From assembly GCA_947504725.1 (NCBI GenBank), contig CANNHN010000016.1, positions 1 to 37,154 on the forward strand: DNA of 37,154 nt, read 5' to 3'. Made by a program: the position numbers and the translations under genes. The notes beneath the pieces are model-generated. The model did no database searches, was not told where the DNA came from, and saw only the letters and a program-made list of their open reading frames with translations. This stretch comes from Bacteroidota bacterium. GTDB lineage: Bacteria; Bacteroidota; Bacteroidia; 2-12-FULL-35-15. Positions 1-37,154 of the stretch are shown here, one piece after another (the first letter of the stretch is position 1; each line of letters starts with the position of its first letter).

Positions 1-67
1 CTCTTCTAGTTTTTCTGCGAATCTCTTTGATGAAATTTTCGGTGGTTTGTTTTTTCTTTGTTTCCAT
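1..67 (-). CDS. IS3-family transposase OrfA, N-terminal end (partial, runs off left edge)
   Basis: Reading leftward from an ATG at 67, 22 codons are open to the window edge. They encode a Lys-rich start followed by FIKEIRRKTRR. From memory, this matches the beginning of OrfA helix-turn-helix transposase subunits of IS3 elements, which usually continue with an (F/Y)S-EEKIRIV-type helix. Only about 22 of roughly 100 expected residues are present, so the assignment rests on a short motif. OrfB would lie further left. The gene faces away from the recombinase remnant at 149-919, which it seems to have interrupted. Confidence 0.5.
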   Translation of the reverse strand, partial: METKKKQTTENFIKEIRRKTRR

Positions 68-148
68 GGTTATATAAATTTATTGATTTATTGGAAACAC
101 TCTCTTATATTTGATTAAAACTAGTCCACTTTATGCTGAAGATTTACA
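1..148 (-). mobile_element. End of an IS3-type insertion sequence
   Basis: This stretch holds the start of the OrfA-like gene plus about 80 bp of AT-rich leader. Codons resembling a recombinase resume at about 149, just after an in-frame TGA at 137-139. IS3 ends typically finish in CA, and a CA sits at 147-148, so I place the boundary there. This is an inference. The partner end and the target duplication are outside the window. Confidence 0.35.
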
Positions 149-919
149 TATAAAGTAGATTCCGATCAGGGCGAACTTCCATTGAAATTATTCTTCCGTT
201 GCAAGACCTGCGGGAACGGATTAACGGGCTACATGGTAAAAAAGAAGAAGATTTGGTATTATAAATGCCGAATCAAGGGTTGTTGCAATAACAAGTCGGT
301 AAAAGACCTGCACAATAAGTTTGATGAGATTATATCGCATTTTACGCTTCAGCCCGAATTCCTGCCTTTACTAAAGGAACAAATGCTGTTGACCATAGAA
401 AGCCTGAATAAAGAGAATGAAGCCAACAGCAAGCGTTTAAAGGCCGATTATGAGAACTTAAACCGAAAGATTGAGAGGACGGAAGAGCGCTACATGAACG
501 AGGAAATAGCCCAAGACCTATTCGTAAAATACGCTGAAAAATACAAACTAGAAAGGCTCGAATTACTTAGGAAAATGCAGGAATCTGAATATAGCAGTTC
601 GAACCATCAAGATGCGGTCGATTTGGCGCTCAATTATGCCGTAAATCTCACTAAAATGTGGCATTCTGGGGATTTTATAAAGAAGCAAAGATTACAGTAT
701 TTCTTGTTTCCAGAAGGGTTGACCTATAACAAGCAAAATGACGAAGTTCGAACCACCAAGTATAATTCAGTATTTCTCTGGATTGCCTATAAACAAAAGG
801 AACTTGAGGGCAATAAAAAAGGGATAGTCAGTCTTGGACTTGACTATCCCACTTGGGTGGTACCCACTGGGATCGAACCAGTGACACAAGGATTTTCAGT
901 CCTTTGCTCTACCAACTGA
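149..919 (+). pseudogene. Large serine recombinase, C-terminal remnant
   Basis: The frame opens right after the presumed IS end with GELPLKLFFRCKTCGNGLTG, the start of the zinc-ribbon domain of large serine recombinases. The Cys pairs are CKTCG and, about 20 residues later, CRIKGCC. A long charged coiled-coil follows, then a C-terminal region ending near residue KQKELEGNKKG. The N-terminal resolvase domain with its catalytic Ser and the Recombinase domain are absent, so the product cannot be active. The first in-frame start is a TTG at 182, inside the zinc ribbon. The last 33 or so codons run antisense through the tRNA-Phe terminator and the tRNA itself, giving GIEPVTQGFSVLCSTN, a familiar artefact of reading through a tRNA. 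Real recombinase homology probably ends near 820. The 5' half may lie left of the IS element. Confidence 0.75.
815..850 (-). terminator. Intrinsic terminator of tRNA-Phe
   Basis: A perfect 10-bp stem, GGGATAGTCA / TGACTATCCC (821-830 and 841-850), has a 10-nt loop and is followed on the minus strand by a run of six T. It lies 7 nt beyond the 3' end of the tRNA-Phe gene, so it should end tRNA transcription. It overlaps the 3' end of the recombinase frame on the other strand. Confidence 0.85.
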
Positions 920-930
920 GCTAGGGTACC
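858..930 (-). tRNA. tRNA-Phe (GAA)
   Basis: The 73-nt cloverleaf reads on the minus strand. The acceptor stem is GGTACCC / GGGTACC with discriminator A. The D arm contains TAGCTCAGTTGGTAGAGC. The anticodon stem AAGGA/TCCTT holds the loop CTGAAAA (anticodon GAA). The T arm has GGTTCGATCCC. CCA is not encoded (ACCC follows instead), so it must be added after transcription. It sits alone between its own promoter (963-992) and terminator (815-850). A recombinase remnant abuts its 3' side, which fits use of the tRNA locus as an integration hotspot. Confidence 0.95.
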
Positions 931-962
931 AACTCTCCCAACAGCTATTGCAATTGGGAGGG

Positions 963-992
963 CAAATGTAAACATTATTTCTATTTCTCAAA
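963..992 (-). promoter_or_regulatory. Promoter of tRNA-Phe
   Basis: On the minus strand TTTG (989-992) is followed after 18 nt by TACATTTG (963-970). This is a full match to the Bacteroidota housekeeping promoter, TTTG then TAnnTTTG. The start point would fall about 25 nt before the tRNA 5' end. A small hairpin (CTCCCAA...TTGGGAG, 935-960) lies in the leader. Confidence 0.75.
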
Positions 993-1023
993 AAAATATT
1001 TCCTATTTCCTATCCATTATTCG

Positions 1024-1031
1024 TAGTTTTG
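1024..1031 (+). promoter_or_regulatory. -7 promoter element of coaX
   Basis: TAGTTTTG matches TAnnTTTG and ends only 4 nt before the coaX ATG at 1036. The transcript would begin at or within a few bases of the start codon and be leaderless or nearly so. I see no convincing TTTG about 19 nt upstream. Confidence 0.45.
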
Positions 1032-1035
1032 TGAT

Positions 1036-1767
1036 ATGCAATTAGTTATAGATATTGGCAACACACGCATAAAAGCTGCTCTTTTTGAAGGAAGTGAGCT
1101 GAAGCACTTTTTTGTATATGATTCCACAACCGAACTGTTGGCATCAGGAATACTTGAAAAATACTCAGTCTCCGACTGTATCCTGGCTTCTGTTGTTAAT
1201 GAAATTGGGCCTTTTTTGGAAATGCTGCGTTGGAAAGTAAAGCTTTTGTTATTCAATGCAGATACTCCCGTTCCTATTAAAAATTTGTATAAGTCGGCAC
1301 ACACCTTGGGTAGCGACCGATTGGCAGGTGCTGTTGGCGGGAATAACTTTTCTCCTAACTCAAACGTCTTAGTGATAGATGCTGGTACTTGTATCAAATA
1401 TAATTTCATTACTAAAAATAACGAATACCTTGGTGGTGGCATCTCTCCCGGATTGCAAATGCGATTTAAAGCCATGCATACTTTTACATCCAGGTTGCCG
1501 TTATTAGAAGTTGATGAGAAATCGGATATTTTAATTGGAAAAGATTCTAATGAAAGTATTATTTCGGGAGCTCAAAATGGCGCGGTAGCTGAAATAGATG
1601 GGATAATTACACAATATAAAGAGCAATATCCCGATATTAAGGTGATTTTAACGGGTGGAGATGTTAATTTTTTTGAGAAACGGTTAAAAAACAGCATCTT
1701 TGCAGACCAAAATTTAATCCTCAAAGGATTGAACGCAATTTTAGAGCACAATATTAAATTGAAATAA
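1036..1767 (+). CDS. coaX: Type III pantothenate kinase
   Basis: This cytoplasmic enzyme phosphorylates pantothenate in the first committed step of coenzyme A synthesis. Type III enzymes belong to the ASKHA fold, use a monovalent cation, and are not inhibited by CoA. The phosphate loop DIGNT is at residues 6-10. A second nucleotide motif, DAGTC, lies near residue 115 and is followed by GGGISPGLQMR. The 243-residue length is normal. The ATG at 1036 places DIGNT at the expected distance from the N-terminus. The outer-membrane protein gene starts 9 nt downstream, so the two are probably cotranscribed, an arrangement common in Bacteroidota. Confidence 0.95.
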   Translation: MQLVIDIGNTRIKAALFEGSELKHFFVYDSTTELLASGILEKYSVSDCILASVVNEIGPFLEMLRWKVKLLLFNADTPVPIKNLYKSAHTLGSDRLAGAVGGNNFSPNSNVLVIDAGTCIKYNFITKNNEYLGGGISPGLQMRFKAMHTFTSRLPLLEVDEKSDILIGKDSNESIISGAQNGAVAEIDGIITQYKEQYPDIKVILTGGDVNFFEKRLKNSIFADQNLILKGLNAILEHNIKLK

Positions 1768-1776
1768 GTGATAGGA

Positions 1777-3303
1777 ATGAATTTTTGCAAGTGGAACAAT
1801 CTTAAATCAACACCCTCTATACTTTTACTATTTATTGTTTTTTGTTTTGCATCTTCAGCAATGGCACAAAATACGAGTTCTCCATATTCTCGCTATGGAG
1901 TTGGGGATGTAGGTGCGAAGGGATTCGGTCAAAATTTTAGTCTAGGCGGAACCCATATCGCCATGCAAAATGATAGCACTTCTATGTTTTTTATCAATAA
2001 TGGAAATCCAGCTTCTTATACAAACATGCGTTTGGTGACAGCTGAGTTGGGTGCAAAATATAATCGTATTACATTACAAGATGCAACAGAGAAGCAAACA
2101 GTGAACAATGCTTCGTTGGGATATATTTCTCTTGCTTTTCCTATCAAAAAATGGTGGGGATCAAGTGTAGGACTCATTCCTTTTAGTTCGGTTGGGTATA
2201 AAATTTCGGATGAAGAAGAAGTTGCAAATGTTGGAACTGTTAATTATTTATATCAGGGAACAGGTGGAATAAATCAAGTGTATTTTGGAAATGGTATAAA
2301 ACCATTTTATGGATTTCCTCGCATGTTTTTCATGTCAGATAAATATGCTGCTTTAAAGTCTTTAAAGAAAGCAGACAATACTTTAAAAACGTGTAAAGAA
2401 CTTTTTGATGACAAAGAAAAAATTCGCAAAATAAACAATCGTAAACGTTTGATGCAAAGTGCCGCTCTTGGTGTGAATGCTTCATATCTTTTCGGAAATA
2501 TGGAAACAACCAGGCGTTCGATTTTGCCTGCAACACTTCTTTCATTTAATACTCGTACTGGTACAAATACCCGTGTTGATGGATTGTATTTTGATTATGG
2601 GTTTCAAATGTCTTATTTGATTGATTCAGTTAAAACAAAAGAAAAAGTAGATTCTTGTCACCCTTACCGTTTCCGTGATTTAAAAGAAAATGTGAAACTT
2701 TTGTTTGGTGTTACTTTTGCTACGCAAACAAATTTAAATGCAACAATTGATAGTCTTTCGTATAGTTATTTTAACAATTCTATCGGTTATGAGATTGTGA
2801 AAGATACAATTGAAAACACAAAAGGATATAAAGGCAATATTGCAATTCCTCTTTCTTTCGGCTTTGGAATTGGATTCAAAAAAGGAGAAAAAATAACTGT
2901 TGCAGCTGATTTTGCAATTCAAAATTGGAGCGCTTATAGTGCTTTTGGCCAAACACAAGCATTGCGAAATACGATGCGTACTTCTTTAGGTTTACAATTT
3001 ATTCCAGATTCAAAACCAAATGCAACGTATTTTAAACGGACACATTATCGTATTGGAATTAGATATTTGCAAACAGCTTTGGAATTGAAATCAACACCTT
3101 TAAATGAATATGCAGGAAGTATTGGATTTGGATTTCCTGTTGGAAGAAGTTATATTTTACAAAGTTTCTCAATGGTAAATATCGGTGTGGAATTGGGGCA
3201 AAGAGGAACAGTTTCAAACGGATTGATTAAAGAAAATTTTATAAAAGCGACTGTTGGGTTTACATTAAACGACAGATGGTTTCAGAAACCGAAGTTCGAT
3301 TAA
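1777..3303 (+). CDS. Predicted outer-membrane beta-barrel protein
   Basis: This is a 508-residue exported protein of no assigned function. A signal peptide (hydrophobic stretch around residues 12-28, ending AMAQ) is followed by NTSSPYSRYGVGD, a motif seen at the mature start of a conserved family of Bacteroidota outer-membrane proteins encoded near coaX and lptC. The body shows alternating hydrophobic and polar strands rich in aromatic and Gly residues, ending near NDRWFQKPKFD, as expected of a barrel. A GTG at 1768 is an alternative start, but the ATG at 1777 gives a normal signal peptide. Residues around 195-220 form a charged insertion (KSLKKADNTLKTCKEL), perhaps an extracellular or periplasmic loop. 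It follows coaX in one operon. A palindromic repeat and a new promoter separate it from lptC. Confidence 0.7.
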   Translation: MNFCKWNNLKSTPSILLLFIVFCFASSAMAQNTSSPYSRYGVGDVGAKGFGQNFSLGGTHIAMQNDSTSMFFINNGNPASYTNMRLVTAELGAKYNRITLQDATEKQTVNNASLGYISLAFPIKKWWGSSVGLIPFSSVGYKISDEEEVANVGTVNYLYQGTGGINQVYFGNGIKPFYGFPRMFFMSDKYAALKSLKKADNTLKTCKELFDDKEKIRKINNRKRLMQSAALGVNASYLFGNMETTRRSILPATLLSFNTRTGTNTRVDGLYFDYGFQMSYLIDSVKTKEKVDSCHPYRFRDLKENVKLLFGVTFATQTNLNATIDSLSYSYFNNSIGYEIVKDTIENTKGYKGNIAIPLSFGFGIGFKKGEKITVAADFAIQNWSAYSAFGQTQALRNTMRTSLGLQFIPDSKPNATYFKRTHYRIGIRYLQTALELKSTPLNEYAGSIGFGFPVGRSYILQSFSMVNIGVELGQRGTVSNGLIKENFIKATVGFTLNDRWFQKPKFD

Positions 3304-3330
3304 TGGTGAAAGGGAATGCTAACCACGAAG

Positions 3331-3435
3331 CGTCATTGCGAGCGAAGTGAAGCAATCTCTAACGATGAGTACACAAGTCACAATTGATAAGAGATTGAGT
3401 GTCTGCTTCAACGCAGAATGTTCCTCGCAATGACG
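3331..3435. repeat. Dispersed palindromic repeat (CGTCATTGCGAG family)
   Basis: The 105-bp element has perfect 12-bp inverted ends, CGTCATTGCGAG (3331-3342) and CTCGCAATGACG (3424-3435). Imperfect inner arms (GAAGCAATCTCT and AGAGATTGAGTG...CTGCTTC) make a long hairpin. Sequences of this type recur in spacers of many bacterial genomes and resemble non-autonomous, transposase-dependent repeats. The spurious minus-strand reading over it gives RHCEEHS and CFTSLAMT, peptide signatures of mis-called ORFs over this repeat. Confidence 0.75.
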
Positions 3436-3476
3436 TCCTAAACTAAAGCCAACCTCCCTACTAAGAAAATTATCCG

Positions 3477-3484
3477 TAAATTTG
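3477..3484 (+). promoter_or_regulatory. -7 promoter element of lptC
   Basis: TAAATTTG is a perfect TAnnTTTG box ending 16 nt before the lptC ATG. It suggests that lptC starts a transcript separate from coaX and the outer-membrane protein gene, downstream of the palindromic repeat. No clear -33 TTTG was found. Confidence 0.45.
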
Positions 3485-3500
3485 TCTTTGAATTTCTTAA

Positions 3501-4085
3501 ATGAAAACCACACTTCTATATACGCTTGTTTTTCTATCATTCGTTTTCACTTCATGCGAAAACGATATAGCAGTTGTGAATTCAATTACTTCTGCTGCTG
3601 AAAAAGCTTTGCCAATTCAATCAAGTAAAAATGCAGAATATATTTACAGTGATTCAGCTATTGTTCGTGCACGATTAAACGCACCACAAATTGATAATTA
3701 TGGAGGGAAAAAGCCATATATGGAGTTGCCTAAAGGGATGAATATTGTGTTTTTCCAAGAAGATAAAAAGGAGCAAACGAAGTTAACAGCTAATTATGGA
3801 ATTGGTTATGATAATGGAAATGGAGTGATGGAAAAAATGGAAGCCAAAGGAAATGTTATTGTAGTAAACGAAAAAGGGGAAACATTAAATACCGAACACT
3901 TGATTTGGAATGCATTCACTAAAAAAATATATACCGATGCTTTTGTTAAAATAACAACTAAGGATCAGGTAATTGTAGGAGATGGAATGGAAGCCGATCA
4001 GGATTTTTCGAGCTATGAAATTAAAAATGTGAAAGGAACATTTGATATAAAAGATGCTGATATTCCTGGCGAGAAGAAGGATTAG
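3501..4085 (+). CDS. lptC: LPS export system periplasmic lipoprotein LptC
   Basis: LptC links the inner-membrane LptB2FG transporter to the periplasmic LptA bridge in lipopolysaccharide export. The N-terminus has a lipoprotein signal with lipobox FTSC (Cys19), the usual Bacteroidota form, in place of the uncleaved anchor of Proteobacteria. Residues from about 50 carry the jellyroll strands typical of the OstA/LptC fold: YSDSAIVRARLNAPQI, then a block around GNVIVVNEKGETLNTEHLIW, then VIVGDGMEADQDFSSYEI. The 194-residue length is typical. It heads a group of envelope genes (4169 to 7994), consistent with this role. Confidence 0.85.
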   Translation: MKTTLLYTLVFLSFVFTSCENDIAVVNSITSAAEKALPIQSSKNAEYIYSDSAIVRARLNAPQIDNYGGKKPYMELPKGMNIVFFQEDKKEQTKLTANYGIGYDNGNGVMEKMEAKGNVIVVNEKGETLNTEHLIWNAFTKKIYTDAFVKITTKDQVIVGDGMEADQDFSSYEIKNVKGTFDIKDADIPGEKKD

Positions 4086-4114
4086 GTGATTAGATAATAA
4101 AAGAGAATATTGTC

Positions 4115-4140
4115 CGTCACCCTTAGCAGAGTCGAAGGGA
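4115..4140. repeat. Short dispersed repeat (GTCACCC..GTCGAAGGG type)
   Basis: The segment CGTCACCCTTAGCAGAGTCG with the following AAGGG forms an interrupted CCCTT...AAGGG dyad. Sequences of this kind (GTCACCCTGAGC..AGTCGAAGGG) recur in spacers of many Bacteroidota genomes. It lies between lptC and the 70-residue protein. The assignment to a dispersed family is from memory and can be tested by copy number in the genome. Confidence 0.5.
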
Positions 4141-4168
4141 AAGGAAATAAAAACATAATTAGTAAAAT

Positions 4169-4381
4169 ATGAACAAAACATTTAGAATATTAGAACTCGT
4201 TTGGTTATTTATGGGTTGCGTAGGAATTATCATGTGTATCTACTCAACTATTATTGGTGATAACAAAGGCGCGATTTACTTTTTAGTATTTTTTCTAGCG
4301 AGTGGATTAATGTATGCAGTTAGACGCAAACAAAGGATGAAATTTGAGGCGTCACAAAAACAAAAAGAACAAAGCAAATAA
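4169..4381 (+). CDS. Small two-span membrane protein
   Basis: This 70-residue protein has two hydrophobic segments (about 9-28 and 33-51) separated by a short GDNKG turn. It ends in a strongly basic tail rich in Lys, Gln and Arg, which places the C-terminus in the cytoplasm by the positive-inside rule. I recognise no domain. It is placed between lptC and the CNNM/CBS gene. The next gene begins 1 nt after its stop (TTG at 4383), or overlaps it if the TTG at 4344 is used, so the two are translationally coupled. A role with its neighbours in the envelope is only an inference. Confidence 0.7.
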   Translation: MNKTFRILELVWLFMGCVGIIMCIYSTIIGDNKGAIYFLVFFLASGLMYAVRRKQRMKFEASQKQKEQSK

Positions 4382-4382
4382 A

Positions 4383-5654
4383 TTGGAAAGTACTATCATC
4401 ATTCTTATTGCAATGCTATCTTCGGCTTTCTTCTCAGGGCTCGAAATTGCATTCATTACTTCCAACAAACTCCGGATTGAGCTGGAGAACAAACAAGGAA
4501 ATTTTTCAGCAAAAATTTTAGCGCACTTCAATAAGTATCCATCACGTTATTTAGGAACCATGTTACTTGGAAATAATATTTCGCTTGTAATTTTTGGTAT
4601 TTATATGGACGAATCTTTGGAGATATTTTTAGGACATTATATTTCACATGATTATAAAATTTTGATTTTGTTGCTTTCAACATTTCTGTCTACGATGTTG
4701 ATTCTTGTTACAGCAGAGTTTCTTCCTAAAAATCTTTTTCGGATAAATCCAAACAAAACATTAACGCTGTTTTCTTTTCCCTTAACCATCGTTTACGGCT
4801 TATTATATCCTATTGTAATGATTACGATTGGTTTTTCTGAGTTAATTTTAAAAAAAGTATTTCGTTTGAAAATTGAAAACGAAAATGCTGCTTTTACGAT
4901 GATTGATTTAGATAATTATGTGCGAGAAGGAACTTCCGTATCCGTTGAGAAAAAAGCTGATATGGATCACGAGATTCAAATCTTTCAAAATGCATTGGAC
5001 TTCTCTAGCGTAAAAGCCAGGGAATGTATGATTCCACGGACAGAGATTGTTGCCTTGGATGTAAACGAAAGTATAGAAGTACTAAAACAAATGTTTATTT
5101 CTACACGATTATCGAAAATTTTAATTTATGCTGAAAGCATAGATAACATTATCGGCTATATATATTCGAAAGAATTATTTAAAAATCCACAAAGCATAAA
5201 AAGTATTTTATTGCCAGTAAGTATTGTTCCCGAATCGATGGCCGCAAGTGAAGTGCTAACTGTTTTTATTCAACAACATAAAAGTATTGCAGTTGTTGTC
5301 GATGAGTTCGGAGGTACATCTGGAATGTTAACGATGGAAGATGTGATGGAAGAAATTTTTGGTGAAATTGAAGATGAACACGACAAAGAAGAAATGATTG
5401 ATAAACAAGTAAGTGAAAATGAGTTTATATTTTCTGCTCGTTTAGAAACAGACTTCATAAATAATAAGTACAATTTAAATTTACCCATCCTAGATAATGT
5501 TGAAACTTTGGGTGGTTTGATTATGCATTACCATGAAAGCATCCCTCGCATTCATGAAGAAATTCGAATTGAGAACTTTGTATTTACCACAATTGCTGTA
5601 ACCCGAACTCGGATAGAACAGGTCAATTTAAAGATTATGAGCACAACTAGTTGA
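4383..5654 (+). CDS. CNNM/CBS/transporter-associated domain membrane protein (CorC/TlyC family)
   Basis: The family, often annotated hemolysin or magnesium/cobalt efflux protein, is linked to Mg2+ homeostasis. The N-terminal 170 or so residues form the CNNM (DUF21) membrane domain, with AFFSGLEIAF in helix 1, a second motif KYPSRYLGTMLLGNN, then two more helices. A CBS pair follows from about residue 205 (RECMIPRTEIVAL; the second CBS carries VDEFGGTSGMLTMEDVMEEI). The CorC/HlyC domain occupies the last 80 residues. No ATG fits. A TTG at 4383 gives a start MESTIIILIAML, usual for the family and placed just after the preceding stop. A TTG at 4344 would add a basic 13-residue leader overlapping the upstream gene. 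The membrane and CBS domains look intact. Confidence 0.85.
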   Translation: MESTIIILIAMLSSAFFSGLEIAFITSNKLRIELENKQGNFSAKILAHFNKYPSRYLGTMLLGNNISLVIFGIYMDESLEIFLGHYISHDYKILILLLSTFLSTMLILVTAEFLPKNLFRINPNKTLTLFSFPLTIVYGLLYPIVMITIGFSELILKKVFRLKIENENAAFTMIDLDNYVREGTSVSVEKKADMDHEIQIFQNALDFSSVKARECMIPRTEIVALDVNESIEVLKQMFISTRLSKILIYAESIDNIIGYIYSKELFKNPQSIKSILLPVSIVPESMAASEVLTVFIQQHKSIAVVVDEFGGTSGMLTMEDVMEEIFGEIEDEHDKEEMIDKQVSENEFIFSARLETDFINNKYNLNLPILDNVETLGGLIMHYHESIPRIHEEIRIENFVFTTIAVTRTRIEQVNLKIMSTTS

Positions 5655-5717
5655 TTTATAGCAAGTTGTATTTATAAACCTTTTCCTTAAAAACTTTTAA
5701 GATTTCACTAAGAATCT

Positions 5718-5725
5718 TATATTTG
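5718..5725 (+). promoter_or_regulatory. -7 promoter element of the PpiD-like gene
   Basis: TATATTTG matches TAnnTTTG in the 141-bp spacer before the chaperone gene and would give a leader of about 65 nt. The -33 box is not clear. The spacer and this box suggest that the chaperone has its own transcript. Confidence 0.45.
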
Positions 5726-5795
5726 CAACCCTATTAATGAGTGATAAGTAGTCGTTCATTAAAATAGGTTTAAAAAAATATTAAAAAATAAATAT

Positions 5796-7994
5796 ATGAG
5801 TGTTTTAGAAAGTTTGCGTAAGCGTTCGGGGTTATTAGTTGGAATTGTTGGATTAGCAATTTTAGCATTTATTTTAACCGATTTTTTTGGCGGACAAGGT
5901 TCGATGTTCTCAGGTGGAGAAACAACAGTTGGTGAAATTGCTGGTAATTCAATCGACATAAATGTTTTCAAAAGAAAAGTAGAAGAAGCAGAAAGTACTC
6001 AATTGCGTAACAACCAAAAAACGTCTTTGACTCCTGAAGAAAAGGATGGAATTGTTCAACAAGTTTGGAACCAAATGATCAATGAACAAGTAATGGTGAA
6101 AGAATATGAGAAATTGGGAATTTCTATTTCTGACGAAGAACTATTCGATTTGATGGTAACTCATCCACATTCTGCGTTGGTTAGAAACTTAAGTGACCCT
6201 CAAACTGGAAAAGTTTCTCCAATGTTTGCAAATGCGCAAACTGGTCAAATTGATCCTGCTAAAATTCGTGAATTTACAGCATCTATGACGGATGAACAGG
6301 AACAGCAATGGATGCAATTGGAAGAATATGTTAGACAAGTACGTGTTATCGAAAAATACAACAACTTAATTAAAAAAGGATTGTATGTAACTACTTCTGC
6401 TGCAAAGCGCGAGTACGTTGCACAAAATACAAATGCAACTATTCGATATGTTCTTAAAAATTATAAGTTAGTTGCTGATAGTACAATCAAGCCAACTGCT
6501 GATGAACTAAATGCATATTATACAGCGCATCAAAACGAATACAAACAAGAAGCATCTCGTATTATGGAATATGTTGCCTACGAAATAGCTCCTTCTGCAG
6601 AAGATATTGAAGAGTCGAAAAAAGCGATGGTGAGAATTGCGGATGATTTTAAAGTATCAAAATCATTTACAGAAGATTCAACGTATATCATCGCAGAATC
6701 TGAATTGCGTAATTTTGATCAAGCTTACCACACTCCTGGAACAATTTCTCCATTTATTGATACAACAATGTTTAAATCAGAAGTTGGAGCTGTTGTTGGT
6801 CCATACGAAGAAAATGGGTCATTAAAAGTTTCTAAATTGTTAGCTACTAAAATGTCTGCCGATTCTGCAAAAGTTCGTCACATACTTTTAGCATACAAAG
6901 ATTCTGGTGCTGATCCTTCTATTACTCGCACAAAAGAGCAAGCAAAAGCGAAAGCTGACAGTTTGTTAGGAGCACTTAAAAAAGGCGGAAAATTTTCTGA
7001 GTTTGTAGACAAATTTTCTGATGATGGTGGTAAAAAAATGCCTCCAAATAAAAAAGAAGGCGAAGAATATATGGGTAAAGGTGGTGATTATGGTTGGCTA
7101 AACGCTAAAAGCGGTTTTGTTGATCCTTTTAAAAATGCTGGTTTAGATGGTAAAAAGGGAGATTTAGTGATAGTTGAATCCAATTTTGGATACCACTTAA
7201 TGGAAGTTTTAGACACAAAAGGTTCACAAAAGAAAGTACAAGTTGGATCTATTGAAGTGAAGTTAGAAGCGAGCAGTAAAACAAAGCAAATGATTTATTC
7301 ATTAGCTGATGAGTTTTCTAGAAAAAACAACACGAACGAATTGTTTCAAAAAGCTGTTGTTGAGCAAAAGATGGATAAACGAGTAACGGAAAAATTAAAA
7401 GAAAGCGAAAAAACAATCGCTGGAGTTGATTCACCAAAACCATTAATTTTTTGGGCGTATGAAAATAAACAAGGAACTGTTTCTTCTCCTCAAGAACATG
7501 GCAATAAATACATAGTTGCAGTTATTACGGATGTTAGAGAAAAAGGAATTGCACCATATGAACAAGTGAAAGAACAAGTTGCTGCAAAAGTAATTCAAGA
7601 GAAAAAAGCAGAAATGTTTACAAAGGAATTTGTTGCAGCAATGGCAGGAAATGCAAGTATTGATGCGATTGGAGCATCTTTAAAGTTGCCTGTAGAGCAA
7701 GCGCCAAATGTTAACTTTATGACGAATCAAATCCCGGGTTCAAACAGCGAACCAGCTGTTATGGGAACTGTTTCTGTAATGAAAGCAAAAACAATGAGCA
7801 AACCAATCGCAGGTAAAGAAGGAGTTGTTGTAGTGTTTGTTGAATCAGTCGTGGATGCTCCAGTTTTAAAAGACTTCAAAGGACCACAAAAATCACAAAT
7901 GCAAAACATTCAACCACGAGTTGATTATGAAGTATACAATGCTCTTAAAGAAAACGCAAACATTGTTGAACACTTAACAAAGTTTGGTTTCTAA
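5796..7994 (+). CDS. PpiD-type periplasmic peptidyl-prolyl isomerase/chaperone
   Basis: This membrane-anchored periplasmic folding factor handles emerging outer-membrane and secreted proteins. One transmembrane segment lies at residues 11-31 (GLLVGIVGLAILAFILTDFF) after a basic RKRSG start, so the rest is periplasmic. A SurA/PpiD N-terminal chaperone domain follows (VGEIAGNSIDINVFKRKV..., ending near residue 200). A parvulin rotamase domain lies at about 355-470, beginning AKVRHILLAYK and including KFSDDGG, GGDYGWL and SNFGYHLMEV. A C-terminal chaperone region follows. Its 732 residues exceed the E. coli protein (about 620) but are normal for Bacteroidota. The group lptC, CNNM/CBS, PpiD is envelope-directed. 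A strong terminator follows. Confidence 0.88.
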   Translation: MSVLESLRKRSGLLVGIVGLAILAFILTDFFGGQGSMFSGGETTVGEIAGNSIDINVFKRKVEEAESTQLRNNQKTSLTPEEKDGIVQQVWNQMINEQVMVKEYEKLGISISDEELFDLMVTHPHSALVRNLSDPQTGKVSPMFANAQTGQIDPAKIREFTASMTDEQEQQWMQLEEYVRQVRVIEKYNNLIKKGLYVTTSAAKREYVAQNTNATIRYVLKNYKLVADSTIKPTADELNAYYTAHQNEYKQEASRIMEYVAYEIAPSAEDIEESKKAMVRIADDFKVSKSFTEDSTYIIAESELRNFDQAYHTPGTISPFIDTTMFKSEVGAVVGPYEENGSLKVSKLLATKMSADSAKVRHILLAYKDSGADPSITRTKEQAKAKADSLLGALKKGGKFSEFVDKFSDDGGKKMPPNKKEGEEYMGKGGDYGWLNAKSGFVDPFKNAGLDGKKGDLVIVESNFGYHLMEVLDTKGSQKKVQVGSIEVKLEASSKTKQMIYSLADEFSRKNNTNELFQKAVVEQKMDKRVTEKLKESEKTIAGVDSPKPLIFWAYENKQGTVSSPQEHGNKYIVAVITDVREKGIAPYEQVKEQVAAKVIQEKKAEMFTKEFVAAMAGNASIDAIGASLKLPVEQAPNVNFMTNQIPGSNSEPAVMGTVSVMKAKTMSKPIAGKEGVVVVFVESVVDAPVLKDFKGPQKSQMQNIQPRVDYEVYNALKENANIVEHLTKFGF

Positions 7995-8012
7995 GATATA
8001 CCCGTTTAAATG

Positions 8013-8046
8013 AAAAAGGCTCCGTTGTTTACGGAGCCTTTTTTTT
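8013..8046. terminator. Bidirectional intrinsic terminator
   Basis: The stem GGCTCCG/CGGAGCC, extended by AAAAA/TTTTT, has loop TTGTTTA and is followed by eight T on the plus strand. A-runs on the other side make it work on the minus strand too. It separates the convergent chaperone (+) and Omp28-like (-) genes. Confidence 0.9.
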
Positions 8047-8059
8047 GAGTTACTGTCTT

Positions 8060-9073
8060 TTATTGATTTGTCAATAACACTTTCCCCTTTTTATAGAATT
8101 GATTGTTTGACTGGATTGTATAAACATAAATTCCATCCGACAGATGAGCCAATGAAAATTCTTGCTGATTCGATGCTTGCAATGGTCGTTGGAACAAAAG
8201 ACGCCCTGTTAAATCAAAAATGTTAAAGGTGGCGCTTTCAAATACGTGCTCACTTTTGATAATTATTTTTGAAGCATCCGAAAAAACAGTTATTTCACTT
8301 GTCGATAATTCATTTGAAGAAATTCCAGTTGAAATATTGTTGGCACTAGCAGAAACAGATTCAGCCTGAACAACAGCTTGTGAAATGGTTTCTTGCAAAA
8401 TGGCCATTGTGTATATGCGAGAAAAATTCCATGCGGCATCCGCACTAGATACTAACGAATAAACAACAGAATCGCCAACTGTTGCCGGCAAAGTAATGAA
8501 TACACCAGCTGTGCCTGTTAATGATTTTCGAAATACATCATAATGCACAGGCTCGCCATTTGATCCAGTATAGTTGATCGTGTCTTCTGCCAATGCAACA
8601 AATAAACTCAAGCCTCCAAGGCTATGAACCGCTTCTGTTTTTATGACGATGCGCGAACGGATAGAATCTGAACCATATTTTGATTGAACAATTTTAATAC
8701 TTGCAGGTGATGTTTGTGATAAGTAAGGAGTAAAAATAGAAGCTAAACCATAATTAATCGAACCAGAAATCACTACTCCTTGAATTACCAATCGGGGTGT
8801 GCCACCATAAATACCATAATAGTTGGTGCGTCCATCGTTTTCTGCTGGGTTGTGCATGCTAAATAAACATGCAGCGTAAGGTGAACTAGGATGTATTGCT
8901 AAATGAATAACATCGGTTTGAGAAAAATAGTTGGTGTAAAATCCTGGATTTCTAGACGCACAGGAACTGCATTTAGTATTCGTAAAATGTTCAACAACTA
9001 CTTTCTTTGGAACTTGTGCTATTGCAAACAGCTGCGCAAAGAGAAAGCTCAGGAAAATGAAATGCTTTTTCAT
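8060..9073 (-). CDS. Omp28-like thioredoxin-fold protein with T9SS type A sorting domain
   Basis: This is a secreted, probably surface-attached protein. A signal peptide (residues 1-19, ending AIAQ) leads into VPKKVVVEHFTNTKCSSCAS, the start of the Omp28 family, with a thioredoxin-like CxxC at Cys35-Cys38. The middle third contains GGTPRLVIQG, resembling the cis-Pro loop of thioredoxin folds, then a beta-sandwich-like region. The last 80 residues (from ITVFSDASKIII) form a T9SS type A domain with FNIFDLTGRLL, LSDGIYVYTI and a final KKGKVLL, so the protein should cross the outer membrane through PorU/PorV machinery. The 337-residue length suits both modules. The barrel gene at 9096 lies 22 nt upstream in the same direction. 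The exact function is unknown; disulphide exchange or metal binding is an inference from CxxC. Confidence 0.85.
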   Translation of the reverse strand: MKKHFIFLSFLFAQLFAIAQVPKKVVVEHFTNTKCSSCASRNPGFYTNYFSQTDVIHLAIHPSSPYAACLFSMHNPAENDGRTNYYGIYGGTPRLVIQGVVISGSINYGLASIFTPYLSQTSPASIKIVQSKYGSDSIRSRIVIKTEAVHSLGGLSLFVALAEDTINYTGSNGEPVHYDVFRKSLTGTAGVFITLPATVGDSVVYSLVSSADAAWNFSRIYTMAILQETISQAVVQAESVSASANNISTGISSNELSTSEITVFSDASKIIIKSEHVFESATFNIFDLTGRLLFQRPLQASNQQEFSLAHLSDGIYVYTIQSNNQFYKKGKVLLTNQ

Positions 9074-9095
9074 AAAAAATTGGGATTGGTTAAAA

Positions 9096-10205
9096 TTAAA
9101 ATAGATTGTATTTTAATCCGACTTGGACAATAAATTTTCGGGTTAATCCATCAGGGCGAACCTTTCTAACGACAACGGGACTAGCATAGATAAAAACGAA
9201 ATCTAGCTTTTTAGATAATGGTGCGACAGCAGCGAAATTTAAATTCAAAGTCAACCCTTCTGAATCTTTTATTGTTGTGCGTTGATTCAACTTGTTTACA
9301 TACGTATCGTTTTTTAAATGATATATAAAAAGTAGACCAGCATTAAAATTAATTTTCTTTACTATAAAGGTTCTGTTCGCTCTAAAAATTGCATCGTCAG
9401 CACGCTGCAGTTTATTGGATTCAAAATAGCTGTTGTATTTATTGCTATCAATTGTTGAGCGGTGCAAATATCCATTATTATTGGAGTTAAAAGCATGTTG
9501 GTAGCCAACAGTAAAATCCCATTTTTTGAATGTATATTTTGCTCCAATCAAAACATCCGTTGTTCCTAAACTTGTTTGATAGACCATCGGCAATGCTAGG
9601 GTATCATTCGCCAAATTGGCGCCATTTGTAGGAATTTTTACACCGCCAGATAAGCTTAGATTACTTTTAGTTTTGGCAAAAGCAATGTATGTTGCTCCTA
9701 TAGTAATATCTCCAATTCCACTGACAGAACCCAAGTCGCCCGAAACATAGGCGTAAGGCAATTTTACTTGGGCGAATAGTTTTTTATCTATAAGCCGCAT
9801 GTTCGCTTCTAATTGTGTTGTAGAAATAATTACACCGCGATCTCCTTTTCCTATTGATGTTGAAAGTTGGAAGAAATACCTAGGATATTGAAAGGTGTAT
9901 TTTTGAGTGACTATTTTTTTTGCTTTCGCAGTGTCCATGACAACAACGCCTGGTTCTAAATATTTAAAGGCACGTAGTGTGGAATCACTGACCTTCGCTG
10001 ATTTTGATGTGTCAATTCCAGGGTCTTCATTCTGAAGTAATGGCAATTTATTATCATCAAAAGGTAAGAGTTCGAGTTTGAACTGCACCAGACTCAAGGA
10101 GCCAATAGTACAAACACCAGCATCACTGCATCCTTGTGCATAAGTTTTCTTGCTCCCTAATTGGAACAGCACTATTAAAATAAGGAGGATTACTCTTTTT
10201 ATCAA
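9096..10205 (-). CDS. Predicted outer-membrane barrel with N-terminal paired-Cys motif
   Basis: This 369-residue exported protein of unknown function has a signal peptide (residues 1-24, ending TYAQ). The mature start is GCSDAGVCTIGSL, with Cys26 and Cys32. I recall the GCSDAGxCT start from uncharacterised Bacteroidota proteins. The remainder is a run of amphipathic strands (GVIISTTQLEANMRL, GDITIGATYIAF, LSLSGGVKIPTNG) ending in Phe (GLKYNLF), as expected of a beta-barrel. No ATG is available. An in-frame TAG lies 15 nt upstream, leaving the TTG at 10205 as the best start. It is 22 nt upstream of the Omp28-like gene and probably in one operon with it, so the two Cys-bearing exported proteins may act together (inference). 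Confidence 0.65.
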   Translation of the reverse strand: MIKRVILLILIVLFQLGSKKTYAQGCSDAGVCTIGSLSLVQFKLELLPFDDNKLPLLQNEDPGIDTSKSAKVSDSTLRAFKYLEPGVVVMDTAKAKKIVTQKYTFQYPRYFFQLSTSIGKGDRGVIISTTQLEANMRLIDKKLFAQVKLPYAYVSGDLGSVSGIGDITIGATYIAFAKTKSNLSLSGGVKIPTNGANLANDTLALPMVYQTSLGTTDVLIGAKYTFKKWDFTVGYQHAFNSNNNGYLHRSTIDSNKYNSYFESNKLQRADDAIFRANRTFIVKKINFNAGLLFIYHLKNDTYVNKLNQRTTIKDSEGLTLNLNFAAVAPLSKKLDFVFIYASPVVVRKVRPDGLTRKFIVQVGLKYNLF

Positions 10206-10286
10206 TACTATTTTAATAACCTATAACATCGAAAACGTATTCGACAATTAAAGTTAAACAAATATATTGGAAAATTGTTTAAAAGT

Positions 10287-11273
10287 CTAATAGCTCCACT
10301 TCACATACATGCCACCCCATGTAAAGCCAGCACCAAATGTGGTTAATATCAAGTTGTCACCCTTTTTAAGTTGACTTTCCCATTCAGCTAAACAAAGTGG
10401 AATAGTAGCCGATGTTGTATTCCCGTATTTGTGAATGTTCATCATTACTTTGTCCATTGAAACACCCATGCGGTTTGCTGTAGCTTCAATAATTCGTTTG
10501 TTAGCTTGATGAGGAGTTAGAAAAGCAATATCCTCAGATTTTAAATTATTCCGCACCATCATTTCTTCTGCTACATCCGCCATCTTTACAACAGCAAATT
10601 TAAAAACCGACTGGCCATCCATGTGAATAAAATGTTGTTTATTCACAACAGAATCTAACGATGCCGGCATCATACTTCCGCCACCGGGTTGATACAAATG
10701 TTTTCTTCCGCTTCCGTCTGCATAAAGTTTCGCGTCAACGATTCCTGTATCATCCGTTGACGGTTCGAGCAAAATGGCACCTGCACCATCTCCAAAAAGA
10801 ATGGATGTTTTTCTGCAACTATAGTCGACAACGCTGCTCATTTTATCAGAGCCAATCACCAATATTTTTTTATGGGTTCCGCTTTCTATGAATTTGGAAG
10901 CTGTATGTACCGCGGATAAAAAACTAGAACAGGCAGCTTGCAAATCAAATCCCCAAGCATTGGTTGCTCCAATCATATCCGAAACAATATTTGCTGTTGC
11001 AGGATATTGGTGGTCGGGTGTAACGGTTGCAACGATAATTAACTCGATGTCTAATGGAGAAATATTTTTCTTAGCCAACAATTTTGTTGCCGCTTCGGCA
11101 GCCATAAATGCACTGGCTTTGTCTTTGTCTTTTAAAATTCTTCGCTCCGCAACACCACAACGTGTCATGATCCATTCGTTGGAAGTGTCAACTGATTGTT
11201 CCAGCTCTTCATTTGTTAAAACGTAGTCGGGAACGTATGCGGCTACTCCGGTAATTGCGGCTGTTATTTTCAT
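10287..11273 (-). CDS. fabH: 3-oxoacyl-ACP synthase III (KAS III)
   Basis: This cytosolic enzyme condenses a starter acyl-CoA with malonyl-ACP to begin type II fatty-acid synthesis. The catalytic triad is visible: Cys115 in DLQAACSSF, His255 in TPHQANKR, and Asn285 in HKYGNTTSAT. The glycine-rich end (FGAGFTWGGMYVKW) is also typical, and 328 residues is the normal length. It is the first gene of a minus-strand run but lies 81 bp from the barrel gene, so cotranscription is uncertain. Many Bacteroidota carry several FabH copies, including paralogues near lipid or pigment genes. No such genes are adjacent here. Confidence 0.93.
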   Translation of the reverse strand: MKITAAITGVAAYVPDYVLTNEELEQSVDTSNEWIMTRCGVAERRILKDKDKASAFMAAEAATKLLAKKNISPLDIELIIVATVTPDHQYPATANIVSDMIGATNAWGFDLQAACSSFLSAVHTASKFIESGTHKKILVIGSDKMSSVVDYSCRKTSILFGDGAGAILLEPSTDDTGIVDAKLYADGSGRKHLYQPGGGSMMPASLDSVVNKQHFIHMDGQSVFKFAVVKMADVAEEMMVRNNLKSEDIAFLTPHQANKRIIEATANRMGVSMDKVMMNIHKYGNTTSATIPLCLAEWESQLKKGDNLILTTFGAGFTWGGMYVKWSY

Positions 11274-11277
11274 TCAA

Positions 11278-11285
11278 CAAATGTA
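11278..11285 (-). promoter_or_regulatory. -7 promoter element of fabH
   Basis: On the minus strand TACATTTG is a perfect TAnnTTTG box ending only 4 nt before the fabH ATG, so a leaderless or near-leaderless mRNA is implied. The -33 box is not evident. In the same 134-bp spacer, TATATTCG (11356-11363, plus strand) is a one-mismatch -7 candidate for the divergent gene at 11408. Confidence 0.4.
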
Positions 11286-11407
11286 TTTTTAATGCACCTG
11301 TTTTATATTATAAAATTAAATTAATATACGGTATCTAAATAGAAAAAATAATTCTTATATTCGCTTAAATATCTATTAATAAAGGATTATAAATTATTAT
11401 AATTACG

Positions 11408-12958
11408 ATGTCTAACGTTAAAACAGAGCATTTATTTAATCTTATTCACTCTCTTTCAAAGGGGGAAAAACGTTTTTTTAAAATGTATGCTGCACGACTG
11501 AATAATAGTTCAGATAAAAAATATATCGTTTTGTTTGATGCGATTGAGAAACAGAAAGTATATGATCAAGACAAAATTTTACACAAGAACAAACAATTAA
11601 ATCCTGCTCAGTTTTCAAATCTTAAAGCGCATCTATATTATCAACTACTAAAAAGTACAAAGCTTTGTAATAGTTCGAATCTGGAGAATATTAAAATTAC
11701 TGAGCTGTTAGATTATGCCCGAATCCTATACAACAAATGCTTGTACAAAGAGTGCGTAAAAATGATTGATAAAGCCAAAGCGATGGCTCTAGAGAACGAT
11801 CGCTCGGTTTTGCTGTTGGAAATTTTGGAGTTGGAAAAGTTGGTTATTCCCAAAACATTAGACTCAGGAAACGAACAACGGGTTGGCGTGTTGATAGATA
11901 CTTCCAATCAAGTGGCAGCCAGCATTAAAAACATTAATATCTTTTCCAATCTTTCGTTGAGATTAAATGCGCATTATGTGCAAACTGGATTCAGTAGAAG
12001 TAAAAAGGATTTAGAAAATGTCAGTCGTTTTTTTAACTCCAGTTTACCTAAATACAAGGAAGTAGATTTATCTTTTCAGGAAAAGATGTACCTCTACTAT
12101 TCTTTTGTAGGGTATTATTTTTTTATACAAGATTTTGTCAAGGGCTATACGTATGCAAAAAAGTGGGTAGCCTTGTTTGATCAACAACCTGAAATGAAAC
12201 GGCATAAGCTGGAATTGTATATTAAATCCCTAAATAGTTTACTGGCCGTTCAGAATAAATTGTACAAATACGAGGAGTTTGCCGAGACACAAAAAAAGTT
12301 GATTGCAATCAAAAGGGATAAGTCGCTCGAGCTTACTGAGAATATTAATCTGAATTTATTTAAAGCCATTTATGTGCATGAAATTAATCGTCATTTTATG
12401 TTGGGCGAATTTAAATCGGGGACTCGAATCGTTTCCGCTTTGGAATTTGAATTTAATAAGTTCGTCCCCAAACTTGATAAACATTCGATTTTGTTATTTT
12501 ATTATAAGATTGCTTGTTTGTACATCGGTAGTGGGAATTATAAGGTAGCTATCAAATGGTTAAACAAAATTTATAATGATAAAGAAAGTGATATTCGAGA
12601 AGACATTTATTCTTTCACTAGAATTTTGTTACTTGTTTGTCATTTTGAATTGGGAAATGACTATTTGTTGGAATCTAATATTCGTTCATCCTATCGTTAT
12701 TTTACTAAAAAGGGACAGTTGAGTCGTTATCAGAGAAATATTTTAAATTTCTTGAAGTATTTATTTGTTGATTCCTCTGAACGAAATCTGAAGAAGCAAT
12801 TCATTCTTTTAAAAAATCAAATGCTGTTGTTGGAGCAAAATAAATATGAAAAACGAGAGTTTCTATATTTTGATATTATTTCTTGGTTAGAAAGTAAAAT
12901 TGAGAATCGATCAGTACAAGAAATAATTAAAGAAAAAGCGAGAAAGAAAATTGTGTAG
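11408..12958 (+). CDS. Helical-repeat (TPR-like) protein of unknown function
   Basis: This 516-residue protein has no signal peptide or membrane segment, so it is probably cytoplasmic. It begins with a conserved-looking block, LIHSLSKGEKRFFKMYA, followed by paired amphipathic helices in which Leu, Tyr, Ala and Lys recur with tetratricopeptide-like spacing (LYNKCLYKECVKMIDKAKAM; YIGSGNYKVAIKWLNKIYND). I know similar proteins as uncharacterised Bacteroidota families but cannot assign a role. It is a single-gene unit, divergent from fabH and convergent with rodA, with only 2 nt between the two stop codons and no terminator between them. The transcripts therefore probably overlap at their 3' ends. 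Confidence 0.65.
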   Translation: MSNVKTEHLFNLIHSLSKGEKRFFKMYAARLNNSSDKKYIVLFDAIEKQKVYDQDKILHKNKQLNPAQFSNLKAHLYYQLLKSTKLCNSSNLENIKITELLDYARILYNKCLYKECVKMIDKAKAMALENDRSVLLLEILELEKLVIPKTLDSGNEQRVGVLIDTSNQVAASIKNINIFSNLSLRLNAHYVQTGFSRSKKDLENVSRFFNSSLPKYKEVDLSFQEKMYLYYSFVGYYFFIQDFVKGYTYAKKWVALFDQQPEMKRHKLELYIKSLNSLLAVQNKLYKYEEFAETQKKLIAIKRDKSLELTENINLNLFKAIYVHEINRHFMLGEFKSGTRIVSALEFEFNKFVPKLDKHSILLFYYKIACLYIGSGNYKVAIKWLNKIYNDKESDIREDIYSFTRILLLVCHFELGNDYLLESNIRSSYRYFTKKGQLSRYQRNILNFLKYLFVDSSERNLKKQFILLKNQMLLLEQNKYEKREFLYFDIISWLESKIENRSVQEIIKEKARKKIV

Positions 12959-12960
12959 TA

Positions 12961-14235
12961 CTACCTCAAAATTTGCAAACGTTTTGAATCTAATTTTATA
13001 AAAATAAAAAGTAGAATCGTAAATGACCATAGCGAAGACCCGCCATAACTAAAGAAAGGTAAAGGGATTCCAATCACCGGTGCCAGTCCAATCGTCATTC
13101 CAATATTAACCGTTAAATGAAAAAAAAATACAGACGCAACTCCATAACCATATATCCTACTAAATGGTGATCGTTGTCGTTCGGCCATAAAAATTAATCG
13201 AATAATTAAAAAGAGTTCTAAAATTATTACAAATGTGCTACCTAAAAATCCCCATTCTTCGCCTACAGTGCAAAAAATAAAGTCAGTGTCTTGTTCAGGT
13301 ACAAAATTGTATTTTGTTTGAGTTCCTTGTAAATATCCTTTGCCTAAAAATCCTCCTGAACCAATTGCAATTTTTGCTTGGTTTACATTGTATCCTTCAT
13401 CTTTCAAATTTACTGTTCCTCTTCCAAGCAGAACATCAATACGTGTTTTCTGGTGGTCCTCCATGTGGTCATAAACGTAAGTGGTTCCGCGAACCATTGT
13501 ACAGGCTACTATTCCAATCGCGGCAATTATGAATAAGTTTTTAGCATTTCGTTTAATAAATAAAAGTGCTATGGCGCACAGTGCTGCGATAATTATAAAC
13601 AGGTATAAATTATTAATCATTAATGCTAAAATAAATAGGATGATTGCTAAAAATCCAAGTAACAAATAATTTACAGACAACCCTTCTCGATATAACATGA
13701 AAATAAATGCGACAAACACAATTGCTAACCCAGTTTCATTTTGCATTTTCATAATGATGATGGCTGGAATTCCAATTATAAGTAGCGAGACAATGGTGCT
13801 CTTGTAATCTGCAATTTTAATATTTTGGTTACTTAAAAATTTTGCGAGTGCTAGATTTGCTGCAAATTTCATAAACTCAGCGGGTTGTATTCCAAAGTCT
13901 CCGAATCTAAACCAAGAGCTACTACCTTTTACTTCTCTTCCTAAAAACGGTACAGCAATGTTTGCAAGAAGGAATGCTCCAAAAATGAAATAGGCAAATG
14001 CGGTATAAAAATTTTCATCTATGATAAGAATGATCAATGCAAGCAATAAAGAGGTGCCAATCCAGATTAATTGTTTTCCATATTTTTGTGTGATGTCCGT
14101 AATTATATAATGCTCTTCGTTGTATACGGCTGCATATATATTTAACCAGCCCATTAGTATTAATACTAGGTATGTTAAGACTGTTATCCAGTCGACATTA
14201 TAAAAAATACTAGTGTTGTTTTGTGACCTCAGCAT
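12961..14235 (-). CDS. rodA: Rod-shape peptidoglycan polymerase RodA (SEDS family)
   Basis: RodA is the inner-membrane glycan-strand polymerase of the elongasome and works with PBP2. The protein shows about ten hydrophobic spans. It carries the SEDS signatures GGFLGKGYLQGTQTKYNFVPEQDTDFIF (residues about 290-320) and a C-terminal PVIGIPLPFFSYGGSS. The 424-residue length is at the upper end of normal because of a long hydrophobic insert (about residues 190-240). The ATG at 14235 overlaps the end of mrdA by 26 nt, which implies translational coupling. It is the last gene of the purH/mre operon run. Confidence 0.95.
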   Translation of the reverse strand: MLRSQNNTSIFYNVDWITVLTYLVLILMGWLNIYAAVYNEEHYIITDITQKYGKQLIWIGTSLLLALIILIIDENFYTAFAYFIFGAFLLANIAVPFLGREVKGSSSWFRFGDFGIQPAEFMKFAANLALAKFLSNQNIKIADYKSTIVSLLIIGIPAIIIMKMQNETGLAIVFVAFIFMLYREGLSVNYLLLGFLAIILFILALMINNLYLFIIIAALCAIALLFIKRNAKNLFIIAAIGIVACTMVRGTTYVYDHMEDHQKTRIDVLLGRGTVNLKDEGYNVNQAKIAIGSGGFLGKGYLQGTQTKYNFVPEQDTDFIFCTVGEEWGFLGSTFVIILELFLIIRLIFMAERQRSPFSRIYGYGVASVFFFHLTVNIGMTIGLAPVIGIPLPFFSYGGSSLWSFTILLFIFIKLDSKRLQILR

Positions 14236-16066
14236 TTTTTGTTTTATGAATTAAGTCAGCTTCCAACATTCTTTTTTCCAAATCTGGTCGTGTAATTTCA
14301 CCTTTTAAATATTTTTCCATCATTAGACGCGCAATTGGTCCTGCATACGTTGATCCAAAACCAGCATTTTCAATCAATATTCCGATTGCTATTTTAGGAT
14401 TGTCTTTCGGAGCGAAACAAACGAATACTGAATGATCTTTTCCTGAATTCTGAGCCGTTCCAGTTTTTGCACAGTATGGAATTCCTTCAATTTTCAGACT
14501 AGCAGCTGTTCCTCCTTCTACTGCTTTTGCCATTCCAGCAATTACAATATTGTAAATAGCGGTGTCTTTAATTTTTGTATAATGTTTTACTTTGAATCTG
14601 TCTAAGATTGTATCGTTCGGATTTCCATCAATTGCTTTTACAATATGTGGAGTATAGTACCATCCTTTATTTGCAATGATTGCTACTAAGTTTGCATTTT
14701 GTAAGGGTGTAATCCCTAATTCATTTTGTCCGATACCCAAAGATATTACTGTACTTGCTTTCCAACTTCCTTTACCGAAAATTTTGTCGTAATAACCAAT
14801 ACTCGGAACGTTGCCGCGCAATTCGTTTGCTAAATCGGAACCAGTTTTAGTTCCCAAACAAAAACTAGTTGCAATATCACGCCAATTCGCATACGCTTTA
14901 TATGTGCTATTGTATGTTTTGTCTTCAATCACACTTTTAAAAACGTACGAAAAATAAGAATTGCAAGATGTACCAATAGCGCCTTCCAAATCCATTGGTG
15001 AACCATGTGGGTGACATTTCGGTCGGCCCCCCAATGGAGGATATCCACGTGCACAAGGATATCTTGTATCTGCAGTCAGCACTCCTTCATTTAATCCAAT
15101 CAATGCCATAACTAATTTAAAAGTAGACCCTGGAGGGTACGATGCCATAGTTGAACGATTGAACAATGGTTTACCAATTGAGTCATGTGATAATTCAACA
15201 AAATTTTTATTTCTTGCTCTACCTACAAATAAATTTGGATCATAGGTAGGGCTGGTTACAATCGCCAAAATTTCTCCAGTAGAAGGGTCTATTGCAACTA
15301 CACTTCCAATTTTGTTTTGCATCAATTGTTCTGCATATTCTTGTAAATCAGCATCCAGTGTGGTTGTAAGTGGTTTCCCAGAAATAGCAATTGTGTCATA
15401 CAATCCATTCATGTAGCTTCCCATGTCGCGGTTGTTTACATCTTTCATAATGATGTGCATTCCTTTTTTTCCACGCAATACTTTTTCGTAACTTTTTTCA
15501 ATACCGCTAATTCCTAAATAATCACCTTCTTTATAATATGAATCTTTTTCAGTAGTTCGTTTATCTGCTTCACCAATATATCCTAACATGTGTGCCGCAA
15601 TTTTTTTAGGGTATTTTCGAAGTGTTCGAGATTGAACAAAAAATCCAGGGAAACGATATAATACTTCTTGTAGTGAAGCATAATCTTTCGGTGAAAGTTG
15701 TTTTTCAAAAATAGATTCTTTTCGAGGAGAGTTCGGAGCTTGAACAGCTTTCTTCATTTTTTTTAGAAACTGTTCTTTTGTAATTCCCAAGAGTCCACAA
15801 AAATCCATTGTATCAATGTTTTTCACGTTTTTGGGAAGTACCATTAAATCGTATGCAGCTTCATTGTATACAAGCAACTTATTATTTCTATCATAAATAT
15901 AGCCTCTGATAGGAAATTCAGTGGTGTAACGGAAAGCTTGATTACGCGCATCTAATTTATACGTATCGTCAATTACTTGAATATAAAACAAACGAGAAAT
16001 ATATATCAGTCCAACTAATATAAAAACGCCAATAATAATATATTTTCTATCGGAAAGCTGGTTCAT
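14210..16066 (-). CDS. mrdA: Penicillin-binding protein 2 (elongasome transpeptidase)
   Basis: This is the class B PBP that crosslinks the strands made by RodA. A signal anchor lies at residues 9-30. The dimerisation domain runs to about 230 (FPIRGYIYDRNNKLLVYNEA). The transpeptidase domain carries SxxK at Ser314 (PPGSTFK), SxN at 367-369 (SCN) and KTG at 534-536 (AKTGTAQ), all intact. The 618-residue length is normal. Its ATG overlaps the mreD stop by 4 nt, and it overlaps rodA by 26 nt, so the group is tightly coupled. The region between about 335 and 355 contains Cys340 and Cys351 with GGRPKCHPHG, as in many PBP2 proteins that bind zinc there. Confidence 0.95.
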   Translation of the reverse strand: MNQLSDRKYIIIGVFILVGLIYISRLFYIQVIDDTYKLDARNQAFRYTTEFPIRGYIYDRNNKLLVYNEAAYDLMVLPKNVKNIDTMDFCGLLGITKEQFLKKMKKAVQAPNSPRKESIFEKQLSPKDYASLQEVLYRFPGFFVQSRTLRKYPKKIAAHMLGYIGEADKRTTEKDSYYKEGDYLGISGIEKSYEKVLRGKKGMHIIMKDVNNRDMGSYMNGLYDTIAISGKPLTTTLDADLQEYAEQLMQNKIGSVVAIDPSTGEILAIVTSPTYDPNLFVGRARNKNFVELSHDSIGKPLFNRSTMASYPPGSTFKLVMALIGLNEGVLTADTRYPCARGYPPLGGRPKCHPHGSPMDLEGAIGTSCNSYFSYVFKSVIEDKTYNSTYKAYANWRDIATSFCLGTKTGSDLANELRGNVPSIGYYDKIFGKGSWKASTVISLGIGQNELGITPLQNANLVAIIANKGWYYTPHIVKAIDGNPNDTILDRFKVKHYTKIKDTAIYNIVIAGMAKAVEGGTAASLKIEGIPYCAKTGTAQNSGKDHSVFVCFAPKDNPKIAIGILIENAGFGSTYAGPIARLMMEKYLKGEITRPDLEKRMLEADLIHKTKNAEVTKQH

Positions 16067-16581
16067 TCTTGATCCTTTTTACGTTGAAATAAGTATTGAC
16101 TAATTACAACTAAAAATATGGTAAAAAGGGAGCTGATAATAACTCTGAAGAAGGTAGAGAAAAATTCGCTGAAACGAAAAATCTCAATGTAGAATAATAC
16201 TAGGTGGTGTGTCAATACTAAAATTCCTGCATAGGAAAGAAACCATGGAATTCCTAAATATTGAATGCTTGGCTGTGTTCCAAACTCATATCCATCGCGT
16301 GGGGAAAATAATTTCAAAACTCCGGGTCGGATGTATGCCATCAAAACACACGCTGCAGCATGCATTCCTGAGGTGTCGTAAAACATATCGATTACTAATC
16401 CTAAAATAAAGGAGGAAATAAGTAATAACCATTTAGGCGTTTCGAAAGGTAACATTAAAATAAAAAGTACATATACAAATGGATTGATGAATCGCCCCAG
16501 CTCAATATTTTTCACAATAAGTACTTGCACTAATATGAGTACAAAAAAGCGAATTATATTTCTAATAATGGTATTCGTCAT
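16063..16581 (-). CDS. mreD: Rod-shape-determining protein MreD
   Basis: This 172-residue protein has five predicted membrane segments and little conserved sequence beyond its hydrophobic pattern, as is normal for MreD. It connects MreC and the RodA/PBP2 pair in the inner membrane. FETPKWLLLISSFILGLVID resembles the central motif with its conserved Asp. Identification rests mainly on position: 2 nt after mreC and overlapping mrdA by 4 nt. A basic C-terminus (QRKKDQE) ends the protein. Confidence 0.9.
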   Translation of the reverse strand: MTNTIIRNIIRFFVLILVQVLIVKNIELGRFINPFVYVLFILMLPFETPKWLLLISSFILGLVIDMFYDTSGMHAAACVLMAYIRPGVLKLFSPRDGYEFGTQPSIQYLGIPWFLSYAGILVLTHHLVLFYIEIFRFSEFFSTFFRVIISSLFTIFLVVISQYLFQRKKDQE

Positions 16582-16583
16582 TT

Positions 16584-17420
16584 TTATTTATTTCCTTCTT
16601 CGGTTTTTTTCTCTAATTCTTCTTGCTCTGTACGGAACTTGTTGTCTACAATATATACATGACTCAGTTTTTTAAAATCGGTAGACAGTTTTATTTTTAC
16701 CGTGTAAAATGGTTTAGTAGATTCTCTGTAATAGCTGTCAACTGTTCCAATCAAAATGTTTTCTGGAAACATAAGTGTGTATTGACTTGTTACAACAGTG
16801 TCGCCTTTAAATAAACGAACATGTGTCGGAATGTCATTTAGGGTTGCGTACTCAAAACTTTCACCATCCCAATTTAAAGGACCAAAAGTGCCATCTTTTT
16901 TTAATTTTGAATTGATGATGGTGTTGCTATGTAGCAATGATTTGACCGTGCAAAAATTTTCAGAAACGTTTTCAACGATACCAACAACACCCGAACTCGA
17001 TGTGACGCCCATTTTATTGGTGACACCTTGATTCGAACCTTTGTTTAACGTCAAGTAATTATTTCTTCTATTCGTTGAATTGTTTACCACTTTAGCATGA
17101 GTGAATGTGTATTTCTGTCTTTTTATGGTGTCATTCACACGATACTCCCCATTTACCAATACAGAAAAGGATAGTAAGTCGTGCGACAACAACTCAGCAT
17201 TCTCTTTTGCCAATCGTTCGTTTTCGCTTTTTAAATAAAAATACTGTTGAATGTTTTCGGAAGTGCTTAATACTGACGCGGAAATTTGACTCGATGAGTT
17301 TACAAAGCTAGCGCGTTGAAACTTGTTGTTTTGAATTAAAATAGAAATGCAAAATGTTTCGAGTATGAGAAACAAAAAGAAAAAATAATTTTTAGTAATG
17401 AATTCTACTAGATTACGCAT
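16584..17420 (-). CDS. mreC: Rod-shape-determining protein MreC
   Basis: MreC is a periplasmic scaffold that activates PBP2. One transmembrane segment lies at residues 11-29, followed by a coiled-coil at about 50-80 (YLKSENERLAKENAELLSHD). The two-barrel domain is marked by NNYLTLNKGSNQGVTNKMGV, VVGIVENVSENFCTVKSLLH and DTVVTSQYTLMFPENILIG. The 278-residue length is normal. It lies 87 bp after mreB, the longest spacer between the mre genes, which holds a 19-bp hairpin (17437-17483). It ends 2 nt before mreD. Confidence 0.95.
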   Translation of the reverse strand: MRNLVEFITKNYFFFLFLILETFCISILIQNNKFQRASFVNSSSQISASVLSTSENIQQYFYLKSENERLAKENAELLSHDLLSFSVLVNGEYRVNDTIKRQKYTFTHAKVVNNSTNRRNNYLTLNKGSNQGVTNKMGVTSSSGVVGIVENVSENFCTVKSLLHSNTIINSKLKKDGTFGPLNWDGESFEYATLNDIPTHVRLFKGDTVVTSQYTLMFPENILIGTVDSYYRESTKPFYTVKIKLSTDFKKLSHVYIVDNKFRTEQEELEKKTEEGNK

Positions 17421-17436
17421 TTTTTGAATTTGAAAA

Positions 17437-17483
17437 TTTGAAAACTTGAAAATTGACTTTAGTGAATTTTCAAGTTTTCAAAT
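17437..17483. repeat. 19-bp perfect inverted repeat between mreB and mreC
   Basis: The arms ATTTGAAAACTTGAAAATT (17437-17455) and its exact complement (17465-17483) flank a 9-nt loop. The arm is itself near-tandem (TTGAAAA-type words). A 12-mer just outside, TTTGAAAATTTG (17430-17441), recurs at 32028-32039. There is no T-run after it on the minus strand, so it is not a standard terminator. It could act as an RNA stability or processing hairpin in the mre transcript. Confidence 0.8.
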
Positions 17484-17507
17484 CGAGTAATTATCAAATT
17501 ATTTTTT

Positions 17508-18530
17508 CTATTTCATTAGGAATGGGAACTTGTTTACATTTTTCAATGCAATTCCAGTTCCACGTGCAACAGCTCTTAGTGGATCTTCAGCAATGTGAAC
17601 TGGTAATTTTGTTTTTAATGAGATACGTTTATCTAATCCGCGCAACATAGAACCACCACCTGCTAAATAAATTCCTGTTCTGAAAATATCAGCAGAAAGC
17701 TCAGGAGGTGTCATCTCCAATGCATTTAAAATCGCTTCTTCAACTTTGGAAATAGATTTGTCTAAGGCGTGTGCAATTTCCACATATGAAACATAAATTT
17801 CTTTTGGTATCCCCGTCATTAAATCTCTTCCATGAACAGCATAATCGGGTGGAGGATTATCAATTTCTGTCATTGCTGCACCTACTTCAATTTTAACGCG
17901 TTCAGCAGAACGCTCACCAATTAAAATGTTATGTTGTCTGCGCATATACTCTTCAATGTTAGATGTGAATTCATCACCAGCAATACGAATGGATTTATCA
18001 CAAACAATACCTCCCAAAGCTATTACGGCAATTTCACTCGTTCCACCACCAATATCAATAATCATATTTCCCATCGGCTCCTCCACGTCAATTCCAATAC
18101 CGATTGCGGCAGCCATTGGTTCGTGAATTAGATATACTTCTTTTCCGCCAGCATGTTCAGCACTATCACGAACCGCACGTTTCTCTACCTCGGTGATTCC
18201 GGATGGAATACAAATAACCATTTTTAATGAAGGCTGAAACAAACGTCTTCCAGGATTAATCATTTTAATCATTCCGCGTATCATATGTTCCGCTGCGTGG
18301 AAATCTGCAATTACTCCGTCTTTTAAAGGACGGATGGTTTTGATATTCTCATGTGTTTTCCCATGCATCTGCATTGCTTGCTTACCAACAGCAATAACTT
18401 TCCCAGTCATTCGGTCCACGGCAACGATACTTGGTTCGTCAACCACCACTTTATCGTTGTGAATAATAAGCGTGTTGGCTGTTCCTAAGTCAATCGCAAT
18501 TTCTTGTGTTAAAAAATTAAATAAACCCAT
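17508..18530 (-). CDS. mreB: Rod-shape-determining actin MreB
   Basis: MreB is a cytoplasmic actin homologue that positions the elongasome along the cell. The phosphate 1 loop is IDLGTANTLI (residues 13-22). IIDIGGGTSEIAVIALGGIV is the phosphate 2 loop. The adenosine motif, IYLAGGGSMLRGLD, lies near 290. The 340-residue length and ATG start are normal. It is the first mre gene, 144 bp downstream of purH, in a spacer with paired tandem words. A one-mismatch -7 candidate (TAAGTTTT on the minus strand, near 18588) may provide its own promoter. Confidence 0.97.
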   Translation of the reverse strand: MGLFNFLTQEIAIDLGTANTLIIHNDKVVVDEPSIVAVDRMTGKVIAVGKQAMQMHGKTHENIKTIRPLKDGVIADFHAAEHMIRGMIKMINPGRRLFQPSLKMVICIPSGITEVEKRAVRDSAEHAGGKEVYLIHEPMAAAIGIGIDVEEPMGNMIIDIGGGTSEIAVIALGGIVCDKSIRIAGDEFTSNIEEYMRRQHNILIGERSAERVKIEVGAAMTEIDNPPPDYAVHGRDLMTGIPKEIYVSYVEIAHALDKSISKVEEAILNALEMTPPELSADIFRTGIYLAGGGSMLRGLDKRISLKTKLPVHIAEDPLRAVARGTGIALKNVNKFPFLMK

Positions 18531-18670
18531 AATTGAATGTTGATTGTTGATTGAAGAATGTTGAATGAAGCTTCTGAAATAAAAACTTACATTTTAATAA
18601 TTCCAATCTATTATTTAAATTTTACCTATTTATTTTTAATTCGACAATCATCATTCGACAATCATCAATT
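18531..18670. repeat. Paired tandem-word arms in the purH-mreB spacer
   Basis: One side holds two exact copies of TTCGACAATCATCA (18640-18653 and 18654-18667). The other side (18531-18570) is built of roughly complementary words (AATTGAATGTTGATTG, TTGATTGAAG, ATGTTGAATG). The two sides can fold against each other imperfectly around an AT-rich centre that includes a candidate -7 box for mreB. The spacer has no gene. Confidence 0.6.
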
Positions 18671-18674
18671 GTGT

Positions 18675-20201
18675 TTAATGTTTAAAATGTCTCGTTCCTG
18701 TCATCACCATTGCAACACCGTTTGCATCACAATATGCAACAGAGTCTTTATCTTTTATAGAACCTCCTGGTTGAACAACAGCAGTAATCCCTGCTTTGTG
18801 TGCAATTTCTACGCAATCCGGAAATGGGAAGAATGCATCTGATGCCATTACCGAACCCTTTAAGTCGAATCCAAAATTGTTTGCTTTTACAATTGCTTGT
18901 TGCAATGCATCTACACGTGATGTTTGTCCAACACCGCTTGCCAATAAGGATTTATTTTTAGCAAGAACAATGGTGTTAGATTTTGTATGCTTCACAATTT
19001 TATTTGCAAATTCTAAATCACGCAATTCATCGGACGAAGGAGATGTTTTGGTAACTGTTTGCATATCTGAATTCGTTTCTGTTTTAAAATCTTTGTCTTG
19101 TTCAATTGCACCATTCAATAAAGTTCTGAAGGCTTTTTGTGCAAGTGTTACATTTTTTTGAATCAGAATAATTCTGTTTGCTTTTGATTTTAATAATTCA
19201 ATTGCTTTTGCATCATAAGCTGGAGCAATAATTACTTCGCAAAATAATTTATTGATTTCTTCAGCAGTAGTTAAATCAATTTCTTTGTTGGTTATTAACA
19301 CTCCACCGAAAGCGCTTGTTGGATCACCTGCCAATGCAGCAAGATAAGCATCAACTAATTTTGGTCGTGATGCAATTCCACAAGCGTTGTTGTGTTTTAA
19401 AATCGCAAATGTTGTATCAGTAAATTCTGCAATTAAACTAACTGCAGCATCAACATCTAGCAAATTATTGTAGGATAATTCTTTCCCATTTAATTTGGTA
19501 AACATTTCATCTAAGTTACCATAGAAAACGCCTTTTTGATGCGGGTTTTCGCCATAACGTAAGACTTGTGCGTTTTGAATACTTTGCTTGAACGCAATTG
19601 TTTTTTCTCCGTTAAAGTAATTGAATATCGCTGTATCGTAATGTGATGAAACATTAAATGCACATGTTGCTAAATGTCTTCTGTCGTCCAATGATGAAGA
19701 CCCTTTTTGTGCAACTAAAATGTTGTCGTGCAAATAAGTGTACTCATTTTTTGAAGAAACAATCACCACATCTTTGAAGTTTTTTGCAGCAGCACGAATC
19801 AATGAAATTCCTCCGATGTCAATTTTTTCAATGATCGCTTGCTCCGCAGCACCTGATTTAACAGTCTCTTCAAAAGGATATAAATCCACAATAACTAAAT
19901 CAATTTCTGGAATTTCGTATTCTTCAAGTTGATCAATATCACTTTGTAATTCTCTTCTACTAAGAATTCCACCAAAAATTTTCGGGTGCAATGTTTTTAC
20001 TCTTCCTCCTAAAATGGATGGATATGAAGTTAGTGATTCAACGGGTGTAACTGCAACACCAAGCTTTTCGATAAATTCTTGTGTTCCGCCAGTGCTAAAT
20101 ATTTTCACTCCCAATGCATTCAACTGATGAATTACGGGCTCTAAATTATCTTTATAATACACCGAAATAAGTGCATTTTTTATCTTTTTTGAATCACTCA
20201 T
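18675..20201 (-). CDS. purH: Bifunctional AICAR formyltransferase / IMP cyclohydrolase
   Basis: PurH performs the last two steps of IMP synthesis in the cytosol. Residues 1-200 are the MGS-like cyclohydrolase domain (ALISVYYKDN, IFSTGGTQEFIE, GGRVKTLHPKIFGG). The rest is the formyltransferase domain with the Lys-His motif KHNNACGIAS, DPTSAFGG and the terminal TGTRHFKH. The 508 residues match the bacterial norm. The start is fixed by the ATG at 20201. A -7 box (20224-20231) lies 22 nt upstream. It is the upstream neighbour of mreB on the same strand, a Bacteroidota-typical link between purine synthesis and the rod-shape genes. Confidence 0.97.
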   Translation of the reverse strand: MSDSKKIKNALISVYYKDNLEPVIHQLNALGVKIFSTGGTQEFIEKLGVAVTPVESLTSYPSILGGRVKTLHPKIFGGILSRRELQSDIDQLEEYEIPEIDLVIVDLYPFEETVKSGAAEQAIIEKIDIGGISLIRAAAKNFKDVVIVSSKNEYTYLHDNILVAQKGSSSLDDRRHLATCAFNVSSHYDTAIFNYFNGEKTIAFKQSIQNAQVLRYGENPHQKGVFYGNLDEMFTKLNGKELSYNNLLDVDAAVSLIAEFTDTTFAILKHNNACGIASRPKLVDAYLAALAGDPTSAFGGVLITNKEIDLTTAEEINKLFCEVIIAPAYDAKAIELLKSKANRIILIQKNVTLAQKAFRTLLNGAIEQDKDFKTETNSDMQTVTKTSPSSDELRDLEFANKIVKHTKSNTIVLAKNKSLLASGVGQTSRVDALQQAIVKANNFGFDLKGSVMASDAFFPFPDCVEIAHKAGITAVVQPGGSIKDKDSVAYCDANGVAMVMTGTRHFKH

Positions 20202-20223
20202 ATGCGATGTTAAATTTGTATTG

Positions 20224-20231
20224 CAAAAGTA
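20224..20231 (-). promoter_or_regulatory. -7 promoter element of purH
   Basis: TACTTTTG on the minus strand matches TAnnTTTG 22 nt before the purH ATG. It is the likely main promoter for purH and possibly for the mre/rodA genes behind it. The upstream -33 box is weak. Confidence 0.5.
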
Positions 20232-20336
20232 TTAATTTTTATGCGCTTTAGAGTCTTATACGCAGTTTGTTGATAAATGTTTTTTTTGTTAATAAAGCCA
20301 ATTTCCAAGGTTTTTTAAGCTAAAATTATTTACAAG

Positions 20337-20365
20337 TTTTGAGGCAATTTTTTTTGGTACATTTG
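20337..20365 (+). promoter_or_regulatory. Promoter of the ABC permease gene
   Basis: TTTTG (20337-20341) and TACATTTG (20358-20365), 16 nt apart, fit the Bacteroidota promoter, with a spacer a little short of the usual 17-20. The -7 box ends 23 nt before the ATG at 20389. Confidence 0.55.
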
Positions 20366-20388
20366 TAACGTTTCAACCTAATTTTTGA

Positions 20389-21633
20389 ATGATCGTTTTT
20401 GGTTTATTAAAGGAAAGTGTTTCGTTTGCCATAGTTTCTTTGGTTACAAATAAATTGCGTACTATTCTTTCGCTTTTGGGCATTACCATTGGTATTTTTG
20501 CGATAATCATTGTGTTTACTATTGTTGATTCTTTGGAGCAAAACCTTCGTAAAAGTGTTCAAAGCTTAGGTGATGATGTTGTTTTTGTGCAAAAATGGCC
20601 TTGGACTTTTGGTCCCGATTATCCTTGGTGGAAGTATATGAATCGCCCTGTTCCCGATTACCCTGAGTTAAATAAAATTTTGGAGAATTGCGATGGTGCT
20701 CAATCAGCAGCATTTTTAATTAGTTCCCGCATCACAATTAAATACAAAAGCAACAGCATAGAACGCGTAAACATCAATTGTGCTTCTCATCAATACGATA
20801 GAGTCAAAAATTTTGAAATTGCAGATGGGCGCTATTTTACAGACATTGAATCGGCTTCAGGTAGGCCTGTGGCTGTAATAGGAGACCTGTTAGCAAAAGC
20901 GTTGTTCCCTAATCAAAATCCGATAGGAGAAATGGTTAAGATTAATGGAGCAAAGGTAATGGTGATAGGTGTTTTCAAAAAGGAAGGGGAAAGCATTTTA
21001 GGAGGAAGTGTTGATACAGAAGTATTAGTACCTATTAACTATGCACGAACTTTGATTGACATTCGAAATGAAGATTTGGATCCCCAAATTTTGGTGAGGG
21101 CAAAGCCTGGAATCAGTAATGATGACTTGATAGATGAATTGACGGGCCTTATGCGTTCCATCCGTAAACTCAAACCTCGTTCGGATGATAATTTTGCGCT
21201 AAATCAAACAAGTTTAATTTCCAACCAATTTGATAGTTTGTTCGGTGTAGTTGGGGTTGTAGGTTGGGTAATTGGAGGGTTTTCAATTTTGGTTGGCGGT
21301 TTCGGAATTGCCAACATCATGTTTGTATCCGTTAAAGAACGTACTAATATTATAGGAATTCAAAAGTCGTTGGGGGCAAAAAATTATTTTATTCTTTCTC
21401 AGTTTTTATTCGAAGCAATCTTTTTGTCTTTAATAGGAGGAACGATAGGCCTTTTGATAGTATTCCTGCTTACTTTGATTGCTGGCGATTCTATAGGTAT
21501 GGAAATCGTTTTGAGTAAATCAAATATAATATTGGGATTCACTATTTCTATACTTATAGGAGTAGTGTCTGGATTTGTGCCTGCATACGGAGCGTCACAA
21601 CTTGATCCTGTGGAAGCAATAAGATCAAACTGA
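20389..21633 (+). CDS. ABC transporter permease, MacB/FtsX family
   Basis: This inner-membrane permease belongs to the type VII (mechanotransmission) ABC class, which uses ATP to drive periplasmic events or efflux and does not pump solutes through the bilayer. The first transmembrane helix at about 15-40 (NKLRTILSLLGITIGIFAII) is followed by a large MacB-type periplasmic domain (about 45-280; VAVIGDLLAKALFPNQNPIG). Three helices end the protein, with the motif SVKERTNIIGIQKSLGAKNY after helix 2 and FVPAYGASQLDPVEAIR at the end. The 414-residue length is typical. No ATPase or membrane-fusion gene is adjacent, so its partner must be encoded elsewhere. The substrate is unknown. Confidence 0.88.
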   Translation: MIVFGLLKESVSFAIVSLVTNKLRTILSLLGITIGIFAIIIVFTIVDSLEQNLRKSVQSLGDDVVFVQKWPWTFGPDYPWWKYMNRPVPDYPELNKILENCDGAQSAAFLISSRITIKYKSNSIERVNINCASHQYDRVKNFEIADGRYFTDIESASGRPVAVIGDLLAKALFPNQNPIGEMVKINGAKVMVIGVFKKEGESILGGSVDTEVLVPINYARTLIDIRNEDLDPQILVRAKPGISNDDLIDELTGLMRSIRKLKPRSDDNFALNQTSLISNQFDSLFGVVGVVGWVIGGFSILVGGFGIANIMFVSVKERTNIIGIQKSLGAKNYFILSQFLFEAIFLSLIGGTIGLLIVFLLTLIAGDSIGMEIVLSKSNIILGFTISILIGVVSGFVPAYGASQLDPVEAIRSN

Positions 21634-21647
21634 TGTGCAGATTCATG

Positions 21648-21754
21648 GATGTACCAATGTGCAGATGATGGAGTTGCAGATTAAAAATAGGAAACGAGTT
21701 ATCATATATAGTAGTAAAAATTTAAAAATCGGTACATCTGAAAATTGGTATATC
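21648..21754. repeat. 20-bp imperfect inverted repeat with repeated words
   Basis: GATGTACCAATGTGCAGATG (21648-21667) pairs with CATCTGAAAATTGGTATATC (21735-21754) at 17 of 20 positions. The arms are built from words that occur more than once in the spacer (ATGTGCAGAT twice, CGGTACATC twice). It lies between the permease and the small membrane protein, both on the plus strand, with the second arm ending 14 nt before the ATG. Confidence 0.65.
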
Positions 21755-21768
21755 GGTACATCAACAAT

Positions 21769-22110
21769 ATGCAATCATCCGTTAAACGTCCAGTCCTAAT
21801 TCGAATTATTTGTATCCTTGGATTTATCTGGATTGTCTTCAGTTTCCCTTCCGTTTTTTCTCCAGCTATCAAAAAAATGGGCGACTGGTATCCTGCTTTA
21901 TTTGGATTAATAGTAGCATGTAGCTTTATTTCTTATATAGGAGTGTGGCACATGAAACGGTGGGGCGTACAACTCTTTGCCATTACGTTTTTTGTAAAAG
22001 AAGCAGTGCTTTTTATGGTCAACGATGTGAGCTATCCTGGAATCGCTTTTTCAGTGTTCTTTTTAACCTCTATGTTGTTCTTTTACAAGCGAATGGACCT
22101 AAATTTATAG
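21769..22110 (+). CDS. Small integral membrane protein
   Basis: This 113-residue protein has about four hydrophobic segments (14-32, 46-66, 72-88, 92-108) and a positively charged N-terminus. I do not recognise its family. The ATG at 21769 (MQSSVKRPVLIRIICILG) is preferred to an upstream TTG at 21745, because the latter would translate the palindromic spacer words. It follows the permease by 135 bp and precedes the desaturase by 76 bp. The desaturase has its own -7 box. Confidence 0.65.
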   Translation: MQSSVKRPVLIRIICILGFIWIVFSFPSVFSPAIKKMGDWYPALFGLIVACSFISYIGVWHMKRWGVQLFAITFFVKEAVLFMVNDVSYPGIAFSVFFLTSMLFFYKRMDLNL

Positions 22111-22159
22111 TCCAAAACTGACATTGGTCAATATTGTAACAAACTCAATAATTTTTAAG

Positions 22160-22167
22160 TAACTTTG
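22160..22167 (+). promoter_or_regulatory. -7 promoter element of the desaturase
   Basis: TAACTTTG matches TAnnTTTG 19 nt before the ATG at 22187. A TTG at 22134-22136 is 23 nt upstream, at the long end of accepted spacing. Confidence 0.5.
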
Positions 22168-22186
22168 TGCCCAAATTACGAATAGA

Positions 22187-23305
22187 ATGAAACAGAAAAT
22201 CAAATTTATTAATAAGGACAAAACGCAATTTTTCAATACTCTTAAATCACGCGTTGATCAGTACTTTATCGACAATAATATTTCCCAGCATGCCAATGCC
22301 AATATGGTTTTTAAGTCAATTGTCATGCTTTCTTTATACTTTGTTCCATATTCATTATTAATGACTCAAGGATTTGGTTCATTGGGTGTTTACTTATGTT
22401 ATGGAGTAATGGGTTTAGGCCTTGCTGGTATTGGGATGAGTGTAATGCACGATGCCAACCACGATGCGTATTCTGCTAATCCAGTCATTAACAAAATCAT
22501 GGCGCAGGCGCTTACAATTGTAGGTGGAGATAACCGTAATTGGAAAACACAACACAATATCCTTCATCATACGTATACTAACATCTATCAGCACGATAGA
22601 GATATTGATAACAAAGGAATTATGCGTTTTTCTCCTCGTGGAGAGTACAGCAAAGTTCAACGTTTTCAGGTGTTTTATGTTTTTCTTTTTTATGCAATCA
22701 TGTCTCTATATTGGACCACCTTAAAGGATTTTGTACAATACATTCAATTTATTAAAGATGGGCAGCATCGCGATAGTGGTTTTCAAAAATTTGTAACGCT
22801 ATTGGGAATCATTTTTTGGAAAGCGGTCTACTTTACGTATATGTTTGCCTTGCCAATTATATTTCTTGATTTTTCTTTTGGACAGTTGTTTTTAGGATTC
22901 ATTATTATGCATTCAATTGCTGGACTGATTTTAAGTGTCGTGTTTCAGTTGGCGCACGTTGTAGAAGAAGCACATTTCCCAATTCCTGATGAAAAAGGGA
23001 ACATTGAAAACGAATGGGCAATCCATCAAATGGAAACTACAGCTGATTTTTCAAGAAAGAGCTGGTTAATTACGTATTATGTTGGAGGATTGAATTACCA
23101 AACAGAACATCACTTATTCCCGCGTATCTGTCACGTGCATTATCCTAAACTTGCTCCTATCGTAGAAGCAACAGCAAAAGAATTTGGCGTTCCTTATATT
23201 TACAATGAAACATTTTTTACTGCATTAAAATCTCATATGAGTGTTATTTCTAAATTAGGTAGAAATGACGTTACGTTTGCTGCTATTGCAAATAGTATGG
23301 GATAA
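22187..23305 (+). CDS. Membrane fatty-acid (acyl-lipid/acyl-CoA) desaturase
   Basis: This integral-membrane di-iron desaturase introduces a double bond into acyl chains, usually to adjust membrane fluidity. All three His boxes are present: HDANH at residues 88-92, HNILHH at 123-128 and QTEHH at 305-309. The QxxHH form of the third box is typical of front-end desaturases (delta-5/delta-6 types), and no cytochrome b5 domain is fused. Four membrane spans lie in pairs before box 1 (about 42-85) and between boxes 2 and 3 (about 155-250). The 372-residue length is normal. The position of the double bond cannot be told from sequence. A bidirectional terminator follows. Confidence 0.92.
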   Translation: MKQKIKFINKDKTQFFNTLKSRVDQYFIDNNISQHANANMVFKSIVMLSLYFVPYSLLMTQGFGSLGVYLCYGVMGLGLAGIGMSVMHDANHDAYSANPVINKIMAQALTIVGGDNRNWKTQHNILHHTYTNIYQHDRDIDNKGIMRFSPRGEYSKVQRFQVFYVFLFYAIMSLYWTTLKDFVQYIQFIKDGQHRDSGFQKFVTLLGIIFWKAVYFTYMFALPIIFLDFSFGQLFLGFIIMHSIAGLILSVVFQLAHVVEEAHFPIPDEKGNIENEWAIHQMETTADFSRKSWLITYYVGGLNYQTEHHLFPRICHVHYPKLAPIVEATAKEFGVPYIYNETFFTALKSHMSVISKLGRNDVTFAAIANSMG

Positions 23306-23334
23306 GAAGTTAAAAGTGAAATAATTCAAAATTC

Positions 23335-23363
23335 AAAAGGTCGAGTGTAGTACTCGACCTTTT
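23335..23363. terminator. Bidirectional intrinsic terminator
   Basis: The 12-bp stem AAAAGGTCGAGT / ACTCGACCTTTT has loop GTAGT, with T-runs on both strands. It separates the convergent desaturase (+) and GldL-like (-) genes. Confidence 0.88.
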
Positions 23364-23377
23364 CTTTTAAATATAAT

Positions 23378-23418
23378 TTGCGTTCTCTGCGTCTTCTCTG
23401 AGACCTCAGCGGTAAAAG
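23378..23418. repeat. Dispersed repeat fragment (CTCTGCGT / AGCGGTAAA type)
   Basis: The words CGTTCTCTGCGTCTTC and CTCAGCGGTAAAA form a recognisable mutated copy of a spacer repeat seen in many environmental bacterial genomes. There is no ORF. It lies between the terminator and the 3' end of the GldL-like gene. Confidence 0.45.
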
Positions 23419-23424
23419 TGGATG

Positions 23425-24090
23425 TTATTTATTTACGGCTACTTCTTGCCCCGGCTGTTGTTTTAAAAATGGTTTATTCAACGCTACCAAAATCAAAGAA
23501 GCTACAACACTTCCAATAATCACTGCAAAAAATGCTTTTCTTAAATAGTTTGTTTTTGCTTCCAACTCTATTGATTTGTCTAACATATACATTAAAAAAT
23601 ATCCGAAAAACAAAAGGAATACACTTAACCCTAACATTACATCTGCACCTGGCCAGTATTGTATTTTGAATAAAATGCCCAACGCAAATAATGTTAATCC
23701 ACTTGCTCCTAAAGTATTCATGGTTGTTTTTCTTTCAGATGCTTCTCCTTTTAATTTTTTTCTCAAAAGTATTGGCATAAAAACCAAAGCAAAAGATGTA
23801 AGTCCCAAAACAATCATTACACCAGCTCCTGGCCAATGCATGAATTTGAAAGTTATTCCTAAATTTAGAATCGAAGCAGAAATAGCACCAACAACTCCAG
23901 CTATATTTTTTTCGGAACTAGATGTATCTCCTGGTTTATAAAGCAAGAAGAACGGCAGATAAATACTCAATGCCACTCCGGCTAAAACCATAACTATTCC
24001 TGCTCCAGGAAGATGATTGCTTTTCATTACAACTGTTGAGAACATTAGCAATGCCGCTATGAATCCCACTACATTTAGACTCTTTTTCAT
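23425..24090 (-). CDS. Polytopic membrane protein with three GldL-like WPGA modules
   Basis: This 221-residue protein has about seven membrane segments. One motif recurs every 59-60 residues: KSNHLPGAG (23-31), KFMHWPGAG (82-90) and KIQYWPGAD (142-150). Each copy sits between two hydrophobic helices and is followed by VM..LG. The same K-x-HWPGAG-type loop is known from GldL, the cytoplasmic-membrane part of the T9SS/gliding motor, but GldL itself has only two spans and a long cytoplasmic tail, which is missing here. It is therefore a GldL-related repeat protein and not GldL. Start: the ATG at 24090 gives MKKSLNVVGF. An ATG at 24129 would add 13 residues, MTSKSIHPLKLNF, with no export value. 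The C-terminus is soluble and short. Confidence 0.7.
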   Translation of the reverse strand: MKKSLNVVGFIAALLMFSTVVMKSNHLPGAGIVMVLAGVALSIYLPFFLLYKPGDTSSSEKNIAGVVGAISASILNLGITFKFMHWPGAGVMIVLGLTSFALVFMPILLRKKLKGEASERKTTMNTLGASGLTLFALGILFKIQYWPGADVMLGLSVFLLFFGYFLMYMLDKSIELEAKTNYLRKAFFAVIIGSVVASLILVALNKPFLKQQPGQEVAVNK

Positions 24091-24181
24091 AAAATTTAGT
24101 TTTAGAGGGTGAATACTTTTTGAGGTCATAATGCAGCGAAGTTTAAAAAGATACAGAGGGAGAGATTTTTTTCTTTAAGTC

Positions 24182-24631
24182 CTATTTCGGGGTATTCGGT
24201 TTACTTACATTTCTATAGGTGTACGAATTAAAAATATGTCTTCTTGCAAATCGCGATAACGTAAGGGAATTAGCGAATTTGGTGTAAACGCCTTTTGGAA
24301 CTCCGAAGTATTCATAAACACTTCCATCCTGAAAAGTGATTTTTAGGTTTTGTCCTTTATAGGAAAAGTCATCAATCACTGACGCAGTAGTTGTATTGTT
24401 GTACTCTTCTTCGTTTAATGCATGCGTTTCAGGAGAAATACTCACTAAAAAGTGATAAGCCTCAATTATTCTTTTGCTTTTAATTTCCGCTTCCTCTTTC
24501 TTTTCATCGTTTTCAGTGAATTTATCAGGATGCCATTCTTTCATTAAATTTCTATAATTGATTTTTAATTTTCCAAGGTCGGTTTCTTTGGTAATGTCAA
24601 ACAATTTTCTGTAATTGATAATTCGATTCAT
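24182..24631 (-). CDS. DnaJ (J-domain) protein fused to a KTSC domain
   Basis: This small cytoplasmic co-chaperone-like protein carries a J domain at residues 1-65 with HPD at 34-36 (EWHPDKF) and the usual helix III ending AYHFL. The second half (about 84-143: FSYKGQNLKITFQDGSVYEY, then VPKGVYTKFANSLTLSRF and HIFNSYTYRN) is a KTSC domain, a small module of unknown function often fused to nucleic-acid or chaperone domains. There is no Gly/Phe or zinc-finger region, so this is a class III J protein. Its start is 16 nt after the mfd stop, so the two are probably one operon, which hints at a link with transcription-coupled repair or stalled complexes (inference). Confidence 0.8.
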   Translation of the reverse strand: MNRIINYRKLFDITKETDLGKLKINYRNLMKEWHPDKFTENDEKKEEAEIKSKRIIEAYHFLVSISPETHALNEEEYNNTTTASVIDDFSYKGQNLKITFQDGSVYEYFGVPKGVYTKFANSLTLSRFARRHIFNSYTYRNVSKPNTPK

Positions 24632-24647
24632 GTTTATTTTTTTAATG

Positions 24648-27600
24648 TTAATTGATAATCGGTTTTAGTTTCAGAATAGCATCATCAATAGATTTGATGT
24701 TTTCAAATGTTAGACTAAGTTTTCCATTGTTCTCTTTCATTTTGCAAGCGCGTCCATTATGTTGTACAAACTTTAACACTTTTGTAAATGTTTCACTTTG
24801 GTAATAAGGTGATTTTTGGTTTTGAAGAAAGTAACCAACCATGCGGTTGTTTTTTAAAATCAATTTTTCAAACCCAATTTCCATGGCTAGCCAGCGCAAA
24901 CGAATGGTGTGAATTAATTCCAATGCTTGTTCGGGAACGGGGCCAAAACGATCTTTTAGTTGTGCTTCAAATTTTGTCAATCCTTCTTCGGAAAAAGAAT
25001 CATCCAATTCTCTGTATAAATTCAATCGCTCCGTAATGTTGTTTACGTAATCATCTGGAATTAATATTTCCATATCGGTGTCGATCACACAATCGGAAAT
25101 ATATTGACTATGTTGCTTCTGAGTGTATTTTTGAGAACCTCCAACATTCGTGTCGCGCAACTCTTCATGCTCCATTCGCAATTCCATAATCGCTTCATCC
25201 AGAATTTTCTGATACATCTCAAAACCAATCTCGTTGATGAAACCACTTTGTTCACCACCCAATAAATTTCCTGCACCACGAATATCCAAATCGCGCATTG
25301 CTATGCTAAATCCACTTCCTAAATCTGAAAACTCTTCAATTGCTTTTAATCGTTTGCGTGCTTCGGGAGTTAATAAGGAAACTGGAGTAGTTAATAAATA
25401 ACAAAATGCTTTTTTGTTGGAACGTCCAACTCGTCCGCGCATCTGATGTAAATCACTCAAACCAAACATGTGTGCTTGGTTGATGATGATTGTATTCGCA
25501 TTGGAAATATCTAATCCTGCCTCAATGATTGTAGTTGCAACCAATACATCAAATTCTCCATCCACAAAATCCATCATCACTTGCTCTAGTTTATCGCCTT
25601 CTAATTGTCCGTGCCCAATTGCTACTTTTGCATCCGGACATAGTCGTTGAATCATGCCAGCAACTTCCATAATATTCTGTACGCGGTTGTGTACAAAAAA
25701 TACTTGTCCGCCTCGAGAAATTTCGAACGATATAGCATCACGAATAATTTCTTCATTAAATGTATGTAGTTCTGTTTGTACGGGATAACGATTGGGTGGA
25801 GGTGTATTGATGACCGATAAATCACGTGCACCCATCATCGAAAATTGCAGTGTCCGCGGAATTGGAGTAGCTGTAAGTGTTAGCGTGTCAACATTTGTTT
25901 TGATGGTTTTTAATTTGTCTTTTACACCAACGCCAAATTTTTGTTCTTCATCAATAATAATTAATCCAAGGTCTTTGAACTTTACGCTTTTGCCTACAAT
26001 GCCATGTGTGCCAATTAAAATATCTACTTTTCCTTCTTCAACTTTTTCTAATGTTTCTTTTTGTTGTTTTGCGGAACGATAACGATTGATGTAATCAACA
26101 TTACATGGCAAATCTTTTAAACGTTCTTTAAATGTTTTAAAATGTTGCAATGCAAGAATGGTTGTTGGAACTAAAATAGCCACTTGTTTGCTGTCACTAA
26201 CTGCTTTGAATGCAGCACGAACGGCAACTTCCGTTTTCCCAAATCCTACATCTCCGCAAACAAGTCTGTCCATTGGCCATTCACTCTCCATATCTTTTTT
26301 TACATCAGCCGTAGATTTAATTTGATCGGGAGTATCTTCATAAATGAAAGACGCTTCTAGTTCGTTTTGTAAGTAGGTATCCGGACTAAATTGAAAACCT
26401 TTTAATGCTTTTCGTTTAGCGTAGAGCTGAATTAAGTCGTAAGCAATCTCTTTTACTTTTTTCTTGGTCTTTTGTTTTAATGTTGCCCAAGTGTTTGTTC
26501 CGAGTTTATTTATTTTTGGTTCAGCTCCTTCTTTGCCAGAATATTTTGCAATGCGATGTAAGGAATGAATGCTGATGTTTACAATGTCATAATCTTTATA
26601 AACCAATCGAATGGTTTCTTGCGTTTTTCCATTTACTTCAATGGTTTCCAAACCGCCATAACGACCAACACCATAATCAATGTGCGTGATGTAATCTCCT
26701 GGATTTAATCCTTTGAGTTCTTTTAATGTAAGTGCTTCACTCTTTTTAGAAAAGCTACTTTTTAAACGGAAGCGATGATAACGATCGAAAATTTGGTGAT
26801 CGGTATAACAAGCCAGTTTTAAGTCGTTGTCGATAAACCCTTCGTGAAAAGGAGCCCAGCCTTCCACAAATGGAAGTGGAGCAGATTCTTTTTTTACTCC
26901 TTTCCCAATGTCTTCAAAAATAGCATAGAGTCGTTCAACTTGTTTGTGATTTTCTGCGAAGATGATATTCTCATACCCGTTTTTTGTATTCGCATTTAAG
27001 TTGTCTAATAAAAATGTGAAATTTTTAGAAAAGCTTGGTTGCGGAGAAAAATTGTAGGTAATTGTTTTTGTGGGCGACAATGAAAAATGATTTCCAAATT
27101 CAACCAAAGGAAATCCCAATGCTTGTTTGCTGAAAATGTCTTTGTGAATGTAAAGTTCATCAGGTGGCAATTGTTCAATCACTGATTCTAGTTTATTGAA
27201 ACAGGTTTCTGCTATTTCAAATGCTTTTTCAATTCTATCAAGAGTTAATTGAAAATGCTTGAACCAAATGACAGAACTTTCTGGAATAAATTCAAAAAAT
27301 GTTTGTCGGCTTTCTTGTAGAAGTTTGGTTTGCACATTTGGAATGATGTTGCAGAAAGCAACTTTGTGAACCGATAATTGAGTAGTAGGGTCAAAACTTC
27401 TTATAGAATCCACATCGTTTCCTAAAAACTCAACACGATATGGATATTCATTAGAGAAAGAAAAAATATCTACAATTCCACCCCGCACAGAAAATTGTCC
27501 CGGCTCTACAACATAATCAGCACGTTCGAAACCATATTCATTTAAAACGTCAATAATAAACTCGATGGAAATTTTTTCACCTTGTTTTAATGCTAAAGTA

Positions 27601-28022
27601 TTTTTAGTAAGATGTGTTTTTGTAACAACTTTTTCTGTAAGTGCTTCAGGGTAGGTAACAATACAAATGTGTTTTTTACCAGTATTGATTTTATTCAATA
27701 CTTCGGCACGCAATAAAATATTAGCGTTGTCAATTTCTTCGTGTTCGTAAGGCATGCGATACGATGCAGGAAAGAACAACACATTTTGCTCGCCCAATAA
27801 ATTTTCTAAATCGTTAAGAAAATAAGCTGCTTCTTCTTTATCAGGAAGAATAAATAAATTTGTTTTGTGAATGTGTTGATAGGCCGCAGCGGAAATGAAA
27901 GAAGCTCCTGAACCGATGACGTTTTTTAGCTGAACGCGCGTAACATTCCCAGCCAATTCTTGAATTAGTGAAGAATTGTTAGTTGACTCTCCGTACTTGA
28001 TTAAAACATCTTCCTTCGTCAC
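24648..28022 (-). CDS. mfd: Transcription-repair coupling factor
   Basis: Mfd is an ATP-driven translocase that removes stalled RNA polymerase and recruits UvrAB. In order, the sequence shows the UvrB-like N-terminal part (residues 1-330), the RNAP-interacting CarD-like domain (LNPGDYITHIDYGVGRYGGL, about 445-510), the helicase core with Walker A CGDVGFGKTEV (about 590) and motif II DEEQKFGV, motif III TLTATPIPRTLQ, motif VI QMRGRVGRSNKKAFCY, and a TRCF C-terminal domain (about 985-1085). The 1124 residues are close to the E. coli length. The only in-frame start is the GTG at 28022. A stop codon lies 6 nt further upstream, so no ATG form is possible. Downstream is the J-KTSC gene; upstream is the fbp terminator. 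Confidence 0.95.
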   Translation of the reverse strand: MTKEDVLIKYGESTNNSSLIQELAGNVTRVQLKNVIGSGASFISAAAYQHIHKTNLFILPDKEEAAYFLNDLENLLGEQNVLFFPASYRMPYEHEEIDNANILLRAEVLNKINTGKKHICIVTYPEALTEKVVTKTHLTKNTLALKQGEKISIEFIIDVLNEYGFERADYVVEPGQFSVRGGIVDIFSFSNEYPYRVEFLGNDVDSIRSFDPTTQLSVHKVAFCNIIPNVQTKLLQESRQTFFEFIPESSVIWFKHFQLTLDRIEKAFEIAETCFNKLESVIEQLPPDELYIHKDIFSKQALGFPLVEFGNHFSLSPTKTITYNFSPQPSFSKNFTFLLDNLNANTKNGYENIIFAENHKQVERLYAIFEDIGKGVKKESAPLPFVEGWAPFHEGFIDNDLKLACYTDHQIFDRYHRFRLKSSFSKKSEALTLKELKGLNPGDYITHIDYGVGRYGGLETIEVNGKTQETIRLVYKDYDIVNISIHSLHRIAKYSGKEGAEPKINKLGTNTWATLKQKTKKKVKEIAYDLIQLYAKRKALKGFQFSPDTYLQNELEASFIYEDTPDQIKSTADVKKDMESEWPMDRLVCGDVGFGKTEVAVRAAFKAVSDSKQVAILVPTTILALQHFKTFKERLKDLPCNVDYINRYRSAKQQKETLEKVEEGKVDILIGTHGIVGKSVKFKDLGLIIIDEEQKFGVGVKDKLKTIKTNVDTLTLTATPIPRTLQFSMMGARDLSVINTPPPNRYPVQTELHTFNEEIIRDAISFEISRGGQVFFVHNRVQNIMEVAGMIQRLCPDAKVAIGHGQLEGDKLEQVMMDFVDGEFDVLVATTIIEAGLDISNANTIIINQAHMFGLSDLHQMRGRVGRSNKKAFCYLLTTPVSLLTPEARKRLKAIEEFSDLGSGFSIAMRDLDIRGAGNLLGGEQSGFINEIGFEMYQKILDEAIMELRMEHEELRDTNVGGSQKYTQKQHSQYISDCVIDTDMEILIPDDYVNNITERLNLYRELDDSFSEEGLTKFEAQLKDRFGPVPEQALELIHTIRLRWLAMEIGFEKLILKNNRMVGYFLQNQKSPYYQSETFTKVLKFVQHNGRACKMKENNGKLSLTFENIKSIDDAILKLKPIIN

Positions 28023-28057
28023 CGTCTTCTATAAAGGATAACAAAAGTACAAAAAAT

Positions 28058-28089
28058 AAACCCTAGTCTTATTGAAAAAACGAGGGTTT
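28058..28089 (-). terminator. Weak intrinsic terminator between fbp and mfd
   Basis: On the minus strand AAACCCT and AGGGTTT (7 bp) enclose an 18-nt loop and are followed by ATTTTTT. The stem is short and the loop long, so termination may be partial. Confidence 0.5.
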
Positions 28090-28098
28090 ACCTTTTTT

Positions 28099-28124
28099 GT
28101 CATCTCGACCGAAGTGGAGAGATC
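28099..28124. repeat. Short dispersed repeat abutting the fbp stop codon
   Basis: GTCATCTCGACCGAAGTGG followed by AGAGATC forms an ATCTC...GAGAT dyad and resembles a widespread spacer repeat. Its last two bases lie inside the fbp stop codon (28123-28125), so the repeat may have landed exactly at the end of the gene, or may have created the present stop. Confidence 0.5.
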
Positions 28125-29142
28125 ATACCTTCTCAGCCAACGAATACTTTTTCATGTATTCACAAGCCAAATCAACCATATCTGCAGAGCCTAAGAACAA
28201 AGGAGTACGTTGGTGTAATTCTTTTAAATCCAATTCCATGATTCGTTTGAAACCATCCGTTGCTTTACCGCCCGCTTGTTCCAATATAAATGCCAACGGA
28301 TTGCACTCATATAATAAACGCAATTTCCCTTTTGGAGATTTTGCAGTTGTAGGATAAATGTAAACGCCACCTGTAATTAAATTTCGGTGAATATCCGCAA
28401 CACCAGAACCGATGTAGCGAGAAGAGTAAGGGCGATCTGTTGCTTCGTCTTCTTCTTGGCAATATTTAATGTATTTTTTTACTCCTTCAGGGAAATGAAC
28501 ATAGTTTCCTTCATTGATAGAATATGTTTTTGCTTGTTTTGGAGTTTGCATATTTGGATGAGATAAACAGAATTCTCCAATAGAAGGATCCAATGTAAAT
28601 CCGTTTACGCCTTTTCCGGTTGTGTATACCATCATACAAGAAGAACCATAAATTACATATCCAGCAGCAATTTGTTCTGTTCCACGTTGCATAAAATCTT
28701 CGTAAGTACCCGGACCAGTTAAGGAAGTTCTTCTATAAATTGAGAAAATGGTTCCAATAGAAACATTCACATCAATGTTGGACGAACCATCCAAAGGGTC
28801 CATTGCCACAACATATTTGGCATTTTTAGAAACTTCATTGTCTATGATGATAATGTCTTCGTTTTCTTCAGAAGCAATAGCACAACACTCGCCACCCACA
28901 CTTAAAGCAGCAATAAACTGCTCGTTGGCAAAAACGTCTAATTTCTTAACATTTTCCCCTTGAATGTTGATTTCGCCCGCATCTCCCAAAATATCTGCCA
29001 ATCCTGCCTTAGTAACCTCACGGTTTACGATTTTTGATGCAATAGCAATATCTCTCAAAAGCCTTGATAATTCACCCTTTGCGTACGGAAAATCAGCTTG
29101 TTTTTCAATAATAAATTGTCCTAACGTTTTAACTCTGCTCAT
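28123..29142 (-). CDS. fbp: Fructose-1,6-bisphosphatase, class I
   Basis: This cytosolic gluconeogenic enzyme hydrolyses fructose 1,6-bisphosphate. The metal-binding motif [16 protein letters not shown] (about residues 113-128) is complete, with upstream acidic residues ([11 protein letters not shown]) and the downstream [37 protein letters not shown] fits the substrate-binding region. The 339-residue length and the ATG at 29142 are normal. The C-terminus (SLAEKV) ends within the flanking repeat, so its last residues could be repeat-derived. It is divergent from the acetyltransferase gene, with an 80-bp shared spacer. Confidence 0.95.
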
Positions 29143-29209
29143 TGTTTGTTTATTTTGAATTTACACAAATATCGCAATATTTTTGGATGATAAAAACCAA
29201 AGAATTAAA

Positions 29210-29217
29210 TAACTTTG
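29210..29217 (+). promoter_or_regulatory. -7 promoter element of the GNAT-lysC operon
   Basis: TAACTTTG matches TAnnTTTG and ends 5 nt before the ATG at 29223, implying a leaderless or very short leader. The same octamer is at 22160. It supports starting the acetyltransferase at 29223 and not at an upstream ATG at 29142. Confidence 0.5.
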
Positions 29218-29222
29218 TGGCT

Positions 29223-29696
29223 ATGAATATGTCTATTAGAAAGGGTCTGAAACCCGACCTGCCACAAGTATTGAAATTAATACAGGAATTGGCAACTTAT
29301 GAGAAAGCACCGGATGAAGTTTCTGTTACTCTTGCGGAAATGGAGCGCGATGGATTCGGAGATAATCCCATCTTTAAATTTTTTGTCGCAGAAACTGAAG
29401 GAACGATTGTTGGCATATCTTTGTATTATATCAAATATTCGACTTGGAAAGGCAAATGTGTTTTTTTGGAAGATATCATTGTTACAGAGAGTCATCGTAA
29501 ATATGGAATCGGAAAAAAATTATTTGATGAAGTAGTGAAGGTGGCAAAAGAAATGAATGCACGTAGAATGGAATGGCAAGTTTTGGAATGGAACGAGCCT
29601 GCAATTAAATTTTATGAGAAATTAGATTCGCATTTTGATTCAGAATGGGTCAATTGCAAATTAACTGATTCAGAAATTCAGAATTATAAATTTTAG
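29223..29696 (+). CDS. GNAT-family N-acetyltransferase
   Basis: This 157-residue acetyltransferase uses acetyl-CoA. Motif A is present as LEDIIVTESHRKYGIGKKLF (residues about 82-101), with the R-x-x-G-x-G/K pattern for the pyrophosphate. WQVLEWNEPAIKFYEKL is motif B, of the kind found in diamine (spermidine/thialysine) and other small-amine acetyltransferases. The substrate is unknown. The start at 29223 (MNMSIRKG) follows the -7 box. A longer form from 29142 would place the promoter inside the gene. It ends 4 nt before lysC, so the two are one operon. Confidence 0.85.
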   Translation: MNMSIRKGLKPDLPQVLKLIQELATYEKAPDEVSVTLAEMERDGFGDNPIFKFFVAETEGTIVGISLYYIKYSTWKGKCVFLEDIIVTESHRKYGIGKKLFDEVVKVAKEMNARRMEWQVLEWNEPAIKFYEKLDSHFDSEWVNCKLTDSEIQNYKF

Positions 29697-29700
29697 TTCA

Positions 29701-31017
29701 ATGAAAGTTTTCAAATTTGGCGGAGCATCAGTTAAGGACGCAAACGCTGTAAAAAATGTAGCAGAGATTTTAAAGTTATTTCCAAAAGAAAATATTTTGG
29801 TGGTGGTTTCTGCTATGGGAAAAGTTACCAATGCATTGGAACGTTTGACAGATGCTGTGTTTTATCCCGAATCGAAGTCCGGGACAGGTAAAAAAGAAGA
29901 TGCAACAAAAGTTTTAGCGGAAATAAAAAAATATCATTTTGATATTATTGCAGAATTGTTCCCTTCAAAAGATCATCCGATTTATAATGAAATTAACAAC
30001 ACATTTGTAGAATTAGATTGGGCAGCTGAAGACGAGCCGACTGAAAATTACAATTATGAGTACGATAAGATTGTAAGCATGGGTGAAATACTTTCTACAA
30101 AAATTGTACAGGCTTATTTAAAAGAGGCTGGATTAAATAGTATGTGGAAAGATGTTCGTGATTTTATTCAAACAGATAATACCTATCGTGAAGGAAAAGT
30201 AGATTGGGAGTTGACACAAACTTTAGTAAATGAACATTTAATGACCGCTATCAAGTCCCCCTTTGAAGGGGGCAAGGGGGATGAAGGGAAGATCATCGTT
30301 ACTCAAGGATTTATTGGCGGCACATCTGAAAATTTCACAACTACTTTGGGAAGAGAAGGGTCCGATTATACGGCAGCCATATTAGCATATACAACCAATG
30401 CAGAAAGTGTGACCATTTGGAAAGATGTTCCAGGTGTATTGAATGCCGATCCGAAGTGGTTTGATGAAACGAAGAAGCTTGAACAGATTTCGTATCAAGA
30501 TGCAATTGAGTTGGCTTATTACGGAGCGACTGTTATTCATCCGAAAACAATTAAGCCGCTACAGAATAAAAAGATTCCTTTGTTGGTAAAATCGTTTTTG
30601 AATCCATCAGAAAAAGGAACAGTCATCAATGAAGTACAATCACCCTTGCCGATTCCGTGTTTTATCTTTAAAGTGAAGCAGGTTTTGATTTCTATTTCTC
30701 CGAAAGATTTTTCATTCATTGCGGAAGACAATTTCAGCGACATCTTTAATCTGTTTTCAGAAAAACAAGTGAAAGTAAATGTGATGCAGAATTCAGCAAT
30801 TAGTTTTTCAGTGAGTGTGGATGCTGATGAACGTAAACTTCCTGATTTAATCAAGACGCTTCAGAAACAATATAGAGTATTGTATAATGACAATCTGGAA
30901 TTAATTACGATTCGTTATTACGATCAAGCGACTATCGATAGGGTAATTATTGATAAAAAAGTGTTGTTGGAAGTGAAGAGTAGGTATACTGTTCAGTTGG
31001 TTGTGAAGCCGTTGTAA
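29701..31017 (+). CDS. lysC: Aspartate kinase with in-frame repeat insertion
   Basis: The enzyme phosphorylates aspartate at the head of Lys, Thr and Met synthesis. The kinase domain has KFGGASV (residues 4-10), VVSAMGKVTN and TTLGREGSDYTA (near 219). The regulatory ACT region begins near 325 (VLISISPKDFSFI). Length 438 residues. Residues 185-196 (KSPFEGGKGDEG) look like a translated copy of a mobile palindromic repeat, placed between LMTAI and KIIVTQGF, where relatives normally run through without it. The frame is kept. It is monofunctional: no homoserine dehydrogenase domain follows. Start ATG at 29701. Confidence 0.92.
   Translation: MKVFKFGGASVKDANAVKNVAEILKLFPKENILVVVSAMGKVTNALERLTDAVFYPESKSGTGKKEDATKVLAEIKKYHFDIIAELFPSKDHPIYNEINNTFVELDWAAEDEPTENYNYEYDKIVSMGEILSTKIVQAYLKEAGLNSMWKDVRDFIQTDNTYREGKVDWELTQTLVNEHLMTAIKSPFEGGKGDEGKIIVTQGFIGGTSENFTTTLGREGSDYTAAILAYTTNAESVTIWKDVPGVLNADPKWFDETKKLEQISYQDAIELAYYGATVIHPKTIKPLQNKKIPLLVKSFLNPSEKGTVINEVQSPLPIPCFIFKVKQVLISISPKDFSFIAEDNFSDIFNLFSEKQVKVNVMQNSAISFSVSVDADERKLPDLIKTLQKQYRVLYNDNLELITIRYYDQATIDRVIIDKKVLLEVKSRYTVQLVVKPL
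30253..30287. repeat. Palindromic repeat inside lysC (CCCCCTTTGAAGGGGG type)
   Basis: CCCCCTTTGAAGGGGG (near 30257-30272) followed by CAAGGGGGATGAAGG is a C/G-rich palindrome unlike the AT-rich coding sequence around it. It matches a well-known dispersed Bacteroidota spacer repeat and is here read in frame as KSPFEGGKGDEG. Confidence 0.7.
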
Positions 31018-31025
31018 AACGTAAT

Positions 31026-31529
31026 TTAGTAATGGAATTGATGGGTAATTCTCTTGACATTACTAATACCTACGTTGTATCGTAGTTTTACTTTCAGAAA
31101 AACCGGAAATCGAGAGGTGAATTGATTAAAAAGGTTGAAATATTGTGTTCGATCCCCATTGCGCACCCGAATGGGGGATTTTTCTGAAAAGGGAAGTCCC
31201 CTTTCACTTTCAATATGAAGCAATGAGCCTAGGGATAGGCTATTCGCAGAAACAATTTTATTGATTGTTGGTGTTCGATAACCCTCTTTGGAAGCGGTTA
31301 AACACCCCGGAAATATAGACTTTAAAAAGCCATGCTTATCTTCAATTGGTGCTATGTTATATAAGTAATTCAGATCAGTTAGGTAATCCAAATTGTCATC
31401 ATATAGTTTCGATAGATGTTTGTTGTTTTGAGATAACTGAGCAATTTCAATGGAATGTTTATTCAATTTATAGGTATATGTTTCATGCCATTTGCTATAT
31501 GTTTTATCGTCTACTTTGTTAGCTTGCTA
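31026..31529 (-). pseudogene. Second large serine recombinase remnant, C-terminal part
   Basis: The longest start-bounded reading begins at a TTG (31466), but the frame continues upstream to an in-frame TAG at 31527-31529, and those extra codons (KVDDKTYSKWHETYTYKLNK) belong to the recombinase coiled-coil. This shows a truncated gene and not a new one. LDYLTDLNYLYNIAPIEDKH and EGYRTPTINKIVSANSL match the C-terminal segment of large serine recombinases of Bacteroidota. The catalytic and zinc-ribbon parts are absent. The opposite strand carries a lysC terminator candidate within the same bases (31152-31184). Confidence 0.65.
31152..31184 (+). terminator. Candidate terminator downstream of lysC
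   Basis: ATCCCCATT and AATGGGGGAT (one bulged G) enclose a 9-nt loop and are followed by TTTTTC on the plus strand. It lies 134 nt after the lysC stop and overlaps the recombinase remnant. Confidence 0.45.
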
Positions 31530-31734
31530 CTAATTGAAACCGAAATCCTACTAAGTTTAGCCTAAACCATACTACTATTCGTTTAGAGGCATTTTTCCTA
31601 TTCCCATTTATACTTAATGTGTGCCATTTAATTCGTTTTTTTATTGTTTTTTGTGTTAAAGTACCTGCTTTTTTTGTTAGTCAGTTGCGATTGATACATA
31701 GCTAAAAATGACCGTTTTTGTATGCTAGCAGACT
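31530..31734. other. Non-coding decay zone between two gene remnants
   Basis: This 205-bp AT-rich stretch lies between the recombinase remnant and the truncated siaC-like gene. All frames are closed by frequent stops. I found no promoter, RNA gene or repeat in it. It probably represents a degraded segment from the event that removed the 3' end of the siaC-like gene. Confidence 0.6.
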
Positions 31735-32010
31735 CTAGGTATACTGGTTACTTGATGAAGCCTTTTTGGCAAGAAACAAAAGGTCAACTAATAATTTGAA
31801 GGAAGTTGAATTAAAATAATCAAATTTTAATTCGATTGTAGTTAAACAATTGGGATTAACGAGGTATTCTTTGAACTTCAAAAATATTGGTTCAAAAAAG
31901 TCTACAGAATCCTCTAGAATGGCTCTGCCTTTTATTGAAATTATTCCTTTGGTGAAATCCATATTTACTTCCGGTGTTATTTGTTTTTTAGCAATAAAAT
32001 AGTTTTCCAT
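31735..32010 (-). pseudogene. SiaC-like (DUF1987) regulatory protein, truncated
   Basis: SiaC-family proteins are small phosphoproteins controlled by a SiaB-type kinase and a SiaA-type PP2C phosphatase that switch biofilm-related diguanylate cyclases. The N-terminal pattern fits well: ITPEVNMDFTKGIISIKGRA (residues about 11-30), a DSVDFFEPIFLKFKEYL helix, then LKFDYFNSTSFKLLVDLL, where the phospho-acceptor Ser/Thr of this family lies. Intact members are about 120-130 residues and go on to a WYYEEDDED-type strand. Here the protein stops after 91, with an unrelated tail SSSNQYT. I found no continuation in other frames. No siaA or siaB gene is nearby. Confidence 0.6.
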
Positions 32011-32027
32011 AGTATTTGTTATTTAAA

Positions 32028-32039
32028 TTTGAAAATTTG
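32028..32039. repeat. Shared 12-mer spacer word
   Basis: TTTGAAAATTTG, followed by CAGATTT, lies 18 nt upstream of the siaC-like ATG. The same 12-mer starts the hairpin before mreC (17430-17441). By chance in this AT-rich context it is not impossible. Confidence 0.35.
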
Positions 32040-32144
32040 CAGATTTAATAATTTGATTATATTTTTTTATCGATTTTTTACTTTTATTCTTGATTTTATA
32101 ATTATATGTTATTTTGGATTGAATTATTTTATTAACTCAATATT

Positions 32145-32672
32145 TTATTTTGTAGATTCTTTGATCTTCGTTTTGATGTGATTGGTGTAATTGTTGTTGT
32201 TTTCGAATACTTCACTTTTTTTGTTGTAACTGATAAGCGCAACTGGGAAATCTAAATAATAATCATCTACTATTTTTTTCTCTTTTAATAGAACAACATC
32301 AAACTCAAACGTGAAAATTGGGGTTATCTCAATATTGTTTGGTAAAACAGTAGAAATTGCGACAAAACGTTTCAAATAGCCAGGTTTTGATACTTCAATT
32401 GTGTAATATTGATTTGCATCAAGTATAAACTGAAAATTGTGATCATGGTAAGCAACATTTGTAACCTCAGCCCATTCTAATTCTTCATTTTCTTTATACA
32501 ACCTAATTTGAACGCCATCTATTGGTTCGTTTTTTTCATCTACAGCAATACCGATTACGGCAAGGCATTCGTTTGATTTTATTGAATCGTTTTTTATAGG
32601 TTCGTTTGCAAAGCATACTGAAGACATGAAGATGATTCCAGTGAATAATTTTTTAGTGATGTTTGATTTCAT
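32145..32672 (-). CDS. Secreted protein with carboxypeptidase-regulatory-like domain
   Basis: This 175-residue exported protein has a signal peptide (1-22, ending CFAN) that leads to a beta-sandwich domain from about residue 38 (CLAVIGIAVDEKNEPIDGVQIRLYKEN...YYTIEVSKPGYLKRFVAIS), as in carboxypeptidase-regulatory or peg-like repeats found in many Bacteroidota surface proteins. No enzyme, TonB box or T9SS domain follows. The C-terminal 40 residues are rich in Lys and Asn. It lies 55 bp downstream of the barrel gene at 32728 on the same strand, so both may be in one operon. Function unknown. Confidence 0.65.
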   Translation of the reverse strand: MKSNITKKLFTGIIFMSSVCFANEPIKNDSIKSNECLAVIGIAVDEKNEPIDGVQIRLYKENEELEWAEVTNVAYHDHNFQFILDANQYYTIEVSKPGYLKRFVAISTVLPNNIEITPIFTFEFDVVLLKEKKIVDDYYLDFPVALISYNKKSEVFENNNNYTNHIKTKIKESTK

Positions 32673-32727
32673 GATTTAGTTCTCCTATTATTTAGTGAAT
32701 ATTATTTTATTTAATTCCTGTATGATA

Positions 32728-33336
32728 TTACCATGTTTTGAAATTGTAGATAAGTGTAAATCGAACCTGCAAAACAAGAGCTGCTTTTTCTCTGAACATT
32801 TCTCTATCGTAATTCTTGTCTAAGGTGTTGTAAACTCCCAATCCAGTGCTGAATGCAGTACTGAAGTTTTTTGTAGGATTTAGTTTTAATCCAAATCCCG
32901 CATAACCTTCAATTACTTTGAAACGAAGTTCATTGTAATTAAAATTTTCTTCCTTGTGACTTGATTTTTCTATTTCAACATTTGAGTCGCTCATGTAAGC
33001 TGAAGTGTGATAAGTCAGATTTCCAGTTAGGAAAATCTCTTTTTTTTCATTGTAGCTTTTTACTACAGAGAATCTATAATTTAGTTGTACTCCTGAGAAA
33101 TTCATTCTCTTTCTTTGAAAGTTAGGGCCTAATATGAAAGTGCTTTTATTGTATGAAAATGAAAGTGACGGAGCAATATTCCCTCCACAACCATTCCCGG
33201 TTTTCTCTGAAGCAATTTCGATCGATAACGAACGATTTTGTCCAAATGATCCAATTGAACAAAAAATAATTAGCAAACATGTAATAAAAATTTTAGTGAA
33301 TGTTTCTTTTAATAGGGAAGTGTTTGATTTTTTCAT
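32728..33336 (-). CDS. Predicted outer-membrane protein
   Basis: This is a 202-residue exported protein. The long, basic N-terminus (residues 1-12) and hydrophobic core (13-30, ending SFGQ) form a signal peptide. The mature part has alternating strands (FILGPNFQRKRMNFSGVQLN, NLTYHTSAYMS, VIEGYAGFGLKLNPTKNFS) and ends VRFTLIYNFKTW, with an aromatic terminus typical of small barrels. No family is recognised. A promoter box is present at 33401. It precedes the carboxypeptidase-regulatory-like gene. Confidence 0.6.
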   Translation of the reverse strand: MKKSNTSLLKETFTKIFITCLLIIFCSIGSFGQNRSLSIEIASEKTGNGCGGNIAPSLSFSYNKSTFILGPNFQRKRMNFSGVQLNYRFSVVKSYNEKKEIFLTGNLTYHTSAYMSDSNVEIEKSSHKEENFNYNELRFKVIEGYAGFGLKLNPTKNFSTAFSTGLGVYNTLDKNYDREMFREKAALVLQVRFTLIYNFKTW

Positions 33337-33711
33337 AATATTTAGGTTTAATTATTTTATAGTTTTTTTTAGTAATATCAATTATGATTTATTGACATAG
33401 CAAATGTAGATTCATTGTAAGAGCTAAATAATAGCACAAAGGATGATAATGATGTCATACTATTAATGACAAGAATTGTATGGCAATGAAATAGAAATAG
33501 GGGAACGACAGCTTATGAAGCTTATATAAGTGCTGTTTTGGAGGAATTGTTTTGCTCCTTATTTAATAGGAAAATGATTTTATCGAAGATTCATTTTTTG
33601 AATTTTTAATAAAATATAATTATAAAAAGGAAATTAATATTTTAAATGGGGTATTGGATGGCCTATAAAAAATCAATTGAACGGTTTAGATAATCAAGTT
33701 TAACGATGACA
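33337..33711. other. 375-bp spacer with promoter box and dyad
   Basis: No gene is seen. The spacer holds a -7 box for the outer-membrane protein gene (33401-33408) and a TGTCAT-N7-ATGACA dyad (33453-33471) that could bind a dimeric regulator. The rest is AT-rich with no RNA-like structure I can support. Confidence 0.5.
33401..33408 (-). promoter_or_regulatory. -7 promoter element of the outer-membrane protein gene
   Basis: TACATTTG on the minus strand matches TAnnTTTG, giving a leader of about 58 nt before the ATG at 33336. The -33 region has only a one-mismatch TTTA. Confidence 0.45.
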
Positions 33712-34341
33712 TTAAACCAAATTATTTCTTATAGCATAAGTTGCCAATTCCGCATTTGTTTTCATCCCGGTTTTTTCAAGAATTCGGGCACGATACGTAC
33801 TAATTGTAGGCACTCCTAAGGAAAGTTCTTCAGCAATTTGAGAAACATTTCTCCCTTTAGCTATCAACAAAAGAGTTTGATATTCACGGTCACTTAACAA
33901 TTCATGTGGCGCTTTGCTATTTGGATTTTCCAGTTGCATAACAAGTTGTTCGGCAAGTGAAGGTGTAATATATTTCTTGCCATTCATGATAACTCGAATT
34001 GCTTTTATTAATTCTTCATCTGCAGTATCCTTTGAAAGATAACCTGCAGCACCTAATTTAATGGCTCTTATAGCAATCTGTTCTTCTGGGTGCATGCTAA
34101 AAACTAATACAGGTGTCTTAATTCCATCATCTTTCAATTGTTTCAATACTTCGAAACCATTACGACCAGGCATATCAATATCTTGAATTAAAATATCCCA
34201 TTTTTTTTCATTGATCTTTTTTAAAACTTCATTGGCACTAGATGCTTCGCCAAATTCAGATCCGCTGAACTCTGCTTCCAGTATATATCTGATTCCTTTA
34301 CGTATTGCTTGATGGTCGTCACAAATAAGTATTTTTTTCAT
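33712..34341 (-). CDS. Response regulator, NarL/FixJ (LuxR HTH) family
   Basis: This two-component transcription factor has a receiver domain at residues 1-120 with acidic pair Asp8-Asp9, phospho-acceptor Asp54 (LIQDIDMPG) and the conserved Lys in YLSKDTA. The LuxR-type helix-turn-helix occupies about 145-205 (LSDREYQTLLLIAKGRNVSQ, then IAEELSLGVPTISTYRARIL). The 209-residue length is typical. Its ATG overlaps the hybrid kinase stop by 4 nt, so the kinase is almost surely its partner. Targets are unknown; the adjacent outer-membrane protein operon is a candidate. Confidence 0.92.
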   Translation of the reverse strand: MKKILICDDHQAIRKGIRYILEAEFSGSEFGEASSANEVLKKINEKKWDILIQDIDMPGRNGFEVLKQLKDDGIKTPVLVFSMHPEEQIAIRAIKLGAAGYLSKDTADEELIKAIRVIMNGKKYITPSLAEQLVMQLENPNSKAPHELLSDREYQTLLLIAKGRNVSQIAEELSLGVPTISTYRARILEKTGMKTNAELATYAIRNNLV

Positions 34342-36776
34342 TTTGATAAGTTTAAATTTACAAAAGTTTTTATTTTAGTTCCTTTTCCTAGCTCGCTTGT
34401 TATTTCTAGATGTCCTCCAATAATGGCTGCTCTTTCTTTCATGCCTAATAATCCCATGGAAAATGGGTTATCTAGTTTGTTCAATATCATTCCTTTCCCA
34501 TTGTCTTTGATGGTAAGAATAAGTATTTCTTCTTCAATCAGTAAGTGAACATTTATTTCACTAGCGTCTGCATGTTTAGCAATGTTTGATAAAGTTTCCT
34601 GACAAATACGAAAAAAACAAGTTGAGATATCCTTGTCGAAATTCCTTTCATTAATATCCAATTCTACTTTACATTGAATTTTTGTTTTTTTACTGAACTC
34701 TTTTAATAGCCATTCTAATGATGCGGCTAACCCAAGCGTATCTAATATCCCTGGTCTCAATTCAGTTGCTATCTTTCTTAAATTTTGTATTGTTCCATCT
34801 ACCTCGGTTAAAATATCCGTTATTTTAGCCTCACCAGTAGAATTGCCGGCTATCATTTTTTTAAACGAGGAAATTCCATATTTGATTCCTGCCAGTTGCT
34901 GCCCTAATTCATCATGTATTTCTCTAGCTAGATTGGTTCTTTCGTCTTCTAATACCTTGTCTAGGTGTTTTGCAAAATTTCTGATCTCCAATTCTGATTG
35001 TTGTAACTCATTTTCAATTTTTTTCCTTTCAGTAATATCGATATGCGTTCCTAACATCCGGATAAATTTTCCATTCTCACCTTTCACACCAATTCCTCTG
35101 GCTAATATATCAACATAATGGCCATCTTTATGTCGCATTCTGAATTCTACATTGTATTCTGGGATTCTACCGTCTACATAATTATAAAGAATTTCAAGTA
35201 CTCTAATCTTGTCCTCTTTGTGAATTAATTTTTCCCATTCAATTGTTTCTACACTTGATTCATTCTCTTCCAAACCTAACATGCTTTTCCACCTTGGAGA
35301 ATAATAAACTTCATCATTTGTTAAGTTCCAGTCCCACAATCCGTCATTAGCACCTTTCATAGCTAGCTCGAATCTCTCTTCACTTTTTTTTAATTCTAAT
35401 TCACTTATTTTTTTTGATAATACCGTAGATATTTGCCTTGAAAACCGAATGGCCGATTGCTTCTCCATTTCCGATAATGTTTTGTGAGAAGAAAAGGTCA
35501 TGATACCAAATAAAATATCATTTGAAATAATCGGGAGAATACCAAACGTTTTTATATCAATAAATTTTTCAGCCCAGCTACTTAAATTTTTAATTAAGAC
35601 ATTGGTTGAATGTGCTTTAATAATTTCATTTATCTCTTTAGGGTCAGAGGTAATATTACTTTGTTTATTTTTAACGACTTCACTAAAAACACTTCCCTCG
35701 GTTAGGGAAGGAATCACGTTGGAAAGTTTTATCCCTATCTTATTTTCAATTTTGTTAATGATGCCTTGCTCTACTTTTTCACTAATAAGTTTAAGCGATT
35801 TATTTTCTTTTTCATAAAAATAAATTCTCCCTGATTCTATTCCAGAAAATTCATCAAATATCTTCAAAAGCTTGTCTCCAACAATTTCAATAGAATCGTC
35901 ATTCAAAGCAGCACGAATCGTCTTCTCTGAAAGGGACATTTCATTTAAATTTAGTTTTAATTTTCTTTGCGCTTCCGTTTTGTCTGTAACATCAGTTATT
36001 GATACTTGAATATGAAAACCTCCATGAATCACAGCTAGAGTAATAGTCGCCTCACCGTAAAATAGTTCGTTCTTATTTTTCTGAATTTTAAAAGCAACTA
36101 TTCTTTGTTCAATTGAGTCACTAATTATGCTTTTAAATATGTCATCTATCGAATCTTTACCAAATATTTCTTTTAAAAATTGAGATTGTGAATAATGTTC
36201 GTTTAATAGTTGAGAAGGTGTTAATCCGCACACCAGTTTATTTCTTCTGTTAATATTAACAACAATACCTTCTTTATTAATTAAAAATATTTCCTGAGGT
36301 AATGAATTATATAGATCCTGATAGGATACATTCGCTTGAGCTGCTTTTTTTTCAAGCGTACTATTTAATTTTTCAAGCAAAATTCTAGAATGGTTTTGTC
36401 GCAAGAAATTTCTTGTTTTTAACAATAGAAGTGTCACATCAACTGGTTTTGTTAAGTAATCCAGTGCTCCGGCCTCGTGACCTTTCTTGTAGTATTCTTT
36501 GTCAGTAGCATTTGCCGATAAAAATAGTAGAGGAATATCTTTAGTCAAGCTATTCCCTTTGATCATTTCTGCCAATTCGAACCCATTCATTTCAGGCATC
36601 TGAACGTCAAGAATCATAAGACCATATTTGTTTTTTAGGAGTAATTCTAATGCTGCTTTGCCAGAAAGTGCTGAATCGGATGTATAACCAGCATTTTTTA
36701 AAACTGCTGCCAGTGAAAATAAATTCTCAGGCTTATCATCAACCAGTAATATCTTATATTGGAGAAGATTTTCCAT
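34338..36776 (-). CDS. Hybrid sensor histidine kinase (receiver-PAS-GAF-PAS-HisKA_3-HATPase)
   Basis: This 812-residue cytoplasmic kinase has no membrane spans. Order of domains: an N-terminal receiver (1-125; Asp13, Asp14, phospho-acceptor Asp57 in LDVQMPEM, Lys in TKPVD); a PAS domain (about 150-275); a GAF domain (about 285-460); a PAS-PAC domain (about 470-600; DGLWDWNLTNDEVYYSPRW); HisKA_3 dimerisation with the phospho-His at 621 (LAREIHDELGQQ); and HATPase with N and G boxes (SNIAKHADASE, DNGKGM at about 758, MGLLGMKERA). HisKA_3 kinases pair with NarL-type regulators, as here. The receiver at the N-terminus suggests phospho-input from another kinase. Signal unknown, probably intracellular. 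Confidence 0.9.
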   Translation of the reverse strand: MENLLQYKILLVDDKPENLFSLAAVLKNAGYTSDSALSGKAALELLLKNKYGLMILDVQMPEMNGFELAEMIKGNSLTKDIPLLFLSANATDKEYYKKGHEAGALDYLTKPVDVTLLLLKTRNFLRQNHSRILLEKLNSTLEKKAAQANVSYQDLYNSLPQEIFLINKEGIVVNINRRNKLVCGLTPSQLLNEHYSQSQFLKEIFGKDSIDDIFKSIISDSIEQRIVAFKIQKNKNELFYGEATITLAVIHGGFHIQVSITDVTDKTEAQRKLKLNLNEMSLSEKTIRAALNDDSIEIVGDKLLKIFDEFSGIESGRIYFYEKENKSLKLISEKVEQGIINKIENKIGIKLSNVIPSLTEGSVFSEVVKNKQSNITSDPKEINEIIKAHSTNVLIKNLSSWAEKFIDIKTFGILPIISNDILFGIMTFSSHKTLSEMEKQSAIRFSRQISTVLSKKISELELKKSEERFELAMKGANDGLWDWNLTNDEVYYSPRWKSMLGLEENESSVETIEWEKLIHKEDKIRVLEILYNYVDGRIPEYNVEFRMRHKDGHYVDILARGIGVKGENGKFIRMLGTHIDITERKKIENELQQSELEIRNFAKHLDKVLEDERTNLAREIHDELGQQLAGIKYGISSFKKMIAGNSTGEAKITDILTEVDGTIQNLRKIATELRPGILDTLGLAASLEWLLKEFSKKTKIQCKVELDINERNFDKDISTCFFRICQETLSNIAKHADASEINVHLLIEEEILILTIKDNGKGMILNKLDNPFSMGLLGMKERAAIIGGHLEITSELGKGTKIKTFVNLNLSK

Positions 36777-36855
36777 AAATTAAGAGTTAAGCACTAAAAT
36801 TTATTTGATAGAAATTTATTAAAATAGAAAACAATGATAATAATCATGTTTTTGA

Positions 36856-36877
36856 TTTTTGAAACCGATTTCAAAAA
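36856..36877. promoter_or_regulatory. LacI-type operator-like palindrome
   Basis: TTTTTGAAA, CCGA, TTTCAAAAA: the arms are perfectly complementary over 9 bp with a near-symmetrical CG centre, like GAAA-CG-TTTC operators. It lies 80-100 bp upstream of the hybrid kinase start. No LacI-family gene is in the window. Confidence 0.25.
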
Positions 36878-37054
36878 GGAAAAATTAAGAATTATTTGAA
36901 GTTCTTTTAAATTGGAAAACATATAATATTTCATGTTTCGTGTTTTAATTGCTTTGGTTAACTTTGTATTAATATTTAATGTTATGCGTTTAAGTTCTGG
37001 ATATTCTGTATGTCTTCAAAGTAATTTGAACTTTTCATTAAGGAGTGTTTATTG

Positions 37055-37154
37055 TTAATTCAAAGCTAAGTTATTTTTTTTGTTTTTCAATTTTAATTTT
37101 TCGTATTCCATTTTTCTGCTCCTAATACAATTTTGTTTTATTCGTTCTCTTTCC
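37055..37154 (-). CDS. Possible C-terminal end of a gene beyond the right edge
   Basis: A minus-strand frame is open from the window edge for 32 codons and ends at TAA (37055-37057). It reads Lys/Glu/Asn-rich helical sequence (ERERIKQN...MEYEKLKLKN), like the coiled-coil tail of a regulator or sensor. It could also be a chance open frame in AT-rich DNA. Confidence 0.25.
   Translation of the reverse strand, partial: ERERIKQNCIRSRKMEYEKLKLKNKKNNLALN

Follow-up and report, generated by a model that had tools for sequence, protein, structure and literature searches.

A short interspersed palindromic repeat carried in frame in a turn of a Bacteroidota aspartate kinase, a turn also filled by an unrelated palindrome family

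Reports of palindromes translated in frame within proteins exist for Rickettsia and Wolbachia and, under the name of intragenic REPs, for several bacteria. The aspartate kinase gene of a Bacteroidota bacterium (assembly GCA_947504725.1, contig CANNHN010000016.1), contained in the stretch of 37,154 nucleotides analysed here as a whole and hereafter called the window, raises the question of whether a G/C-rich palindrome within it is an inserted copy of a dispersed repeat and, if so, how it came to be carried there. The initial annotation had placed a mobile palindrome, translated in frame, at residues 185-196. The analysis leads to the reading, which we hold to be very probable, that the insert in LysC belongs to a short interspersed palindromic repeat, is read in frame and is carried as a near-neutral passenger in a turn of the protein, and that such turns are refilled by different repeat families.

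The host gene is identified as lysC by its matches to PF00696 (E=2.4e-42) and to TIGR00657 (259.8 bits, above the curated cut-off of 208.7) and by the kinase fold of its product, which matches 2j0w and 3c1n; together these place it among the aspartate kinases. The insert (Table 1) is read through the codons TCC CCC TTT GAA GGG GGC AAG GGG GAT and, as the spacer between its G runs is 3 bases long, the repeat unit measures 27 nt, a multiple of three. Because the inserted unit comprises nine residues, S186-D194, the range first proposed was right in place and slightly too wide, while the presence of a palindromic repeat in frame inside lysC is confirmed by the 27-nt unit, by its copies elsewhere in the genome and by clean gaps in relatives. 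The unit has a GC content of 63%, against 36% in lysC and 34% in the window. When up to 3 mismatches are allowed, the core CCCCCTTTGAAGGGGG has three matches in the window, namely the LysC site on both strands and one further site at 11450, with 0.07 expected and none of 100 shuffles reaching three; AAGGGGGCAAGGGGGATG has a single match, with 0.00 expected. Downstream of lysC, at 31154-31205, two other short G/C palindromes, CCCCATT..AATGGGG and GAAAAGGG..CCCCTTTC, were seen by eye and lie outside the pattern of the repeat family described below.

Table 1. Positions of the host gene, the inserted repeat and a neighbouring site in the window
Feature	Position	Strand	Remark
lysC, aspartate kinase, host gene	29701..31017	+	438 aa
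Inserted 27-nt palindromic repeat, read SPFEGGKGD (S186-D194)	30256..30282	+	Clean gaps in relatives; other copies in the genome
Palindromic core CCCCCTTTGAAGGGGG	30257..30272	.	0 mismatches at the LysC site
3-base spacer CAA and second G5 run	30273..30280	+	
Codons of helix 169-185, insert-bearing turn and strand 198-202	30205..30306	+	AlphaFold model
Neighbouring ORF, Mfd by eye, with empty type-B site	24648..28022	-	Counterpart in G002 filled

Further copies, which the initial annotation had suggested looking for, are present in the source genome (G000; 3.4 Mb in 43 contigs, 99.63% complete), including one that is read in frame within a different long ORF: the 16-mer CCCCCTTTGAAGGGGG occurs there in seven exact copies and the pattern CCCCCTN{2,12}GGGGGN{1,4}GGGGGA in 23, with none in either reversed control. 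Searches at the family, order and genus level returned one identical set of 36 genomes, 24 of which match this pattern, here called type A, with counts that sum to 290 (58 in G009, 38 in G027, 23 in G000, 21 in G034, 17 in G016, zero in 12 genomes); the reversed control of the genus-wide search gave one match altogether, in G027. Type A consists of C5-T-N5-G5, a spacer of 2-3 bases and a second G5, and its intergenic form, of about 37 nt, usually starts with CGGAGC. In comparison with cggAgcaTGTCCCCCTTTGaAGGGGGCAGGGGGAtGA, the consensus built from 41 short copies outside coding sequence, the copy in LysC corresponds to the core without the CGGAGC start, and in it the spacer CAA replaces CA. 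With a length of 20-40 bp, palindromic form, repetition and a mostly intergenic location, type A is a REP in the broad sense of the term. No exact match to two forms of the repeat was found in viral contigs, and blastn with 35 bases gave no match in plasmids. Separately, a tandem array of the repeat was observed at G009:C66:22765-23034, where four copies of CCCCCTTGGAGAAGGGGGCTAGGGGGA lie exactly 81 bases apart.

LysC covering the loop is present in 34 of the 36 genomes, and in seven of these a palindrome lies exactly in the turn. Five are of type A (G000 and, in addition, G027, G001, G034 and G016), and two, in G002 (+ strand) and G010 (- strand), belong in opposite orientations to an unrelated family, type B, at the same place as the insert of G000. 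Alignment with relatives, proposed at the outset as the way to recognise an insertion, gives a clean gap in G003, G009, G032 and G028 (88-92% identical); the residues are therefore not common to all relatives, yet the four other type-A carriers do have a version of the insert, which in G027 is eroded. Between G003 and G027 the difference is exactly nine codons, and in this 27-nt difference a duplication is not evident, the flanks having diverged. Among 80 named LysC loci an insert of this kind was found in two, L066 and L071, which by their contig positions correspond to G034 and G002, and no such insert was found in 18 LysC loci fetched from other genera, several of them chosen for length; a class-level search gave LysC matches in at least 254 of 395 genomes, those of the same genus included. 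In G034 and G016 (L043/L044) a further in-frame stretch of 24 nt with CCTGTCCTGAGCTTGCCGAAG sits inside the type-A palindrome of LysC, and no second copy of it occurs in the loci searched. Longer LysC loops that match no repeat family are found in G022 and G026; a third family, tentatively built on the 15-residue insert of G022, was rejected when a search of G022, G018, G008 and G000 with up to 3 mismatches found only the insert itself.

The type-B family, a CTCTCC/GGAGAGG palindrome of the form CCCTCTCC..GGAGAGGG.GGGG, occurs in 28 of the 36 genomes (overlapping matches being counted twice in the match list), and 8 of 30 copies sit in long ORFs. The Mfd-like ORF next to lysC in the window is seven residues shorter than its counterpart in G002 (L322) at a type-B palindrome. 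It was also observed that this copy in G002 lies about 1.6 kb from the lysC of that genome, itself a type-B carrier.

LysC is one of several proteins that carry type A. Out of the 290 copies, 145 distinct ones were examined (23 from G000, 32 from genus-search loci and 90 in stretches from G002, G003, G009 and G016), and a copy was taken as a coding candidate when its ORF extended at least 45 codons to either side. Of the 20 candidates, two were dropped, L155, which has no NCBIfam match, and L239, in which the insert precedes the likely start codon (by eye), leaving 18 of 145 copies that are read in frame within long ORFs with matches to known families. Their hosts include LysC, HisRS (G002, G016), LeuRS, IleRS, an IscS-like cysteine desulfurase and ThiC, and also a MurF-like protein, GcvP, PyrF, a PabB-like enzyme, a RecB-like helicase and others. 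The matched family stretch spans the insert in 13 of the 18 (in L022 at a score under the cut-off, and in L276 through its match to HisRS) and does not in L157, L168, L219, L230 and L247. L022 is the other in-frame copy of the source genome mentioned above, in a FAD-oxidoreductase-like long ORF at G000:C2:448046, for which no alignment with solved structures runs through the insert. Against solved structures the insert leaves a gap whose length is 10 residues for HisRS, 9 for IscS and 11 for ThiC, and in LeuRS no clean gap is seen against 1h3n. The LeuRS gene of G016 (L272/L334) was observed to hold two palindromes, one of type B (NTLSFGEGRGEAF) and one of type A (SPFEGGKGD).

Repeated filling of one site is found in HisRS too. 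Among 30 HisRS loci, G002, G016 and G034 are filled at one site, 26 lack the insert, and that of G026 is attributed to no family. In the HisRS tree, which is poorly supported in large part, G002 groups with G030 and G005 (99), and G016/G034 with G000, G027, G028, G032 and G033 (81); the HisRS site is filled in two lineages. At roughly one and the same turn of a SpoIIE-like protein (identified by eye), G010 seems to have a type-A and G012 a type-B palindrome.

How often the LysC turn was filled depends on how its history is read. From the family and orientation of the palindromes it follows that there were at least three acquisitions. Several carriers have an empty sister, G003 for G027 (support 99), G024 for G001 (99 and 98), G030 for G002 (96) and G006 for G010 (100), while the position of G031 next to G034/G016 is weakly supported; since the empty G003 is sister to the filled G027 in both trees, one has to suppose either a precise loss or parallel gains. 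One alternative holds that type A entered LysC a single time, at the base of the clade of G000, G001, G003, G009, G016, G024, G027, G028, G031, G032 and G034, and was then precisely lost. The type-A fillings share one codon boundary, G000 and G027 have common flanks and the empty G003 is nested beside G027, all of which would fit such a history. At equal cost, parsimony counts six changes on both the nucleotide and the protein tree; when a gain costs three times a loss, the nucleotide tree prefers the ancestral insert with losses by one step (13 versus 14) and the protein tree ties. The account nevertheless requires losses in G003, G009, G028/G032, G024 and probably G031, and leaves unexplained the two oppositely oriented type-B fillings and the filling of HisRS in two lineages, and we regard it as rather unlikely.

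Spacer length differs between coding and non-coding copies. Among 54 copies of the short palindrome, coding and non-coding cases number 6 and 1 for a spacer of 3 bases, 4 and 41 for a spacer of 2, and 1 and 1 for a spacer of 4; for 3 versus 2 the Fisher test gives p = 6.7e-5, a value on the optimistic side, as part of the copies are inherited in common and so are not independent. The complete 27-nt unit, searched across the genus with up to 3 mismatches, has 14 matches in 8 genomes and none in the control; nine of the ten with up to 2 mismatches are coding, L361 being the non-coding exception, and none of the four with 3 mismatches is. All 27 bases of the LysC unit match copies in the HisRS, ThiC and LeuRS genes of other genomes. 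The nine coding matches are all read in one frame, as SxxEGGKGD, with five of the six frames of the unit open, and the probability of a single frame by chance is 6e-5, a naive figure for seven gene-and-lineage sites and equal frames. As the frame used is the most polar one, selection on the peptide can explain the bias. A bolder idea, tentative and in our judgement unlikely, is that the 27-nt form with CAA constitutes a distinct coding lineage that would pass from gene to gene in sense orientation and without exception in the frame SPFEGGKGD, its mechanism favouring permissive turns of expressed genes, the landing turns being shared by unrelated families.

The interspersed repeat proposed here resembles several known systems. 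Rickettsia palindromic elements (RPEs), given as about 105-150 bp in length, are reported both in intergenic DNA and as in-frame fusions to conserved proteins that are unrelated to one another (PMC2229807, PMC10969869). Type A shares with them the in-frame presence in unrelated conserved proteins, and differs from them, as they are described there, by its length (a 27-nt coding unit and an intergenic consensus of about 37 nt), by its Bacteroidota host genus and by the two unrelated families in one LysC turn; the comparison with Rickettsia made initially thus stands as an analogy in mode of action and fails as a statement of membership. REPs tagged GTAG/CGTC are described as palindromes of 20-40 bp, mostly intergenic with a minority in genes, whose intragenic hosts include polymerase, repair and tRNA synthetase genes and, in the recB of two Xanthomonas species, different REPs at about one site (PMC3733652). 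Unlike these, as there described, type A has neither tag in its consensus, occurs in a genome (G000) in which no associated RAYT gene was found, has a spacer variant of 3n length that is mostly genic, and recurs at the same site in LysC and HisRS within one genus. In-frame fusion to genes is also a feature of MITEs with open reading frames, which are small non-autonomous repeats (PMC2229807); type A is much shorter, and neither target-site duplication nor pairing of terminal repeats with a transposase was demonstrated for it. In sum, type A works like RPEs and intragenic REPs but without their length or tags. No published mention of SPFEGG or CCCCCTTTGAAGGGGG, and in titles and abstract openings no report of in-frame palindromes in Bacteroidota, was found in a literature search with most subscription papers outside its reach.

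The size and palindromic form of type A, together with matches to PF01797, the RAYT model, in 29 of the 36 genomes, would also suit a REP mobilised by a RAYT. This is quite improbable, since PF01797 has no match in G000, G016 and G034, all rich in copies, and the consensus lacks the GTAG tag; moreover, 11 of 12 fetched RAYT loci are without the C4/G4/G4 motif, and the twelfth holds a type-B-like repeat.

In the AlphaFold model of LysC (35 sequences, mean pLDDT 91.4) the insert lies between helix 169-185 and strand 198-202, in agreement with the loop position first assigned to it, and the pLDDT is 75 for residues 181-190 and 76 for residues 191-200. The strand that follows leads into QGFIGG and GREGSDYTA. 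Solved aspartokinases are without the insert, and 2hmf shows a gap of 9 residues at the same place. A second loop of LysC whose length varies within the genus, at residues 55-67 (29863-29901), was also observed; its residues 59-62 have a pLDDT below 50, and no palindrome is attributed to it. The enzyme had been called essential, which is not established because G000 also contains a second, putative aspartate kinase (L366, on contig C3; 446 aa, 31% identical to LysC).

Such a turn might also hold the insert for a function, be it an influence on the allostery or stability of the kinase or a slowing of translation by an mRNA hairpin. Recurrent filling of one turn and the strong same-frame bias would fit selection as well, but the eroded version in G027, the precise absence in close relatives and the unrelated peptides of G002 and G010 speak against it, and the hairpin is not unusually stable for its composition (z-score of the DNA fold -0.86, with 38 of 200 shuffles folding equally well or better), so that a function is very doubtful. 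Finally, that an ordinary variable loop expanded and came to resemble the repeat by chance is hardly credible, since, although the length of the LysC loop varies across the genus and the class and a second variable loop lies at residues 55-66, it is contradicted by exact copies over 27 of 27 bases and by a chance expectation near zero.

We therefore return to the near-neutral passenger. A dispersed palindrome family would spread through the genomes of one Bacteroidota genus, mainly into intergenic DNA, by means of a putative copying enzyme, and a copy that keeps the frame on landing in a gene would add a short, Gly-rich, polar peptide and leave the gene unbroken. In LysC the 27-nt copy would add SPFEGGKGD to the turn between helix and strand, and the filled enzyme, if the peptide is indeed produced, probably tolerates it, still folding and working while the copy persists as a near-neutral passenger. 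As few turns would tolerate an insert, those of LysC, HisRS and perhaps the SpoIIE-like protein would be refilled by other families and in other orientations. The simplest account would be that copies insert anywhere and that strong purifying selection then spares the intergenic ones and the few in-frame ones in tolerant turns; neither transposition nor excision nor a target-site duplication was observed.

With one turn filled by unrelated palindromes and empty in sister genomes, the choice between chance tolerance and favoured insertion becomes countable, in terms of which loops accept nine foreign residues, how frequently and in which frame. The type-A repeat explains odd SPFEGGKGD-like strings in annotated proteins, and cautions against reading them as functional motifs.
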